A stretch of 64,000 nt of DNA from Actinacidiphila epipremni (GTDB lineage Bacteria; Actinomycetota; Actinomycetes; Streptomycetales; Streptomycetaceae), in NCBI RefSeq assembly GCF_012034175.1, contig NZ_JAATEJ010000028.1, forward strand, positions 1 through 64,000, written 5' to 3'. Below, one piece after another: positions 1-64,000 of the stretch. Positions within the stretch are counted from its first letter, which is position 1; each line of letters opens with the position of its first letter. The position numbers and the translations under genes are program-made. The notes under the pieces were generated by a model that saw nothing but the letters and a program-made list of their open reading frames with translations, was not told the origin of the DNA and did no database searches.

Positions 1-3
1 AGG

Positions 4-924
4 TCAGTCGGCGAGCATGCCGGCCCGCAGCCGGGCGATGGTGCGGCTCAGCAGCCGGGAGACGTGCATCTGCGAGCAGCCCAGCCGCTCGCCGATCTCC
101 GCCTGCGTCAGCTCCTCGCCGAACCGCAGCTGCAGCAGCAGCCTGCTGCGCTCGGGCAGTTGCTCCAGCAGCGGGGCCAGCGCGTGGAAGTCCTCGAAGA
201 GGTCCATCGCCCGGTCGCGCTCGCCGAAGGTCTCGCTGAGGGTGCGGCCCTCGCCGTCGGCCGAGCTGTCGCCGTCGCTGTAGGGGGTGTCGATGGAGCC
301 GGCGGTGTAGCCGTTGGCGGCCACCAGGCCCTCCATGACCTCCTGCTGCGGCAGGCCCAGGTGCTCGGCGAGCTCGGCGACCGTCGGATCGCGGTCCAGC
401 CGCAGCGACAGCGTCTCCTTGGCCTTGCTCAGCTCCACCCGCAGCTCCTGGAGCCGGCGCGGCACGTGCACCGCCCAGGTGGTGTCGCGGAAGAAGCGCT
501 TCATCTCGCCCACGATGTAGGGCACCGCGAAGGTGGTGAACTCCGTCTCGCGCGACAGGTCGAAGCGGTCGATCGCCTTGATCAGCCCGATGGTGCCGAC
601 CTGCACGATCTCCTCGTGGTCGGTGGCCGGGCGGTTGCGGTAGCGGCCGGCCGCGAAGTGCACCAGCGACAGGTTCATCTCGATCAGCGTGTTGCGCGCG
701 TAGCTGTAGGCCGCAGTGCCTTCCTCCAGTTCCCGGAGGCGGTCGAAGAACAGCTTCGACAGGGCCCGCGCGTCCTGCGGGGCCACCGCGGCGGCGTCGT
801 CGATCAGCGGCAGCCCGCCGGTGGCCGCGTCGGCCCCGCGCGGCCACCGTGCCTCCTGCGGCCACTGCGTGTGCGCCGCCGCCGACTTGTCCGTGTCTTG
901 CGACTGCTCAAGCATTGCGGTCAC
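4..924 (-). CDS. SigB/SigF-type RNA polymerase sigma factor
   Basis: This 306-residue protein is an alternative sigma-70 factor of the SigB/SigF/SigG group, which in actinomycetes directs stress and differentiation genes and is normally controlled by anti-sigma/anti-anti-sigma partners. Region 2 spans about residues 78-147, region 3 about 152-230 and region 4 about 250-300, with the region 4 helix-turn-helix near 272-292 (LTQAEIGERLGCSQ). The GTG at 924 is preferred because GTGAGG lies 7 nt upstream; an in-frame ATG follows three codons later. No anti-sigma gene is adjacent, although two SpoIIE-domain proteins lie at 15.7-20.2 kb. Which sigma paralogue this is cannot be decided from sequence alone. 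Confidence 0.93.
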   Translation of the reverse strand: MTAMLEQSQDTDKSAAAHTQWPQEARWPRGADAATGGLPLIDDAAAVAPQDARALSKLFFDRLRELEEGTAAYSYARNTLIEMNLSLVHFAAGRYRNRPATDHEEIVQVGTIGLIKAIDRFDLSRETEFTTFAVPYIVGEMKRFFRDTTWAVHVPRRLQELRVELSKAKETLSLRLDRDPTVAELAEHLGLPQQEVMEGLVAANGYTAGSIDTPYSDGDSSADGEGRTLSETFGERDRAMDLFEDFHALAPLLEQLPERSRLLLQLRFGEELTQAEIGERLGCSQMHVSRLLSRTIARLRAGMLAD

Positions 925-1044
925 GTCATCGCCTCACTCGTACGACTGGTGGGCTACCGCCTTCCCCGCCGTCCCGGGAGTATTCCCTTTTTCTTTTCCG
1001 GTGCCCCACAGGCCACTTGGGGCGACTGCGGTTCCCGCTCCGCC

Positions 1045-2028
1045 TCACTCCGGCTTGGGGTCGGCCAACCGCTCCGGGAGCCAGCGCAGTTGCGCGGCCT
1101 GCTGGTGCGGGCCGCCGCCCTCGTGGCCGTTGAAGTCGTAGACCTCGATGTGCTTGTCCTGGTGGGCGTAGGCGTTGAAGGCCGCGAACACCGTGGAGGG
1201 CGGGCACGTCTGGTCCTCCAGCGCGGTGGAGAACAGCGCCGGCGCCCGGCCGCGGGCGGCGAAGTGCACCCCGTCGAAGTAGGCGAGGGTGTCCAGCACC
1301 TTGTCCTTGCGGTCGCGGTGCACCGACAGATAGCGGCCCACCTCGCGGTAGGGCAGGACGTCGGTGAGGGTGATCGCCCGCGGGAAGTCGCACAGGAACG
1401 GCACGTCCGGCGCGATCGCCGCGAGGTCGGGCACCAGGCCGCCGACCGCGAGGGCGATGCCGCCGCCCTGGCTTATGCCGGCCGCGACCGTACGGGAGGC
1501 GTCGGCCAGCGGGTGCGAGCGGGCCGCCTCCACCGCGCGCACGGCGTCGGTGAACACCCGGCGGTAGTAGAAGTCGTAGGGGTCCTCGATGCCGCGGGTC
1601 AGGAAGCCGGGGGTGGACGGGCTGCTGCCCACCGGGTCCTCGGTGTCGCCGGCCGACCAGCCGCCGCCCTGGCCGCGGGTGTCCATCACGAAATGGGCGT
1701 AGCCGGCCGACGCCCACAGCAGATGGGTGTGCGGCAGGCCGCGCCCGCCGCCGTACCCGACGAACTCCACGACCAGCGGCAGCGGTTCGCTCGTCCCGGC
1801 GGGCAGCGTGAACCAGCCCTTGACGGGGTGGCCGCCGAAGCCGGCGAAGGTCACGTCGTAGGTGTCCAGCGTCGTCAGGCCGGTATCCACCGGGAGGAAG
1901 GAGGCGCCCAGGTCGTAGCGCCGGGCCTGGCCGAGGGTGTCCGTCCAGAACTGGTCGAAGTCCGCGGGCGCCACCGAACTGCTGCGCCGCTCCCGGAGCT
2001 TGTCGAGCGGCAGGTCGAACAGGGCCAT
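1045..2028 (-). CDS. Acetylxylan esterase (cephalosporin-C deacetylase family)
   Basis: This 327-residue alpha/beta hydrolase matches the acetylxylan esterase/cephalosporin-C deacetylase (AXE1, CE7) family, which removes acetyl groups from xylo-oligosaccharides. The family size (about 320) fits. The nucleophile is Ser186 in GISQGGG, the likely acid is Asp272 in LEDQTCPPS and the base is His302 in NGHEGGG. The RGQGGG element at 118-123 is also characteristic. No signal peptide is visible, so it should act in the cytoplasm on imported oligosaccharides. A near-palindromic LacI-like site lies about 75 bp upstream, suggesting sugar-responsive control. Confidence 0.93.
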   Translation of the reverse strand: MALFDLPLDKLRERRSSSVAPADFDQFWTDTLGQARRYDLGASFLPVDTGLTTLDTYDVTFAGFGGHPVKGWFTLPAGTSEPLPLVVEFVGYGGGRGLPHTHLLWASAGYAHFVMDTRGQGGGWSAGDTEDPVGSSPSTPGFLTRGIEDPYDFYYRRVFTDAVRAVEAARSHPLADASRTVAAGISQGGGIALAVGGLVPDLAAIAPDVPFLCDFPRAITLTDVLPYREVGRYLSVHRDRKDKVLDTLAYFDGVHFAARGRAPALFSTALEDQTCPPSTVFAAFNAYAHQDKHIEVYDFNGHEGGGPHQQAAQLRWLPERLADPKPE

Positions 2029-2102
2029 GGGACGTCCTTCTGGCTGGGCGGCGGTCGATCACCCACACCGTACGTCCTGCCGGGCCCGTGCAGAAGACCA
2101 TG

Positions 2103-2116
2103 CTTAACCGGTTGAG
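2103..2116. promoter_or_regulatory. Putative LacI-type operator upstream of acetylxylan esterase
   Basis: CTTAACCGGTTGAG is an inverted repeat with one mismatched pair around a central CCGG, typical in size and symmetry for a LacI-family operator. It lies 75 bp before the esterase start. A weaker element, GGGAAAGCGCTTGAG, sits further upstream at 2233-2247. The cognate regulator is not identifiable. Confidence 0.45.
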
Positions 2117-2301
2117 TCAAGGGTGGGAGGAGTCTTGCGGGCAAAGGGCGGCCGGACCGGTTCGCCGTCGTGGTCCGCCGGAGGGTCCGGCCGCCGTCCG
2201 TCCGGCGACATGCCGGACATGTGAAGGGTGCAGGGAAAGCGCTTGAGTCGGGCCGGCGGTGCGCCGGAGGGTCGTGGTGGAGGGGATCGCGGCGACCTCG
2301 G

Positions 2302-2394
2302 TCAGCGCTTGCCGTCGCCGCTGCCGGCGGGCCGGCCGCCGCCCGGGTCGGTCGTGCAGCCGCCCTTGCGGCAGTTCACGTCGGGGCAGGACAT
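2302..2394 (-). CDS. 30-residue Cys-containing peptide coupled to the GNAT gene
   Basis: A 30-codon reading frame begins 5 nt after the GNAT stop codon. It has a convincing ribosome binding site (AAGAGGTGA) that overlaps the end of the GNAT gene. The peptide starts MSCPDVNCRKGGCTTDPGG, with Cys at 3, 8 and 13 and a Gly/Pro/Arg/Lys-rich tail. Regular five-residue Cys spacing and tight coupling favour a real product. It could be a small metal- or thiol-related peptide or a peptide modified by the neighbouring acetyltransferase, but no family is recognised. No signal peptide or membrane segment is present. The function is unknown. Confidence 0.5.
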   Translation of the reverse strand: MSCPDVNCRKGGCTTDPGGGRPAGSGDGKR

Positions 2395-2399
2395 GGTGG

Positions 2400-2963
2400 T
2401 CACCTCTTCTCTGCGAGGTCGTCGGGCACACAGTCGAACAGCAGCTTGTCGACCCGCCTGCCGTGCCACAAGGCCGCGTTGCGCAGCCGCCCGGCGGCAC
2501 GGAATCCCGCCTTCAGGTAAGCGCTGACCGCGGGCGTGTGGGGCGCGGGCACCTCCAGCCACACCGAACTGAGCGACGCGATGGCGAACGCCCACTCCAG
2601 GGTCAGTGCGGTGGCCTCGGCCGCATAGCCCCGGCCGCGCTGCTCCGGGGCGATCACCAGGGTGAACTCCGCGTTGTTGACGGACTGGTCCACGCTGAGC
2701 GCGGCCGTGCCGACCGGCGTCGCGCTCACCGTGTGGATCACTTCGAAGAGCTGGTAATGAGCCGACGTATGGGCGGAGCGGAAGCGGGCCCGGAAGACCT
2801 CCCAGGACACCGGCCAGCGGGCGCCAAAACCGACGACGGTCGCCGGGTCGGTCTCCCATCGGTGGTATTCCTGCATCATCTCTTCCCTCGCCAGGGCCAA
2901 CGCCAACCTGCTGCCGGCGCGCAGCGGAACGGGTGCGGTCGTCGGGGGGATGTCGGTGGTCAC
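2400..2963 (-). CDS. GNAT-family N-acetyltransferase (RimJ/RimL-like)
   Basis: The 187-residue product has the GCN5-related acetyltransferase fold. The acetyl-CoA pyrophosphate loop QRGRGYA is at residues 108-114, and the C-terminal AxxxYLKAGF motif (near 147-157) is typical of the RimJ/RimL subgroup. These enzymes transfer acetyl groups from acetyl-CoA to amines, often protein N-termini or small molecules. The acceptor cannot be predicted. The gene is followed after 5 nt by a 30-residue Cys-containing peptide gene, which may be co-translated. It is divergent from glgA across a 434-bp region. Confidence 0.9.
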   Translation of the reverse strand: MTTDIPPTTAPVPLRAGSRLALALAREEMMQEYHRWETDPATVVGFGARWPVSWEVFRARFRSAHTSAHYQLFEVIHTVSATPVGTAALSVDQSVNNAEFTLVIAPEQRGRGYAAEATALTLEWAFAIASLSSVWLEVPAPHTPAVSAYLKAGFRAAGRLRNAALWHGRRVDKLLFDCVPDDLAEKR

Positions 2964-3397
2964 TTTCTGTCTCTCCTACGTGTGCCCGGGCTGCGGCCGT
3001 TGCAGCCGTCCATAAAGCGTCAATCCCGAAGGGCCCCCGGCGGGCCGGATCCGCGGAATTGCACGCCTGTACGGGCCGGGTGTGCTTAGGCACGCGGCCA
3101 CCGCCGGTCGCACAGCGCGACCGGCGGTCGCGGCCGGTGAGGCCGGGCGGCCCCAGCAGTCGCTCCGATGGGCTGACGCACCATCAGACATCGGAGCGGG
3201 GCCCTCCGCTGGAGAACCGGTTCACAAGCGGACCCCGTCCGGGGCGTGCCGAAGGTGGCCGAAACCGATACCGGCCAGACAGCTCGCCCGGGGGCGGTAG
3301 CCGGAGCCGGATCGGGGGAAAGGACTCAGGCACGGAAGGCGCGAACGCCGGGTGGTCCCGGCACGGGCCGGGAAGTGTCGAGGACGGGAGAGCACCG
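2964..3397. other. 434-bp divergent intergenic region and glgA leader with two hairpins
   Basis: No convincing gene is present here. The stretch contains a perfect 11-bp hairpin (arms 3101-3111 and 3117-3127, loop ACAGC). A second 10-bp inverted repeat (arms 3161-3170 and 3189-3198) encloses an 18-nt loop. The decamer palindrome GAACCGGTTC is at 3214-3223. The two hairpins lie on the glgA side and could form a structured 5' leader or an attenuator. Short open frames here lack ribosome binding sites and family resemblance. Confidence 0.5.
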
Positions 3398-4573
3398 GTG
3401 AAGGTCGGGCTGCTGACCCGCGAGTATCCGCCGCAGGTCTACGGCGGTGCCGGGGTGCATGTGGAGTTCCTAGCCAGGCAGTTGCGCACGCTGGTCGACG
3501 TCGAGGTGCACTGCTGGGGCGAGGCGGCCGAGGCGGACGCCGACGCCGGGGTGGTCCGGCACCGCGCCGCCGTGTCGCTGGACGGCGCCAACGACGCGCT
3601 GCGCACCTTCTCCGTCGACCTGGCGATGGCCGCCGCCCTCCAGGGCCGCGACCTGCTGCACTCCCACACCTGGTACGCCAACCTCGCCGGGCACCTCGGC
3701 AAGCTGCTGTACGGCGTCCCGCACGTGCTCACCGCCCACTCCCTCGAACCGCTGCGGCCCTGGAAGGCCGAGCAGCTCGGCGGCGGGTACGCGCTGTCGT
3801 CCTGGGCCGAGCGCACCGCGATGGAGTCCGCCGACGCCGTCGTCGCGGTCTCCGACGGCATGCGCCGCGACATCCTCGGCTGCTACCCGGCGCTCGACCC
3901 CGCGCGGGTCCACGTCATACGCAACGGCATCGACACCGACGCCTACCGCCCCGACGAGCGCACCGACGTGCTGCGCCGGATCGGCGTGGACCCCGACCGG
4001 CCGTATGTGCTGTTCGTCGGCCGCATCACCCGGCAGAAGGGCGTACCGCACCTGCTGCGCGCCGCCCGCCGGCTGGACCCGGCGGTGCAGCTCGTGCTGT
4101 GCGCGGGAGCGCCCGACACACCCGCGCTCGACCGGGAGTTCCGCGCGCTGTTCGACGAGCTGAACGCGGTGCGCGACGGGGTGCACTGGATCCCGGCGAT
4201 GCTGCCGCGGCCGGCGGTGGTGCAACTGCTCAGCCACGCCACCGTCTTCGCCTGCCCCTCGGTCTACGAGCCGCTGGGCATCGTCAACCTGGAGGCGATG
4301 GCCTGCGGCACCGCCGTGGTCGCCTCCGCGGTCGGCGGCATCCCCGAGGTCGTCGAGCACGGCGGCACGGGGCTGCTGGTGCCCTACGACGAGGAAAACC
4401 CCGAGGCGTTCGAGGCCGGGCTCGCCGACGCGCTCGGCGAGCTGGTCGCCGACCCGGCGCGGGCGGCGGCGCTCGGCGCGGCGGGACGGGAGCGGGCGGT
4501 GCGCGAGTTCGGCTGGGACACGGTGGCGCGGCGCACCGCTGCGCTCTACGAGCAGGTGCTGGCCGCGGTGTGA
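3398..4573 (+). CDS. glgA: Glycogen synthase / maltose-1-phosphate synthase (GT4)
   Basis: The 391-residue protein is a GT4 glycosyltransferase of the actinobacterial GlgA type. It has the N-terminal Gly-rich loop (EYPPQVYGGAGVH) and the E-x7-E motif (YEPLGIVNLEAM) in the C-terminal domain. Actinobacterial homologues of this size were first called glycogen synthase, but the mycobacterial enzyme acts as GlgM, making maltose-1-phosphate from ADP-glucose and glucose-1-phosphate for the GlgE pathway. That role is plausible here. The GTG at 3398 is chosen because it begins the conserved core. The adjacent glgC provides ADP-glucose and is co-directional after 78 bp. Confidence 0.92.
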   Translation: MKVGLLTREYPPQVYGGAGVHVEFLARQLRTLVDVEVHCWGEAAEADADAGVVRHRAAVSLDGANDALRTFSVDLAMAAALQGRDLLHSHTWYANLAGHLGKLLYGVPHVLTAHSLEPLRPWKAEQLGGGYALSSWAERTAMESADAVVAVSDGMRRDILGCYPALDPARVHVIRNGIDTDAYRPDERTDVLRRIGVDPDRPYVLFVGRITRQKGVPHLLRAARRLDPAVQLVLCAGAPDTPALDREFRALFDELNAVRDGVHWIPAMLPRPAVVQLLSHATVFACPSVYEPLGIVNLEAMACGTAVVASAVGGIPEVVEHGGTGLLVPYDEENPEAFEAGLADALGELVADPARAAALGAAGRERAVREFGWDTVARRTAALYEQVLAAV

Positions 4574-4651
4574 GCGGCGGCGGGCCCGGCGGGGCGTACC
4601 GGCGGGGCGGGACAGACGGGCAGGGCGGGACACGACCCAAGGGGGACGTCG

Positions 4652-5869
4652 ATGCGCGGTAATCCTTCGGTGCTGGGGATAGTGCTGGCCGGCGGCGCCG
4701 GGAAGCGGCTGATGCCGCTGACCGCCGACCGGGCCAAGCCGGCGGTGACCTTCGGCGGCACGTACCGCCTGGTGGACTTCGTGCTGTCCAACCTGGTCAA
4801 CGCCGGGATGATGCGGATCTGCGTGCTCACGCAGTACAAGTCGCACTCGCTGGACCGGCATGTGACCACCACCTGGCGGATGTCGAGCCTGCTGGGCAAC
4901 TACGTCACGCCGGTGCCCGCGCAGCAGCGGCTCGGCCCGCGCTGGTATCTGGGCAGCGCCGACGCGATCCTGCAGTCGCTCAACCTCGTGCACGACGAGC
5001 AGCCCGACTACATCGCGGTCTTCGGCGCCGACCACGTCTACCGCATGGACCCGCGGCAGATGCTGGAGCAGCACATCGAGCACGGCGCGGGCGTCACCGT
5101 GGCCGGCATCAAGGTGCCGCGCACCGACGCGTCCGGCTTCGGGGTCATCACGCCCGCCGCCGACGGCGTCACCGTGGAGCGCTTCCTGGAGAAGCCCGCC
5201 GACCCGCCGGGGCTGCCGGGCGACCCGGGGCATGTCTTCGCCTCGATGGGCAACTACCTGTTCACCACCAAGACCCTCATCGACGCCCTCTACGAGGACG
5301 CCGAGGACCCGCAGTCCGTGCACGACATGGGCGGCAGCATCCTGCCCCGGCTGACCGCCGCGGGTGTCGCGCAGGTCTACGACTTCGACACCAACCACGT
5401 GCCCGGCGAGACCGCCCGCGACCACGGCTACTGGCGCGATGTCGGCACCCTGGACGCCTACTACGACGCCCACATGGACCTGATCTCCGACCAGCCCGCC
5501 TTCACCCTGGACAACCGCCGCTGGCCCATCTACACCCACCCCGGCCAGCTGGCGCCCGCCAAGATCGCCGCCGGCGGCATCGTGGGGGAGTCGGTCATCA
5601 GCCCCGGCTGCGTCATCCGCGGCCAGGTCACCCGCTCGGTGCTCTCACTCGGCGTGGTGGTGGATCCGGGCGCGGTCGTCCAGGGCTCGGTGCTGCACGA
5701 CGCGGTACGGATCGGGCGCGGCGCGATCGTGCGCGGGGCGGTGCTGGACAAGAACGTGGACGTGCCGCCCGGCGCCACCATCGGCGTGAACCCCGACCGC
5801 GACCGCGAGCTCTACACGGTGTCCGCGGGCGGGGTCATCGCGCTCGGCAAGGGGCAGCGGGTGGGCTGA
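4652..5869 (+). CDS. glgC: Glucose-1-phosphate adenylyltransferase
   Basis: The 405-residue enzyme converts glucose-1-phosphate and ATP to ADP-glucose, the committed donor for glycogen and maltose-1-phosphate synthesis. The nucleotide-binding signature [13 protein letters not shown] near residues 10-22 and the following RAKPAV are diagnostic. Further family motifs are [12 protein letters not shown], the GSADAI element and [10 protein letters not shown]. The C-terminal third holds the left-handed beta-helix repeats typical of the family. Length matches the usual 400-430 residues. It follows glgA in the same direction, so both may share a transcript. A stem-loop overlaps its stop codon. Confidence 0.96.
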
Positions 5870-5892
5870 GGGCGCGCCGCGCACGCCCTCAG
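5866..5892. terminator. Stem-loop terminator after glgC
   Basis: CTGAGGGCG and CGCCCTCAG form a perfect 9-bp stem with a 9-nt loop, starting at the glgC stop codon. It lies between the convergent glgC and GH92 genes, so it may serve both strands. There is no clear U-tract, as is usual in this genome type. Confidence 0.6.
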
Positions 5893-5929
5893 CCCTTTCA
5901 GCCCTCGCAGCCGGCTCGGCTCGCGGTGA

Positions 5930-8900
5930 TCAGCTCACCGTCCACTGCTGGTTGGCGCCGCCGTTGCACGTCCACACGTCCAGCTGCGTGCCGTTGGCGG
6001 TGTTGGAACCGGGGACGTCCAGGCACTTGTTGGCCGCGGCGTTGACCAACTGCTTGCCGCTGACCGTCCACTTCTGGGCGTTGCTGCCGTTGCAGTCCCA
6101 CAGCTGCACCAAAGTGCCGTCGGCCGTGCCGGAGCTGGCGTCGTCCAGGCACTTGCCGAGCGCCTTCACCGTTCCGTCGCCGCCGACGGTCCAGGACTGC
6201 GCGTCGGTGCCGTTGCAGTCGTAGAGCTGGACGTGGGTGCCGTTGGCGGTGCCGGAGTTGGCGACGTCCACGCACTTGCCGGCGAGCCCGGTGATCGCGT
6301 GCGGGGTCGCGCCCCCGCCGCCGGACTGCGCGTACACCTCCAGTTCGTAGATACGGGCCGCGGTGTCGCCGCCGCTGTTGGTGGGCGCGGAGATCGCCAG
6401 CCGTACGTAGCGCGCCTGCCGCGGGGCGACGGAGTGGTAGGTGCGGCTGGAGCGCGAGCCGGTGACGTTGGCCGCGAGCGACCAGGTGCTGTTGTCGGTG
6501 CTGGTCAGGATCTGGAAGGCGGAGGTGTTCCACGCGGTGTTCTCGCCGCCGAGACCGGCGTGCGCGACCACGAAGGAGCCCACCGTCTGCACCGACCCCA
6601 GGTCCACCGTCAGGGTGGGGTTGGCGTCCTTGGAGCACCATTTGCTGTTGTTCTTGAGCGAGTTGTCGACCGCCTTGTCGCCGGACTCCGCGCTCGCGCA
6701 CGGCGTGGAGGCGGTGACCGCCTTGCCCTGCGCCAGGTCGGTGCCCAGCGCCGGCGCCGCCGGTACCGGGGTCGCGCCGTCCTGGAAGGAGGGCGGCACG
6801 TCACCCGCGCCGGTGCCCCAGGTCGCGCTCGGGGCGGCGCCCATGGTGTAGTCGAGCGTGGCGCCGCCGGCGACGTCCGGGTAGCGCAGCCAACTGTGCG
6901 TGGTGGCCGTGCCGTTGACCTTCAGGCCCTGCACATAGCCGCCGCTGCCCGAGGAGTTGACGGTGATGTCGCCGCCGGGCCGCTTGAGCACCACCGACGG
7001 GAACTGCGGGCCGTTGACGGCGAGGGTGTCCGCGCCGGGCGTCACCGGGTACATCCCGAGCGCCGCCCACACGTACCACGCCGAGGTCGCCCCCAGGTCG
7101 TCGTTGCCGGGCAGGCCGCCGGCGCCGGTGGTGAAGGACTCCGTCATGACCTTGCGCACCGCGTCCGCCGCGCCCGCCGGGTCGCGCGCGAAGTCGTACG
7201 CCCACGGCACGCCGTGCTCGGGCTCGTTGCCGATGTAGTAGTACGGCAGGCTCTGCCCGGCGTTGACCTGCGTGAAGTGGTGGTCCAGCCGCTGGGCGGC
7301 GGCCTTCGGGCCGCCCATGTAGTTGATCAGGTCCGCGTAGTCGTACGGGACCATCCAGGTGTACTGCGCCGCGTTGCCCTCGGTGAAGTTGCTCTGGCTC
7401 GCCGGGTCCAGCGGCCACGACCAGCTGCCGTCGGCGTTGCGCGGCTGCACGTACCCCGACTCGGTGCTGAAGGTGTTGCGCCACCACTGGGCCCGCGTCA
7501 TGTGGGTGGTGTAACTGCCGGTGTTGCCGAGCGCCTTGGCGAACTGGGCGACCGCGAAGTCCGAGGCGCTGTATTCGAGCGAGTCCGACGGGGCGGTCAG
7601 GTAGTGCTGGCTGGTGTACGGGCCCTGGTTGCCGCGGATCGGCGAGCCCTGCGCCGTACCGCCGTTGGAGGCCTTCTCCATCAGCGACAGCGCGGCGGCG
7701 GTGTCGAAGTCCCGCGCCCCGAAGGCGTACATGCTGCTGACGACGATCGGGCCGGGGTCGCCGGTCATCACGAAGTCCTCGTTGGTCTGCTGCGACCACT
7801 TGGGCAGCAGACCGCCCTGCTGGCCGTCCAGCACCATCGACTTGGCGATGTCGGACGCCTCGGTGGGGGCGATCAGCGCCACCAGCGCGGCCCAGGAGCG
7901 GTAGATGTCCCAGCCGGAGTAGTTCTGGTACACCGGGCGGGCCGAGTTGTGCACCGCGCCGTCAAAGCCCCGGTAGTCGCCGTTGACGTCGCTGGAGATG
8001 TTGGGGCTCTGGAAGACGTGGTAGAGCGAGGTGTAGAACTTCTTCAGGTTCTCCGTCGAGCCGCCGGTCACCTGCGCCCGGCCGAGCATCGCGTTCCAGG
8101 CGGCGGCGGTCGCGCTGCGGGTGCCGTCGAAGTCCCAGCCGTTGTTCTCCGCGGTGAGGTTGGCCTGGGCGCCCGCGACGCTGACGTAGCTCAGGCCGAT
8201 CTTGGCCTGCACGGTCTGGCTGCCGGTGGTGTTGAAGGTGACGTACGCGCCGGTGTTGGTGCCGGACGTCGCCGTGGAGCCGGCCGAGACCGTACCGCCG
8301 CTCCAGGTGCCGAAGGCGCTCGGGGCGCGGTCGAAGCGGATGTCGAAGTAGATCTGGTAGGTCTTCGACGAGCCGCAGAAGCCGCCCGCGGTGACGCTGC
8401 CGGTGACCTCCGAGCCGCTGATCTTCACCGAGCCGCTGCGGTTGCCGGTCGCGCTGCGCCCGGTGTTGATCAGCAGGCTCGCGGCCGTCGTCGACGGGTA
8501 CGTCAGCCGCGCCATGCCGGTGCGGGTGGTGGCGGTCAGCTCCACGCCGGTGGAGTACTTGTCCAGCCGGTTCTTGTAGTAGCCGGGCGAGCCCGACTCG
8601 TTGGCCTTGGTGTACGCCGACGCGTAGCCGGTCCAGTTGCTGCCGGGGGAGGTGCCCAGCGAGCCGGTGACCGGCAGCAGCGGCAGGTCCTCGTTGTTCG
8701 GGCAGCCGGCGCCGTCGAAGTGGGTGAGGCTGAAGTCCTCGATGCTGCCGTCGGAGTAGCGGTAGCCGGACGGCGACGCGGTCGGGGTGTCGGGGCTGAA
8801 CTGCACCCCGCCGAAGGGCGCCACGGCCCCCGGGTAGGTGCTGCCGCCGGCGCCGCCGCCGACCGGGTTGGGGGCGTTGCTGTCGTCGGAGCCCACGAAC

Positions 8901-9043
8901 GGGTCGACGTACTGCGTGTAGTCGGTGGCGGCCTGGGCGGCGGGGGCCGCGGTGAGGCCGCCGATGCCGAGCGCGGCCAGTAACAGGGCGCCGACGGCGC
9001 CGGCGGTTCTGCTGCGGAGCACGGGAGGGAGCACGACGACCAC
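5930..9043 (-). CDS. Secreted GH92 alpha-mannosidase with CBM32 and ricin-B lectin domains
   Basis: This exported enzyme of about 1037 residues should release terminal alpha-linked mannose from glycans (GH92, calcium-dependent exo-mannosidases). A signal peptide covers about residues 1-39 (hydrophobic core then AAQA). The GH92 region spans about 40-750 and includes the conserved GNEPEHGVPW element near 604-613. A discoidin/F5-8 type C (CBM32) domain follows at about 767-905. A three-repeat ricin B/CBM13 lectin domain follows at about 912-1037, each repeat ending in a QxW motif. The annotated GTG at 9043 lies inside the AGAAGG Shine-Dalgarno, so the GTG at 9034 is a better spaced start. It diverges from a sugar ABC operon, and both share operator-like sequences. 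Confidence 0.95.
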   Translation of the reverse strand: MVVVLPPVLRSRTAGAVGALLLAALGIGGLTAAPAAQAATDYTQYVDPFVGSDDSNAPNPVGGGAGGSTYPGAVAPFGGVQFSPDTPTASPSGYRYSDGSIEDFSLTHFDGAGCPNNEDLPLLPVTGSLGTSPGSNWTGYASAYTKANESGSPGYYKNRLDKYSTGVELTATTRTGMARLTYPSTTAASLLINTGRSATGNRSGSVKISGSEVTGSVTAGGFCGSSKTYQIYFDIRFDRAPSAFGTWSGGTVSAGSTATSGTNTGAYVTFNTTGSQTVQAKIGLSYVSVAGAQANLTAENNGWDFDGTRSATAAAWNAMLGRAQVTGGSTENLKKFYTSLYHVFQSPNISSDVNGDYRGFDGAVHNSARPVYQNYSGWDIYRSWAALVALIAPTEASDIAKSMVLDGQQGGLLPKWSQQTNEDFVMTGDPGPIVVSSMYAFGARDFDTAAALSLMEKASNGGTAQGSPIRGNQGPYTSQHYLTAPSDSLEYSASDFAVAQFAKALGNTGSYTTHMTRAQWWRNTFSTESGYVQPRNADGSWSWPLDPASQSNFTEGNAAQYTWMVPYDYADLINYMGGPKAAAQRLDHHFTQVNAGQSLPYYYIGNEPEHGVPWAYDFARDPAGAADAVRKVMTESFTTGAGGLPGNDDLGATSAWYVWAALGMYPVTPGADTLAVNGPQFPSVVLKRPGGDITVNSSGSGGYVQGLKVNGTATTHSWLRYPDVAGGATLDYTMGAAPSATWGTGAGDVPPSFQDGATPVPAAPALGTDLAQGKAVTASTPCASAESGDKAVDNSLKNNSKWCSKDANPTLTVDLGSVQTVGSFVVAHAGLGGENTAWNTSAFQILTSTDNSTWSLAANVTGSRSSRTYHSVAPRQARYVRLAISAPTNSGGDTAARIYELEVYAQSGGGGATPHAITGLAGKCVDVANSGTANGTHVQLYDCNGTDAQSWTVGGDGTVKALGKCLDDASSGTADGTLVQLWDCNGSNAQKWTVSGKQLVNAAANKCLDVPGSNTANGTQLDVWTCNGGANQQWTVS

Positions 9044-9203
9044 CTTCTCGTGGCGGCGGCCGGCCGCGGGATGACGCGCGGTCGCCCGCCTCGGGCACTG
9101 GGGGGATGGCTCTGCGGGACGCAGGCGGTGAGCGGGACGGTGCGGACGGGGGCGAACGCGGGAGCGAGTGCTGCCGGTTCACCCCGGCTCGGCGGGTGGG
9201 GCG

Positions 9204-9219
9204 TTGTGAACGTTACCAA
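9204..9219. promoter_or_regulatory. LacI-type operator copy 1 (GH92 side)
   Basis: TTGTGAACGTTACCAA is an imperfect inverted repeat centred on AACGTT. It sits immediately downstream of the predicted GH92 transcription start, where a bound repressor would block transcription. The 12-mer GAACGTTACCAA recurs at 9377-9388. Confidence 0.65.
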
Positions 9220-9372
9220 GCTGCGCTGCATCTTCCGGGTGTGATGGCGCCATGTCAAGAGGGGGCGTCGTGGCGGCCCCCTCGATCAAGCCCGGCCCGC
9301 CCTCCCGCCCAACGGCGGGCCGTACGCGGTGTATTGACACGCCGTCAGGCCGACCGCACAATCCTCCAACGC

Positions 9373-9388
9373 CTGAGAACGTTACCAA
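9373..9388. promoter_or_regulatory. LacI-type operator copy 2 (ABC operon side)
   Basis: CTGAGAACGTTACCAA shares the exact 12-mer GAACGTTACCAA with copy 1. It lies a few bases after the predicted start point of the ABC operon promoter, mirroring the geometry on the GH92 side. The LacI gene at 12483 is the likely regulator by position. Confidence 0.65.
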
Positions 9389-9422
9389 ACACCGTGCCGA
9401 CCACGACGCCGGGAGGCGGCCG

Positions 9423-10259
9423 ATGGCACCACCCCTGCTGGAAGCACGCCGGCTGACCAAGCGGTTCGGCCACGTCACCGCGCTCCAGGACGCCGACTTC
9501 ACCGCCTACGCCGGCGAGGTCGTCGCGCTCGTCGGCGACAACGGCGCCGGCAAGAGCAGCCTCGTCAAGACGCTCTCCGGCACCCTGGCCCCGGACGGCG
9601 GCGAGATCCTCCTCGACGGCACGCCGGTACGCTTCGCCGGCCCGCTCGACGCGCGCCGGCACGGCATCGAGACCGTCTACCAGGACCTCGCCCTCGCCCC
9701 GGACCTCGACGCCGCCGCCAACCTGCACCTGGGCCGGGAGATCTTCCGCGGCGGCCTGCTCGGCCGGCTGAAGGTCCTCGACCGGGCGGCCATGCGGCGC
9801 TCGGCCGTCACCGCCTTCGCCGACCTCGGCATCGACCTGCGGGACGTCGGCGTGCCCGTCGCCGCCCTGTCCGGCGGGCAGCGCCAGTCGGTCGCCGTGG
9901 CCCGCGCGGTCGCCTTCGCCAACCGGATCATCTTCATGGACGAACCGACCGCCGCCCTCGGCGTCGTCCAGCGCGGCCGGGTCCTGGACACCGTCAGACG
10001 GGTCCGGGACCGCGGCATCTGCGTCGTCCTGATCAGCCACAACATGCCCGAAGTGCTGTCGGTGGCCGACCGGGTGGAGGTGCTGCGGCTCGGCCGCCGG
10101 GTCGCCCGCTTCACCGCCGCCGGCACCACGGTCGAGGACCTGGTCGGCGCGATGACCGGCGCGCTGGACGCCGTGGACGCCGGACTAGCGCCCGGCGACC
10201 GCCCCGGCGACCGCACCGGCGCCGGCAAGGACGACCCCCGACAGGACGGCCCCCGATGA
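9423..10259 (+). CDS. Sugar ABC transporter ATP-binding protein (CUT2, single domain)
   Basis: The 278-residue ATPase powers a CUT2-type monosaccharide importer. Walker A GDNGAGKSS is at 38-46, the signature LSGGQ at 149-153 and Walker B IIFMDEP at 169-175, followed by the His switch ISHNM. Many CUT2 ATPases are duplicated fusions of about 500 residues; this is the single-domain form, which would dimerise. The last 30 residues are a Gly/Asp/Arg-rich tail. GGGAGG lies 6 nt before the ATG at 9423. The stop overlaps the start of the permease gene (ATGA). Confidence 0.94.
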   Translation: MAPPLLEARRLTKRFGHVTALQDADFTAYAGEVVALVGDNGAGKSSLVKTLSGTLAPDGGEILLDGTPVRFAGPLDARRHGIETVYQDLALAPDLDAAANLHLGREIFRGGLLGRLKVLDRAAMRRSAVTAFADLGIDLRDVGVPVAALSGGQRQSVAVARAVAFANRIIFMDEPTAALGVVQRGRVLDTVRRVRDRGICVVLISHNMPEVLSVADRVEVLRLGRRVARFTAAGTTVEDLVGAMTGALDAVDAGLAPGDRPGDRTGAGKDDPRQDGPR

Positions 10260-11314
10260 CCGCCCGGGCACCCGCCCCCGCCCCCGCAGCCGAGGACCGC
10301 GGCAGGACCGCGGCCCTGCGCGCCGCCGCGCCCACGTGGCTGCGCCGGCTCGCCGCCGCCAACGAGAGCTGGACCTTCGGCGTCCTGGCGCTGCTGGTCG
10401 CCTTCTTCACCGCCGCCCGGCCCAGCACCTTCCTGACCCGCTACGACCTCACCCAGATCGCCACCAACGCCGCCATCTACCTCGTGCTCGCCGTCGGCAT
10501 GACGTACGTGATCATCGTCGCCGGCATCGACCTGTCCGTCGGCTCGGTCCTGGTGCTGTCCGCGGTGCTGTCGGCGGAGTACACCATCCACCACGGCGGC
10601 GCCGGCGCCGGCTGGGGCACCGTCGCGGTGAGCACCCTCATCGCGCTCGCCACCGGCCTGGTGTGGGGCGCCCTCCAGGGCTGGCTCGTCGCCAAGGCCC
10701 GCGTCCCGCCGCTCATCGTCACCCTCGGCGGCTTCGGCGCGGCCCTCGGCGCCGCGCAGATCATCACCGGCGGCCAGGACCCGGCCGGCGCCGTCTCCGG
10801 CCGGCTCCAGCGCGCCATCGGCTTCGGCAAGCTCTTCGGCCAGATCCCCTGGCTCGTCGTCATCGCCTTCGCCGCCACCGTCGTCTTCGGCCTGGTCCTG
10901 GCCTTCACCCGGTTCGGCCGCCACACGTACGCCATCGGCTCCAGCCCGGAGGCCGCCCGCCGGGCCGGCATCGACGTCGACGCCCACCTGGTCAAGGTCT
11001 ACGCACTGGTCGGCCTGCTGTCCGGGCTCGGCAGCGTGATGTGGCTCGCGTACTTCGGCACCACCTCGATCGCCGGGCACTCCACCGACAACCTCAAGGT
11101 CATCACCGCCGTCGTGCTGGGCGGCGCGAGCCTCTTCGGGGGCCGCGGATCGGTGCTCGGCACCGTCATCGGCGTCTTCATCCCCGCGGTGCTCAGCACC
11201 GGGCTGATCATCATGGGCGTCCAGCAGTACTGGCAGGACGTCGCCATCGGGGTCGTCCTGGTCGCCGCCGTGTACCTGGACCAGTTCCGCCGGCGCGGCC
11301 GGGAACGCGGCTGA
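10256..11314 (+). CDS. Sugar ABC transporter permease (CUT2, RbsC-like)
   Basis: The 352-residue integral membrane protein belongs to the BPD_transp_2 permeases of ribose/xylose-type importers. It has many hydrophobic helices, and the GIDLSVGSVL segment after the second helix is strongly conserved in RbsC-like proteins. ILGGASLFGGRGSVLGT-like sequence near the C-terminal half (VVLGGASLFGGRGS) is another family hallmark. Its start overlaps the ATPase stop by 4 nt, indicating translational coupling. The substrate is not determinable, but mannose or a manno-saccharide is suggested by the divergent GH92 gene. Confidence 0.95.
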   Translation: MTARAPAPAPAAEDRGRTAALRAAAPTWLRRLAAANESWTFGVLALLVAFFTAARPSTFLTRYDLTQIATNAAIYLVLAVGMTYVIIVAGIDLSVGSVLVLSAVLSAEYTIHHGGAGAGWGTVAVSTLIALATGLVWGALQGWLVAKARVPPLIVTLGGFGAALGAAQIITGGQDPAGAVSGRLQRAIGFGKLFGQIPWLVVIAFAATVVFGLVLAFTRFGRHTYAIGSSPEAARRAGIDVDAHLVKVYALVGLLSGLGSVMWLAYFGTTSIAGHSTDNLKVITAVVLGGASLFGGRGSVLGTVIGVFIPAVLSTGLIIMGVQQYWQDVAIGVVLVAAVYLDQFRRRGRERG

Positions 11315-11429
11315 GCACGCGCGCACGCAACGCCCCCCTGTACGGCTCCGCACGTCCCGCCCCCGCACCCGTCCCGCTCCCCGGCACCCCGCTCTCCTCC
11401 GGCTCACCTCCACGGAAAGGCCGCCCGCC

Positions 11430-12416
11430 ATGCGCCCGACCAGAAGAAGAACGTCCACGCTCGCCGGATGCTGCGCCGCCCTCGCCCTGACCGCCGCGAC
11501 CACCGCCGGCTGCGGCGGCGGCTCGGGCGGCTCCGGATCGCGCAGCCTGGACCTCATCACCGGCGTCAAGAGCGACCCCTTCTACATCACCATGGCCTGC
11601 GCGGCCCAGCAGGAGGCCGACAAGCGCGGCGTGAAACTCACCGTCAACGGCTCCGCCCAGTGGGACGTCTCCGTCCAGCGCCCGATCATCGACTCCGTCG
11701 CCGCCACCCACCCGGGCGGCCTGCTCATCTCCCCGGTCGACACCGCCGCCCTGACCCCGTCCCTGAAGCAGATCCAGGGCGCGGGCACCAAGATCGTGCT
11801 GGTCGACACCGAGGTGAGCGACACCTCCGTCGGCGTCTCCCGGATCTCCTCCGACAACGAGGCCGGCGGCCGGACCGCCGCCAAGGCGCTCGCGCAGCTG
11901 ATGGGCGACAAGGGCTCGGCGATCGTCATCAGCGTCAAGCCGGGGGTCTCCACGACCGACGCCCGTATCAAGGGCTTCACCGAGGAGATGCAGCACAACC
12001 ACCCCGGCATCACGCTGCTGCCGGTCCTCTACGACGACGACCTGCCGGCCACCGCCGCCTCGCAGATCCAGTCCACGCTCGCCGCGCACCCCGACCTCGG
12101 CGGGGTCTTCGCCGGCAACACCAACACCGCCCAGGGCATCTCCACCGGCCTCCAGGCCGCGGGCAGGCAGGGCAAGGTCAAGGTCGCCGCCTTCGACGCG
12201 GAACCCGACGAGATCACCGCCCTGACCGGCGGCACCCTCGACGTGCTGGTCGCCCAGGACCCCGGCGCGATCGGCCGGCAGGGCGTCGACCAGGCGCTCG
12301 CCGCGATCGACGGCAAGAAGGTCACCGCGCGCATCGGCACCGACATGGTCGCGATCACCAAGGCGAACATGAACCAGCCCGACGTCAGGAAATACTTCTA
12401 CCAGGCCGCCTGCTGA
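11430..12416 (+). CDS. Sugar-binding lipoprotein (CUT2, RbsB-like)
   Basis: The 328-residue product is a type I periplasmic-binding-fold protein that delivers sugar to the adjacent permease. An N-terminal Arg-rich stretch, a hydrophobic core and the lipobox TTAGC (Cys28) indicate a lipid-anchored exported protein. The Gly/Ser-rich linker after the Cys is typical. The body shows the two-lobe pattern of RbsB-like proteins, including PVDTAAL and VLVDTEVS segments. It is third in the operon, 115 bp after the permease, with AAAGG upstream of the ATG. Confidence 0.94.
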   Translation: MRPTRRRTSTLAGCCAALALTAATTAGCGGGSGGSGSRSLDLITGVKSDPFYITMACAAQQEADKRGVKLTVNGSAQWDVSVQRPIIDSVAATHPGGLLISPVDTAALTPSLKQIQGAGTKIVLVDTEVSDTSVGVSRISSDNEAGGRTAAKALAQLMGDKGSAIVISVKPGVSTTDARIKGFTEEMQHNHPGITLLPVLYDDDLPATAASQIQSTLAAHPDLGGVFAGNTNTAQGISTGLQAAGRQGKVKVAAFDAEPDEITALTGGTLDVLVAQDPGAIGRQGVDQALAAIDGKKVTARIGTDMVAITKANMNQPDVRKYFYQAAC

Positions 12417-12482
12417 CAGGTCGCCGGGCGGCGCCTGCCATCATCGACGCACCAGCCGACCGGCCCGGCGACGAGGAGGCCC

Positions 12483-13502
12483 GTGAACCGCCCGACGATG
12501 AAGGACGTGGCCCGCGCGGCCGGCGTGAGCCCCATGACGGTCTCCCGGGTCGTCTCCGGCGCACCCGGCGTCACCCCGGAGACCGCCGCGCGGGTCGGCC
12601 AGGCGGTGCGCAAGCTCGGCTACCAGCGCAACGACAACGCCCGCAGCCTGCGGCAGAAGAACCTCGGCACGTCCACCATCGGCCTGGTCGTCGACGACCT
12701 CGCCAACCCCTTCTACGCGCTGATGGCCCGTTCGGTGGAGGACGAGGCGCACCGCCGCGGCCACGTCGTGCTGGTCGGCAGCACCAACGACGAACCGCAG
12801 CGCGAACGCGAGGTCATCGCCGCCTTCACCGCCCGCCAGGTGGACGGCCTGATCCTCGTCCCCACCAGCGGCAGCCACGGCTTCCTCAAGCGCCAGATGG
12901 CCGGCGGCACCCAGGTGGTGTGCGTCGACCGCCCCGCCAGGGGCCTGGCCGTCGACACCGTCACCGTCGACAACCGGGCCGCCGCCGGACGGGCCGTCAC
13001 CCATCTGCTGGGCCACGGCCACACCCGGATCGCCTACCTCGGCGACCGCTACGACATCTGGACGCAGGCCGAACGGCACGCCGGCTACCGCGACGCGCTC
13101 GCCGCCCACGGCATACCCGAGGACCCCGCGCTGGTCCGGCACGAACTGCGCTCGCAGCCGCAGGCCCGCGCCGCGCTCGCCGCGCTGCGCACCCTGCCCG
13201 ACCCGCCGACCGCGGTCTTCACCAGCAACGACGTCATCACCCTCGGCGTCCTGGACGCGCTCGGCGACCCCGCGCCGCTCGGCCTGGTGGGCTTCGACGA
13301 CCTGCCGCTGGCCGAGCGCCTCACCCCGCCGCTGACCGTCGTCAGCCAGGACCCGGTGGCGCTCGGCGGCACCGCGGCCAACCTGCTCTTCTCCCGGATC
13401 GCCGGCGACCGCTCGGCCCCGCGCTCGGTGGTGCTGCTCACCCGCTTCGTGATCCGCGGCTCCGGCGAGCACCGCACGGCCGCCGGCCCGGCGCGGGGCT
13501 GA
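12483..13502 (+). CDS. LacI-family transcriptional regulator, probable repressor of the CUT2 operon
   Basis: The 339-residue regulator has an N-terminal LacI helix-turn-helix (TMKDVARAAGVSPMTVSRVV, about residues 5-24) and hinge region, then a sugar-binding core. GAGGAGG precedes the GTG at 12483. It follows the transporter genes by 66 bp in the same direction, a common arrangement for local control. The AACGTT-centred operators at 9204 and 9373 are the best candidate sites. Its effector should be a sugar brought in by the transporter or released by GH92. Confidence 0.94.
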   Translation: MNRPTMKDVARAAGVSPMTVSRVVSGAPGVTPETAARVGQAVRKLGYQRNDNARSLRQKNLGTSTIGLVVDDLANPFYALMARSVEDEAHRRGHVVLVGSTNDEPQREREVIAAFTARQVDGLILVPTSGSHGFLKRQMAGGTQVVCVDRPARGLAVDTVTVDNRAAAGRAVTHLLGHGHTRIAYLGDRYDIWTQAERHAGYRDALAAHGIPEDPALVRHELRSQPQARAALAALRTLPDPPTAVFTSNDVITLGVLDALGDPAPLGLVGFDDLPLAERLTPPLTVVSQDPVALGGTAANLLFSRIAGDRSAPRSVVLLTRFVIRGSGEHRTAAGPARG

Positions 13503-13525
13503 GCCGGCGGCCGGCGTGAGGTGTG

Positions 13526-14362
13526 TCAGCTCGGGACCCAGTTGAAGGTGTCCGGGTCCGGGCCGGTGCGCTCGCCGCGGTCCAGGGCGGTGATCTGCGC
13601 CATGTCGTCGGGCGTCAGCTCGAAGTCGAAGATCCGGAAGTTCTCCTCGACCCGGGCGGGCGTCACCGACTTGGGGAAGACGATGTCCCCGCGCTGGATG
13701 TGCCAGCGCAGCGTCACCTGCGCCGGGGTGCGTCCCAGCCGCTCGGCGATCGCGGTGATCACCGGGTCGCCGAGCACCTTGCCCTGCGCGATCGGCGACC
13801 ACGCCTCGGTCGCGATGCCGTGCTGCGCGCCGTACGCGCGTACGTCGTCCTGTGCGAGGTAGGGGTGCACCTCGATCTGGTTGACCGCCGGGACCGTCGA
13901 GGAGGTCTGGGCCAGCCGCTCCAGGTGGTGCGGCTGGAAGTTGGACACCCCGATGGCCTTCGCCCGCCCGGAGCGGTGGATCTCCTCCAGTGCGTGCCAG
14001 GTCTCGGTGAAGTCGCCGACGCCGGGCAGCGGCCAGTGGATGAGGAAGAGGTCCAGGTAGTCGAAGCCCAGGTCCTCCAGGCTGCGGTCGAAGGCGGCGA
14101 ACGCGGCGTCGGGGGCGTGGAAGCCGTTGTTGAGCTTGCTGGTGACGAAGACCTCCGCGCGCGGCACCCCGGAGTCCCGGACGCCCTGCCCGACCTCCTT
14201 CTCGTTGCCGTACATCTGCGCGGTGTCGAGGTGCCGGTAGCCGGTCTCCAGCGCGGTGAGCACCGCCTGCCGGGTGTCCTGCGGCTCGATCTGGAACACC
14301 CCGAAGCCCAGCTGGGGGATGGAGGTGCCGTTGTTGAGCATGAGGCTGGGGATCTGGGTCAT
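13526..14362 (-). CDS. Aldo/keto reductase
   Basis: The 278-residue NADPH-dependent oxidoreductase belongs to the AKR5-like 2,5-diketo-D-gluconate reductase group. The catalytic tetrad is visible: Asp46, Tyr51 (DTAQMYGNE), Lys76 (TSKLNN) and His109 (LIHWPLP). The C-terminal IVFPKSVTPARVEEN motif binds the cofactor phosphate. It reduces aldehydes, ketones or keto-sugars in the cytoplasm; the physiological substrate is unknown. The gene is convergent with the LacI gene at 12483. It is divergent from the LacI gene at 14582, with a GAGAGCGCTCTC palindrome in between. Confidence 0.95.
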   Translation of the reverse strand: MTQIPSLMLNNGTSIPQLGFGVFQIEPQDTRQAVLTALETGYRHLDTAQMYGNEKEVGQGVRDSGVPRAEVFVTSKLNNGFHAPDAAFAAFDRSLEDLGFDYLDLFLIHWPLPGVGDFTETWHALEEIHRSGRAKAIGVSNFQPHHLERLAQTSSTVPAVNQIEVHPYLAQDDVRAYGAQHGIATEAWSPIAQGKVLGDPVITAIAERLGRTPAQVTLRWHIQRGDIVFPKSVTPARVEENFRIFDFELTPDDMAQITALDRGERTGPDPDTFNWVPS

Positions 14363-14449
14363 GGCCGCCCTTCCTCGCGGGTCCCTGTGGTCCTCCCCGC
14401 GACTGCCCGATCCGCGGCCGGCCATGCGCGGCTGCCCGCAATCTCTTCG

Positions 14450-14461
14450 GAGAGCGCTCTC
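14450..14461. promoter_or_regulatory. LacI-type operator GAGAGCGCTCTC, copy 1
   Basis: The 12-bp perfect palindrome lies between the divergent AKR and LacI genes. It is about 20 bp upstream of TACGCT, a plausible -10 box for the LacI gene. It therefore covers the promoter and fits autoregulation. Confidence 0.7.
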
Positions 14462-14581
14462 ACGGGTGGTGCCGACCCGATACGCTGTGGCTGCCCGGCC
14501 GTCGGCCCTCGTGCCCGCGCGTGTCGCGCTGTCGCACGTGTCCTGTCCGCCCGCCGCCCGCCGCGCGAAGGAGACCTCACG

Positions 14582-15628
14582 TTGTCCGTGCCGCCCGCCG
14601 CCTCCCGTCCCACGCTGGAGGCCGTCGCTGCCAGGGCCGGCGTGTCGCGGGCCACCGTCTCCCGGGTGGTCAACGGGGGAGCGGGGGTGCGCGGGCCGCT
14701 GGCGGCGCGGGTGCGCGCCGCGGTCGAGGAGCTGGGCTATGTGCCCAACCAGGCCGCCCGCACCCTGGTGACCCGGCGCAACGGCGCCATCGCGGTGGTC
14801 GTCGCCGAGCCGCAGTCCCGGTTCTTCTCCGACCCCTTCTTCGCCCAGCAGGTACGCGGCATCAGCCGCGAACTGTCCGCGCACGACAACCAGTTGGTGC
14901 TGCTGCTGACCGGCGGCCCGGCCGACCGGGAGCGGGTCGGCCGGTTCCTGACCTCCGGGCACGTGGACGGCGCGCTGATCTTCTCGCTGCACGCCGACGA
15001 CTCGCTGCCGGTGCTCGCCCGCAAGGCCGGCGTGCCCACCGTCATCGGCGGTCGCCCCACCTGGCCGGACACCGACGCCCGGCGCCGCACCCTCTACGTC
15101 GACTGCGACAACCGCGGCGGCGCGCGGGACGCCGTACGCCACCTGCTGGGCCTCGGGCGGCGGCGCATCGCCCACATAGCCGGCCCGCTGGACCAGCCGG
15201 CGTCCGTGGACCGCCTCGACGGGTTCCGCGACGTGCTGCCCGACACCCCCGCCGCGCTCGTCGCCGAGGGCGACTTCACCCCGGAGGGCGGCGCCCGGGC
15301 GATGGAGGCGCTGCTGGAGCGCGTCCCCGACCTCGACGCGGTCTTCGCCGCCTCCGACGTGATGGCCTCCGGGGCGCTGCGGGTGCTGCGCACCCGGGGC
15401 CGGCGGGTGCCGGACGACATCGCCGTGATCGGCTTCGACGACATGGTCTCGGTCGCCGAGTGGACGGACCCGCCGCTGACCACCATCCGGCAGGACATCG
15501 AGGAGATGGGCCGGCTGATGGCGCAGCTGCTGCTGCGCACCCTGGAGCTGCAGGCCGGACCGGACGGCACGGCCGCCGCGTCCCCGATCATCACCCCCAC
15601 CCGGCTGGTCGTCCGCGCCTCGGCGTGA
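14582..15628 (+). CDS. LacI-family transcriptional regulator
   Basis: This 348-residue regulator has a LacI helix-turn-helix at about residues 11-32 (EAVAARAGVSRATVSRVVNG), a YVPNQAAR hinge and a periplasmic-binding-like effector domain. The TTG at 14582 is preferred because GAAGGAG lies 8 nt upstream, while the GTG two codons later would be spaced too far. It is flanked by two copies of the GAGAGCGCTCTC palindrome (14450 and 15673), a third lying at 25007. Control of the divergent aldo/keto reductase and of itself is likely. The effector is unknown. Confidence 0.94.
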   Translation: MSVPPAASRPTLEAVAARAGVSRATVSRVVNGGAGVRGPLAARVRAAVEELGYVPNQAARTLVTRRNGAIAVVVAEPQSRFFSDPFFAQQVRGISRELSAHDNQLVLLLTGGPADRERVGRFLTSGHVDGALIFSLHADDSLPVLARKAGVPTVIGGRPTWPDTDARRRTLYVDCDNRGGARDAVRHLLGLGRRRIAHIAGPLDQPASVDRLDGFRDVLPDTPAALVAEGDFTPEGGARAMEALLERVPDLDAVFAASDVMASGALRVLRTRGRRVPDDIAVIGFDDMVSVAEWTDPPLTTIRQDIEEMGRLMAQLLLRTLELQAGPDGTAAASPIITPTRLVVRASA

Positions 15629-15669
15629 GCACCGGCCGTGCGCGTACCGCCACGGTCCGTGCCCACCAG

Positions 15670-15687
15670 CGGGAGAGCGCTCTCCCG
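15670..15687. promoter_or_regulatory. LacI-type operator GAGAGCGCTCTC, copy 2
   Basis: CGGGAGAGCGCTCTCCCG is a perfect 18-bp palindrome containing the same 12-bp core as copy 1. It sits 41 bp after the LacI stop and 72 bp before the PAS/SpoIIE phosphatase start. It could control that phosphatase gene or act as a second, looping operator. Confidence 0.7.
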
Positions 15688-15758
15688 ATGTCGATCCGAT
15701 CGGCCGGCAGACCGGTTCTCGGCGCGCCTGACGCGGCCCGGCGCGCGATGATCGAAGG

Positions 15759-17831
15759 ATGAGGCGCAGCGGCAAGGGCACGGGTGTGCCCGAGCTCGAA
15801 CCGGAGGTCTTCGACCGCGTGGTCGTGCCGGTCGCGATGACCGCCGGTCCCGACCATGTGCTCGTCTACCACAACGAGGCCTTCCGCGACCTGTTCGGCC
15901 CGCGCCGGCTCGGCCTCCCGGCCCGCGAGGTCTTCGACGAGCCCGCCGCCGCGGGCTTCCTGGCCATGCTGGACGACGTCTTCGGCGACCGCACCGCCCG
16001 CCAGGTCACCTCGCCGCGCACCACCGAGGGGACCGCGCCCGGCGCCCCCGGCCCCCGGCACTTCGTCTACAGCTGCTCCCCGGTGGTCACCCGGCACGGC
16101 CCCGGCGTGCTCGCCGTCGCCATCGACACCACCGTCCAGGTCACCGCGGTCCGGCACGCCGAGGAGCTGTCCGAGCAGCGCCACCAGGCGCTGCAGCGCT
16201 ACGAGGCGCTGATGTCGGCGGTCAACCAGATCGTCTGGGTGATGCAGCCCACCGGCGAGATCCAGGAGCTGGTCGGCGGCTTCCAGGACTTCACCGGCAT
16301 CCCGTGGCGGCCGGTGATCGACCAGGAGTGGCTCGCCCAGGTCCACCCCTACGACCGCAACCGGCTGGTGCACACCTGGCGGGAGGCCGCCGCGGACCCG
16401 CCGTCGATGTTCGTGTGCACCTTCAGGATGCGCACCGCGACCGGCACCTACCGGCACGTGCAGTCCCGCGCGGTGCCGATCATGCACGGCGGCGAGGCCG
16501 CCGAGTGGATCGGCACCACCGCCGACGTCGAGGACCAGTGGCGCAACCGGCTGCGCGAGCGGCTGCTCGCCCGGGTCGCGACGGTCACCGCCGCCGACGA
16601 CGTGCCGCAGGCCTTCGCCGCGGTCACGGCCGCCGTGGTGCCGGAGCTGGCCGACGTGTGCGCGGTCTTCCTGCTGCCCCCGCAGGGCCTGCCGCCCGGC
16701 CCCGAGGACACCCTGATGGCGACCAGGATCGCCGCCACCGCCCGGGACGGGCTGCCCGAGCTGCCGCCGCTCAGCCACGAGCCGCGGCCGGTCGGCCACA
16801 TCGCCCGGGAGGTCGTGGAGAGCCGCCGCCCCCGGCTGCTGACCTTCCCCGCGGGCCAGCCGCCGCCCGGCGTCCTGCCGGAGCTGTCCACCAAGTGGCT
16901 GCGCGAGACCGACGCGACCAGCATCACGCTGGTGCCGATCGTCATCGAGGCGTCCGTGGTGGCCTTCGCCGCCGCTGCCGCCTGCAACAACAGCCCGGCG
17001 CCCGGCCCCGCCGACCTGCAACTGCTCGGCGAGGTGCTCAACGAGGTGCGCGACCCGCTGCGGCAGGCCATCGAGCTGCAGCGCACCCGGCAGACCGCGC
17101 TCACCTTGCAGCGCGCCCTGCTCACCCCCACCCCGCGGGTGCCCGGCGCGCAGCTGTCCGCGCACTACCAGCCCGCGAGCCGCACCGCGGAGATCGGCGG
17201 CGACTGGTACGACTCGCTGGTGCTGCCCGACGGCTCGGTCACCCTCACCATCGGCGACATCGCCGGCCACGACCTGGACGCGGCGACCTCCATGAGCCAG
17301 CTGCGCAGCATGCTGCGGGTCATCGCCTACGACGAGTCCGGCCCCGACGCCCCGGCGCGCAGCCTCACCCGGCTGGACCGGGTCGTCGAGGGGCTGGACA
17401 TCGCGCCGCTGGTCACCGCGGTGCACACCTGCCTGCAGCCGGACGGCGACCGCTGGCACGCCGCCTGGTCCAACGCCGGCCACCCGCCGCCGCTGCTGCT
17501 CCCGGCGGCGGGCCCGCCGCGCTTCCTGGAGGGCGAAGGCCCCGACCTGCCGCTGTGCGTGGCCCCGGAGCTGACCCGCCGCACCTGGCGCCACGAGCTG
17601 CGGGCCGGCGACACCCTGCTGCTCTACACCGACGGCCTGATCGAGGTGCCGGGCACCGACCTGTCCGAGGGCATGACGGCGCTGGCCGCCCAGGCGGTAC
17701 GGGCCCGCAAGGAGGGCGCGCCGCTGGCCGCGCTGTGCGCGCAGCTGCTCGCCGCGGCGGCCGACCGGCGGGACGACGCCGCCGTGATCGGCTTCCGCCC
17801 GACCGCCCCGCCCGGGCGGAAGCCGCGCTGA
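15759..17831 (+). CDS. PAS-PAS-GAF-SpoIIE serine/threonine phosphatase
   Basis: The 690-residue sensor phosphatase has two PAS domains (about 10-130 and 145-265), a GAF domain (about 280-430) and a PP2C/SpoIIE catalytic domain (about 455-685). Metal-binding acidic residues are intact: GGDWYD near 482, GDIAGHD near 501, YTDGLIE near 623 and RRDDAAV near 671. Such RsbP/RsbU-like proteins dephosphorylate anti-anti-sigma factors to free alternative sigma factors. There is no HATPase domain, so a separate anti-sigma kinase must exist elsewhere. The ATG at 15759 has a poorly spaced SD; the GTG at 15786 preceded by AAGGG is an alternative. Confidence 0.93.
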   Translation: MRRSGKGTGVPELEPEVFDRVVVPVAMTAGPDHVLVYHNEAFRDLFGPRRLGLPAREVFDEPAAAGFLAMLDDVFGDRTARQVTSPRTTEGTAPGAPGPRHFVYSCSPVVTRHGPGVLAVAIDTTVQVTAVRHAEELSEQRHQALQRYEALMSAVNQIVWVMQPTGEIQELVGGFQDFTGIPWRPVIDQEWLAQVHPYDRNRLVHTWREAAADPPSMFVCTFRMRTATGTYRHVQSRAVPIMHGGEAAEWIGTTADVEDQWRNRLRERLLARVATVTAADDVPQAFAAVTAAVVPELADVCAVFLLPPQGLPPGPEDTLMATRIAATARDGLPELPPLSHEPRPVGHIAREVVESRRPRLLTFPAGQPPPGVLPELSTKWLRETDATSITLVPIVIEASVVAFAAAAACNNSPAPGPADLQLLGEVLNEVRDPLRQAIELQRTRQTALTLQRALLTPTPRVPGAQLSAHYQPASRTAEIGGDWYDSLVLPDGSVTLTIGDIAGHDLDAATSMSQLRSMLRVIAYDESGPDAPARSLTRLDRVVEGLDIAPLVTAVHTCLQPDGDRWHAAWSNAGHPPPLLLPAAGPPRFLEGEGPDLPLCVAPELTRRTWRHELRAGDTLLLYTDGLIEVPGTDLSEGMTALAAQAVRARKEGAPLAALCAQLLAAAADRRDDAAVIGFRPTAPPGRKPR

Positions 17832-17957
17832 CGGCCGCCGCGCGCTGACCGCCGCCCGGCGCCGGCGGGGGCGCGGGGCGGCCGGGTGCACCGGCGGGGC
17901 CCGCGTCGGACAATGGGCGTAGGCGGGCACGTCACCGGTACGTGGAGGTGTCCCGGG

Positions 17958-20225
17958 ATGGCCGACGGAAGTTCGTTCAGCTTCGACACCCGCGGGCTGG
18001 TGACGTCCGTCAGCGGCGCCAAGGGCAGCCGGCTCGACGAGGCCGTCGGGCAGCCGGCCCTCGACGTCCTCGGGCTGCTGCTGGCCGCGAGCGGCAAGGG
18101 CGGCTCGCCGGTGCTCCAGCTGGACGCCTGGCGCGACGGGGAGGACACCGTGGTCGCCGCCGTCGGCTCCGCGGCGAGCCCCGGCACGGCCCGCGCGGAG
18201 AGCGCCTACATGTCGTCGGCCTTCGACAAGTCGGTGGCCGGCATCGAGCTCTACGACGCCGACCTCAGGCTGCTGCGCAGCAACCGGGCCGCCCGCGCCG
18301 TCCGCGGTGCCCGGGCCGAGGACCTGACCGACCGCAGCGCGGCCGACCTCGACGCGGGCCTGCGGCTCAGCCCGCTGCTCGCCGAGGCCATGGAGCCCGC
18401 GCGGGCGTGCGGTGACTGCCCGGTCGTCGAGCGGGACGTCAGCAAGGGCCGGCGGACCTACTCCGTCCTCGCCCTGCCCCTGCGCGAGGGCCGGGCCGTC
18501 ATCGGCGCGGCGGCGATCGTCCACGACGTGACGGAGAACGTACGGGCCCGCGAGGAGCGGCAGCTGCTCGCCGCGGTGCACGCGCGGGTGGGGACGACGC
18601 TCGGCATCATGCGGACGGCGCAGGAACTGGCCTCGGCGCTCACCGAGGACTTCGCCGACGCGGTGACCGTCGACGTGGTGGAGGCGGTCTTCCACGGCGA
18701 GGAGGGCGCCCGGCCGCCGGTGAGCAGCAGGGCCCCGCTGCGGCGGGCGGCGTTCAGCGCCGCGGCGGACTTCACCAGCCTCTACGACGTGGGCGAGCCG
18801 AGCCGCTTCCTGTTCCCCACCCCCTACACCCAGGCCCTGTCCGACCTGCGCCCGCGGCTGCTGGACCCGCACGGCAGCCCGGCGGACTGGCACATGCACG
18901 ACTCCGCCCGCGCCGACGTGCTGCGCCGCTCCGGGGTGCACTCGATGATCCTGGCGCCGGTGGTGCAGCAGGGCCGGGTCCTGGGCCTGGTGTGCCTCTA
19001 CCGGGGCCGCCGCGACCCCACCCCCTTCGACCGGCGCGACCTGGCGCTCGCCGAGCAGGTCACCGCCCGCGCGGCGGTCCACATGGACAACGCCCGCCGC
19101 TACACCCGGGAGCTGACCACCGCGGCGACGCTCCAGCGGCGGCTGCTGCCGCACCACATCCCGCAGCTGCCGGCGCTGCGCACCGCGTACTTCTGGAAGC
19201 CCGGCGGACGCACCACCCACTGGTTCGACGTCATCGCCCTGTCCGGCGCCCGCGTCGGCCTGGCCATGGGGCAGATCCCGCAGCACGGCCTCCAGGCGTC
19301 GGTGGACATGGGGCGCTTCAGGACCGCCTTCGCCACCCTCGCCCGGATGGACCTCCCACCGGACGAGCTCCTGGCGCACCTGGACGACATCACCCACGAG
19401 ATGCAGCAGGAGGACGAGGCCGCCGACGGCCGCCCGCAGCCCGAGGGCGAGAGCACGCGCTGCCTCTACGCGATCTACGACACCATCACCGGCCAGTGCG
19501 CCGTGGCCTGCGCCGACTGGCCCGCCCCGCTGGTGACCACCCCCGACGGCGACACGCGGCCCCTGGACCTGCCCGTCGGGCCGCCCCTGGGCCAGACCTC
19601 CGGCTACGAGCGGACGTGCACCACCCTCGCTCCCCGGGCGCTGCTGACCCTCTACTCCGCCTCCATGCTCCGCCCGGCCCACGGCGACGACTCCTTCGCG
19701 CTGCTGCGCCGCGCCGCGGGCACCGCGGCGGGCGACGCGCAGGCGGCCTGCGACAACATCGTCTACGCGCTGATGGACGACCACGCCCGCGGCCACGGCG
19801 GCGGCGCCGTCCTGACCGCGGTGGTGCGCCGGCTCCCCGAGGGCGACCACGTGTCGTGGACCGCGCCGCGCGACGAGGCCGCCGTCGCCCGGTGCCGGGC
19901 CCGGGCGCGCCGGCAGCTGGCGCAGTGGGGCCTCGACGACCACGTCTTCGCCACCGAGGTGGTGATCAGCGAGCTGGTGACCAATGTGCTGCGGCACGCC
20001 GGCGGTGAGCCGCACGTGCGGATGATCCGCAACGACCGGCTCACGGTGGAGGTCTCGGACGAGTCCAGCACCGCCCCGCACCTGCGGCACGCCCGCGCGC
20101 AGGACGAGAGCGGCCGGGGCCTGCTCATCGCCGCCGCGCTGGCCGACCGCTGGGGGACCCGCTACGGCGACCGGGGCAAGACCGTCTGGGTCGAGCAGGA
20201 CCTCACGGCGCCGGACGACGCCTGA
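17958..20225 (+). CDS. PAS-GAF-pseudo-SpoIIE-HATPase signalling protein
   Basis: The 755-residue protein has a PAS region (about 85-200), GAF (about 215-375), a SpoIIE-like domain (about 395-625) and a C-terminal RsbW-like HATPase (about 635-750). The kinase motifs SELVTNVLRHA near 671 and SGRGLLI near 717 are intact. The phosphatase motifs are not: GGDWYD is GGRTTHWFD, GDxxGHG is GQIPQHG, TDG is SAS and the terminal DD is GG. The protein is therefore probably an anti-sigma kinase with a catalytically dead, perhaps sensory, phosphatase module. GGAGG lies 9 nt before the ATG at 17958. It follows another SpoIIE protein by 126 bp. Confidence 0.9.
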   Translation: MADGSSFSFDTRGLVTSVSGAKGSRLDEAVGQPALDVLGLLLAASGKGGSPVLQLDAWRDGEDTVVAAVGSAASPGTARAESAYMSSAFDKSVAGIELYDADLRLLRSNRAARAVRGARAEDLTDRSAADLDAGLRLSPLLAEAMEPARACGDCPVVERDVSKGRRTYSVLALPLREGRAVIGAAAIVHDVTENVRAREERQLLAAVHARVGTTLGIMRTAQELASALTEDFADAVTVDVVEAVFHGEEGARPPVSSRAPLRRAAFSAAADFTSLYDVGEPSRFLFPTPYTQALSDLRPRLLDPHGSPADWHMHDSARADVLRRSGVHSMILAPVVQQGRVLGLVCLYRGRRDPTPFDRRDLALAEQVTARAAVHMDNARRYTRELTTAATLQRRLLPHHIPQLPALRTAYFWKPGGRTTHWFDVIALSGARVGLAMGQIPQHGLQASVDMGRFRTAFATLARMDLPPDELLAHLDDITHEMQQEDEAADGRPQPEGESTRCLYAIYDTITGQCAVACADWPAPLVTTPDGDTRPLDLPVGPPLGQTSGYERTCTTLAPRALLTLYSASMLRPAHGDDSFALLRRAAGTAAGDAQAACDNIVYALMDDHARGHGGGAVLTAVVRRLPEGDHVSWTAPRDEAAVARCRARARRQLAQWGLDDHVFATEVVISELVTNVLRHAGGEPHVRMIRNDRLTVEVSDESSTAPHLRHARAQDESGRGLLIAAALADRWGTRYGDRGKTVWVEQDLTAPDDA

Positions 20226-20268
20226 CCGCACCGGGGGCCGGGGCCGGTTCGGGGCGCTCCGGGCCGGC

Positions 20269-20880
20269 TCAGGTCCTGGCGACCATCAGCACGCCCAGGC
20301 CGATCATCATGCACGCTATGGCGGCGTCCAGCACCCGCCAGGAGCCCGGCCGGGAGAACGGCCGCTCCAGCAGCCGGGCGCCGAAGCCGAGGCCGGCGAA
20401 CCACACCACGCTGCCGGCCATCGCGCCCACCCCGAAGCCCCACCGGGACCGGCCGTAGCCGTTGGCGAGCGAGCCGAGCAGCAGCAGCGTGTCGAGGTAG
20501 ACATGCGGGTTGAGCCAGGTCATCGCCAGGCACGTCAGCACCGCCGCCCGCAGCGAGCCGCCGCCGGTGATCGCCGCCTCCAGCCGCTGCGGCCGGAAGG
20601 CGCGCCGGGCGGCCAGCAGCCCGTACGAGACGAGGAAGGCGCCGCCGAGCCAGCCGGTCACGGTGATCGCTGTGGGCCAGGTGCGCACCACCGAGCCGAC
20701 GCCGCCGATGCCCGCCGAGATCAGGACGACGTCGGACAGCGCGCAGATCGCCACGACCACCGCGACATGCTCACGGCGTATCCCCTGCCGCAGCACGAAC
20801 GCGTTCTGCGCGCCGATCGCCACGATGAGGGACAGGCCGGTGCCGAGACCGGCGAGGGCCGCGAGAAGAGCGGTGTTCAT
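20269..20880 (-). CDS. LysE/ArgO-family amino acid exporter
   Basis: The 203-residue membrane protein belongs to the LysE translocator family, which exports basic amino acids or analogues. The N-terminal GAQNAFVLRQGI segment is the family signature, and about six hydrophobic helices fit. The conserved TWLNPHVYLDT stretch is near residues 121-131. There is no Shine-Dalgarno before the ATG; a TACGCT -10-like box lies 6 nt upstream, suggesting a leaderless transcript. It is divergent from an ArgP-like LysR regulator, the usual activator of this exporter. Confidence 0.94.
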   Translation of the reverse strand: MNTALLAALAGLGTGLSLIVAIGAQNAFVLRQGIRREHVAVVVAICALSDVVLISAGIGGVGSVVRTWPTAITVTGWLGGAFLVSYGLLAARRAFRPQRLEAAITGGGSLRAAVLTCLAMTWLNPHVYLDTLLLLGSLANGYGRSRWGFGVGAMAGSVVWFAGLGFGARLLERPFSRPGSWRVLDAAIACMMIGLGVLMVART

Positions 20881-20946
20881 GAAAGGAGCGTAGGAAACCC
20901 GGACAACTTTAGTCCAGCTCAGCTTTCTTAACTATGATTAGCGAAT

Positions 20947-21903
20947 GTGATGGTGAACGGACTGCCGCTGGACCAGGTACGCACCCTCCTCGCCGCCGTC
21001 GACGAGGGCACATTCGAGGCCGCCGCCGAGCGGCTGCACGTCACGCCGTCCGCGGTCAGCCAGCGGGTCAAGGCGCTGGAGCAGCGCACCGGGCGAGTGC
21101 TGCTGCTGCGCTCCAAGCCGGTACGGCCGACGCCGTCCGGGGAGATCGTCGTACGGTTCGGGCGCCAGCTCGCCCGGCTGGAGCAGGACGCCGGCGCGGA
21201 GCTGGGCCTGACCGGCGCGTCGGGGCCGGCGACGCTGCCGGTCGCGGTCAACGCCGACTCGCTGGCCACCTGGTTCCTGCCCGCGCTCGCCGAGACCGCC
21301 GCGGCCCTCGACGTGTGCTTCGACCTGCACCGCGACGACCAGGACCACACCGCGCTGCTGCTGCGCCAGGGCCGGGTGATGGCCGCGGTGACCTCCTCGC
21401 CCGAGCCCGTGCAGGGCTGCTCGGTACGCCCGCTCGGCCGGATGAGCTATCTCGCGTGCGCCTCGCCCGGCTTCGCCGCCCGCCACCTCGCGCACGGGCC
21501 GCTGGAGGAGGCGCTGCCGGCCGCGCCCATGATCGTCTTCGACCGCAAGGACGACCTCCAGGACGCCTTCCTGCGCGGGCTGCTGCCCGGCCGGCCCACC
21601 ACCGGGCAGCCGAGGACGTACGTGCCCTCCTCGGAGTCCTTCGCCGCGGCCGTCGCCGCCGGGCTCGGCTGGGGCACCGTCCCCGACGCGCAGGCCGGGC
21701 CGTATCTGCGCGCGGGCACGCTGGTGTGCCTCGCGCCGGACCGCCCGGTGGACGTCCCCCTCTACTGGCAGCAGTGGAAGCTCGACTCGCCGCCGCTGGC
21801 CGCGCTCACCGAGGCCGTCACCCGGGCCGCCGCGGCGGCGCTGGTGCAGGGGCCGGTCAGCGCCCGGCGCGGGAGTCCGGGTCGTCGCCGTCGGGAGAGC
21901 TGA
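20947..21903 (+). CDS. LysR-family regulator, ArgP/LysG-like
   Basis: The 318-residue activator has the LysR helix-turn-helix near residues 18-38 (FEAAAERLHVTPSAVSQRVK) and a C-terminal effector-binding domain with SLATWFLPAL, characteristic of ArgP/LysG. It normally activates the divergent LysE/ArgO exporter when basic amino acids accumulate. Start codons GTG 20947, ATG 20950 and GTG 20953 are possible. A TATGAT box ends 8 nt before the first, so the transcript may be leaderless. Its last 47 bp overlap the convergent acidic repeat protein gene. Confidence 0.93.
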   Translation: MMVNGLPLDQVRTLLAAVDEGTFEAAAERLHVTPSAVSQRVKALEQRTGRVLLLRSKPVRPTPSGEIVVRFGRQLARLEQDAGAELGLTGASGPATLPVAVNADSLATWFLPALAETAAALDVCFDLHRDDQDHTALLLRQGRVMAAVTSSPEPVQGCSVRPLGRMSYLACASPGFAARHLAHGPLEEALPAAPMIVFDRKDDLQDAFLRGLLPGRPTTGQPRTYVPSSESFAAAVAAGLGWGTVPDAQAGPYLRAGTLVCLAPDRPVDVPLYWQQWKLDSPPLAALTEAVTRAAAAALVQGPVSARRGSPGRRRRES

Positions 21904-22141
21904 AGTCCGGGCTGGAGTAGCCGGGGCTGGAGAAGCCCGCCTCGTCCGGGACCAGGTCCTCGGCGTCCTCCGCCTCGTAGTCGGGGCCCTCGAACGGCGG
22001 GACGGTGAAGTCGGGCACCTTGAAGTCGCCGATGGTGCCGTCGGGGCCGGTGAAGTCCGGACTGGAGAAGTCGGGGCTGGAGAAACCCGGTGAGAAGTCC
22101 TGCTCGTCGCGCTCGTCGCCGCCCGCTCGTTCCTGGCTCAT
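21857..22141 (-). CDS. Small acidic SSPDF-repeat protein
   Basis: The 94-residue product is very acidic and low in complexity, with repeated S-S-P-D-F units. Two near-identical blocks lie at residues 17-30 and 71-84, and PDF, PGF, PGY, PPF or PDY triplets recur between them. It has no Cys, only one Lys, and no signal or membrane segment, so it is likely a disordered cytoplasmic protein. GGAGGGG precedes the ATG at 22141 with good spacing. The gene overlaps the LysR 3' end by 47 bp. It is divergent from rpmJ with 127 bp between. The function is unknown. Confidence 0.72.
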
Positions 22142-22268
22142 GCGCCGGTCCCCTCCGTGCCGTGCGATGCGTGGGCGCGGCGCCGGGCGGAATGAACGCC
22201 CGCCCGCCGCCGTTATGAGGCGTGCACGACCGAGTATGACCGCCGGACGAAGAGAAAGGCGCCCGAAA

Positions 22269-22391
22269 ATGAAGGTCCGCAACTCCCTGAAGTCGCTCAA
22301 GAACCGCCCGGGCGCGCAGATCGTCCGCCGGCGCGGGAAGGTCTATGTGATCAACCGCAAGGACCCGCGCTCCAAGGGCCGCCAGGGCTGA
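22269..22391 (+). CDS. rpmJ: 50S ribosomal protein bL36, Cys-free type
   Basis: The 40-residue product begins [20 protein letters not shown] and lacks all zinc-binding Cys/His positions of ordinary L36. It is the zinc-independent paralogue (C-minus form) found in Streptomyces. Such copies replace the zinc form in ribosomes during zinc starvation and are often Zur-regulated. I see no convincing Zur box upstream. GAAAGG lies upstream of the ATG, and an 18-bp stem terminator follows. Confidence 0.95.
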
Positions 22392-22436
22392 CCCGCCGCA
22401 GCGCCCGCGCGCGGCGCCGCGCGCACGCCACGACAT

Positions 22437-22476
22437 CGCGGGAGCCCGGCCACCACCCGGTGGCCGGGCTCCCGCG
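22437..22476. terminator. Bidirectional terminator between rpmJ and tetR-type gene
   Basis: A perfect 18-bp stem (22437-22454 with 22459-22476) closes on a 4-nt ACCC loop. It lies between convergent genes and should terminate both. Confidence 0.85.
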
Positions 22477-22482
22477 CGTGGC

Positions 22483-23304
22483 TCACGTCGCGTCCGGCCC
22501 GGGGCCGGCGGCGCCGTCCTTGACCGCGCCGATCCGCCGCAGCTGCGCCCGGGTCACCGCCGGCGGGCTGTCCGGCGGCACCGCCACCGAGCGCAGGCCC
22601 GCCAGCTGGATGTCCAGATGCCGCTGCCAGGCGTCCGGCACCACCGCGCCGGCCGTCTCGACGATGCCGCGCAGGCCCCAGATGAGCGCCATGACGTCAC
22701 CCAGCTCCACGCCCGGCGCGACCCGCCCGCACGCTTGCGCCTGCACCAGCAGCTGGGCGACCCGGTCGCGCAGCAGCTCCACGCAGGACGCCTTGTGGCC
22801 CACCAGCTTGTCGGCGTAGCCGCGGTGCTCGGCCAGCGAGCGGCCGATGACCCGCAGGAAGACCTCCAGGCCCGACCCGTCGGGCTGGGCGAGCGAGCGC
22901 CGGGCCACCTCGCTGAGCTCGCGCAGCATCTCGCCGGCGATCTCGTCGACCAGCGCCTCCTTGTTGGGGAAGCGCCGGTAGACCGTCCCGACGCCGACAC
23001 CGGCCGCCGAGGCGATCTGCTCCATGCTGGCGTCGGTGCCGAACTCCGAGAACACCTCCCGCGCCGCCGCCACCACCAGCTGGTGGTTGCGCAGCGCGTC
23101 CCGGCGCAGCGGCCGGGCGGGCGCCCCGTGCTCCCGGCAGGAGGCGTCGTGCGGGTCGCCGTGCGAGCCGCCGTACGACGCCGACGTGCCGCGGGGCTCG
23201 CCGGGGGATTCCCCGGGGGGTACGGGCGGCTGGTCCGGCGGCGTCCGCGTGTGCGGCGCCGCCGGCTCGGGTGCCCGGTCTCTCGTGCGCGCATGACCTG
23301 TCAT
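22483..23304 (-). CDS. TetR-family regulator
   Basis: The 273-residue protein carries a TetR helix-turn-helix at about residues 98-118 (MEQIASAAGVGVGTVYRRFPNK) preceded by an unusual Pro/Gly/His-rich N-terminal extension of about 75 residues. The extension is unlike the usual short TetR N-terminus, so a later start is possible. The C-terminal domain would bind a drug-like ligand. It lies 42 bp downstream of a DHA2 efflux pump, probably in one operon. It is the likely repressor at the GGAAT/ATTCC sites before that pump. Confidence 0.88.
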   Translation of the reverse strand: MTGHARTRDRAPEPAAPHTRTPPDQPPVPPGESPGEPRGTSASYGGSHGDPHDASCREHGAPARPLRRDALRNHQLVVAAAREVFSEFGTDASMEQIASAAGVGVGTVYRRFPNKEALVDEIAGEMLRELSEVARRSLAQPDGSGLEVFLRVIGRSLAEHRGYADKLVGHKASCVELLRDRVAQLLVQAQACGRVAPGVELGDVMALIWGLRGIVETAGAVVPDAWQRHLDIQLAGLRSVAVPPDSPPAVTRAQLRRIGAVKDGAAGPGPDAT

Positions 23305-23346
23305 CGTCGCTCACTCACTCCCGCCGGGTCCCCGCCGCCCCGCAGC

Positions 23347-24816
23347 TCATTCCGGCTTGTCTCCCACGACCGTACCCCCGGGGACCATCGCCAACTCCGG
23401 GTGCTGCGGTTCGTCGGCGAAGTCGATCCGGGTGGTGCGCCGGGTGACCGGGATGAGCATCGCGGCGACCGCCGCGATCAGCAGCGCCCCGCCCAGCATC
23501 GCGAAGCCATTGGTGTAGCCGGCCTCCTTGGGCAGGCCGTCGGCGGCCGGGCTCGCGGTCACGACGCTGGCCATCAGGGCGGCGCCGATGGAGCCGCCGA
23601 TGGTGCGGATGTTGGCGTTCATGCCGCTGGCCACACCGGTCTGCGCCGGCGGGACCGCGCTGACGATCAGGCTGGACATCGCGGCGAAGGTCAGGCCGAA
23701 GCCCGCGCCCATGACGGCGGTCGCCACGTACAGCTCCCAGGTGCTGGTGTGCGCGAAGGCCAGCAGCGCCATCGAGACCGTGCCGATCAGCGAGCCGATC
23801 ACCACGACCGTCTTGCCGCCGATGCGGTTGGCCAGGTTGTTGCTGCCCAGGCCCACCAGGAACATCATCACGGACATCGGCAGCAGGATCAGGCCGGACT
23901 GCGTGATGCTCGCGCCGAAGCCGTAACCGGTGGACTTCGGGGTCTGCACGAACTCCGGCAGGAAGGCGAAGACCGCGTACATGCCGACGCCGACCAGCAG
24001 CGCCACCAGGTTGTTGGTCCACACCGCCGGGCGCGCCATCATCTTCATGTCGATCAGCGGCGTCGCCGCCCGCCGCTCGACCTGCACCCAGCCGGCCGCG
24101 AGCAGCACGGCCGCCACGATCAGGCCGATCACCTTGCCCGAGCCCCAGCCCCACATCGGGGCCTCGCTCAGCGCCACCAGCAGCGCCACCAGCCACGCCG
24201 ACAGCAGCAGCGCGGGCGCCCAGCTGATCCGGCCGGGGGTGCGCACCGGCGACTCGGGGACGAAGAAGTGGGCCGCCACCGCCGAGACCAGGGTGAGGAT
24301 CATCGGCAGCCAGAACAGCCAGTGGTAGTCGAGGGCGTTCACGATCGGCCCGGACAGCACGATGCCGAGCCCGCCGCCGACGGCGAGGATCGAGGCGATC
24401 ATGCCGACCGCCCCGTTGAGCTTCTCGCGGGGGAACTCGTCGCGGATGATGCCGAAGGCCAGCGGCAGCACACCGCCGCCGATGCCCTGGATGGCCCGCG
24501 CGACGATCATCACCGTGACGTTGGTCGCGAGCGCGGCGAGCAGCGAGCCGGCCGCCAGGGCGCCCAGGGTGACGACGAAGACGCGTTCCTTGCCGATCAT
24601 GTCGCCTATGCGGCCCATGATCGGCGTGAATATCGAGGCCGACAGCAGATAGGCGGTCAGCACCCAGGTCACGGTGTTCTGGTTGGTGTGCAGGTCTTCC
24701 TGGATGGTCGGCAGCACCGGGGTGACCAGGGACTGGAGCAGCGCATACGCGGTCACACCCGCCGCCAGGACCGCGAACGTGACCTGGTGGGACGTGCGCC
24801 GGGTCTCGGACGCCAT
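23347..24816 (-). CDS. DHA2-family MFS efflux transporter
   Basis: The 489-residue membrane protein matches 14-helix drug:H+ antiporters (EmrB/QacA type). The motif-A-like GRIGDMIGKERV after helix 2 and the GIGGGVLPLAFG helix 4 motif are visible. It probably exports hydrophobic or cationic compounds. It is the first gene of a pump-regulator pair with the TetR gene downstream. Two GGAAT/ATTCC inverted repeats lie within 75 bp upstream of its start, consistent with TetR repression. Confidence 0.93.
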   Translation of the reverse strand: MASETRRTSHQVTFAVLAAGVTAYALLQSLVTPVLPTIQEDLHTNQNTVTWVLTAYLLSASIFTPIMGRIGDMIGKERVFVVTLGALAAGSLLAALATNVTVMIVARAIQGIGGGVLPLAFGIIRDEFPREKLNGAVGMIASILAVGGGLGIVLSGPIVNALDYHWLFWLPMILTLVSAVAAHFFVPESPVRTPGRISWAPALLLSAWLVALLVALSEAPMWGWGSGKVIGLIVAAVLLAAGWVQVERRAATPLIDMKMMARPAVWTNNLVALLVGVGMYAVFAFLPEFVQTPKSTGYGFGASITQSGLILLPMSVMMFLVGLGSNNLANRIGGKTVVVIGSLIGTVSMALLAFAHTSTWELYVATAVMGAGFGLTFAAMSSLIVSAVPPAQTGVASGMNANIRTIGGSIGAALMASVVTASPAADGLPKEAGYTNGFAMLGGALLIAAVAAMLIPVTRRTTRIDFADEPQHPELAMVPGGTVVGDKPE

Positions 24817-24837
24817 GGAACTCCTTCACAGATGAAG

Positions 24838-24853
24838 CGGAACGATCATTCCG
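24838..24853. promoter_or_regulatory. Putative TetR operator 1
   Basis: CGGAACGATCATTCCG is a 16-bp palindrome with one mismatched pair, 22 bp before the MFS start codon. Its outer GGAA...TTCC arms recur at 24874. Confidence 0.6.
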
Positions 24854-24873
24854 GAATACAGGATAAGGGATCA

Positions 24874-24887
24874 GGAATGACGATTCC
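24874..24887. promoter_or_regulatory. Putative TetR operator 2
   Basis: GGAATGACGATTCC has GGAAT and ATTCC arms around four bases. It lies 20 bp upstream of operator 1, a spacing suited to a paired TetR-binding region. Confidence 0.5.
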
Positions 24888-25005
24888 GTTTCATGACGAT
24901 GAGGGAAAGCGCACATCGATCCGGGGAATACTCCGGGCGCCCGCGCACACCGCCGGTGGGCTCGGCTTTCGCCTCGCAGGTCACGGCCTCGCTCACCGGA
25001 AGCAC

Positions 25006-25019
25006 GGAGAGCGCTCTCC
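25006..25019. promoter_or_regulatory. LacI-type operator GAGAGCGCTCTC, copy 3
   Basis: GGAGAGCGCTCTCC is a perfect 14-bp palindrome with the same core as the copies at 14450 and 15673. It lies about 40 bp upstream of a TATCCT -10-like box of the methyltransferase gene, roughly 10 kb from the LacI gene. Confidence 0.65.
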
Positions 25020-25072
25020 CGGCGGTGCGCTCCCCCCACGGCCACCGTGCCGCCCGGCCTATCCTTGGCCGG

Positions 25073-25801
25073 GTGTTCTCACCCGAGGGGCCCACCGTCC
25101 GCGAACTGGCCGTCCAGGCGCTGTCGTCCGTCGAGCACGGCTACGACCTGCTCGCCCCCGCCTTCGACGCGACGCCCTTCCGCACCCCCGACCGCTTCCT
25201 CGACGCCACCGCCGCCGCCCTGGCCCCGCTCGGCCCCTTCGACCGCGGCCTCGACCTGTGCTGCGGCACCGGCGCGGGCCTGCGGGTGCTCGCGCCGCTG
25301 TGCCGTACGCAGGCCACCGGCGTCGACTTCAGCGCCGGCATGCTGGCCCGCGCCCGGGCCGGCGCGACTGTGCCGGACGGCGGCCCGCGGGTGGGCTGGG
25401 TGCGGGCCGACGCCCGCGCGCTGCCCTTCGCCGGCGCCTTCGACCTGGCCGTGAGCTTCGGCGCGTTCGGGCACTTCCTGCCCGCCGAGCGGCCGGGCCT
25501 GTTCGCCCAGGTGCACCGCGCCCTGCGCCCGGGCGGGCTGTTCGCCTTCCCCGTCGGCGCGCCCCCGCCGCCGCGCTCGCCCTGGTACTGGGCGCTCGCC
25601 GGCTTCGACGCGGTGATGCGGGTGCGCAACGCGGTTCGGCGCCCGCCCTTCGTGATGTACTACCGCACCTTCCCGCTCCCCGCGGTCCGCGCCGACCTCA
25701 CCGCGGCCGGCTTCACCGTGGCGACCGCCGCGCTGGAGGCCTTCGGCCGCCGCCCCGACGGCAGCCCGCGCGCCCGGCTGGTGCTCGCCCGCCGGCCCTG
25801 A
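25073..25801 (+). CDS. Class I SAM-dependent methyltransferase
   Basis: The 242-residue enzyme has the SAM-binding motif I LDLCCGTGAG near residues 63-72, followed by GVDFSAGML (motif II) and RADARALPFAGAFD (motif III). The substrate is not evident; it resembles UbiE/Methyltransf_11-type enzymes. The GTG at 25073 is favoured because a TATCCT hexamer ends 7 nt before it, indicating a leaderless transcript, and no ribosome binding site is seen. A GAGAGCGCTCTC operator lies upstream. Confidence 0.88.
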   Translation: MFSPEGPTVRELAVQALSSVEHGYDLLAPAFDATPFRTPDRFLDATAAALAPLGPFDRGLDLCCGTGAGLRVLAPLCRTQATGVDFSAGMLARARAGATVPDGGPRVGWVRADARALPFAGAFDLAVSFGAFGHFLPAERPGLFAQVHRALRPGGLFAFPVGAPPPPRSPWYWALAGFDAVMRVRNAVRRPPFVMYYRTFPLPAVRADLTAAGFTVATAALEAFGRRPDGSPRARLVLARRP

Positions 25802-25930
25802 CCGGTAGCGCGCGCCCGGCCCGCCCGTACGGCGACCGGCGCGGCATGGCGGCGCGCGCCACCCGCGGGCGGGGAAGTATGGGCGCGGCACACGTGTGCC
25901 GGGCGCCGCGGGCTTCCTAGCGTGGCCGTC

Positions 25931-26749
25931 ATGCAGAGCACCCACCGCCCGGGACCGGGCCCGGCCCCCGCCGCGGGCGACCCCCTCGGCCTTCCCGCGG
26001 ACGGGCGGTTCCTGGCCGGCCGCACCGCCCTGGTCACCGGCGCCGCCGCCGGCATCGGCCGGGCCTGCGCGATGGCGCTCGCGGCGGCCGGCGCGCACGT
26101 CTACGTCGTCGACCGCGACGCGGCCGGGGCCGCCGCCACCGCCGAGCGCACCGGCGGGACCTGCGTCGTCGCCGACCTCGCCGACCCCGACGCGGTCGAC
26201 GCGCTACCGGCCGACGCCGACATCGTCGTCAACAACGCCGGCCTCCAGCACGTCGCCCCGCTGCACGAATTCCCGCCCGAGCGCTTCACCCTCATCCAGC
26301 GCGTCATGGTCGAGGCCCCCTTCCGGATCCTCCGCGCGACGCTGCCGCACATGTACGCCGGCGGCTGGGGCCGGGTCGTCAACATCTCCTCCGTGCACGG
26401 CCTGCGCGCGAGCCCGTACAAATCCGCGTACGTCGTCGCCAAGCACGCCCTCGAAGGGCTCAGCAAGACCGTGGCGCTGGAGGGCGCCGGGCGCGGTGTC
26501 ACCAGCAACTGCGTGAGCCCCGGCTATGTGCGCACCCGGCTGGTGGAGGACCAGATCGCCGACCAGGCCCGCACCCACGGCATCCCGGAGGCCGACGTCG
26601 TCGCCCAGGTGATGCTCGACCGCACCGCGATCAAGCGGCTCATCGAGCCCGCCGAGGTCGCCGCCGCCGCGGTGTGGCTGTGCTCCCCGCACACCGGCTT
26701 CGTCACCGGCACCTCGCTGCCGCTGGACGGCGGCTGGACGGCCCGCTGA
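25931..26749 (+). CDS. Short-chain dehydrogenase, 3-hydroxybutyrate dehydrogenase-like
   Basis: The 272-residue NAD(P)-dependent oxidoreductase has the TGAAAGIG cofactor motif at 36-43, NNAG at 101-104, catalytic Ser154 and the YxxxK pair Tyr167/Lys171. NNAGLQHVAPLHEF and the C-terminal TGTSLPLDGGWTA match D-3-hydroxybutyrate dehydrogenases, which interconvert 3-hydroxybutyrate and acetoacetate. An N-terminal Pro-rich extension of about 25 residues is extra. TAGCGT lies 7 nt before the ATG, so the gene is probably leaderless. It is followed by a GAF/PucR-like regulator. Confidence 0.92.
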   Translation: MQSTHRPGPGPAPAAGDPLGLPADGRFLAGRTALVTGAAAGIGRACAMALAAAGAHVYVVDRDAAGAAATAERTGGTCVVADLADPDAVDALPADADIVVNNAGLQHVAPLHEFPPERFTLIQRVMVEAPFRILRATLPHMYAGGWGRVVNISSVHGLRASPYKSAYVVAKHALEGLSKTVALEGAGRGVTSNCVSPGYVRTRLVEDQIADQARTHGIPEADVVAQVMLDRTAIKRLIEPAEVAAAAVWLCSPHTGFVTGTSLPLDGGWTAR

Positions 26750-26789
26750 TGACACCGCCGGGGACGATAGGGGGGAGGTCCCGGGGGCT

Positions 26790-28802
26790 GTGACGACGTA
26801 CCCCGAGGTGGTTGGATGGCCGCCCATGGCAGACAGCCCCGCCCCGATCGCCCGCCCGCTGCGCCGGCTGCTCGACCTCATCGCCGAGGACGCGCCCGCC
26901 GAGGCGTACGGCGTGCTGACCGCGCGCGCCCGGGCGGACGGCGCGAGCGACGCGGACCTGGCGGAGCTGGAGCACGCCACCGCCACCGCCCTGCGGGTGC
27001 GCGGCACCTTGCGCCAGCACCGGCGCCGGGAGAGCGAGCTGGCCGCGCTGTTCGACACCGCGGGCGACCTGGCGGCGCTGCGCGACCTCGACGCGGTGCT
27101 GAAGTCCATCGTGCGCCGGGTGCGGATGCTGCTCGGCACCGACACCGCCTACCTGACGCTGCGCGACGACGAGGCCGGCGACACGTACATGCGGGTCACC
27201 GACGGCTCGGTCTCGCCGCTCTTCCAGAACCTGCGGCTGCGCTACGGCGACGGGCTGGGCGGCCTCGTCGCGCAGACCGCGCGCCCCTACGCCACGCCCG
27301 ACTACCGCACCGACGAGCGGTTCCGGCACACCGGGTCGATCGACGAGGGGGTGCTCGACGAGGGCCTGGTCGCGATCCTCGGCGTGCCGCTGGTCCTGGG
27401 CGCCCGCGGCGGCCCGGCCGGTGCTGCCTCCGGCGGCACCCCCGGCACCAGGGGCTCGACCGCCGCCGGCGACGTGATCGGCGTGCTCTTCGCCGCCGAC
27501 CGCACCCCGCGACCCTTCTCGCCCGACGAGGTCGCGCTGCTGTGCTCGCTGGCCGCGCACGCCGCCATCGCCATCGACACCGCCCGGGCCATCGCCGACC
27601 TCGCGCAGGCCGGCGAGGTCATCCGCGAGCACGCCGCCGCCACCCAGCGCGCCCAGGAGGCCCACGACCGGCTCACCGACCTGGTGCTGCGCGGCGGCGA
27701 CCTGTCGGAGGTGGCCGCCGCCGTCGCCGGGCTGCTCGACGGGGCGCTGACCATCCACGACCCCGACGGCCGCACGCTGGCCGCCGTCGGCCGCGGCGGC
27801 GGCCCCTTCGACGGCACCCCGCCGCCGCCCGCCCCGCCGCTGCCCGGGCCCGGCCAGGCGGCGCCCACCGCCCGGGCCGTGCACCGCGACGGGCGCTGGA
27901 TCTGCGCGGTGCTGGCCGGCCAGGAGCTGCTCGGCAGCATCGTGCTGCACGGCCGCGACCGGCTGGACGACCCCGACCGGCGGCTGTTCGAGCGGGCCGG
28001 CGTGGTGACCGCGCTCCTGCTGCTGCTCAGCCGCTCGGTCGCCGAGGCCGAGAACCGGGTGCGCGGCGAGCTGATCACCGATCTGCTCACCGCCCCCGAG
28101 CGCGACCCGGTCGGCCTGGTCGTCCGCGGCCGGCGGCTCGGCCTGGACCTCAGCCGGCCCTGCCTGATGCTGGTCGCGCAGGGCCCGGCCGGCGGGCAGG
28201 GCCGGCTCGCCGCGGCGGCCGGCCGCTACCTGTTCGGCAGCGGCGGGGTCAGCGCCGAGCGCTCCGGCACGGTGGTGCTGCTGCTCCCGCACGACGGCGC
28301 CCCGCCCGGCGCCGCCGCCCGGGCCGCCGCGGGCCAGCTCACCCAGCTGGCCGGCGGGCCCGTCACGGTCGCCGCCGCGGGGCCCGCGTCCGGGCCGCAG
28401 GCGCTCGCCGCCGCGCACGCCGAGGCGGTGCGCTGCCTGCACGCCCTGACCGCGCTCGGCCGCACCGGGGACGGCGCCGGCGCCGCAGAACTGGGCTTCC
28501 TCGGCGTGCTGCTGGGCAACGAGCGCGACGTCCCCGCCTTCGTGACGGCGACACTCGGCCCGCTGCTGGACTACGACGCCCGGCGCGGCACCGAACTGGT
28601 CCGCACCCTGGCCGCGTACTTCGCGTGCGGCGGCATCCTCACCCGTACCAAGGACGAGCTGCACCTGCACGTCAACACCGTCGTCCAGCGGCTGGACCGC
28701 ATCCAGGCGCTGCTCGGCGAGGACTGGAACGCCCCCGAGCGCGCCCTGGAACTCCAGCTGGCGCTGCGCCTGCACATGCTGGCCGGCGCCGGGGCGACCT
28801 GA
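26790..28802 (+). CDS. GAF-domain PucR/CdaR-like transcriptional regulator
   Basis: The 670-residue regulator has an N-terminal helical region, a GAF domain at about residues 75-275, a central variable region and a C-terminal PucR-type helix-turn-helix (TLAAYFACGG...KDELHLHVNTVVQRL, about 610-640). GAF-PucR proteins sense small metabolites. It starts 40 bp after the 3-hydroxybutyrate dehydrogenase-like gene, and control of that gene is likely. GTG 26790 follows GGGGGAGG at 11 nt; ATG 26826 is an alternative start with a weaker site. It is convergent with the GH65 gene, 4 bp away. Confidence 0.9.
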   Translation: MTTYPEVVGWPPMADSPAPIARPLRRLLDLIAEDAPAEAYGVLTARARADGASDADLAELEHATATALRVRGTLRQHRRRESELAALFDTAGDLAALRDLDAVLKSIVRRVRMLLGTDTAYLTLRDDEAGDTYMRVTDGSVSPLFQNLRLRYGDGLGGLVAQTARPYATPDYRTDERFRHTGSIDEGVLDEGLVAILGVPLVLGARGGPAGAASGGTPGTRGSTAAGDVIGVLFAADRTPRPFSPDEVALLCSLAAHAAIAIDTARAIADLAQAGEVIREHAAATQRAQEAHDRLTDLVLRGGDLSEVAAAVAGLLDGALTIHDPDGRTLAAVGRGGGPFDGTPPPPAPPLPGPGQAAPTARAVHRDGRWICAVLAGQELLGSIVLHGRDRLDDPDRRLFERAGVVTALLLLLSRSVAEAENRVRGELITDLLTAPERDPVGLVVRGRRLGLDLSRPCLMLVAQGPAGGQGRLAAAAGRYLFGSGGVSAERSGTVVLLLPHDGAPPGAAARAAAGQLTQLAGGPVTVAAAGPASGPQALAAAHAEAVRCLHALTALGRTGDGAGAAELGFLGVLLGNERDVPAFVTATLGPLLDYDARRGTELVRTLAAYFACGGILTRTKDELHLHVNTVVQRLDRIQALLGEDWNAPERALELQLALRLHMLAGAGAT

Positions 28803-28806
28803 GCCC

Positions 28807-31194
28807 TCACTCCCGCGGCAGCGGTACGGTCAGCTCCGTGCCCGGCGCGACCCGGTACGTCCGCGGCCCCACCGACACCGCCACCGGGTCCTGGTCCGAC
28901 TCCGGCACCCCGATGTGCAGATGCCCGGCGTGCAGGGCCAGGCCCACGCCCCAGTGGGCGCGGTAGCGCAGCGTCAGCCGGAAGCGGGACAGCTGCGGCA
29001 GCGGCACCGGGTCCAGCCGCAGGCAGTCGCTCTCCGGCCGCAGCCCCGTCAGCCCCCGCTGCACCAGGTCCAGCGTGCCGGCCATGGCGCCCAGGTGGAT
29101 GCCCTCGCCGGTGGTGCCGCCCTGGAGGTCGGCGACATCGCCCAGCAGCGCCTCGCGCACATGGGCCCAGGCGTCGGCGCGCCGGGAGCGGGCCAGCACC
29201 CAGCCGTGCACCAGGCCGCTGAGGGTCGAGCCGTGGCTGGTGCGCGCCAGGTAGTGCGTGACGGTGCGGTGCCACAGCTCGTCGTCGAGCCGGTAGCCGA
29301 GCCGCTCGAACAGGGCGGCCAGCTCGGCGGGCGGGAAGAGGTAGCCGAGCATGAGCACATCGGCCTGCTTGGACGCCTGGTAGCGGTTGACGCTGTCGTC
29401 CTCGGCCTCCAGGATCCGGTCCAGCCGGCGGATGTCGCCGTAAGCACCCCGGTAGCCGTCCCAGTCCAGCTCGGCCAGCTCGCCGTAGCCGTCGAACTGG
29501 CTGATGACACCCGCGTGGAAGGCCACCCGCAGCCGCCGCGAGACGTCCTCCCAGCGCGCCGGCTCGTCCGCGGCGATGCCCAGCCGCGCGACCAGCTCCG
29601 CGCGCCGCGGCGCCGGCATCGCCTCCAGCAGCTCCAGCGCGCGGGCCAGCACCCAGGCCGCCGTGACGTTGGTGTACGCGTTGTCGTCCAGGCCCGGCCG
29701 GCCGGCGCCCGGATACGCCGTGTGGTACTCGTCGGGGCCCACCACGCCGAGGATCCGGTAGCGGCCCGCGTCCTGGTCCCACCGCGCGCGGTCCGCCCAG
29801 AAGCGGGCGACCTGGAGCAGCATCTCGGCGCCCTCGGTGTGCAGGAACGCGGTGTCGCCGCTGGCCAGGCAGTACTGCCACACGTTGTAGGCGACCGCGG
29901 AACCCACGTGGTGCTGGAGGTGGGTGCGGTCCGGCAGCCAGCGGCCCGAGCGCGGGTTCAGGTGCAGCCCCTGGGTCTCCTCGTGCCCGTCGCTGCCGCT
30001 CTGCCACGGGTACATCGCGCCGCGCAGCCCCTCGGCCGCCGCGGCCCGGCAGGCCGCGCCCAGCCGGCGGTGCCGGTAGGTCAGCAGCGCCCGGGAGACC
30101 TCGGGCAGGTGCAGGTTCAAGAAGGGCAGCACGAACAGCTCGTCCCAGAAGACGTGCCCGCGGTAGGCCTCGCCGTGCAGCCCGCGGGCAGGCACGCCCA
30201 CGTCCAGGTCGGCGGTGTGCGGGGAGAGCGTCTGGAGGACGTGGAAGAGGTGCAGCCGCAGCACCGTGCCGATCGCGTCCGGCACCTGCACCCCGACCCG
30301 CTCCCACAGCCGCTCCCACGCGGCGGCGTGCGAGTCGAGCAGCCCCGCCACGTCCGGCGCGTGCTCCACCCGCTCCAGCGCGGCGTGCAGCGGGTCCTGG
30401 ATCGCGGCGTCCCGCGAGGTGTGCAGCGCCACCACCTTCTCCACCACGACCGCCGGGCCGCCGCCGGCCACCGGCGCGGTGAACCGCCGGGCGACGGCGC
30501 GCTCCCCGGGCTCGGGCGGGGCGGTGCTCCCGGCGCCGGACACGCGGATCCGGGCCGCCAGCGCCACCTCGATGCCCGAGCGGGAGGTGCGGCAGCGCAG
30601 CCAGCCGGTGTCCCGGCCGTGCGCGCCGGTGCGGTGCCCGGTCAGGTGCCGGCCGTCGAGGTCCCGGTAGCGCTCGACGCCGCTGTTCGCCACGTCGCCG
30701 TCCAGGCCCGCCTCGATCTCGACCTCGCCGTTCCAGCCCACCGCGCTCACCGTCAGGCGCTGCGCGGCCAGGTGCGGGTCGTCCATGTGCACCAGCCGGG
30801 TCTCGGCCAGCGCGAGGATCCGCCCCTCGCCGTCCCGCAGCCGCATCCGCCGCAGCAGGGTGCCGCGGCGCAGGTCCAGCACCCGCTCGTAGTCCAGCAC
30901 CTCGCAGGCGTCCGGGCCGAACCAGTCGCCGCCGGCCGGCCGCACCCGCAGCGGCAGCCAGTTCGGCAGGTTGACCATGTCCTCGTTGTCGACCTCGCGC
31001 CCGGCGACGGTGGACGTCAGCCGGTTGTAGCAGCCGGCCGCGTACGTCCCCGGGTAGTGCAGCGGGCCCGCGGGCGACTCGGGCGCGGCGCCACGGGTCG
31101 CGGTGTAGCCGTTGCCGAGTGTGCACAGCGCCTCGCGCAGCTGCTCGCGCCCCGGGTCGTAGCCCGCGTACCGCCAGGCCCAGCCGTCGTGCAT
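28807..31194 (-). CDS. GH65 disaccharide phosphorylase/hydrolase
   Basis: The 795-residue protein fits GH65 (maltose, trehalose, kojibiose and nigerose phosphorylases), with an N-terminal beta-sandwich, an (alpha/alpha)6 barrel and a C-terminal beta domain. The general acid Glu489 lies in GPDEYH, and SHGSTLS resembles the phosphate-binding loop of phosphorylases, favouring phosphorolysis over hydrolysis. FWDELFVLPFL is another strong family motif. No signal peptide is present, so it acts inside the cell. AAGGGA precedes the ATG at 31194. An HTH-PNPOx gene lies 83 bp upstream in the same direction. Confidence 0.94.
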   Translation of the reverse strand: MHDGWAWRYAGYDPGREQLREALCTLGNGYTATRGAAPESPAGPLHYPGTYAAGCYNRLTSTVAGREVDNEDMVNLPNWLPLRVRPAGGDWFGPDACEVLDYERVLDLRRGTLLRRMRLRDGEGRILALAETRLVHMDDPHLAAQRLTVSAVGWNGEVEIEAGLDGDVANSGVERYRDLDGRHLTGHRTGAHGRDTGWLRCRTSRSGIEVALAARIRVSGAGSTAPPEPGERAVARRFTAPVAGGGPAVVVEKVVALHTSRDAAIQDPLHAALERVEHAPDVAGLLDSHAAAWERLWERVGVQVPDAIGTVLRLHLFHVLQTLSPHTADLDVGVPARGLHGEAYRGHVFWDELFVLPFLNLHLPEVSRALLTYRHRRLGAACRAAAAEGLRGAMYPWQSGSDGHEETQGLHLNPRSGRWLPDRTHLQHHVGSAVAYNVWQYCLASGDTAFLHTEGAEMLLQVARFWADRARWDQDAGRYRILGVVGPDEYHTAYPGAGRPGLDDNAYTNVTAAWVLARALELLEAMPAPRRAELVARLGIAADEPARWEDVSRRLRVAFHAGVISQFDGYGELAELDWDGYRGAYGDIRRLDRILEAEDDSVNRYQASKQADVLMLGYLFPPAELAALFERLGYRLDDELWHRTVTHYLARTSHGSTLSGLVHGWVLARSRRADAWAHVREALLGDVADLQGGTTGEGIHLGAMAGTLDLVQRGLTGLRPESDCLRLDPVPLPQLSRFRLTLRYRAHWGVGLALHAGHLHIGVPESDQDPVAVSVGPRTYRVAPGTELTVPLPRE

Positions 31195-31277
31195 GCCGCG
31201 GTCCCTTCGGCTCACCCGGCGCCATGGCGGCCGGCTCGTGGGGTGCGCGGGGCCCGGGGGCCGCGCCGCGTGCCGGC

Positions 31278-31943
31278 CTACTCGGTGTCGATACGGCGGC
31301 CGGTGACGTTCTTGGGCCGGATCCGTATCCACACCGGCCGGTTGCCGCCCGCCCACGGCTCGGGCGCGCGGGCGGCCAGGACGTCGCTCTGCGCCGGGTC
31401 GTCGACGCGTTCCGCGGTGCCGGTGAGCAGCACGCTCCAGCCGCGGCTGAGCCGGTCGTCGATCTGGTCGACCTGGAAGGACACGCCCTCGCCCGGCGCC
31501 GGCTCGGCGGCGTCGCCCGCCCCGGTGCGGTAGACGATGGTGCCGGAGTCCACCAGGTAGTTCACCGGCAGCACCGCCGGCCCCGGCTGCACGGGCACGG
31601 CGATCCGGCCGACGCCGTGCGTGCCGAGCTTGTCCCAGCACTCCTCGGTGCTCAGATGCGCCAGCACCGGCCGCGCGGCGGCGTCCGGCTGCCCCGGCGG
31701 CGGGTCGCGGCGGCCCTCCAGCAGCTCCTGGTACGTCAGGTCCAGCGCGGCGGCGACCCGCACCAGGCCGCCGGGATCGAACTCGGGACCGGCGTCGAGG
31801 AGGTGCTGCAGATAGCGGGGGGACATCGCCGCCCGCGTGGACAGCGCGCTCTCGCTCAGACCCAGTTGCGCGCGGCGCTCGGCGATGCGCCGCACGATCG
31901 GATCCCGGTCGGTCCGGTGCCCGGTTTGCGTGTGGCCGGCCAT
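31278..31943 (-). CDS. HTH domain fused to pyridoxamine-5'-phosphate-oxidase-like domain
   Basis: The 221-residue protein joins an N-terminal XRE-like helix-turn-helix (about 15-75) to a C-terminal split-barrel, flavin/PNPOx-like domain (about 95-215). Fusions of this kind are common in Streptomyces, often near stress or dormancy genes, and may sense flavin, F420 or haem. GGAGGGAGGG precedes the ATG at 31943; an upstream in-frame start exists without a ribosome binding site. It precedes GH65 and may control it. The ligand is unknown. Confidence 0.88.
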   Translation of the reverse strand: MAGHTQTGHRTDRDPIVRRIAERRAQLGLSESALSTRAAMSPRYLQHLLDAGPEFDPGGLVRVAAALDLTYQELLEGRRDPPPGQPDAAARPVLAHLSTEECWDKLGTHGVGRIAVPVQPGPAVLPVNYLVDSGTIVYRTGAGDAAEPAPGEGVSFQVDQIDDRLSRGWSVLLTGTAERVDDPAQSDVLAARAPEPWAGGNRPVWIRIRPKNVTGRRIDTE

Positions 31944-32100
31944 GGCGGACCCTCCCTCCACCCGAAGTCGGGCAAAATGCCCACACCCGTGCATCCAGAG
32001 TCGCGCAGATCACGTCAGGACGCCAGGCGGGGGCGGTGGGGGGCCCGCCGCCGCCCTATCGGCCGTACGGGTGAACCGCGGGTGGACGTGGCCGCCGGGT

Positions 32101-33210
32101 TCAGGCCCGTACCCGCGGGCGGCGCCCCAGCCGGGTCAGGCCGCCGGGCAGGGCCACCACGGTGACGACGAACAGCGTGCCCAGCAGGAACAGCGGCTGC
32201 GACAGCGGCACCCGCAGCACCGACGGCAGGCCGGAGACGGCGTCGGAGCCGGCCAGGTCGCCGAGCCGGTGGTCCGCCCAGGTGTACAGGACGCCGCCGA
32301 GCAGCGGCCCCCAGCGCGAGCCCGAGCCGCCCAGCACCACCATCACCAGCAGCGACAGCGTGAAGTCCGATGTCGTCGTCTGCGGTGTCGCCCCGCCGGT
32401 CAGCAGCAGGTGCACCACCCCGCCGACCGCCGCCAGCGCCCCGGCCACCACGAAGGCGACCAGCTTGAAGCCGTACGGGCGCAGGCCCAGCACCTCCACC
32501 CGGGTCTCGTTGTCCCTGATGCCCTCCCACACCCGGCCGGTGGGGGAGCGCACCGCCCAGCGCACGACCGCGAGGGTCAGCACCAGGTAGGCCAGCGCGA
32601 TCCAGTACAGGTTCGCGGTGTGGTCGATGCCCGCCAGCGACGCCGGCAGCTTGTCCGCGGGCACCGCCCGGCCCTCCTCGCCGCCGGTGACCCCGCCGGG
32701 GTCCCGCTCGACCAGGATCGACCCGGCCTGCGCGAAGGCCAGCGTGACCATCGAGAAGGCGATGCCGCTCACCCGCAGCGCCACCGACCCCAGGGCCCAG
32801 GCCAGCGCCACCCCGCACAGCACGCCGAGCACCGCGGACGGCCAGAACGGCAGCCCGGCCTCCGCCGCGATCAGCTCGGTGGAGTAGCTGCCGGCCGCGA
32901 AGTACAGCGCGTGGCCGAACGACAGCAGCCCGGTGTGGCCGAGCAGCAGGTCGTAGCCGGTGGCCAGCGCCCCGAACACCAGGCACAGCGCGAGCAGCTG
33001 CAACGACCCGGCGCTGCCGATCGGGCCGTCCAGCAGCCCGGGCAGCGACAGCGAGCTGAAGGGCGCGGTCACCAGCGCGACCAGCACCAGCGCCGGCCAC
33101 CAGCGGCCGAGCCGGCGCCACGGCGGGGCGTCCGCGTCCGCCTCCGGGGAGGCGGCGGCCTTGCGGGTGGACGCGGCCGGCGTCGTGGCCGGTGTCGCGG
33201 CGGGTGTCAT
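32101..33210 (-). CDS. livM: Branched-chain amino acid-type ABC permease LivM
   Basis: The 369-residue membrane protein is the LivM-type subunit of a HAAT (hydrophobic amino acid) importer. It has a Pro/Ala-rich cytoplasmic N-terminus, about ten hydrophobic helices and the conserved GHTGLLSFGHALYF and RVSGIAFSMVTLAFAQ motifs. It is last in the livKGFHM operon, and its start overlaps the livH stop by 4 nt. Such permeases carry branched-chain amino acids, urea or related solutes. The substrate is not proven. Confidence 0.94.
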   Translation of the reverse strand: MTPAATPATTPAASTRKAAASPEADADAPPWRRLGRWWPALVLVALVTAPFSSLSLPGLLDGPIGSAGSLQLLALCLVFGALATGYDLLLGHTGLLSFGHALYFAAGSYSTELIAAEAGLPFWPSAVLGVLCGVALAWALGSVALRVSGIAFSMVTLAFAQAGSILVERDPGGVTGGEEGRAVPADKLPASLAGIDHTANLYWIALAYLVLTLAVVRWAVRSPTGRVWEGIRDNETRVEVLGLRPYGFKLVAFVVAGALAAVGGVVHLLLTGGATPQTTTSDFTLSLLVMVVLGGSGSRWGPLLGGVLYTWADHRLGDLAGSDAVSGLPSVLRVPLSQPLFLLGTLFVVTVVALPGGLTRLGRRPRVRA

Positions 33211-34097
33211 GCGAGCCTCCCGGTGATGCCGCGCGGCCGGAGCAGCAGCAGCGCGGCGAGCAGCACGACGACGGCGAGGTCGCCGAGCCCCGACGTCGTG
33301 TAGTAGTTGGCGAACTGCTGGACCAGCCCCACCCCGACCGCGGCGAGCGCGGCGCCGGCCACCGAGCCCATGCCGCCCATGACCACCACCACGAAGGCGA
33401 AGATCAGCAGCGAGGTGCCCTGGCCGGGGTCCACCGAGCCGTAGTACAGCCCGCCCAGCGCCCCGCCGAGCGCGGCGGCGGCGCCGCCGATGGCGAAGAC
33501 CAGCGTGAAGGCCCGGCGCACGTCGATGCCGAGCGCGGTGACCATCGCCCGGTCCTCGACCCCGGCCCGTACGACCAGGCCGTGCCGGGTGCGGCCGAGG
33601 AACAGCCGCAGCGCCAGGAGCACCACGGCCGCCGCACCCAGCAGCACCAGCCGGTTCACCGGGATCCGCGCGCCCAGGAGCCCGAAGGTGCCCGACAGCG
33701 CGGCGGGACCGGGGAAGGGCCGGGCGTCCGGGCCCCAGATCGCCGACAGCAGCGCCGGCACCGCGAGCCCCACGCCCACCGTCGCCAGCACCTGCTCGCG
33801 CGGTCGCCCGTACAGCGGCCGGATCAGCGCCAGTTCCAGCACCACCGCGGCCAGCGTGCCGACCGCGGTGCCGAAGCAGACGGCGAGCACGAAGCCGGCG
33901 CCGCCGGAGCCGGCACCCGGCAGATGGCCGCTCGCCGCCCACCAGGTGGCGTACGCGCCGATCGACAGCAGCGCGCCGTGCGCGAAGTTGAGCACGTCCA
34001 TCAGCCCGAAGATCAGCGACAGCCCCGCGGCGACCAGGAAGTACAGCGCCCCCAGGCCCAGCCCGGTGGCGGCGAGCAGCACGACCGTCGCCATCAC
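33207..34097 (-). CDS. livH: Branched-chain amino acid-type ABC permease LivH
   Basis: The 296-residue LivH-type permease shows the GLSLIFGLMDVLNFAHGALL signature near residues 24-43 and the GIDVRRAF region of the cytoplasmic loop. GTG 34097 and ATG 34094 are overlapping candidate starts, both embedded in the livF stop region. Its 3' end overlaps livM. It pairs with LivM to form the transmembrane pore. Confidence 0.95.
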   Translation of the reverse strand: MMATVVLLAATGLGLGALYFLVAAGLSLIFGLMDVLNFAHGALLSIGAYATWWAASGHLPGAGSGGAGFVLAVCFGTAVGTLAAVVLELALIRPLYGRPREQVLATVGVGLAVPALLSAIWGPDARPFPGPAALSGTFGLLGARIPVNRLVLLGAAAVVLLALRLFLGRTRHGLVVRAGVEDRAMVTALGIDVRRAFTLVFAIGGAAAALGGALGGLYYGSVDPGQGTSLLIFAFVVVVMGGMGSVAGAALAAVGVGLVQQFANYYTTSGLGDLAVVVLLAALLLLRPRGITGRLA

Positions 34098-34885
34098 GCG
34101 CCCGCCTTTCCGGCCTGCGCGGCGCTGCTGGGATCGGGCCCGGGTGGTGCCATGGGGTGCTCCTCGGTGACGGCGGTACGGCGGCCGACGCCCAGCAGCC
34201 GCCGGGTGGCGTCGGGGTCGGCCAGCAGGTCGGCGGCGGGGCCGCGGTGGACGGTGCGCCCGTCGGCGAGGACGGCGCAGTGGCCGGCGAGCCGGCGCAC
34301 CAGCGCCAGGTTCTGCTCCACGAGCAGCACCGGCACCGCCCGCGCGGCCCGCTCCAGCACCCGGGCGACCTCGGTGACGACCCGGGGCGCCAGGCCCTTG
34401 GTCGGCTCGTCGGCGATGATCAGCCGGTTGCCGTTGAGCAGGGTGCGGCCGATCGCCACCATCTGCTGCTGGCCGCCGGAAAGGGTGCCCGCCGGCTGCC
34501 GGGCCCGCGCCTTCAGCTCCGGGAAGAGCTCGTGCACCAGGTCGTACGCCGGCTCGCCCGCGCCCGGCCGCTCGGCCAGGCGCAGGTTCTCCGCGACGGT
34601 GAGCCCGGCGAAGACCCCGCGGTCCTCGGGCGCGTAGCCGATGCCGCGGCGCACCAGCAGATGGGTGGGCAGCCGTACGGTCTCCTCGCCGGCCAGCCGT
34701 ACGCTGCCGGTGCGCGGCACCAGCCCGAGCACCGCCCGTACCGTCGTGGTCTTGCCGGCGCCGTTGCGGCCGAGCAGCGCGGTCACCCCGGAGGGGGCGA
34801 CGTCCAGGTCCACGCCGTGCAGGATGTGCCGGCCGCCGATGACGACCGCGAGGTCCCGTACCGCCAGCAGCGGCTCGCCGCTCAC
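34094..34885 (-). CDS. livF: Branched-chain amino acid-type ABC ATPase LivF
   Basis: The 263-residue ATPase has Walker A GRNGAGKTT, signature LSGGQQQM and Walker B RLIIADEPTKGL. YAPEDRGVFAGLTVAENL matches the LivF subgroup. The C-terminal tail is Pro/Ala-rich. It starts at GTG 34885, overlapping the livG stop (GTGA), and its end overlaps livH, so the operon is translationally coupled. It hydrolyses ATP together with LivG. Confidence 0.95.
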   Translation of the reverse strand: MSGEPLLAVRDLAVVIGGRHILHGVDLDVAPSGVTALLGRNGAGKTTTVRAVLGLVPRTGSVRLAGEETVRLPTHLLVRRGIGYAPEDRGVFAGLTVAENLRLAERPGAGEPAYDLVHELFPELKARARQPAGTLSGGQQQMVAIGRTLLNGNRLIIADEPTKGLAPRVVTEVARVLERAARAVPVLLVEQNLALVRRLAGHCAVLADGRTVHRGPAADLLADPDATRRLLGVGRRTAVTEEHPMAPPGPDPSSAAQAGKAGA

Positions 34886-35700
34886 AGCGCCTCCCCGAGG
34901 TAGGCCTCCTGGACCACCGGGTCGGCGGTGACCGCCTGCGGGGTGTCCAGGGCCAGCAGCGTGCCGTGGTGCATCACCGCGAGCCGGTCGGCCAGGCCCA
35001 GCAGCACGTCCATGTGGTGCTCGACCATCAGCACGGTGCGGCCCTCGTCGCGGTGCAGCGAGCCGATCAGCGCGGTCAGCGCGGGCACCTCCTCGGCGCT
35101 CACCCCGGCCATCGGCTCGTCCAGCAGCATCAGCCGCGGCTCGCCCACCAGCAGCACGGCGAGCTCCAGCTTGCGCTTCTCGCCGTGCGAGAGCTCGGCG
35201 GCCCGCGCGTGCGCCCGGTGCGCGAGCCCGGTGCGCTCCAGCACGTCGGCGACCTGCTCGCGGAAGTCCGCCGCGCGCCGCCAGATCCGGTACGAGCCGC
35301 CCGCCGCGGCCTGCGCGGCCAGCCGTACATGCCCGGCGACCGTCACCTGGGGCCACAGGCTGGAGGTCTGGAACGTCCGGCCGAGCCCGCGGCGGGCCCT
35401 GGCCGGCACCGGCTCGGCGGTGATGTCCGCGCCGTCCAGCGCGATCGACCCGCGGGTGGCCGGGACCAGCCCGCTGATCAGGTTGAACAGCGAGGTCTTG
35501 CCCGCGCCGTTGGGGCCGATGAAGGCCAGGAACTCTCCCTCGCGCACGTCGAAGGACACCTCGTCCACGATGGTCGCGCCGCCCACCGACCAGCCCACCC
35601 CGCGCAGCCGCAGCACGGGCGGGGCCACGGCCGGCGCGGCGGCGGACGGGGCAGCAGGGGGCTGGGCGGCGGGGGAGCGCGGGACGGACCCGGTCGGCAC
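34882..35700 (-). CDS. livG: Branched-chain amino acid-type ABC ATPase LivG
   Basis: The 272-residue ATPase has Walker A GPNGAGKTS, LSHGEKRKLELA in place of the usual LSGGQ signature (a known LivG variant), and Walker B MLLDEPMAG. GRTFQTSSLWPQ is a LivG-type Q-loop. The first 27 residues are an Ala/Pro-rich extension. The GTG at 35700 lies 3 nt after the livK stop codon, so the genes are in one transcript. It partners LivF. Confidence 0.94.
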   Translation of the reverse strand: MPTGSVPRSPAAQPPAAPSAAAPAVAPPVLRLRGVGWSVGGATIVDEVSFDVREGEFLAFIGPNGAGKTSLFNLISGLVPATRGSIALDGADITAEPVPARARRGLGRTFQTSSLWPQVTVAGHVRLAAQAAAGGSYRIWRRAADFREQVADVLERTGLAHRAHARAAELSHGEKRKLELAVLLVGEPRLMLLDEPMAGVSAEEVPALTALIGSLHRDEGRTVLMVEHHMDVLLGLADRLAVMHHGTLLALDTPQAVTADPVVQEAYLGEAL

Positions 35701-35703
35701 GGC

Positions 35704-36951
35704 TCAGCCCGCCATCTGCTTCATCGGCGGGTTGACCGCTTCCTTCGGCAGCCGGCTGACCAGCTGCGGCTCGGCCGCGGCGCCGGTACCGGTGAGCGTC
35801 GCGGTGAACATCGGCTGGAGCAGCGCGTGGTCGGCCGCCCTGACCTGCTCGTCGCCCTTGGGGCCCTGGAACGACCAGCCCTCCAGCGCCTTGGCCATCG
35901 CCGCCGGGTCGGTCGCGCCGCCGGCCTCCACCGCGTGCACGATCATCTGCGCGGCGGTGAAGCCGTCCGGGCTGAACAGGTCCGGCGTGCCGCCGGCCTT
36001 GGCGATGCCGTCCAGCATCGCCTTCTCCACCGGGTTGTTGCCGGCGCCGGGGAAGTAGTGCGCCAGGAACGACACCTTGGAGCCGGCCGCGCCGAACAGC
36101 GGGTAGGAGGCGATGCCGGCCAGCCCGGTGACGACCTTCGTCGAGGTCACCACGCCCTGCTGGTCCAGCGCCGTCCACAGCGCCGGCGCGCTCGCCCCGG
36201 CCCACGCCACGAACACCAGGTCCGGCTTCTTGGACTTGACCTGCTGCGCGAACGGCGTGAGGTCGCCCGCGCTCGGCGGCGCCAGCACCGAGTCGACGGT
36301 CGCGCCCTGCCCGGAGCCGAGCACCTCCTTGACCGCCGCGACGTTCGCCTGCCCGAAGGCGGAGTTCTGCGTGAGCACCACGACCTTCTTGCCGCCCGTC
36401 CCGCCCAGCAGCGACCCAGCGGTGAGGATGTCCTGGTAGGACTGCCGGCCGGAGCGGAAGGTGTACGCGTTCAGCCCCGTCAGCGCGTCGGTGGCGGCGG
36501 GCCCGGCGATGTAGAGGACGTGGTTCTGCGCGGCCAGCGGCGCCAGTTGCAGCGCCACACCGGAGTCGGTGGTGCCCGCGATGATCTTCGTGCCCTTGCC
36601 GATCAGCGTCTTGGCCGCGGCCACCGCCTTGGCCGGGTCGCCCGCGTCGTCCTGCTCGGTGACCCGGATCTCGTGCCCGCCGGCCTTGCCGGTGCCGTGC
36701 GTGGCGTAGTCCAGGCCGGCGTGGAAGCCGTCGATGTACTGCTTGCCGTACGCGGCCAGCGGCCCGCTGCGCGAGTACACCAGCCCCACGTCCACGGCCG
36801 CCGCCCCGCTCTTGGCGTCCCCGCCGCCGGACGACGGGCTCCCGGCGGTGCCCGCCTTGCTGCAGCCCGCGAGCAGCACGGCGACGGCCAGCAGCGCGAG
36901 CGCGGGGACGGATCTGTTTCTCAGGTGGCGTGACGTGCGGCTGCGACGCAT
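35704..36951 (-). CDS. livK: Branched-chain amino acid-type substrate-binding lipoprotein LivK
   Basis: The 415-residue protein is a Peripla_BP_6 family solute receptor. Its N-terminus has Arg residues, a hydrophobic core and the lipobox LLAGC, giving a lipid-anchored extracellular protein. VGLVYSRSGPLAAYGKQYIDG and AVEAGGATDPAAMAKALE match LivK-like proteins, including some that bind urea, amides or aromatic acids. ATG 36951 is preferred over upstream codons because it directly precedes the signal peptide and follows GGGAG. It is the first gene of the operon and divergent from a secreted phosphatase gene. Confidence 0.94.
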   Translation of the reverse strand: MRRSRTSRHLRNRSVPALALLAVAVLLAGCSKAGTAGSPSSGGGDAKSGAAAVDVGLVYSRSGPLAAYGKQYIDGFHAGLDYATHGTGKAGGHEIRVTEQDDAGDPAKAVAAAKTLIGKGTKIIAGTTDSGVALQLAPLAAQNHVLYIAGPAATDALTGLNAYTFRSGRQSYQDILTAGSLLGGTGGKKVVVLTQNSAFGQANVAAVKEVLGSGQGATVDSVLAPPSAGDLTPFAQQVKSKKPDLVFVAWAGASAPALWTALDQQGVVTSTKVVTGLAGIASYPLFGAAGSKVSFLAHYFPGAGNNPVEKAMLDGIAKAGGTPDLFSPDGFTAAQMIVHAVEAGGATDPAAMAKALEGWSFQGPKGDEQVRAADHALLQPMFTATLTGTGAAAEPQLVSRLPKEAVNPPMKQMAG

Positions 36952-37206
36952 GATGACCGGCTCCCGGAACGGTGGATGGTTGCGCACACCGTAGAAGCGG
37001 CCCGCTGCCGCCGACATGTGGCCGGACCATGTACGTCTCGCGCGGGGCATGGTGCCGGCGACCATGGCTGCCGGAACCGGCGGACGGCGGCGGGGGTGAC
37101 CCGCGCTGTGGGAAGGGGTTCCCCCGGCGGATGACGGGCGGTCATATCGTTGTCATGTACGCAAGGGTGGATGGCGGCGACGTCCCCTCACGTGAGGAGC
37201 CAGCCC

Positions 37207-38292
37207 GTGCGCATCACCCGTACCGCACTCGCCCTTGCCACCGCAGCCGTGCTCGCCGCCGGCGCGGCGGGCCCGCTCGCCGCGCCGGCCGCCGCCGCGC
37301 CCGCGCCCGCCGCGGCGCAGGCCGCCGCCGCCTCGGCCGCACCCTTCACGGCCGCGCAGGCCACGCTGAACCCCGACGGCAGCTACCTGATCAGCTGGGC
37401 CTCGACCGCCGCCCAGGTGAGCGTCACCGCCGCGACGCAGGCATCCGCCACCACCGGAGTCGCGCTCGGCGGCGGCGCCGGCACCGGCAGCCTCACCGTG
37501 CCCGCCGGCACCCTGCCCGCCGCCGCGCGCTGGTACTTCCGGCTCAGCACGCCCGACGGCTCCGCGCTCACCGTCGCCGAGCGCTCGCTCGGCCTCGCGG
37601 ACGCGCACAACTTCCGGGACGCCGGCGGCTACCGCACCGCGGACGGCCACTGGGTGCGCACCGGTGTCGTCTACCGCTCCGGCAAGCTCAGCGGCCTGAC
37701 CGCCGCCGAGCAGCAGGTGCTCACCGCCGAGGGCATCACGCTGGACGTGGACCTGCGCAACTCCAGCGAGCGCTCCGACGACCCGGACCAGATCCCGGCA
37801 GGCGTCGGCTACCAGGTCGCCGACGTGGTCTCGCTCGCGCACGGCATCAAATTCCACAAGGACGCCGCCGCGACCCTCCTCCAGGCGCTGGCCGCCGGGC
37901 TGTTCAGCGGCTCCTCCGACCTCGGGCAGTCCATCGGCTACCCGTTCATGGTGAACTTCGTCGGCGCCGACCACGCCTTCCACGACACCCTGGTCGCCAT
38001 CGAGCACAACTCCGGCGCCACCGTCTTCCACTGCACCGCAGGCAAGGACCGCACCGGCTGGGCGAACGCCGTCCTGCTGACCCTGCTGGGCGTGCCGCGC
38101 GCCACCGTGGAGGCCGACTTCCTGGCCAGCAACACCTACACCGGCGACCCGGAGGCCGTCGAACTGTCCTGGCTGACCTCGGCGTTCAACGAAGTGAACG
38201 CGATCTACGGCAGCTTCGACGGGTATCTGCACCAGGGCCTGATGCTCACCGACGCCGACATCGCCGCCCTCAAGGCCAAGCTGCTGGCCTGA
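37207..38292 (+). CDS. Secreted tyrosine/serine phosphatase (Y_phosphatase3-like)
   Basis: The 361-residue protein carries a signal peptide (about residues 1-33, long Ala-rich core) and a C-terminal protein tyrosine phosphatase domain with the CX5R loop HCTAGKDRTG (Cys276, Arg282). HNFRDAGGYRTADG near 135-150 is the conserved phosphatase entry motif. It probably dephosphorylates phosphoprotein or phospholipid substrates outside the cell. GTG 37207 follows GAGGAG. The ribosome binding site overlaps the palindrome CCTCACGTGAGG at 37186-37197. Confidence 0.93.
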   Translation: MRITRTALALATAAVLAAGAAGPLAAPAAAAPAPAAAQAAAASAAPFTAAQATLNPDGSYLISWASTAAQVSVTAATQASATTGVALGGGAGTGSLTVPAGTLPAAARWYFRLSTPDGSALTVAERSLGLADAHNFRDAGGYRTADGHWVRTGVVYRSGKLSGLTAAEQQVLTAEGITLDVDLRNSSERSDDPDQIPAGVGYQVADVVSLAHGIKFHKDAAATLLQALAAGLFSGSSDLGQSIGYPFMVNFVGADHAFHDTLVAIEHNSGATVFHCTAGKDRTGWANAVLLTLLGVPRATVEADFLASNTYTGDPEAVELSWLTSAFNEVNAIYGSFDGYLHQGLMLTDADIAALKAKLLA

Positions 38293-38354
38293 TCCGCCGC
38301 CCCGCGTCCGGGACCCGCACGCCATGGGTCCCGGACTGCGCCGGCGGCAGGCGG

Positions 38355-39224
38355 CTACAGCGCCTCGCGGACGTGCCCGGCGACCACGGCGGCGCCCGGG
38401 GCGCCCAGCAGGATCGAGTAGTGGTTGACGCCCGGCACGAAGTGCGCGGGCACACCCTCCAGGCCCGCCGCCGCGACGACCTGCGGCGGATAGAGGCCGA
38501 CCGGCTCGTCGCGCAGGCCCCGCTCGGCCCACAGCAGGCGCGCGGGCACCGGCAGCCGGCGTATCGCGGCGAAGACCTCGGGGTTGCGCAGCTCGTCCTC
38601 GGCGTCCTCGCGGATCGCCGCCGCCCGGCACGCCGACCGCAGACGCGGCTCCGCGCCGACCAGGTCGCGGTCCAGATACGCCGCCACATGCGCGCCGGTC
38701 AGCTCGGCGAACGCCGGATGCCCGGCCCAGAAGGCGTGGTAGGCGGCCCGGTCGGCGAACTCCATGTCGAGCTTGGCCATCGCCGGGCCGATCACCGCGT
38801 GCAGCACCTGGTCGATGTCGGTGCCGGCCGGCACGGGGAAGCCCAAGCCGCCGTCGACCAGGACCAGTTCGCGGTAGCGGTCCGCGCCGCGGCAGGCGGC
38901 GACACAGGCGACGAAGCCGCCCATCGAATGCCCGGCGAGCACCGCCTGCCGCACCCCGAAGTGGTCCAGCACCGCCCGCAGGTCGTCGGCGTGCGCCGCC
39001 ATGCTGCTGGGGCCCGCCACCGCCCGGCTGCCGCCGCGCCCGCGCAGGTCCGGCGCGATCACCTCGACGCCGTCCAGCGCCTCGGCGACCGGGCCCCACG
39101 ACAGGCCGTTGCTCGCGATGCCGTGCACCGCCAGCACCGTGCCCGCGCCCGGCGCGCCCGGCCAGCGGCGCACCGCCAGCGTGCCGCCGGCCACCTCGAC
39201 GCCGGTGTCCTCGTAACCCCTCAT
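38355..39224 (-). CDS. Alpha/beta hydrolase
   Basis: The roughly 289-residue hydrolase has the HG oxyanion motif VHGIASNG at about 34-41, nucleophile Ser100 in AGHSMGG, and a C-terminal His in PGVNHYS. Length and order fit the esterase/haloperoxidase-like alpha/beta hydrolase superfamily. The acid is probably an Asp or Glu between them. No substrate can be assigned. ATG 39224 is used; GTG 39227 just before is possible. There is no signal peptide. Confidence 0.9.
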   Translation of the reverse strand: MRGYEDTGVEVAGGTLAVRRWPGAPGAGTVLAVHGIASNGLSWGPVAEALDGVEVIAPDLRGRGGSRAVAGPSSMAAHADDLRAVLDHFGVRQAVLAGHSMGGFVACVAACRGADRYRELVLVDGGLGFPVPAGTDIDQVLHAVIGPAMAKLDMEFADRAAYHAFWAGHPAFAELTGAHVAAYLDRDLVGAEPRLRSACRAAAIREDAEDELRNPEVFAAIRRLPVPARLLWAERGLRDEPVGLYPPQVVAAAGLEGVPAHFVPGVNHYSILLGAPGAAVVAGHVREAL

Positions 39225-39312
39225 CACCCTGTGGCCCCGCCCGAAGTCGCCGCCGTGCCCGTACACCGTCGTACGGTCCCCGCAGCATAGGCGCGCGGGC
39301 GCCGCGGGGCGC

Positions 39313-39362
39313 ATGGCGGCGGCCGACACCGTAGCCCCCGCTACGGTGTCGGCCGCCGCCAT
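39313..39362. terminator. 23-bp perfect stem-loop downstream of the metallophosphoesterase
   Basis: Arms 39313-39335 and 39340-39362 are exact reverse complements with a CCCC loop. The hairpin starts 5 bp after the metallophosphoesterase stop on the minus strand. It is an exceptionally strong candidate terminator and would also block read-through into the alpha/beta hydrolase. Confidence 0.85.
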
Positions 39363-39366
39363 ACCG

Positions 39367-40971
39367 TCAGCGGTGCCCGTCGGAGCGCTTGCGGTGCAGC
39401 GTGAACTGCTCGAAGACCGACAGCTCGCCGTGCGGCTTGTTGACGTTGTAGTAGGTGACGTGCAGGCGAGTGGTGTCGCCCGGGAAGCGGCCCGGGTCGA
39501 CGGTGAAGGCCGCGAAGCCGTACGGGTGCTCGATGTCGCGCACCCCCATCCAGACCGCCTCCTCCTTGACGTACGTGGCCGCGCGCTTGCCGCCCTCGGG
39601 CCGGCTGCCGGCGACCTCGGTGATGACCTTGGCGGTGCCGTCCTTGAAGAACGACTGGTTGGTGGTGCCCGACACACCGCCGCCGCCCAGCACCATGTGC
39701 ACCGTGCCCAGCCCGGTGTCGATGTCGTCGGTACGGGTCGAGGCCGGGTGGGGCGTCAGCGTCTCGCTGCCGCCGACCACACCGCGGACCGCCAGCGAGC
39801 GCTCGTAGTTGTGCTCGTGGCCGCACACCACCAGGTCCACCTGGTAGCGGTCGAACAGCGGGCCGTAGGCCGCGCGCAGGCCCAGGTCCGCGCCGTTGGC
39901 GTCGGAGGAGCTGATCATCACCTGGTGCATCGCCACCACGACCCAGTCGATGTCGCTGTCGCGCCGGGCGGCCTTCAACTCCCGCTCCAGGAAGGCCAGC
40001 TGGCGGCCACCGGAGTAGCCGTGGATGTAGTTGTCGCCGCCGTCCTGGAGCGCCACGTCGTCGTTCTGCAGCACGATGACCCGCACCGAGCCGGCGGTGA
40101 ACGCGTACCAGAGCCCGGCGAGTTCGTCGTCGGACTCGGTCGACGGCAGCTGGAAGTAGGTCTGGTAGGCGCCCAGGCCGATCGGGCCGTTGCCGGACTC
40201 GATCTCGTGGTTGCCGGCCGCCGGCATCCACGGCCGGAAGCGGGCCGAACGGGTGTTGTTGGCGAAGAAGTTGTTCCAGGTGCGCACCCGGTCCACGTCC
40301 AGGTTGGCGTAGCACAGGTCGCCGTTGAGCAGATGGAACAGCGGCGCGACCTGCTCGACACCGGTGACGATGTCCATCGTGGCGGGCGTGGAGTTGGCGT
40401 CCAGCGCCACCGTGCCGTCCGCCGCCCAGGTCACCTGCGGGGCCGACTGGTCGCCGAAGCTGGTGAAGGTCAGCGGCTGCCGGCCGCGCGGCGCGGTCTT
40501 GAACGTACCGCTGTCCGGCGTCGCGCCGTCGTGCGAGACCACGTAGTAGTAGTCGGTGCCCGGCCGCAGCCCGGAGATCAGCGCGTGGTGCACGTACACC
40601 GCGCGGCCGGACTTGCCGTCGGTGTAGACCCGGCTGCGCGCCGAGGCACCCGAGCCCAGGCCGTGCTCCAGCGTCCCGTACAGCACCCGCGGGCGCTTGA
40701 CGGGGGCGTCGGTGATCCAGGACACCACCATCTGGCTGGACGGGTCCTTGCCGAAGGTCAGGTGCAGGCCCTGCACCGGGGACGCGCCGCCGGTGTCCGG
40801 GGTGGGGTGGAAGGCGGGCGCGCCGGCCGGCGCCGCCGCGGCGGTGCCCGCGCTCAGCAGCGGCAGCGCCACCGCGCCGGCCCCCGCGGTGCCCAGCAGG
40901 CCCACCGCGCTGCGGCGGCTGAGGCGGTCACCGGGCGCGGCGGGCTCCGGGGTGTCCATCTGTGCGACCAT
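39367..40971 (-). CDS. Tat-exported purple-acid-phosphatase-like metallophosphoesterase
   Basis: The 534-residue enzyme has a twin-arginine signal (LSRRSAVGLLGTAG at about 17-30, then an Ala-rich cleavage region), so it is exported folded. A fibronectin-like N-terminal domain precedes the metallophosphoesterase domain. Metal ligands are visible in GDLCYAN, GNHE, MHQ and GHEHNYER. These match purple acid phosphatases that release phosphate from organic esters. AAGGAG precedes the ATG at 40971. A perfect hairpin follows the stop. Confidence 0.92.
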   Translation of the reverse strand: MVAQMDTPEPAAPGDRLSRRSAVGLLGTAGAGAVALPLLSAGTAAAAPAGAPAFHPTPDTGGASPVQGLHLTFGKDPSSQMVVSWITDAPVKRPRVLYGTLEHGLGSGASARSRVYTDGKSGRAVYVHHALISGLRPGTDYYYVVSHDGATPDSGTFKTAPRGRQPLTFTSFGDQSAPQVTWAADGTVALDANSTPATMDIVTGVEQVAPLFHLLNGDLCYANLDVDRVRTWNNFFANNTRSARFRPWMPAAGNHEIESGNGPIGLGAYQTYFQLPSTESDDELAGLWYAFTAGSVRVIVLQNDDVALQDGGDNYIHGYSGGRQLAFLERELKAARRDSDIDWVVVAMHQVMISSSDANGADLGLRAAYGPLFDRYQVDLVVCGHEHNYERSLAVRGVVGGSETLTPHPASTRTDDIDTGLGTVHMVLGGGGVSGTTNQSFFKDGTAKVITEVAGSRPEGGKRAATYVKEEAVWMGVRDIEHPYGFAAFTVDPGRFPGDTTRLHVTYYNVNKPHGELSVFEQFTLHRKRSDGHR

Positions 40972-41167
40972 CGTTGCTCCTTGGTGCAAGGGCTGTGAAC
41001 GCGTGAAGACTCCCGCCCTCCGGCGACGCCCAGTTGAACGCGGCCTGTCGTGAGCGGGTCGGAACCGGACGCCGGCAACCGTGCCCCGCGGCGGTCCTGA
41101 CGGCGGGGCAGGGGTAGCGTGCCCGGTGCGCCCCGACCCGGGGGCGGACCCGACCCGAAAGGCGGCC

Positions 41168-41830
41168 ATGGGCGACGCGCACGACCATTCCGGCTCACCC
41201 GATGTCCCCGGTGTCCCCGATTTCCCTGGCTTCCTCGACATCCCGCCGCCGACGCTGGCCGACGTCCTCGGGCGCGGGCAGGTCATGGACCACGGGCTGC
41301 GCCCGCTGTGGGGCCCGGCGCCGCGGATCGCGGGGCCGGCGTTCACGGTGCGCTGCCCGCCCGGTGACAACCTCATGCTGCACGCGGCGATCTACCGGGC
41401 CGCGCCCGGCTCGGTGATCGTCATGGACTCCGGCGGCGACACCGACTACGCGGTGGCCGGCGGCAACGTCTGCGCGGTCGCGCAGCGCCGGGGCATCGCC
41501 GGCTTCGTCATCGACGGGGTGGTCCGCGACCTCGCCGAGATCCGCGCGATGGGCCTGCCCGTGCTGGCCCGCGGCATCGCGCCCTGCCCGGGCGGGAAGT
41601 CCGCGGTCGCGCCGCTGGGCGAGCTGGTGCGCTGCGGCGGCGTCGAGGTCCATGCCGGGGACGTCGTGGTGGCCGACGAGGAGGGCGTCGCCGTCGTCCC
41701 CGCGGCACGAGCGGCCGAGGTGCTGGCCGCGGCGCGCGCCAAGCTCGCCAAGGAGGCCGCCGAGGACCTCGACGCGTGGGAGGCCGCGCACCGCGCCCGT
41801 ATCGACGCGCTGCTCGCGGCCGGCGGCTGA
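41168..41830 (+). CDS. RraA-family aldolase/regulator-like protein
   Basis: The 220-residue product belongs to the RraA/dimethylmenaquinone methyltransferase-like family. Members include HMG/CHA aldolases (4-carboxy-4-hydroxy-2-oxoadipate aldolase) and the RNase E inhibitor RraA. GNVCAVAQRRGIAGFVIDG and RDLAEIR near residues 105-130 are the conserved metal/substrate-binding core. A carbon-degradation lyase role is more likely than RNase inhibition in this context. The TAGCGT box at 41115-41120 suggests a start near 41126, and GAAAGG precedes the ATG at 41168. Confidence 0.85.
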   Translation: MGDAHDHSGSPDVPGVPDFPGFLDIPPPTLADVLGRGQVMDHGLRPLWGPAPRIAGPAFTVRCPPGDNLMLHAAIYRAAPGSVIVMDSGGDTDYAVAGGNVCAVAQRRGIAGFVIDGVVRDLAEIRAMGLPVLARGIAPCPGGKSAVAPLGELVRCGGVEVHAGDVVVADEEGVAVVPAARAAEVLAAARAKLAKEAAEDLDAWEAAHRARIDALLAAGG

Positions 41831-41851
41831 CCTGCGGCCGGCCGCCCGCCG

Positions 41852-42265
41852 TCAGGGCATCGGGCCGTCGCGGTCGTCGTACGCGACCCGGGCCGCGGCG
41901 ACCTCGCCGAGGTGGTCGCGCGACCACTCGGTGAGGTGGTGGAACAGCGGGGCGAGGCTCAGCCCCAGCTCACTGATCTCGTACTCCACCCGCGGCGGCA
42001 CCTCCGGGTAATACGTGCGCACGACCAGCCCGTCGCGCTCCATCTGCCGCAGCCGCTGCGTCAGCACCTTCGGGGTGATCGTGCCGATCCGCCGCTCCAG
42101 CTCCACGAACCGCTGCCGCCCGAACGCGTGCAGCGCCCACAGGATCGGCGTCGTCCAGCGGCTGAAGACCAGGTCCACCACCGGCCCGATCGGGCACGCC
42201 TCGGCCTGCACCGCCGCCGCGTGGCCGCGCGCGGGGCGGCCGGGCGGGGACACCGTCTCGGTCAT
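41852..42265 (-). CDS. HxlR-family regulator
   Basis: The 137-residue winged-helix regulator has the HxlR pattern: CPIGPVVDLVFSRWTTPILWAL, then RFVELERRIGTITPKVLTQRLR recognition region, and VEYEISELG wing. HxlR proteins respond to reactive electrophiles or drugs. It is divergent from an MFS pump, and a GTAGGTACCTAC palindrome lies between them. It probably represses the pump. Confidence 0.93.
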   Translation of the reverse strand: MTETVSPPGRPARGHAAAVQAEACPIGPVVDLVFSRWTTPILWALHAFGRQRFVELERRIGTITPKVLTQRLRQMERDGLVVRTYYPEVPPRVEYEISELGLSLAPLFHHLTEWSRDHLGEVAAARVAYDDRDGPMP

Positions 42266-42361
42266 GGCTGCCGCACCTCCGTGTGTCCTTCGGGGAGTCC
42301 CCGCCCGAATCCGTACCGGAGTCCGCGGGTGGGGGAGCCCCGTACGGGTAGTCACTATCCT

Positions 42362-42373
42362 GTAGGTACCTAC
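42362..42373. promoter_or_regulatory. Putative HxlR operator in MFS promoter
   Basis: GTAGGTACCTAC is a perfect 12-bp palindrome. It overlaps the expected -35 position of the MFS promoter, whose TAGCGT -10-like box is at 42388-42393. This position fits repression by the divergent HxlR protein. Confidence 0.65.
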
Positions 42374-42400
42374 TATATCCGCGTTGCTAGCGTCCCGGCC

Positions 42401-43870
42401 ATGACTCTCGCCGCTTCCCCGCGCGACCAGCGACTGCGCGCCCCGGCCGCCCGACGGCCCGGACTGGTCCTCGCCTTCCTGTGCGTGGTGCAGTCCACCG
42501 TCTACCTCGACGTCACGATCGTGAACGTCGCCCTGCCCTCCATCCAGCACAGCCTCGGCATGGCCGACGGCGACCTGCAGTTCGTCGTCACCGCCTACGG
42601 CACCGTCCTCGGCGGCTTCCTGCTGCTCGGCGGCCGGCTCGCCGACACCCTCGGCCGGCGCAGGCTGCTGCGCACCGGCCTCGCCTTCTTCGGCGCCGCC
42701 TCGCTCGCGGCCGGGCTCGCGCACGACCCCGGCCTGCTGATCTCCGCCCGCGCCGTGCAGGGCTTCGGTGCCGCGCTGACCGCGCCGGCGGCGCTGTCCA
42801 CCCTCACCGCCACCTTCACCGAGGGCGCCGAGCGCACCAAGGCCCTCGGGATCTGGGGCGCGCTCGCCGGCGTCGCCTCCGTCCTGGGCGTGCTGCTGGG
42901 CGGCCTGCTGACGCAGGGGCCCGGCTGGCGCTGGGTGTTCTTCATCAACGTGCCCATCGCGCTGCTCGCCCTGGTGGCCGCGCCCTATGTGCTGCCCGAG
43001 AGCCGGCTGCCGGACGCCCGGCGCCGCTTCGACACCGGCGGCGCCGTCACCTTGACCGCGGGGCTGCTGCTGCTCGTTCACACCCTCGACCAGGCCGTCA
43101 GCGCCGGCTGGTCGGACGCCGGCACCGTCGGCGGGCTCGCCGGCGCCGCGCTGCTGCTCGCCGCCTTCGCGGTGCTGGAGACCCGCGCGCAGGCGCCGCT
43201 GCTGCCCGGCCGGGTGCTGCGGCTGCCCGCGCTGCGGGCCGCGAACCTCGGGACGGTGCTGACGCTGGGCGCGATGGCGACGCTGTTCTTCTTCGCCAGC
43301 CTGTTCATGCAGCAGGTGCTCGGCTACGACGCGCTGAAGACCGGCCTGGCCTACGTCCCGCTCGCCGTCGCGGTGACGGTCGGGGCCGGCGCCGCCTCCG
43401 GCCTCGTCGCCCGCTTCCCCGGCAAGCCCGTGCTGATGGCCGGCCTCGCCCTCGGCGCGGCCGGGCTGCTGCTGCTCGCCCGGCTGCCGGTCGGCGCCGG
43501 ATACGCCGCCGACGTGCTGCCGCCCTTCCTGATGGTCGGCGTCGGCCTCGGGATGTCCTTCGTGCCGCTGCAGATCGCCGCGGCCCACGGGGTGGCCGAG
43601 TCCGACGCGGGCGTCGCGGCGGGCCTGATCAACACCAGCCAGGAGGCGGGCGGCGCGCTGGGCGTGGCGGTGATCTCGGCCGCGGCGTTCAGCCGGATCG
43701 GCCATCTGCTCGCGCCGGGCTCCTCCGCCGCCCCGGGGACGGCCGCGCTGCGGGCCGCCCGGGCCGGCGGCTACCACCACGCCTTCTTCCTCGCCGCGTG
43801 CTTCGCGCTCGCCGCGCTGGCGGCGGTCGCGGTGCTGCTGCCGGTGATCCGGCCGGCGCGGCAGCCGTAG
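42401..43870 (+). CDS. DHA2-family MFS efflux transporter
   Basis: The 489-residue protein is a 14-helix DHA2 pump. Motif C-like and motif A regions (GGRLADTLGRRRLLRTG near residues 78-94) and the N-terminal YLDVTIVNVALPSIQ are typical. It probably exports a toxic compound in exchange for protons. The TAGCGT box 7 nt before the ATG suggests a leaderless transcript. HxlR control is inferred from the divergent regulator. Confidence 0.93.
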   Translation: MTLAASPRDQRLRAPAARRPGLVLAFLCVVQSTVYLDVTIVNVALPSIQHSLGMADGDLQFVVTAYGTVLGGFLLLGGRLADTLGRRRLLRTGLAFFGAASLAAGLAHDPGLLISARAVQGFGAALTAPAALSTLTATFTEGAERTKALGIWGALAGVASVLGVLLGGLLTQGPGWRWVFFINVPIALLALVAAPYVLPESRLPDARRRFDTGGAVTLTAGLLLLVHTLDQAVSAGWSDAGTVGGLAGAALLLAAFAVLETRAQAPLLPGRVLRLPALRAANLGTVLTLGAMATLFFFASLFMQQVLGYDALKTGLAYVPLAVAVTVGAGAASGLVARFPGKPVLMAGLALGAAGLLLLARLPVGAGYAADVLPPFLMVGVGLGMSFVPLQIAAAHGVAESDAGVAAGLINTSQEAGGALGVAVISAAAFSRIGHLLAPGSSAAPGTAALRAARAGGYHHAFFLAACFALAALAAVAVLLPVIRPARQP

Positions 43871-43906
43871 CACGGGTCACCCGCCGGCGCCCCGCGCCCC
43901 GACCGC

Positions 43907-44860
43907 TCACACCTCCGGCGCCCCGGAGCCCGGCGCCCGGTGTGCCCCCGGGCGCAGGCCCGGTGAGTCGGTGACCGCGCGGCGCGCGGAGGTCAGCAGG
44001 ACGTCCTGGAGCACCCGGGCGGCGCGCGGCGGCGCGACGTCGCTGCGGTGGGCCAAGGCGACGGTACGGCGCAGGCCCGGGCGGGCCAGCGGGGTGACCC
44101 GCAGGTCGAGGCCCGCCCGGGCGGCGACCGTCGCCGGCACCACGCCGATGCCGAGCCCGGCGCGCACGAAGCCCAGCACCGCGTCCATCTCGCCGCCCTC
44201 GACGGTCAGATACGGCTCGAAGCCGGCCGCCCGGCACGCCGCGAGCGTCAGGTCCCGCAGGTCGTAGCCGTGCCGGAACATCACCATCGGCCGGCCCTCC
44301 AGGTCGGCGATCCGCAGCGGCCCGGCCGGCGCCGCGTCGGCCGCCGAGGAGACCACCACCAGGTCCTCCTGGAACAGCTCCACCGTCGTCAGCGCCGGCG
44401 ACGGGCTCGGCAGCGGCAGCACCACCAGCGCCAGGTCCAGCGCCCCGCGCGCCAGCTGCCGTACGAGATCGTGCGAGCCGCCCTCCTCCACCAGCAGCCG
44501 GATGCCGGGGTGCCGGTCGTGGAAGGCCCGCAGCACGTCCGGCAGCAGCCCGGTCGCCAGGCTCGGTGTCGCCCCGAGCCGCACCCGGCCGCGGCGCAGC
44601 TGCGCCAGCTCCAGCACCTCGTGCCGCGCGGTGTCGGCGTCGGCGAGGATCCGCCGGGCCAGCGGCAGCAGCGCCTCGCCGGCGTCGGTCAGCGCGATGT
44701 TGCCGCGCGCCCGGCTGAAGAGCGCCGCTCCCAGCTCCTTCTCCAGCGCCCTGATCTGCTGCGACAGCGACGGCTGCGACACATGCAGCGCCTGCGCGGC
44801 CCGGGTGAAGTGCCGGGCGTCCGCGACGGCCACGAAGTAGGCGAGCTGCTGGAACTGCAC
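43907..44860 (-). CDS. LysR-family regulator divergent from sdhCAB
   Basis: The 317-residue LysR protein has a helix-turn-helix near residues 17-36 (FTRAAQALHVSQPSLSQQIR) and a substrate-binding domain. It starts at GTG 44860. The divergent sdhC promoter carries CGATAG-N7-CTATCG, a form of LysR site. This regulator probably tunes the succinate dehydrogenase operon, although the effector is unknown. Confidence 0.92.
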   Translation of the reverse strand: MQFQQLAYFVAVADARHFTRAAQALHVSQPSLSQQIRALEKELGAALFSRARGNIALTDAGEALLPLARRILADADTARHEVLELAQLRRGRVRLGATPSLATGLLPDVLRAFHDRHPGIRLLVEEGGSHDLVRQLARGALDLALVVLPLPSPSPALTTVELFQEDLVVVSSAADAAPAGPLRIADLEGRPMVMFRHGYDLRDLTLAACRAAGFEPYLTVEGGEMDAVLGFVRAGLGIGVVPATVAARAGLDLRVTPLARPGLRRTVALAHRSDVAPPRAARVLQDVLLTSARRAVTDSPGLRPGAHRAPGSGAPEV

Positions 44861-44878
44861 CCCGCCAGCCTAGCTCGT

Positions 44879-44897
44879 CGATAGGCACCGGCTATCG
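44879..44897. promoter_or_regulatory. LysR-type operator before sdhCAB
   Basis: CGATAGGCACCGGCTATCG is a perfect 6+6 inverted repeat with ATAG-N7-CTAT inside, in keeping with the T-N11-A rule. It is centred about 67 bp before the predicted sdhC start point, the usual activation-site position. It also covers the LysR gene promoter. Confidence 0.75.
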
Positions 44898-44916
44898 AGT
44901 CCAGCTCGATCATGTC

Positions 44917-44947
44917 TTGGACCACTGGACGTACCCGGTCGTAGCGT
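44917..44947 (+). promoter_or_regulatory. sdhC promoter, leaderless
   Basis: TTGGAC (44917-44922), a 19-nt spacer and TAGCGT (44942-44947) form a plausible sigma-70 promoter. The ATG of sdhC begins 7 nt after the -10 box, so transcription should start at or next to the start codon. Confidence 0.6.
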
Positions 44948-44954
44948 CGTGTTC

Positions 44955-45659
44955 ATGGCATTGGCAACGCGGCCGGACCGTCGGCCCTCGATGGCGCGCA
45001 CGGTCTGGGACTCGACCGTGGGCAAGAAGACCGTCATGGCGGTGAGCGGCCTGGTGATGCTGCTCTACCTGGTCGTCCACATGTACGGCAACCTGAAGAT
45101 CTTCTTCGGCCCCGGCACCTTCGACGGCTACGCCCACTGGCTGCGCACCCTCGGCGAGCCCTTCTTCCACTACGAGTGGGCGCTGTGGATCATCCGCGCC
45201 GCCCTGGTCGCCGCCGTCGTGGCGCACGGCGTGTGCGCGTACCAGCTCAGCCGCCGCGACATCGCCTCCCGCCCGGTCGGCTACGTCCACACCCGCGCGC
45301 GCGCCGGCTACGCCACCCGGACCATGCGCTGGGGCGGGGTCATCCTCGCCCTCTTCATCGTCTGGCACATCCTGGACCTGACCACCGGCACCGTGCAGCG
45401 CGGCTTCGTGCCCGGCCACCCATACCACAACGTCGTGGCGGCCTTCCACGACTGGTGGAACAACGTCATCTACATCGTCGCGATGCTCGCCCTCGGCCTG
45501 CACATCCGGCACGGCTTCTGGAGCGCCGCCCAGACTCTCGGCGCCGGCAGCCGGCGCCGCGACCGCGCGCTGAAGACCACCGCGAACCTGCTCGCCCTGC
45601 TACTGACCGCAGGTTTCATCGCCGTGCCGGTCGGCGTCATGACCGGCCTCGTGAGCTGA
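44955..45659 (+). CDS. sdhC: Succinate dehydrogenase cytochrome b subunit
   Basis: The 234-residue membrane subunit anchors the SdhAB dimer and carries haem b ligands. Five hydrophobic helices and conserved His residues ([29 protein letters not shown]) match the single-polypeptide SdhC/FrdC of B-type succinate:quinone reductases, so no SdhD is needed. ATG 44955 is preferred over GTG 44949 because of the leaderless promoter. An 8-nt gap leads to sdhA. Confidence 0.95.
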
Positions 45660-45667
45660 GGACCGCC

Positions 45668-47637
<1,970 letters not shown>

Positions 47638-47641
<4 letters not shown>

Positions 47642-48387
47642 AGCTCACCCTGCGCATCTGGCGCCAGCACGACGCCGACGCGCCCGGCGCGATGTCCACC
47701 TACGACGTCGACGGCATCTCGCCCGACATGTCGTTCCTGGAGATGCTCGACACCCTCAACGAACGCCTCACCGTCGAGGGCGAGGAACCGGTCGCCTTCG
47801 ACCACGACTGCCGCGAGGGCATCTGCGGCGCGTGCAGCCTGGTCATCAACGGCGAGGCGCACGGCCCGGAACGCACCACCAGCTGCCAGCTGCACATGCG
47901 CTCCTTCCGCGACGGCGACACCATCGACGTCGAGCCGTGGCGCGCCGCCGCCTTCCCGGTCGTCCGCGACCTGGTCGTCGACCGCTCCTCCTTCGACCGC
48001 ATCATCCAGTCCGGCGGCTACATCACCGCCCCCACCGGCTCCGCGCCCGAGGCGCACGCCACCCCCGTGCCCAAGCCCGCCGCCGACACCGCCTTCGAGC
48101 ACGCCGAGTGCATCGGCTGCGGCGCGTGCGTGGCCGCCTGCCCCAACGGCTCGGCGATGCTGTTCACCTCGGCGAAGGTCAACCACCTCAACGTCCTGCC
48201 GCAAGGAGCGCCCGAGCGCGAGACCCGGGTCCTGGACATGGTCGCCCAGATGGACGCCGAGGGCTTCGGCGGCTGCACCCTGACCGGCGAGTGCGCCACC
48301 GCCTGCCCCAAGGGCATCCCGCTGACGTCCATCACCGCGATGAACCGCGAGTGGCTGCGCGCCACCCGCAAGGTCTCCCGCACGTAG
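47638..48387 (+). CDS. sdhB: Succinate dehydrogenase iron-sulfur subunit
   Basis: The 249-residue subunit passes electrons from FAD to the quinone site. The [2Fe-2S] ligands are Cys58, Cys63, Cys66 and Cys83. Further Cys at 158, 161, 164, 168, 213, 219 and 223 provide the [4Fe-4S] and [3Fe-4S] clusters. It starts within the sdhA stop (ATGA), indicating coupling. A long hairpin follows the gene. Confidence 0.96.
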
Positions 48388-48405
48388 CCGCGCCGCTCCC
48401 CGCGG

Positions 48406-48464
48406 CACCGGGCCGCGGCGGTGGGCGACCGGGAAATCCGGTTGCCGCCCGCCGCGGCCCGGTG
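48406..48464. terminator. Long hairpin between sdhB and the ribosomal protection gene
   Basis: A perfect 16-bp stem (48406-48421 with 48449-48464) encloses an inner ACCGG/CCGGT stem at 48428-48442. It begins 18 bp after sdhB and could end that operon. It could also be part of a regulated leader for the downstream resistance gene. Confidence 0.75.
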
Positions 48465-48494
48465 CTGTAGTCGGACCCGTCCGCACCGCCGACC

Positions 48495-48573
48495 AAGGAG
48501 CAATGAGCAATGCGCGGTTCCGTCATGCCCGCCCCGACAGGAAATCCCTTCGCTCCTGAGGACATGACAGCCC
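48495..48573 (+). promoter_or_regulatory. Leader region with candidate upstream peptides
   Basis: AAGGAG at 48495-48500 precedes two short frames. One (ATG 48503) encodes 18 residues and ends at 48559. The other (ATG 48510) has ideal 9-nt spacing, encodes 36 residues and ends at 48620 inside the resistance gene. Leader-peptide control is known for tet(M)-type genes, so these deserve attention. Neither is proven. Confidence 0.4.
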
Positions 48574-50610
48574 GTGGCTCCACTCAATCTCGGCATTCTC
48601 GCGCACGTCGACGCAGGTAAGACCAGCCTCACCGAGCGCCTGCTGCACCAGGCCGGCGTCATCGACACCCCCGGCAGCGTGGACCGCGGCACCACGCGCA
48701 CCGACACGCTGGCGCTGGAGCGGCAGCGCGGCATCACCATCAAGTCCGCCGTGGTCTCCTTCCGGCTGCACGGCACCACCGTCAACCTCATCGACACCCC
48801 CGGCCACCCCGACTTCATCGCCGAGGTCGAGCGGGTGCTCGGCGTCCTGGACGGCGCGGTGCTCGTGGTCTCCGCCGTGGAGGGCGTCCAGCCGCAGACC
48901 GGCGTCCTGATGCGGACGCTTCGCCGGCTGCGCATCCCCACCCTGGTCTTCGTCAACAAGATCGACCGCTCCGGCGCCGACCTCGACCGCACGCTGGCCG
49001 GCATCACCGCCCGCCTCACCCCCGACGTCGTCCCGCTCACCGCGGCCCGCCGCCAGGGCACCGCCGCCGCCGAGGCCGTGCCGTACCCGCCCGGCGACCC
49101 GGAACTCACCGCCCGGCTCACCGACGTCCTCGCCGCCCACGACGACGACCTGCTCGCCGTCTACGTCGAGGGCGGCGACCTGCCGTACGACCGGCTGCGC
49201 CGCGCGCTCGCCGCCCGTACCGCCGCCGCCGAGGTCCACCCGGTCTACGCCGGCTCCGCCGTCACCGGCGCCGGCGTCGAAGCGCTCGCCGACGGCATCA
49301 CGCGCTGGCTGCCCGGCTCGGCCGGCGACCCGCAAGGACCGCTGTCCGGCACCGTCTTCACCATGCAGCGCGGCCCGGCCGGCGAGCGCATCGCCTTCGT
49401 CCGGCTCGCCTCCGGCACCCTGCGGGTACGCGACCGCCCGCCGCTGCACCGCGACGGCGCGGTCGCGGGGGAGGGGCGGATCACCGCGCTCACTGTCTTC
49501 GACCAGGGCACCGACCGGCCCGTACCGCAGGTGCCGGCCGGCCGGATCGCCAAGGTGTGGGGCCTGGGCGACGTACGCATCGGCGACACCGTCGGCGCCC
49601 CCGCGCCCGGCGGCGCGCCCGACCGCCACTTCGCCCCGCCCAGCCTGGAGACGGTCGTCAGCGCCCGCCGCCCCGCCGACCGCGCCGCCCTGCACACCGC
49701 CCTCACCCGGCTCGCCGAGCAGGACCCGCTGATCAACCTGCGGCGCGACGAGGACCGCGGCGAGATCGCGGTGTCGCTCTACGGCGAGGTGCAGAAGGAG
49801 GTCATCCAGGCGACGCTGGCCGCCGACCACGGCGTGGCGGCGGTCTTCCGGCCCACGACCACCCTGCACATCGAGCGGGTCACCGGCACCGGCGCGGCCG
49901 TGGAGTTCATCAAGACCGGCCCCAACCCCTTCCTCGCCACGGTCGGCCTGCGCGTGGAGCCGGCACCGCCCGGCAGCGGCGTCGTCTTCCGCCGCGAGGT
50001 CGAGCTGGGCTCGCTGCCGTACGCCTTCTTCACCGCCGTCGAGGAGACCGTGCGCGCCACCCTCGCGCAGGGCCTGTACGGCTGGCAGGTCCCCGACTGC
50101 GCGGTGACGATGACGCACGCGGGCTACTGGGCCCGGCAGAGCCATGCGCACGCGGTGTTCGACAAGAGCATGTCCAGCACCTCCGGCGACTTCCGCAACC
50201 TCACCCCGCTGGTGCTGGCGGCGGCGCTGCGGCAGGCCGGCACCCGGGTGCACGAGCCCATGCACCGCTTCCGGCTGGAACTGCCCGCCGACGCGCTCGG
50301 CGCGGTGCTGCCCGCCCTGACCCGGCTGCGCGCCCTGCCCCGCACCCCGGCGCCGGACGGCGCCGGCGGATACGTCCTCCAGGGCGACATCCCGGCCGCC
50401 GCCGTGCACGCCCTGGAGCTGCGGCTGCCCACCCTCACCAGCGGCGAGGGCGTCCTGGAGACCGCCTTCGACCACTACGCGCCGGTCCGGGGCGAGGCCC
50501 CGGTGCGCCCCCGCAGCGGACCCGACCCGCTGGACCGCAAGGAGTACCTGACGGCCGTGCAGCGCCGGCTCACCGCCCTGCCCTCCCGCACCCCGGCGGG
50601 CCCCGCTTGA
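48574..50610 (+). CDS. Tetracycline-resistance ribosomal protection protein, OtrA/Tet(M)-like
   Basis: The 678-residue translational GTPase resembles EF-G and dislodges tetracycline from the ribosome. The P-loop AHVDAGKTS lies at about 10-18, with DTPGHPDF near 72-79 and NKIDRSG near 128-134. The C-terminal signature SSTSGDFRNLTPLVL and the domain IV stretch WQVPDCAVTMT distinguish resistance proteins from EF-G. The length matches Streptomyces OtrA (about 660) better than Tet(M) (639). It may confer intrinsic tolerance; no tetracycline cluster is visible in the window. GTG 48574 follows GAGGA at about 12 nt. Confidence 0.92.
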   Translation: MAPLNLGILAHVDAGKTSLTERLLHQAGVIDTPGSVDRGTTRTDTLALERQRGITIKSAVVSFRLHGTTVNLIDTPGHPDFIAEVERVLGVLDGAVLVVSAVEGVQPQTGVLMRTLRRLRIPTLVFVNKIDRSGADLDRTLAGITARLTPDVVPLTAARRQGTAAAEAVPYPPGDPELTARLTDVLAAHDDDLLAVYVEGGDLPYDRLRRALAARTAAAEVHPVYAGSAVTGAGVEALADGITRWLPGSAGDPQGPLSGTVFTMQRGPAGERIAFVRLASGTLRVRDRPPLHRDGAVAGEGRITALTVFDQGTDRPVPQVPAGRIAKVWGLGDVRIGDTVGAPAPGGAPDRHFAPPSLETVVSARRPADRAALHTALTRLAEQDPLINLRRDEDRGEIAVSLYGEVQKEVIQATLAADHGVAAVFRPTTTLHIERVTGTGAAVEFIKTGPNPFLATVGLRVEPAPPGSGVVFRREVELGSLPYAFFTAVEETVRATLAQGLYGWQVPDCAVTMTHAGYWARQSHAHAVFDKSMSSTSGDFRNLTPLVLAAALRQAGTRVHEPMHRFRLELPADALGAVLPALTRLRALPRTPAPDGAGGYVLQGDIPAAAVHALELRLPTLTSGEGVLETAFDHYAPVRGEAPVRPRSGPDPLDRKEYLTAVQRRLTALPSRTPAGPA

Positions 50611-50671
50611 CCCGGCGCGGACGATCTGCCTACGGTCGCAGGTGCCGTCACCCCACGCCTACGGAGGACCC

Positions 50672-51046
50672 GTGGAACGCACCGCGAAGACGCCGGGCCC
50701 CGACCACCCGATCACCGTCCGGCCCCACCCCTCCCGTGTCACCGTGCGCGCCGCCGGCCAGGTCATCGCCGACACCACGCGGGCGCTGACGCTGCAGGAG
50801 GCGTCCTACCCGCCGGTCGTCTACATCCCGCTGGAGGACGTCGAGCCGTCCGCGCTCGCGGCCAGCGACAGCACGACGTACTGCCCGTACAAGGGCGACG
50901 CCTCGTACTACTCGCTGGTCACCGCGGACGGCACGGTGCCCGACGCGGTGTGGACGTACACCACGCCGTACGACGCGGTCGGCGAGATCGCCGGCCATGT
51001 CGCCTTCTACCCCCAGCACGTCGACCTCGTCGAGACCGCGGCCTAG
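50672..51046 (+). CDS. DUF427 family protein
   Basis: The 124-residue protein matches DUF427 (NTP_transf_9 fold), with WxxGKxxYYSL-like TYCPYKGDASYYSLV and the C-terminal AGHVAFYPQHVDL motif. The biochemical role of this family is unknown. GGAGGA precedes the GTG at 50672. It is followed by a hairpin (51068-51101), so it is probably monocistronic. Confidence 0.88.
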   Translation: MERTAKTPGPDHPITVRPHPSRVTVRAAGQVIADTTRALTLQEASYPPVVYIPLEDVEPSALAASDSTTYCPYKGDASYYSLVTADGTVPDAVWTYTTPYDAVGEIAGHVAFYPQHVDLVETAA

Positions 51047-51067
51047 TTCCCGCGCTCCGGCTCCTGC

Positions 51068-51101
51068 GGGCCGCCCGGTGCGTTCGCGCGCCGGGCGGCC
51101 C
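51068..51101. terminator. Terminator hairpin after the DUF427 gene
   Basis: GGGCCGCCCGG and CCGGGCGGCCC form a perfect 11-bp stem with a 12-nt loop. The right arm ends directly before the ECF-type promoter element of the next gene. Confidence 0.75.
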
Positions 51102-51137
51102 GACGAGTTTCCGCGCGCCGCGGTGTCTTTACCGGTG
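51102..51137 (+). promoter_or_regulatory. ECF-type promoter element, copy 1
   Basis: A bipartite element starts GACGAGTTTCCG and ends CGGTGTCTTTACCGGTG. It matches 29 of 36 positions with the element at 51995-52030. It lies 39 bp before the SDR start codon. Confidence 0.65.
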
Positions 51138-51176
51138 GCAGAGCACCACAGACACACCGGTTTGCGAGGAGACACC

Positions 51177-51932
51177 ATGTCCGTCACCGATCCGGCGGGG
51201 ACCACCGCCGTCGTCACCGGCGCCGCCCGGGGCTTCGGCCGCGGCAGCGCCGCCGCGCTCGTGCGGGCCGGGGCCCGGGTCCTGGGCGTCGGCCGGGACG
51301 CCGAGGCGCTGGAGAAGGTGCGCGCCGACCTCGGCGACGCCTTCGTGCCGGTGCGCGGCGACGCCGCCGACCCCGACCTCGCCGCCGACCTGCTGGAGCG
51401 GCACGCCCCGCGCACGATCGTGCTCAACGCCGGCGCCACGCCCGTGATGCAGCCGCTCCAGGAGCACACCTGGGACACCTTCCGCGCCCCCTGGGAGACC
51501 GATGTGCGGCAGGCGTTCCACTGGGTGCGCGCCGCGCTGCGGCTGCCGCTGCCGCCCGGCAGCACCGTGGTGTCGCTGTCCAGCGGCGCCGCCCTGCGCG
51601 GCTCACCGCTCAGCGGCGGCTACGCCGGCGCCAAGGCCACCGTCCGCTTCGTGTCCGAGTACGCCGCCGCCGAATCGCGCCGGCAGCAGCTGGGCATCCG
51701 CTTCACCGCCGTGCTGCCCGCGCTGTCGCCGACCACCGAGCTCGGCGCCCGGGCCAGCGCCGCCTACGCCGCCCTGGAGGGCATCGAGCACGAGGCGTTC
51801 GTGCGCCGCATGGGCCCGCTGCTCACCCCCGAGCTGGCCGGCGCGGCGGTGCTGGCGCTGGCGACCGGCGAGGAGCAGGGCGCGCTGTCCTACCGGCTCT
51901 CCGCGGCCGGCCTGGACCCGCTGCCGGCCTGA
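51177..51932 (+). CDS. Short-chain dehydrogenase/reductase
   Basis: The 251-residue SDR has the cofactor motif TGAARGFG near residues 14-21 and the catalytic Ser in LSSGAA with the YAGAK pair near 150. NAGATPV matches the NNAG position. Homologues of this type are often partners of ECF sigma factors with SnoaL domains. Its promoter element is shared with the adjacent ECF gene. The substrate is unknown. Confidence 0.9.
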   Translation: MSVTDPAGTTAVVTGAARGFGRGSAAALVRAGARVLGVGRDAEALEKVRADLGDAFVPVRGDAADPDLAADLLERHAPRTIVLNAGATPVMQPLQEHTWDTFRAPWETDVRQAFHWVRAALRLPLPPGSTVVSLSSGAALRGSPLSGGYAGAKATVRFVSEYAAAESRRQQLGIRFTAVLPALSPTTELGARASAAYAALEGIEHEAFVRRMGPLLTPELAGAAVLALATGEEQGALSYRLSAAGLDPLPA

Positions 51933-51994
51933 CCGCGGCCTGACCGCGCCCGCCGCGGTACGGACCCGGGCCCGGGTCCGTACCGCGCTCGCGC

Positions 51995-52030
51995 GATGAC
52001 TTTCCGGGGCCTGCGGTGTCTGTACCGGTG
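51995..52030 (+). promoter_or_regulatory. ECF-type promoter element, copy 2
   Basis: GATGACTTTCCG followed by CGGTGTCTGTACCGGTG, same length and spacing as copy 1. It ends 30 bp before the ECF sigma start and supports autoregulation. Confidence 0.65.
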
Positions 52031-52060
52031 AAGGTTCCCCGACCACCCCGGAGACGCCAC

Positions 52061-53089
52061 GTGACCACCCTGACCGGCCGCGGCACCGCGCAGGCGGCGC
52101 CGCGCGACGACACGGAATTCCTGGAGCGCGCCGCCGCCTTCCGCCCCGAGCTGCTGGCGCACTGCTACCGCATGCTGGGCTCGGCGCAGGACGCGGAGGA
52201 CCTGGTCCAGGAGACCCTGCTGCGCGCGTGGCGCGGCCGGCACGGCTTCGAGGGGCGGTCCTCGCTGCGCTTCTGGCTCTACCGCATCGCGACCAGCGCG
52301 TGCCTGACCGCGCTCGGGCACCGCAGCCGCCGGGTTGTGCCGGCCGGGCTCGGCGCCGCGAGCGACGACCCGCAGGCGCCCGCCGGCGCGGACGGCGCGG
52401 ACATCGCGTGGGTGCAGCCGCTGGCCGACCCGCCGCCCGACCCCGCCTCGGTGGTCGAGACCCGCGGCAGCGTACGGCTCGCGCTGGTCGTCGCGCTGCA
52501 GGAACTGCCGCCCCGGCAGCGGGCCGTGCTGATCCTGCGCGACGTGCTGGCCTGGCGGGCCGCCGAGGTCGCCGCGCTGCTGGACACCAGCACCGCGGCC
52601 GTCAACAGCGCGCTGCAACGGGCCCGCGAGCGCCTGGAGCAGGCCGCGCCGCGCGAGGACGACGTCCACGACGTGCTCGACGCGCGCGGCCGGGCCCTGG
52701 TCGACCGCTTCGCCCGCGCCTTCCAGGACGCCGACGTGGCCGCCCTGGCCCGGCTGCTGCGCGACGACGTACGGCTGGAGATGCCGCCCGAGCCGGTGTG
52801 GTTCGCCGACCGGGCGGTCGTGCTGCGCTTCCTCGGCGAACGCGTCTTCCCGCACATCACCGAGCAGCGCTCCCTCGCGCTGACCGTCAACGACGGCCAG
52901 CCCGCGCTCGCGACGTACCTGCGCGCCGCCGACGGCCGCTACCACCCGCACGCCGTCGACGTCCTGACGCTGCGCCAGGGGGCGGTCGCCCGCATCCTGG
53001 TCTTCCGCGACACCGCGCTCTTCCCCGCCCTGGGGCTGCCCGCGACACTGCCCGCCGGCACCGGCCCGGACGTGCCGTGGCGGTGGTGA
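52061..53089 (+). CDS. ECF sigma factor with C-terminal SnoaL-like domain
   Basis: The 342-residue factor has sigma region 2 at about residues 20-95 (CYRMLGSAQDAEDLVQETLLRAW), region 4 at about 145-200 and a SnoaL/NTF2-like C-terminal domain at about 210-330. This arrangement is found in ECF groups (TIGR02960/SigG-like and ECF41-like) where the C-terminal domain replaces a separate anti-sigma factor. GGAGA precedes the GTG at 52061. Its stop overlaps the start of the downstream MDMPI-like gene. Its promoter element is duplicated before the SDR gene. Confidence 0.93.
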   Translation: MTTLTGRGTAQAAPRDDTEFLERAAAFRPELLAHCYRMLGSAQDAEDLVQETLLRAWRGRHGFEGRSSLRFWLYRIATSACLTALGHRSRRVVPAGLGAASDDPQAPAGADGADIAWVQPLADPPPDPASVVETRGSVRLALVVALQELPPRQRAVLILRDVLAWRAAEVAALLDTSTAAVNSALQRARERLEQAAPREDDVHDVLDARGRALVDRFARAFQDADVAALARLLRDDVRLEMPPEPVWFADRAVVLRFLGERVFPHITEQRSLALTVNDGQPALATYLRAADGRYHPHAVDVLTLRQGAVARILVFRDTALFPALGLPATLPAGTGPDVPWRW

Positions 53090-53721
53090 CCGAGCGGGTC
53101 AGGGCCGTCCTGCTGCTGGAGCAGGCCGCCGGGTACGGCCTGGCGAGCCTGGCCGCGCTGCCGGCCGGCGGCCTGGGGCGGCCGACGCCGTGCGCGGGCT
53201 GGACGGTGGCGGACCTGCTGGGGCACCTGCGCGAGTCGATGGCCGCGCTCCAGGAGGCCACCGACCACGGCGCCGTCGCCCTGCTCCCGCCCGCCGGGCC
53301 GCACACCGGCCCGCCCGCCGAGCTCGCCGGACCGCCCGCCGGGCCCGCCGACCCGGTGGCCGCCGTACGCGCCGGGGCCGCGCGGCTGCTGGCCGGCTGG
53401 CGGCGCTGGGCGGCCCGGCCGGGGCCGGCGTGCGTGCCGGTACGGGTCGGCGGCCTGCCCGTGCCCGGCGACACGGTGGCCCTCGTGGGGGCACTCGAAC
53501 TGGCTGTCCACGGCTGGGACCTCGCCCGGGCCTGCGCCGACGCCCGGCCCATACCCGCGCCCCTGGCGCTGGCGATCCTCCGCCGCGCCCCGCAGCTCGC
53601 CGACGCCTCGACCCGCACCGCGATGTTCGCCGCCCCGGTCCCGGTCTCCCCGCTGGCCGCCCCCAGCGACCGGCTCGTCGCCTTCCTCGGCCGCGACCCG
53701 GCGCATCCCGCCGCCGGCTGA
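53086..53721 (+). CDS. Maleylpyruvate isomerase-family (mycothiol-dependent) protein
   Basis: The 211-residue protein matches the TIGR03086/MDMPI_N DinB-like group, with TPCAGWTVADLLGHL near 36-50 and ELAVHGWDLARA near 137-148. Members bind zinc and mycothiol and can act as isomerases or thiol transferases. Its start overlaps the ECF sigma stop (GTGA), showing coupled translation. It may act in the same stress response. GTG 53077 or 53083 are possible alternative starts. Confidence 0.87.
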   Translation: MTERVRAVLLLEQAAGYGLASLAALPAGGLGRPTPCAGWTVADLLGHLRESMAALQEATDHGAVALLPPAGPHTGPPAELAGPPAGPADPVAAVRAGAARLLAGWRRWAARPGPACVPVRVGGLPVPGDTVALVGALELAVHGWDLARACADARPIPAPLALAILRRAPQLADASTRTAMFAAPVPVSPLAAPSDRLVAFLGRDPAHPAAG

Positions 53722-53724
53722 GCG

Positions 53725-53813
53725 CCCGGCCCGGACGCGCCACCGAGGAGACCGCCGCGGGCACCCCCGCGGGCGCCGTACGGCGATCTCCTCCGCCTCG
53801 CGGCCGGGCCGGG
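53725..53813. terminator. Complex bidirectional terminator
   Basis: Nested stems pair CCCGGCCCGG (53725-53734) with CCGGGCCGGG (53804-53813) and GAGGAGA (53745-53751) with TCTCCTC (53787-53793). The structure fills the gap between convergent genes. Confidence 0.75.
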
Positions 53814-55259
53814 TCAGCCCCGCGCCGGCTCCCGTACGGCCGAGCGCACCGCGTCCTCCTGCGCCTTGCCCGGCGCCAGCAGCGCGACGCCCGCGCCCAC
53901 CGCCGCCGCGGCGGCGGCGACGAACTCCGCGGCCCTGAAGCCGTCCATGAACGAACCGGCCGTCCGGTAACCGCCGTTGGCCGCGAAGACGGCCACCAGC
54001 ACCGCGACGCCGAAGACGCCGCCGGCCTCCCGTACGGTGTTGTTGGTGCCGGCCGCCACACCGGAGTCCGCGACCGGGACCGAGCCGACGACCGCGTTCG
54101 CCACCGTCGGGAACACCAGCGAGATCCCGACGCCCGCGACGACCAGCGGCGCGACCACCCGGCCGTAGCCGGCGCCGGCGGAGGCGGCCAGCGCGAGCCA
54201 CAGCATGCCCACCGCCTGCAGCAGCATGCCGAGCACCATGAACGGCCGGTTGCCCAGCCGCTCCGACAGCGCCCCCGCGACCGGCGCGACCAGCATCGGC
54301 ATCGCCGTCCACACCAGGATCCGCAGGCCCGTCTGCAACGGGTCGTAGCCGAGGCCCAGCTGGAACATCTGGGTGATCATGAAGAGCGAGCCGATGAGCG
54401 CGAACGCCATGAAGAACACCGTGCCGTTCGCCGCGGAGAAGCCCCGGACCCGGAAGTACCGCAGCGGCAGCATCGGGTGGCGCGCCCCGCGCTGCCAGCC
54501 CAGGAACGCCCCGAGCAGCAGCACGCCGGCGACCAGCGCCACCACCACCTGCGGGTCGCCCCAGCCCACCTCCGGCGCCCGGACCGGCGCCCACACCAGC
54601 GCCAGCAGCCCGGCGCTGACCAGCGCCACACCCACCAGGTCCAGCTGCGGGCGGTCGCCGCGGCTCTCCCGGAGCACCACCATCGACAGGGCGGCGACGG
54701 CCACGCCCACCGGCACGTTGATCCAGAAGATCCACTGCCATGACACGTCCTGGATGATCACCCCGCCCAGCACCGGCCCGGCGGCCACCCCGAGCCCGGT
54801 GATCGCGCCCCACACGCCGATCGCCGCACCGCGCCTGTCGGCCGGGAAGGCGTGGCTGATCAGCGTGAGCGTCAGCGGCAGCACCACCGCCGCGCCCGCG
54901 CCCTGCACCACCCGGGCGGCGATCAGCGCCGACGCGGAGTCCGCGGTCGCGCACGCCAGCGACGACAGCGTGAAGACGGCCACGCCCAGCGCGTACATAC
55001 GGCGCCGCCCGAAGCGGTCGCCGAGCGCCGCGCCGGTCAGCATCAGGCACGCGAAGGCCAGGTTGTAGCCGTTGACCGTCCATTCCAGATCGGCGAGGCT
55101 CGCGTGCAGCTGCTCACGCAGCGTCGGCAGCGCGGTGGCGACGACCACCACGTCGAGCGAGGTGAGGAACGCCCCCAGCGACGCCAGGACCAGCGTCCAC
55201 GCCGTGCGCGGCGGCGCCGCCGCCTGCCGCGGCCTCGTCGATTCCGTCAGAGTTGACAC
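53814..55259 (-). CDS. DHA2-family MFS efflux transporter
   Basis: The 481-residue protein is a 14-helix DHA2 pump with SLDVVVVATALPTLRE, GAALGDRFGRRRMYALG (motif A, near 75-91) and GAGAAVVLPLTLTLI. It closely resembles the pump at 58690 (shared WTVNGYNLAFA/WVVNAYNLTFA and GDRFGRRR blocks). The substrate is unknown. GTG 55259 follows GGAAGG. It is followed in the opposite orientation by the MDMPI-like gene. Confidence 0.92.
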   Translation of the reverse strand: MSTLTESTRPRQAAAPPRTAWTLVLASLGAFLTSLDVVVVATALPTLREQLHASLADLEWTVNGYNLAFACLMLTGAALGDRFGRRRMYALGVAVFTLSSLACATADSASALIAARVVQGAGAAVVLPLTLTLISHAFPADRRGAAIGVWGAITGLGVAAGPVLGGVIIQDVSWQWIFWINVPVGVAVAALSMVVLRESRGDRPQLDLVGVALVSAGLLALVWAPVRAPEVGWGDPQVVVALVAGVLLLGAFLGWQRGARHPMLPLRYFRVRGFSAANGTVFFMAFALIGSLFMITQMFQLGLGYDPLQTGLRILVWTAMPMLVAPVAGALSERLGNRPFMVLGMLLQAVGMLWLALAASAGAGYGRVVAPLVVAGVGISLVFPTVANAVVGSVPVADSGVAAGTNNTVREAGGVFGVAVLVAVFAANGGYRTAGSFMDGFRAAEFVAAAAAAVGAGVALLAPGKAQEDAVRSAVREPARG

Positions 55260-55337
55260 CTGAGACGACCTTCCCGTCCGGCCCCGGCACGTCGGGCCGG
55301 CGGTCCCGGCAATACAGACCAGGCCGGTGGGGGGAAG

Positions 55338-56360
55338 TCATCGGGTACGGTCCGGCACCGGCCCGGTGGAGCCGCGCAGCACCAGCTGGGTGGCCAGCTC
55401 CACATGCAGCGCGTCCACGGTGTGCCGGTCCAGCAGCCGCATCAGCAGCGAGACGGCCATCCGGCCCATCTCCTCCAGCGGCTGGCGGACGGTCGTCAGC
55501 CGCGGCACGGTGCTGCGGCTGAGGTCGATGTCGTCGAAGCCGGTGATCGACAGGTCCTCGGGCACCCGCAGCCGCCGCTCGTACGCCGCCCGCAGCGCGC
55601 CGACCGCGGCCTTGTCGTTGAACGCGACCAGCGCGGTGGGCCGGTCCGGCAGGTCCAGCAGCTCGCACGCCGCGTCGTACCCCCAGTCGGCGGTCGGCTC
55701 GATGCTGCGCAGCAGCTCGGGGGAGGGCAGCACACCGGCGTCGGCGAGCGCCGAGGTGTGCCCGGCGAGCCGGGACTGGCTCGCGAGCCAGTCGCCGGGG
55801 CCGCCGATCACCCCGATCCTGCGGTGGCCCAGCTCCACCAGATGCGCGGTGACGGCCCGCGCCGCGGTGAGGTTCGCCGCCGACACCGAGGCGATGTCCT
55901 GCGGCAGCGGGGTGCGCGGATCGACCACCACGAAGGGGAAGTCGGCCGCCCGCAGCGCCGCCAGGTCCCGCTCCGGCTCGGGCGGCACGATGAGGACCGC
56001 ACCGGCGACCGCCGGGTCGTCCGGCAGCGCGCCCAGCACCTGCAGCTCACGGGCCGCGTCGCCCGCGCTGAGCACCAGCCGCCTGCCGTACAGGTCCAGC
56101 GTCTCGGCGATCGAGGAGACGATGACGCCGAAGTAGTCGGTGAGCACGTACGGGCAGCGGACGAAGATCGCGCCGCCGGCCGCACCGGGCCGGGCCGGCG
56201 CCGGCGCGCCCAGCCGGGCCACCGCGCGGCGCACCAGCTCGCGGGTGTCGGGGGCGACGTTGGCATGGCCGTTCATCACCCGGGAGACCGTGGCGATCGA
56301 CACCCCGGCCTCCGCCGCGATGGCCCGGACCGTGGCCCGGGAACCCGGCTGCCTAGCCAC
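55338..56360 (-). CDS. LacI-family transcriptional regulator
   Basis: The 340-residue regulator carries a LacI helix-turn-helix at about residues 10-30 (VRAIAAEAGVSIATVSRVMNG) and a sugar-binding core. GGAGCGG precedes the GTG at 56360. It lies 78 bp upstream of the DHA2 pump gene in the same direction. A sugar target could not be identified, although a secreted protein gene lies upstream. Confidence 0.93.
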   Translation of the reverse strand: MARQPGSRATVRAIAAEAGVSIATVSRVMNGHANVAPDTRELVRRAVARLGAPAPARPGAAGGAIFVRCPYVLTDYFGVIVSSIAETLDLYGRRLVLSAGDAARELQVLGALPDDPAVAGAVLIVPPEPERDLAALRAADFPFVVVDPRTPLPQDIASVSAANLTAARAVTAHLVELGHRRIGVIGGPGDWLASQSRLAGHTSALADAGVLPSPELLRSIEPTADWGYDAACELLDLPDRPTALVAFNDKAAVGALRAAYERRLRVPEDLSITGFDDIDLSRSTVPRLTTVRQPLEEMGRMAVSLLMRLLDRHTVDALHVELATQLVLRGSTGPVPDRTR

Positions 56361-56512
56361 GCGTTACACCGCTCCGTTTCATACGCGCCAGGGTAGCGGT
56401 GCCTTCGGGTACCGGGACAGAGGGTTGACAGCAGTGGGACGCACGGGGTGTGCTGGAAAGCCGCGGCGCGCCCGGGTGTTACATCGCGTTCCACCGTGGC
56501 CGCGCGCACGGG

Positions 56513-56549
56513 CCGTACCGCAGCTGTCGAGGGATCAGCTGCGGTACGG
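56513..56549. terminator. Terminator hairpin after the propeller/DNRLRE gene
   Basis: CCGTACCGCAGCTG and CAGCTGCGGTACGG form a perfect 14-bp stem with a 9-nt loop, starting 9 bp after the stop codon on the minus strand. Confidence 0.8.
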
Positions 56550-56558
56550 GCGCCGCCG

Positions 56559-58601
56559 TCACGGCGTGGCGAAGGTGAGGGTGAGCTGCGGATGCCCGGT
56601 GGTGCCGGGCGCGTTGCGGGACCAGAACCACGCGGAGTCCGTGCCCGCCGACGTCAGCGCGAGGTCGTAGCCGCCGCCGAGCGCCGCGGTGAGCGCCGGC
56701 AGCGCCAGCGCGGCGGCGTAGTCGGTCTGCAGGGCGGTGGGCGCCGGCAGCGTGCCGACCGAACCGGCGTCCAGCGCAGGCTGGTTCGCCCAGGTCACGC
56801 CGGTCTCCGTCCAACTGCCCGCCACATGCTGCACGGTGAGGGTGTCGGCGGAGCCGGCGAGCGCGTCCGAGCTGGTGCGGACCGTCAACCGCGCGGATTT
56901 CAGGACCATTCCGGCCGGCGCCGCGGGCAGCGTGAAGTGCAGGAAGGCGCGGTAGGCGGAGCTGCCGCGCACCGCAAGCTGCTGGTCGTTGCCGTAATTG
57001 GCGCTCACCGCCGCCGCGTTGACGTAACTGTCGGCGTCCGCCGGGACGGTGAGGGTGCGGGAGGCCGGTGTCCCGGAGGTGGTGAAGCTCACCGGCGCCG
57101 ACTTCACGCTGGTGTTGCCCGCCGCGTCGGAGGCGGTGACCTGGTAGGTGTACGTCGTGCCCGGCTGCGTGTCGTGGTCGATCAGCGCGGTGCGGCGGCG
57201 GTTCCAGAACGTCGAGGACGCGCCGGCCGTGCCGATCCTCGCGCCGTCGCGGTAGACGGTGTACGTCAGCGCCGAGTCGTCGAGGTCCAGCGAGTCCTGC
57301 CACATGACCTTCACCGCACCGGAGTCGGCGATCGCGTCCACCAGGTCCGGCACGGTGGGGGTGCGGGTGTCGGGGGTGCTCGCGAAGCGCACCAGGCCCT
57401 GCTGCGGCCGGTTGCCGTTGCTGGCGATCCGGGTGAACTCCCCGCCGACCCACAGGTAGTCGGTGCCGCCCTTGCCGGCCAGCGTCAGCGCCCGCGGGCC
57501 GATCTGCTCGGTGCCGGCCGGGCCGTCGTCGGTGTCGGGGAACCAGCCCAGCAGCTGCGGGCCGCCGACCGGCTCGGCGAGCAGGTGCTGGCGGTCCTGC
57601 ATCTGCGGGAAGCCGCCCATGCTGGAGCAGTCATGGGCGTGCGAGGCGCTGTACAGCACGCCCCGGTAGACCTGCACCGCCTGCGTCGCGCCCAGGCACG
57701 AGTCGCGCCAGCGCACCGCGAGGGTGCCGAAGTCCACCGCGATCCGGCCGTCGAAGCCGCCGGTGCCCTCGTTCGCGGTGTAGAAGCCGGTCGCGTCCGA
57801 CGCCAGGTCCTGCACGGTGGAGGTCGCGCCGATGAGCCCGGGATACGTGTGGACGTTCGCGCCGGTGGCGGCGTCCACGACCGCGAGGGCGTGCGAGTTC
57901 GCGCCGTTGACGGTGTCGAAGTCGCCGCCGAGGACCGCCTTCGAGCCGTCGGGCGAGAGCGCCAGCGCCTTGCCGGCCTTGTCCGCGGCCGGTGCGAAGG
58001 GCCGCAGCGCGCCCGCGGTGCTCACCGCGGCGAAGTGCTGCCGGGCCTGGCCGCCGACCGAGGTGAAGTTGCCCGCGAGGTAGACGGTGTCCGCGGTCGC
58101 GAGGATGCCGCGGACCTGCGCGGACACCGCGACCTTGAAGCCGCTGCGGACCGTGCAGGTCGCGATGTCCACCGCCGCCAGGTTGCTCACCGGTGTCCCG
58201 CCGACCGCGCCGAACGTACCGCCCACATACAGCGTCGACCGGTCCGGCGACACCGCGAGCGCCCGCACCGTCGCGGTGCCGGTGCCCACGGTGAACGACA
58301 GCCGGCAGGAGGTCGGGACGCCGGTGGCGGCGTCGAACGCCTGGAAGTTCAGGGCCTGTTGCTCGCTCGTGCCGGCGGCGGCGCCCGGCGGGCGGACCGC
58401 GGAGAACGTACCCCCGGCGAAGACCACGCCGCCCGCCTGGGCGAGCGCCCAGACCACGCCGTTGGTCTGCCAGGTCGGCAGGTCGTCCGCGGTCATCGCC
58501 ACCGGCGCCGTCAGCGCGACCGCCGGCGGCGCGGCGGTGAAGCCGGCCAGCGACGCCGCCGCGAGCCCTAACGCCGCAAGACCCGCGCCGTAACTCCTCA
58601 T
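56559..58601 (-). CDS. Secreted beta-propeller / FN3 / DNRLRE-domain protein
   Basis: The 680-residue exported protein has a signal peptide (about 1-29, ending AVALT). An N-terminal beta-propeller-like region of DUF5122/delta-60 type repeats, with recurring LYVGGTF and VYLAGNF motifs, spans about 35-410. A fibronectin III domain follows at about 415-505. A C-terminal DNRLRE (CBM96-like) domain covers about 510-680. Such modules bind polysaccharides or surfaces. No catalytic site is evident, so an adhesin or scaffold role is most likely. A strong hairpin follows the stop. Confidence 0.82.
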   Translation of the reverse strand: MRSYGAGLAALGLAAASLAGFTAAPPAVALTAPVAMTADDLPTWQTNGVVWALAQAGGVVFAGGTFSAVRPPGAAAGTSEQQALNFQAFDAATGVPTSCRLSFTVGTGTATVRALAVSPDRSTLYVGGTFGAVGGTPVSNLAAVDIATCTVRSGFKVAVSAQVRGILATADTVYLAGNFTSVGGQARQHFAAVSTAGALRPFAPAADKAGKALALSPDGSKAVLGGDFDTVNGANSHALAVVDAATGANVHTYPGLIGATSTVQDLASDATGFYTANEGTGGFDGRIAVDFGTLAVRWRDSCLGATQAVQVYRGVLYSASHAHDCSSMGGFPQMQDRQHLLAEPVGGPQLLGWFPDTDDGPAGTEQIGPRALTLAGKGGTDYLWVGGEFTRIASNGNRPQQGLVRFASTPDTRTPTVPDLVDAIADSGAVKVMWQDSLDLDDSALTYTVYRDGARIGTAGASSTFWNRRRTALIDHDTQPGTTYTYQVTASDAAGNTSVKSAPVSFTTSGTPASRTLTVPADADSYVNAAAVSANYGNDQQLAVRGSSAYRAFLHFTLPAAPAGMVLKSARLTVRTSSDALAGSADTLTVQHVAGSWTETGVTWANQPALDAGSVGTLPAPTALQTDYAAALALPALTAALGGGYDLALTSAGTDSAWFWSRNAPGTTGHPQLTLTFATP

Positions 58602-58689
58602 GTGCCGCCGCCCCCACCCGAGAAGCCGATCACGGCACGGCGCCGCACCGTGCCGTACGGCACCGCTCCGCGCGGCGCCCGGGGCAAGG

Positions 58690-60162
58690 CTAGCTTTTCC
58701 CCTTCTCCAGGATGCCCGTTTCGCCGCCTCCCACCCGTGCCGCGGGCTCCGGCTGCTGCGCCGGGGCCGCGGCCGGGGGAGCGGGGCGGCGGGCCGGGAC
58801 GCCGAGGGCGACCAGCGCCCCGAGGAAGGCGTAGCCGGCGACCGCCGACATCGCCGCGGTGAAGCCGCGCTGGAAGTCCGCCGCCGAGGCGTAGCCGCCG
58901 CGCCCGGCGAAGACCGCCACGGTGACCGCGGTGCCGAAGACGCCGCCGAAGATCCGCAGCATCATGAACGCGCCGGACGCCTGCCCGATCTCCTGCGGTC
59001 GCACCGCCCCGACCACCGCCCGCTGCGCCGCCGGCATCGCCATCGTCAGGCCCACGCCGCTGACGACCAGCCCGGGCAGCAGCTCCGGGTAGGCGGTGCC
59101 GGTGCCGGCGACCGCCGCGATCCACGTCATGCCGAGCCCCTGCAGCAGCAGGCCGCCGGCCACGAACGCCCGCTCGCCGAAGCGGTCGGCCAGCCGCCCG
59201 GCGATCGGCGCGCACACCATCAGCGTCGCCGTCCACGGCATCAGCCGCAGGCCCGCGCCGAGCGGGCCCTGGCCGCGTACCGTCTGGAAATACTGCGCCA
59301 GGAAGAACAGCGTGCCGTACAGGGACGCGAAGACCAGGAAATTCGCCGGGTTGGCGGTCGCGAACGCCCGCACCCGGAAGAAGCGCATCGGCAGCATCGG
59401 CGCCGCCGTCCGCCGCTCCCACAGCACGAACGACGCCACCAGCACCACGCCCAGCACCCACGCGCCGAGCACCTCCGCGCTGCCCCAGCCCGCGGTGTTG
59501 CCGCGCACCAGGCCCCACACCAGGCCGAACGCGCCGCCCGTCACCAGCAGCACGCCCACCAGGTCGAAGCGGGTGTGGGGCCCCGAGCTCTCCGCCAGGC
59601 GGCGCGCGGTCAGCGCGATGACGGCCGCGCCGACCGGCAGGTTCAGCCAGAACACCCAACTCCAGTCCAGGCCCTCGGCGATGACGCCGCCGATGAAGGG
59701 CCCGCTGAAGGTGGCCAGGCCCGTGATGCCCAGATACAGGCCCATCGCCTTGCCGCGCCGCTGCGGCGGGAAGGCGGCGCTGACCATGGTCAGCGACAGC
59801 GGCAGCACCATCGCGGCGCCCGCGCCCTGGAGCGCGCGGAAGGCGATGAGCGCGCCGACGTCCCCCGACAGCGCGCACGCCGCCGAGGCGACCGTGAAGA
59901 GCGCGACGCCGGCGGTGAAGACCCGGCGCCGCCCGAAGCGGTCGCCGAGCGCGGCGCCGGTCAGCAGCAGGGCGGCGAAGGTCAGGTTGTAGGCGTTGAC
60001 CACCCACTCCAGCGCCGCGGTCGACGCGGTGAGGTCCTTGCGTATCGTGTTCAGGATCGTCGAGACGACCACGCTGTCCAGCGACATCATGAACGACGCC
60101 GTCGAGGCCAGGGCCAGGACCCAGCGCTGCGCCGGTGTCATCCGTACGTTCTCGGTAGCCAC
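58690..60162 (-). CDS. DHA2-family MFS efflux transporter
   Basis: The 490-residue 14-helix pump shares its core with the pump at 53814. SLDSVVVSTILNTIRKDL and GAALGDRFGRRRVFTAG are the key blocks. The start is placed at GTG 60162 because GGGGAGAAA directly precedes it; further upstream codons lie in GC-rich non-coding sequence. Its stop lies 88 bp from the start of the secreted propeller gene. The substrate is unknown. Confidence 0.92.
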   Translation of the reverse strand: MATENVRMTPAQRWVLALASTASFMMSLDSVVVSTILNTIRKDLTASTAALEWVVNAYNLTFAALLLTGAALGDRFGRRRVFTAGVALFTVASAACALSGDVGALIAFRALQGAGAAMVLPLSLTMVSAAFPPQRRGKAMGLYLGITGLATFSGPFIGGVIAEGLDWSWVFWLNLPVGAAVIALTARRLAESSGPHTRFDLVGVLLVTGGAFGLVWGLVRGNTAGWGSAEVLGAWVLGVVLVASFVLWERRTAAPMLPMRFFRVRAFATANPANFLVFASLYGTLFFLAQYFQTVRGQGPLGAGLRLMPWTATLMVCAPIAGRLADRFGERAFVAGGLLLQGLGMTWIAAVAGTGTAYPELLPGLVVSGVGLTMAMPAAQRAVVGAVRPQEIGQASGAFMMLRIFGGVFGTAVTVAVFAGRGGYASAADFQRGFTAAMSAVAGYAFLGALVALGVPARRPAPPAAAPAQQPEPAARVGGGETGILEKGKS

Positions 60163-60304
60163 TTTCTCCCCTTGCTTGCGGGTTCTTCCACAAGGGGCAG
60201 ACACGGCGTACCGCGGAAAACTGTCAGGGCCGGCAGTCGTGCGGCCCGCGAACCTGCCGGCTCGCGGACCTGCCGACCGCGGACGCACCGGCCCGGATAC
60301 GGCA

Positions 60305-60345
60305 GGGCCCGGGAGGACCGCGCCTGCGGCGGTACTCCCGGGCCC
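60305..60345. terminator. Terminator hairpin after the sugar ABC/glycosidase operon
   Basis: GGGCCCGGGAG and CTCCCGGGCCC form a perfect 11-bp stem, with an inner ACCGC/GCGGT pairing. It lies 85 bp downstream of the glycosidase stop on the minus strand. The rest of 60163-60429 shows no gene. Confidence 0.7.
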
Positions 60346-60429
60346 CGGTGCCGTCCGGCGCGCCGCCCGGTCCGCGCCGCCCGAGCCGACCTCGGCGGGC
60401 AGGACCGGCGGGCGCTGCCGGGCGGCGGC

Positions 60430-63081
60430 TCAGCGGGCCGGCGCACCCCCCGCGGGGCCGAGGTCGAAGCCGACCGCCCGCACATGGCGCAGCTCGCCGA
60501 ACGCACCGCGGGTGGCGCCCGCGACCGGTCCGGCGAGGCCTTCGACGCCCGCCTCGATGCCGAACAGCCCGGCCAGCACCGCTTCGGTGACCGCGACCGC
60601 CGCCACCGACTCCCGGTTGGACACCCCGCGCTCGGCGACCCGGTAGGAGCCGTCCGCGGTCACCTCCATGGCCTGCCCCCACAGCCCGCCCGAGGTCGCC
60701 CGGTGCGCCCGGCGCAGCACACCGGCGGCGAGGTCCGGCCGGCCCAGCCGGCACAGGCCGTACGCGGTCGCGCCCGGCCAGGCCGCGAAGGCGCCCGCGG
60801 CCCCGTGGTCGGGGCGGTCGGACAGCGGGGCGACGGGGTCCCGCGGGTCCAGCGCCCGCATCCAGTCGCCGTCGAGCAGCCGCCCGGCGACGAACCCGAC
60901 CATCTCCGCCCGCTGCCCGGCCGGCAGGTCCCCGGCCATGTCCGCCGCGACCAGCGCGAAGTCCAGGACGTGCCCGATGCTGTCGCAGCCCTCGGGCCGG
61001 GCGATCCGCCACCGCCCGCCGCCCGCGTACTGCCCGAGCACCGCCTGCGCCAGCGCGTCACCGTCCGCCCGCGCCGCCGCCGCCTCGGCGCCCTCCCCGA
61101 GCAGGTCCAGCAGCGCGCCGAGGGTGCGCAGCATCCCCGCGTAACCGGCGTTGAACGACACCACCGCGTCACGGTAGTTGGGCACGCACTCCAGCAACTC
61201 CCAGGCGTCCCGCCCGAGATCCACCAGCACCCCGTCGCCGAAGGCCGCCCGGCGCGACCGCGGCCGGTAGGCCATCGCCCGCAGATGGTCCAGCACACTG
61301 CGCCCGCCCGCGAGTTCACCGAGCAGCCCGGTGTCGCCGGTCACCCCGACGTACGCCGTCACCGTACGGAACAGGGCATGGTCGTTGGCCGCGTAGTGGT
61401 TGCCGACCGGCAGCAGGTTGTAGGTGTCGAAGGAGTGGCAGTGGTCGTACGGCTGCGCGAGCGCCGCCAGGATCCACGCCCGCATGCCGCGCGGCTCCAG
61501 CATCGCGGCGGTCCTGGCGAATTCCGACTGGTCCCAGAAGTAGGTGGTCGTCGGCCCGAGCCGCGGCCCGCCGGTCAGGAACACCGGACCGGTGCGCGAC
61601 ACCCGGGTGTTGCGCAGGTAGACCGCCAGCAGCGCGCCGAGGTAGTACGTACGCGCCAGGTCCGCGTCACCGGTGACCAGCGTCGGCAGCCAGCCCGAGA
61701 ACTGCGTGCCGCCCGGCTCGAAAGCCTGCCGCCAGATGTCCCGCCAGCGCGCCGCGACCTCGTCGAATGCCGCGCCGAACCCGCCGGCGACCTCGGCCGC
61801 TGCCTGCCGCACCCGGTCCGCGTCGTCGCCGATCTCCAGGACGAAGCCCAGCTCACGGCGCTCCCCGGGCGCCAGCAGCACCTCCCAGCGGGCCAGCCCC
61901 CGCGCGCCCTCGGCCGTGAGCGCATCGGGCGCGGCGGCGAAGGCGTAGGCGCAGCGGGCCGGGCTCGACGCGTCGGCGACGACCAGCGCCCCCTCCCGCA
62001 CCGCCGCCGTCCAGCGCTGCCCGCCCCACCAGGGCGCGGTACGGGCCGCCGCCGCGCCGTCCAGCAGCAGTACGGCCCCGTCCGCGCCGAACCGGACGGC
62101 GAGCCGGTGCCAGGAGCCGACCGGCAGCGGCCCGGGCGCGACCACGTACTCCCCGCCGATCCGCAACGACGGCCGGCCGCCGTCCAGCCCGAGCTGCGCG
62201 GAGTCGGGGTGGTTGCCGTGGGTGGCGACGACCCCGGTGGCGCCGGGCTGGTCGACCCGCACCTCCAGGGCGAGCGTGTCGCCCGCGGCGAGCGCGGCCG
62301 TGCCGGCCCGCACATCCGTCCCGGCCCGTACCGTCCAGGCCGCCGCGGCGTCGCCGACCGGCTCGGCCGTGCCGTCCGCGCGCAGCACCCGCAGCGCCCG
62401 CACCAGGCAGGGCGCGCCGGGCGCCCTGACCCGGCCGGAGTCGGGGGTGGAGTGGTCGGGCAGCTCGGACTCCAGCAGCATCGGGGCGGAGTCCTCGTCG
62501 CGCTGGATGCCGGGGATCCGCGGTGAGCCCAGCCGGATCCACCGCTCGCCGTGCGGCAGCGTCTGCACCTGCCGCGGGCGGTCGGCCAGGACCTCGGCGC
62601 GCAGCCGCTCGGTGGCGTAGAAGTCGTGGTGGTGGCCGCTGTTCCACGGGGTGCCGTACAGCCAGCCCCAGTCCGTCGTGCTGCGGGCGACCATCGCGAG
62701 CAGTTCCTGCTCGACGGTCACCGGGAGGGCCGTGTCACCGGCGTTGTGCAGGGTGATCCGCCACAGCAGCCGGCTGCGCTCGTAGCCCATCCGGACCTCG
62801 GTGCGTACCGCCAGCGCGCCGCTGCCGGCCGCCCGCTGCACGCCCCAGGGCGCCCAGCGCATCCGCTCGGCGGCGAGCGGCCGGCCGCCGACGCGCAGCA
62901 CCCCGGTGTGGTAGCCGCCGCTGTAGGGGGTGAAGGCCAGCCAGGACAACGATGTCAGGTCGTGGTTGACATGGCCCTGGCCCCACTGGTTGCGCAGCGT
63001 CGGCAGGTGTGCGAGGGCGGCGGCCGGCAGCCAGTCGCCGGCCAGCTCGTCGAGCGCCGGCACACCGGCGCCGGCGCTCAC
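60430..63081 (-). CDS. Toroid-fold glycosidase-like protein with LamG-like insertion
   Basis: The 883-residue protein has an N-terminal beta-rich region (about 1-250), a likely LamG/concanavalin-like insertion (about 260-345) and a C-terminal (alpha/alpha)6-barrel region (about 420-883). FWDQSEFARTAAML, NHYAANDHAL and ECVPNYRDA resemble glycogen-debranching or GH94/GH15-type toroids. I cannot assign a GH family. It has no signal peptide and starts within the stop of a CUT1 permease gene (GTGA), so it probably degrades the imported sugar inside the cell. Catalytic acids are not confidently identified. Confidence 0.8.
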   Translation of the reverse strand: MSAGAGVPALDELAGDWLPAAALAHLPTLRNQWGQGHVNHDLTSLSWLAFTPYSGGYHTGVLRVGGRPLAAERMRWAPWGVQRAAGSGALAVRTEVRMGYERSRLLWRITLHNAGDTALPVTVEQELLAMVARSTTDWGWLYGTPWNSGHHHDFYATERLRAEVLADRPRQVQTLPHGERWIRLGSPRIPGIQRDEDSAPMLLESELPDHSTPDSGRVRAPGAPCLVRALRVLRADGTAEPVGDAAAAWTVRAGTDVRAGTAALAAGDTLALEVRVDQPGATGVVATHGNHPDSAQLGLDGGRPSLRIGGEYVVAPGPLPVGSWHRLAVRFGADGAVLLLDGAAAARTAPWWGGQRWTAAVREGALVVADASSPARCAYAFAAAPDALTAEGARGLARWEVLLAPGERRELGFVLEIGDDADRVRQAAAEVAGGFGAAFDEVAARWRDIWRQAFEPGGTQFSGWLPTLVTGDADLARTYYLGALLAVYLRNTRVSRTGPVFLTGGPRLGPTTTYFWDQSEFARTAAMLEPRGMRAWILAALAQPYDHCHSFDTYNLLPVGNHYAANDHALFRTVTAYVGVTGDTGLLGELAGGRSVLDHLRAMAYRPRSRRAAFGDGVLVDLGRDAWELLECVPNYRDAVVSFNAGYAGMLRTLGALLDLLGEGAEAAAARADGDALAQAVLGQYAGGGRWRIARPEGCDSIGHVLDFALVAADMAGDLPAGQRAEMVGFVAGRLLDGDWMRALDPRDPVAPLSDRPDHGAAGAFAAWPGATAYGLCRLGRPDLAAGVLRRAHRATSGGLWGQAMEVTADGSYRVAERGVSNRESVAAVAVTEAVLAGLFGIEAGVEGLAGPVAGATRGAFGELRHVRAVGFDLGPAGGAPAR

Positions 63082-63911
63082 TTGGCCGACCCCGACGTCA
63101 GGCCGGCGATGAACTGCTTCTGCATCGCCAGGTAGCCGGCGACCGGGATCACCCCGGCCAGGAACATGATGCCGAACAGCTGCCCGTAATCCATCTGGAA
63201 CTGCCCCACGGAGAGATAGAGACCGGTGGTGATGGTCTGGCCCTGCAACGGGCCCAGGATGAACTGCGGGTTGAGGAAGTCGTTCCAGATCCACAGCGAC
63301 AGGAAGATGGCTACGGTCGCGGTGGCCGGCCGCACCAGCGGCATGATGATCGTCCACCAGATCCGCAGGCCCCCGGCCCCGTCCAGCCGCGCCGCCTCGA
63401 CGACTTCGTCCGGCACCGCCCGCATGAAGCCGACGTAGACGAAGACGGCGAAGGAGAAGTACCCGCCGCCCAGGTTGGACAGGATCAGGCCCGGGTAACT
63501 GTGGTCCAGGCCGAGGAAGTCCAGGATGTGGATCGTCGGCAGCAGCACTACCTGCGGCGGGATCATCAGCCCCGCGGCGAGCACCGCCAGGACCAGCGCC
63601 CGCAGCCGGGTGCGGCGGCGGGAGACGAAGAAGCTGAAGGCCGAGCCGAGCGGGATCAGCAGCACCACCGAGCAGACCACCACGACCAGCGAGTTGCGCA
63701 GGCCCAGTTGGAGCAGGTGGTCGGGACGGCCGAGGGCGGTCGACAGGTTGCCCAGCGTCGGGTGGACCGGGGGCGCGGCGGGGGAGGAGACGATGTCGTC
63801 CTCCTTCTTGAACGCGTTGACCACGGTCAGGTAGAGCGGGCTGACGAAGGCCAGCACCACCACGGCGGCGAGGACGAGCCGCGCCGGGCTCAGCAGCCGG
63901 CGTCCGGTCAC
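63078..63911 (-). CDS. Sugar ABC transporter permease (CUT1, MalG-like)
   Basis: The 277-residue inner-membrane permease has about six hydrophobic helices and the ATPase-contacting EAA loop EAARLDGAGGLRIWWTIIMPL-like motif near residues 170-190. It pairs with the partial permease upstream to import an oligosaccharide. GTG 63911 overlaps the upstream permease stop, and its own stop overlaps the glycosidase start. The substrate is unknown. Confidence 0.95.
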   Translation of the reverse strand: MTGRRLLSPARLVLAAVVVLAFVSPLYLTVVNAFKKEDDIVSSPAAPPVHPTLGNLSTALGRPDHLLQLGLRNSLVVVVCSVVLLIPLGSAFSFFVSRRRTRLRALVLAVLAAGLMIPPQVVLLPTIHILDFLGLDHSYPGLILSNLGGGYFSFAVFVYVGFMRAVPDEVVEAARLDGAGGLRIWWTIIMPLVRPATATVAIFLSLWIWNDFLNPQFILGPLQGQTITTGLYLSVGQFQMDYGQLFGIMFLAGVIPVAGYLAMQKQFIAGLTSGSAK

Positions 63912-64000
63912 AGGTCGACCTCCCTGCGGCGCAGCATGCTCGTCACGGACAGCGCGATCACCGCGGACAGCGCCAGCAGGAACATCGCGATCGACGAGGC
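63908..64000 (-). CDS. Sugar ABC transporter permease (CUT1, MalF-like), C-terminal fragment
   Basis: The last 30 residues of a membrane protein enter from the window edge: a hydrophobic helix followed by the basic tail LRRREVDL and a stop that overlaps the MalG-like gene (GTGA). By order and coupling it is the MalF-type partner permease. The remainder lies outside the window. Confidence 0.75.
   Translation of the reverse strand, partial: ASSIAMFLLALSAVIALSVTSMLRRREVDL

Follow-up and report, generated by a model that had tools for sequence, protein, structure and literature searches.

The described system closest to the locus reported here is the albusnodin-type lasso-peptide cluster, made up of a precursor, a cyclase, a B protein and the acetyltransferase AlbT; in albusnodin, Lys10 is acetylated, and without albT no product was seen (PMC9266682). 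Three further systems invite comparison. The first is the sigmaE (ECF) regulon of Streptomyces, for which PMC6767563 names mreB and two L,D-transpeptidases as targets conserved across the genus and gives the promoter spacer as 16 or 17 bp. The second is the CX4CX4C bicycle peptides of phage display, CX4CX4C peptides being capable of instant uptake of As(III)/Bi(III) in vitro (PMC11211329), and the third the small accessory proteins, or morons, of phages.

The window – the whole stretch of DNA that was analysed, 64,000 nucleotides (64 kb) long – comes from an 8.2-Mb genome of Actinacidiphila-group bacteria, soil actinomycetes of the family Streptomycetaceae. Near one end, between glycogen genes and a SigB/F-like sigma factor gene, an acetyltransferase gene is followed by a very short frame:

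2302..2394, minus strand: microprotein gene, 30 codons plus stop, translation MSCPDVNCRKGGCTTDPGGGRPAGSGDGKR
2344..2394, minus strand: conserved core, codons 1-17, M-S-C-P-D-V-N-C-R-K-G-G-C-T-T-D-P, with M1, S2, C3, C8, R9, G12 and C13 invariant
2400..2412, minus strand: ribosome binding site AGAGAAGAGGTGA, overlapping the GNAT stop codon (2400-2402)
2400..2963, minus strand: GNAT acetyltransferase, 187 aa, of the albusnodin acetyltransferase group (PF13302, E 2.8e-14)
3006..3027, minus strand: block upstream of the GNAT, GGATTGACGCTTTATGGACGGC / TGACGCTTTATGGACGG, kept in orthologs while the surrounding DNA drifts

The initial annotation had placed a ribosome binding site at the end of the acetyltransferase gene and a start 5 nt past its stop, and both observations are exact: the site (GAGAAGAGGTGA) overlaps the GNAT stop codon, and the TGA (2402-2400) and the microprotein ATG (2394-2392) are separated by a gap of exactly 5 nt. 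Across the microprotein family, the median Shine-Dalgarno energy is -15.4 kcal/mol, compared with -8.8 kcal/mol for the best starts of large ORFs and -4.8 kcal/mol for random positions. Beyond codon 17, the frame continues as a variable tail of Gly, Pro, Lys and Arg.

The GNAT itself is 36-45% identical to the GNATs of albusnodin-type clusters and groups with them in a tree. On plasmids of Pseudonocardia, Streptomyces and Amycolatopsis, its relatives lie directly behind an albusnodin-family lasso precursor, a cyclase and a B2 gene, and others sit inside lasso clusters with recognisable precursors (two in the window's genome and one in another Actinacidiphila genome). Tblastn searches with cyclase and B2 sequences matched those two clusters of the window's genome and gave no match in the 64-kb window or the GNAT-linked loci. 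Because its relatives belong to albusnodin-type clusters and the window has neither a cyclase nor a B2 gene, the window GNAT looks like a lasso-peptide acetyltransferase now sited with another ribosomal peptide. The likeness to albusnodin-type clusters lies in a ribosomal peptide with a conserved lysine beside a GNAT; the locus differs in having no cyclase, B protein or lasso precursor, and its peptide in having no leader and no (S/T)EDKR motif, and in carrying three cysteines. The two albusnodin-type clusters of the window's genome (L238, G000:C2:138000-148000; L239, G000:C25:418500-428500) each contain a cyclase, a B2 gene, a GNAT and a precursor ending in TEDKRYQYG or SEDKRRAYNS. GNATs of the same group also occur in three Streptomyces genomes (L052, L053 and L054), with no lasso cyclase or B2 gene in the surrounding DNA examined.

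Regularly spaced cysteines had first drawn attention to the small frame, and they are indeed present at positions 3, 8 and 13 (C-x4-C-x4-C), but the spacing alone tells little: DNA matches to it occur nine times on the two strands of the window, against 2.8 expected from shuffles (largest shuffle, 8). We therefore dropped the spacing as evidence in itself, and the case for a gene rests on conservation. GNAT orthologs are present in 24 of 35 Actinacidiphila genomes, and the microprotein follows all 23 whose downstream sequence is assessable, that is, not cut by a contig end. Behind every one of these, the core MSC[PS][DN][VI]NCRKGGCTT is kept; the C-terminus of the GNAT, the gap between the two genes (4 to >100 nt) and the tail of the microprotein drift. 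For the 17-codon core, dN is 0.021 and dS 0.463, a ratio of 0.044. Given its presence behind every assessable ortholog and a core dN/dS of about 0.04, the 30-codon frame is a real coding gene under purifying selection. The frame was to be discarded if it proved confined to its immediate species; it is conserved across Actinacidiphila, and the GNAT-coupled microgene that had been suggested is real, conserved and closely coupled to the GNAT.

The GNAT-linked copies belong to a larger family of 23-32-residue proteins with the motif MSCxxxxCRxxGC[ST][ST]. M1, S2, C3, C8, R9, G12 and C13 are invariant in its bacterial and phage members; the strict pattern used for counts fixes several of these residues by design, cysteines included, and a profile search that fixes none of them recovered the same kind of member, together with additional copies elsewhere in the same genomes. 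By the strict pattern, 26 of the 35 Actinacidiphila genomes carry one to four copies. Some 360 genomes sampled from other Streptomycetaceae yielded only three strict-pattern matches, judged to be chance, and no credible copy. Pattern matches in G116, G197, G229 and G306, along with weak class-level matches, were put down to chance on grounds of frequency, sequence or frame. Neither Pfam nor NCBIfam holds a model for the window microprotein, and the family was not found described in the literature on the motif or on acetylated short peptides.

Coupling to a GNAT, which the initial annotation took as the defining feature, does not define this family. Most members are without a GNAT; in one species (G023, L133), the syntenic glgA-sigF locus retains the microprotein without a GNAT ortholog, and the peptide is also encoded by phages and by stand-alone genes that have a promoter of their own. 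The GNAT link is thus meaningful in the window lineage and secondary for the family. Other copies follow an L,D-transpeptidase gene (as at G000:C6:135687 in the window's own genome) or a xylanase-like gene, or stand at other single places. A recurrent neighbour is F10, a protein of about 95 aa that directly precedes the microprotein in 11 of 12 F10 copies (F10 loci: L118, L121, L122, L124, L127, L131, L135, L136, L137 and L139) and is often near HTH-DUF5753 and DUF6879 genes; it has no Pfam or NCBIfam model and is confined to Actinacidiphila among the 160 genomes searched. The DUF5753/DUF6879/F10 cassette was considered as a universal partner and rejected, being absent from many loci.

Free-standing copies tend to share an upstream signal. 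In five of the eight single-copy locus types, [GT]GAACC-N16/17-CGTC occurs within 250 nt upstream, which is the sigmaE-like layout of a GAAC-type -35 element, a CGTC -10 element and a 16-17 bp spacer. Eleven of the 12 sigmaE-like sites in 663 kb of strand sequence precede the peptide; the motif was defined after inspection of the upstream sequences, so the computed probability is too favourable, yet the concentration of sites is still large. In the window's genome, GGAACC-type sites number 76 and matches to the reversed pattern 23. As a positive control, GGAACC-N16-CGTC is found there 123 nt before mreB (L209, G000:C1:327611). The single copies resemble members of the sigmaE regulon in having sites like that of mreB in the window's genome and a spacer of the published 16 or 17 bp, and one locus type adjoins an L,D-transpeptidase gene. 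They differ in that the abstract of PMC6767563 does not list the peptide as a target, and in that the GNAT-linked and F10-linked copies alike are without the site. A sigmaE-like promoter was looked for and not found before the GNAT unit, where the conserved block at 3006..3027 is a putative promoter of another type for the GNAT-peptide unit.

The family also extends to phages. In IMG/VR, eight contigs carry the peptide and another two match the pattern, one of these doubtfully; L185, with a weak ribosome site and a diverged tail, is a questionable member. The phage contigs derive from uncultured actinophages. In four phages (L167, L169, L170 and L171), the gene lies between those for a DnaB-like helicase and endonuclease VII. 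Two other contigs, L172 and L173, have the look of prophages from hosts resembling Actinacidiphila, and a phage integrase is encoded in L172. In L168 and L174, the peptide is a single gene preceded by a TATA-like stretch and followed by an inverted repeat. This repeat, long and similar in the two contigs (GCGGCCC...GTCGTGAGG...CCCTCACCACC...GGGCCG), lies about 40-90 nt past the peptide stop and is a candidate terminator or structured RNA. Collections of cultured phages and of plasmids contained no copy, and the phage peptide had no match in PHROGs, although neighbouring genes did. Presence in phage replication modules, in prophage-like contigs – one with an integrase – and in host genomes too recalls phage accessory proteins or morons, from which the family differs in having many chromosomal copies at ordinary host loci, seemingly with a stress-type promoter, and in matching no phage family model.

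What such a protein might do is suggested mainly by its N-terminus. AlphaFold gave the peptide no confident fold (mean pLDDT 57.6), and a sequence search of the PDB returned no match to a solved structure, the best hit (E 0.86) being a chance match to a zinc-finger fragment. Removal of the initiator Met by methionine aminopeptidase is expected to leave a Ser-Cys N-terminus. Three invariant and evenly spaced thiols, this Ser-Cys end, a tail left free and the lack of a leader all speak for a cytoplasmic peptide, one that would become ordered on a ligand. The spacing of the thiols is identical to that of the CX4CX4C bicycle peptides of phage display; those are artificial, have random loops and are displayed outside the cell, whereas this is a natural family with fixed RxxG and TT and a long tail. 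Metal or thiol chemistry, as originally proposed, is plausible; metal binding in particular we hold tentatively, as rather less than an even bet.

As the best explanation of the whole – close to an even chance, if slightly below it – we favour a cytoplasmic three-thiol microprotein of a mobile family that, in the window lineage, has been joined to a repurposed lasso-type GNAT; its metal-binding and acetylation parts are what we infer. The three thiols of the N-terminal CX4CX4C module, perhaps with the Ser-Cys N-terminus, would bind one thiophilic metal ion or, alternatively, the module would clip onto a host protein. Binding would take place in envelope stress or during phage growth, and the Gly/Pro/Lys tail would be disordered. 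In the window lineage, where the peptide gene is coupled to an acetyltransferase related to the lasso-cluster enzymes, both products would be made together, and the GNAT would probably acetylate the peptide, most likely on Lys10, which all GNAT-linked copies share. As GNAT-free copies persist, acetylation would tune the peptide instead of being required.

The main alternative, rather unlikely in our estimation, makes the peptide a phage-derived regulator whose N-terminal module binds a host protein – polymerase, replication factor, protease or repressor – with the cysteines serving folding or a shared zinc and the GNAT acting as a bystander or tuner. It draws on the place of the gene in phage replication modules beside helicase, endonuclease VII and primase, on the prophage-like contigs and the HTH-DUF5753/DUF6879/F10 cassettes, and on the copies that do without a GNAT. 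It accounts poorly for the lack of any partner common to all loci, for the absence of a fold in the AlphaFold prediction and for the chromosomal single copies with a stress-type promoter of their own.

Returning to the three-thiol microprotein and its GNAT, we consider acetylation of the peptide by its neighbour a serious possibility that falls somewhat short of probable. Lys10 is found in all 22 GNAT-linked members and in 25 of 35 others, the remaining 10 having Arg or Thr at this position, and it is the sole lysine in three GNAT-linked members. The GNAT-linked members form one clade of close relatives, which makes Lys10 conservation weak evidence: it suggests, without proving, that the peptide is a substrate of the GNAT. 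In A. rubida, the GNAT and the peptide are fused into a single open frame in which the internal start is kept; an accidental frameshift could account for this fusion. At a locus out of synteny in another genome (G009, L141, about 4739-5075), a peptide that is extended at its N-terminus (MKGFILRSCDIPGCRKGGCST...) comes after a decayed GNAT fragment of the same type. Both the grouping of the GNAT with albusnodin-type acetyltransferases and the fused frame lend weight to an acetylated peptide.

The suggestion of a modified peptide has thus become stronger as regards acetylation, but there is no sign of a cyclised RiPP precursor with a leader and a core: both leader and maturase are missing, the N-terminus of the peptide is its conserved part and the tail its variable one, and a GNAT alone is linked, in one lineage. 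This bears on a second alternative, which we think improbable, namely a two-gene RiPP-like system in which the GNAT acetylates the peptide, on Lys10 or at the N-terminus exposed by Met removal, and the acetylated and perhaps oxidised product is exported as a signal or antimicrobial. The kinship of the GNAT with enzymes of lasso-peptide clusters, the need for albT in making albusnodin, linkage to the peptide in 23 of 23 assessable cases, and the A. rubida fusion together with the second, decayed pair all speak in its favour, set against a locus without leader, protease, cyclase or other maturase, a peptide conserved at its N-terminus, the peptide retained without a GNAT in G023 and the phages that carry it without one.

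It is less likely still, to the point of being a minor concern, that the small frame is a cis-acting leader or coupling frame for a downstream gene, its product being irrelevant. Such a role would suit the phage contig L169, where the frame appears to overlap the endonuclease VII start, and the window, where an esterase gene on the same strand lies 274 nt downstream of the microprotein frame; it fits badly with the low dN/dS of the core, with the conservation of residues besides cysteine and with downstream genes that vary between loci and are often on the opposite strand. A chance open frame without a product, for which the commonness of the cysteine spacing in window DNA and the lack of a Pfam or NCBIfam match might be cited, is in effect refuted by the selection test and by protein-level conservation between paralogues at unrelated loci and between phages that differ in base composition.

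In its most far-reaching form, the favoured reading would describe a natural three-thiol metal(loid)-binding family common to a bacterial envelope-stress response and to actinophages, with one branch brought under the control of lysine acetylation by a lasso-derived acetyltransferase; taken as a whole, this is improbable. What the locus presents is an orphan lasso-type acetyltransferase tied to a ribosomal peptide that is not a lasso peptide, a pairing that would offer antibiotic-tailoring enzymes a way of turning into regulators, and a strongly selected family shared by phages and bacteria whose members are so short that gene callers usually drop them.
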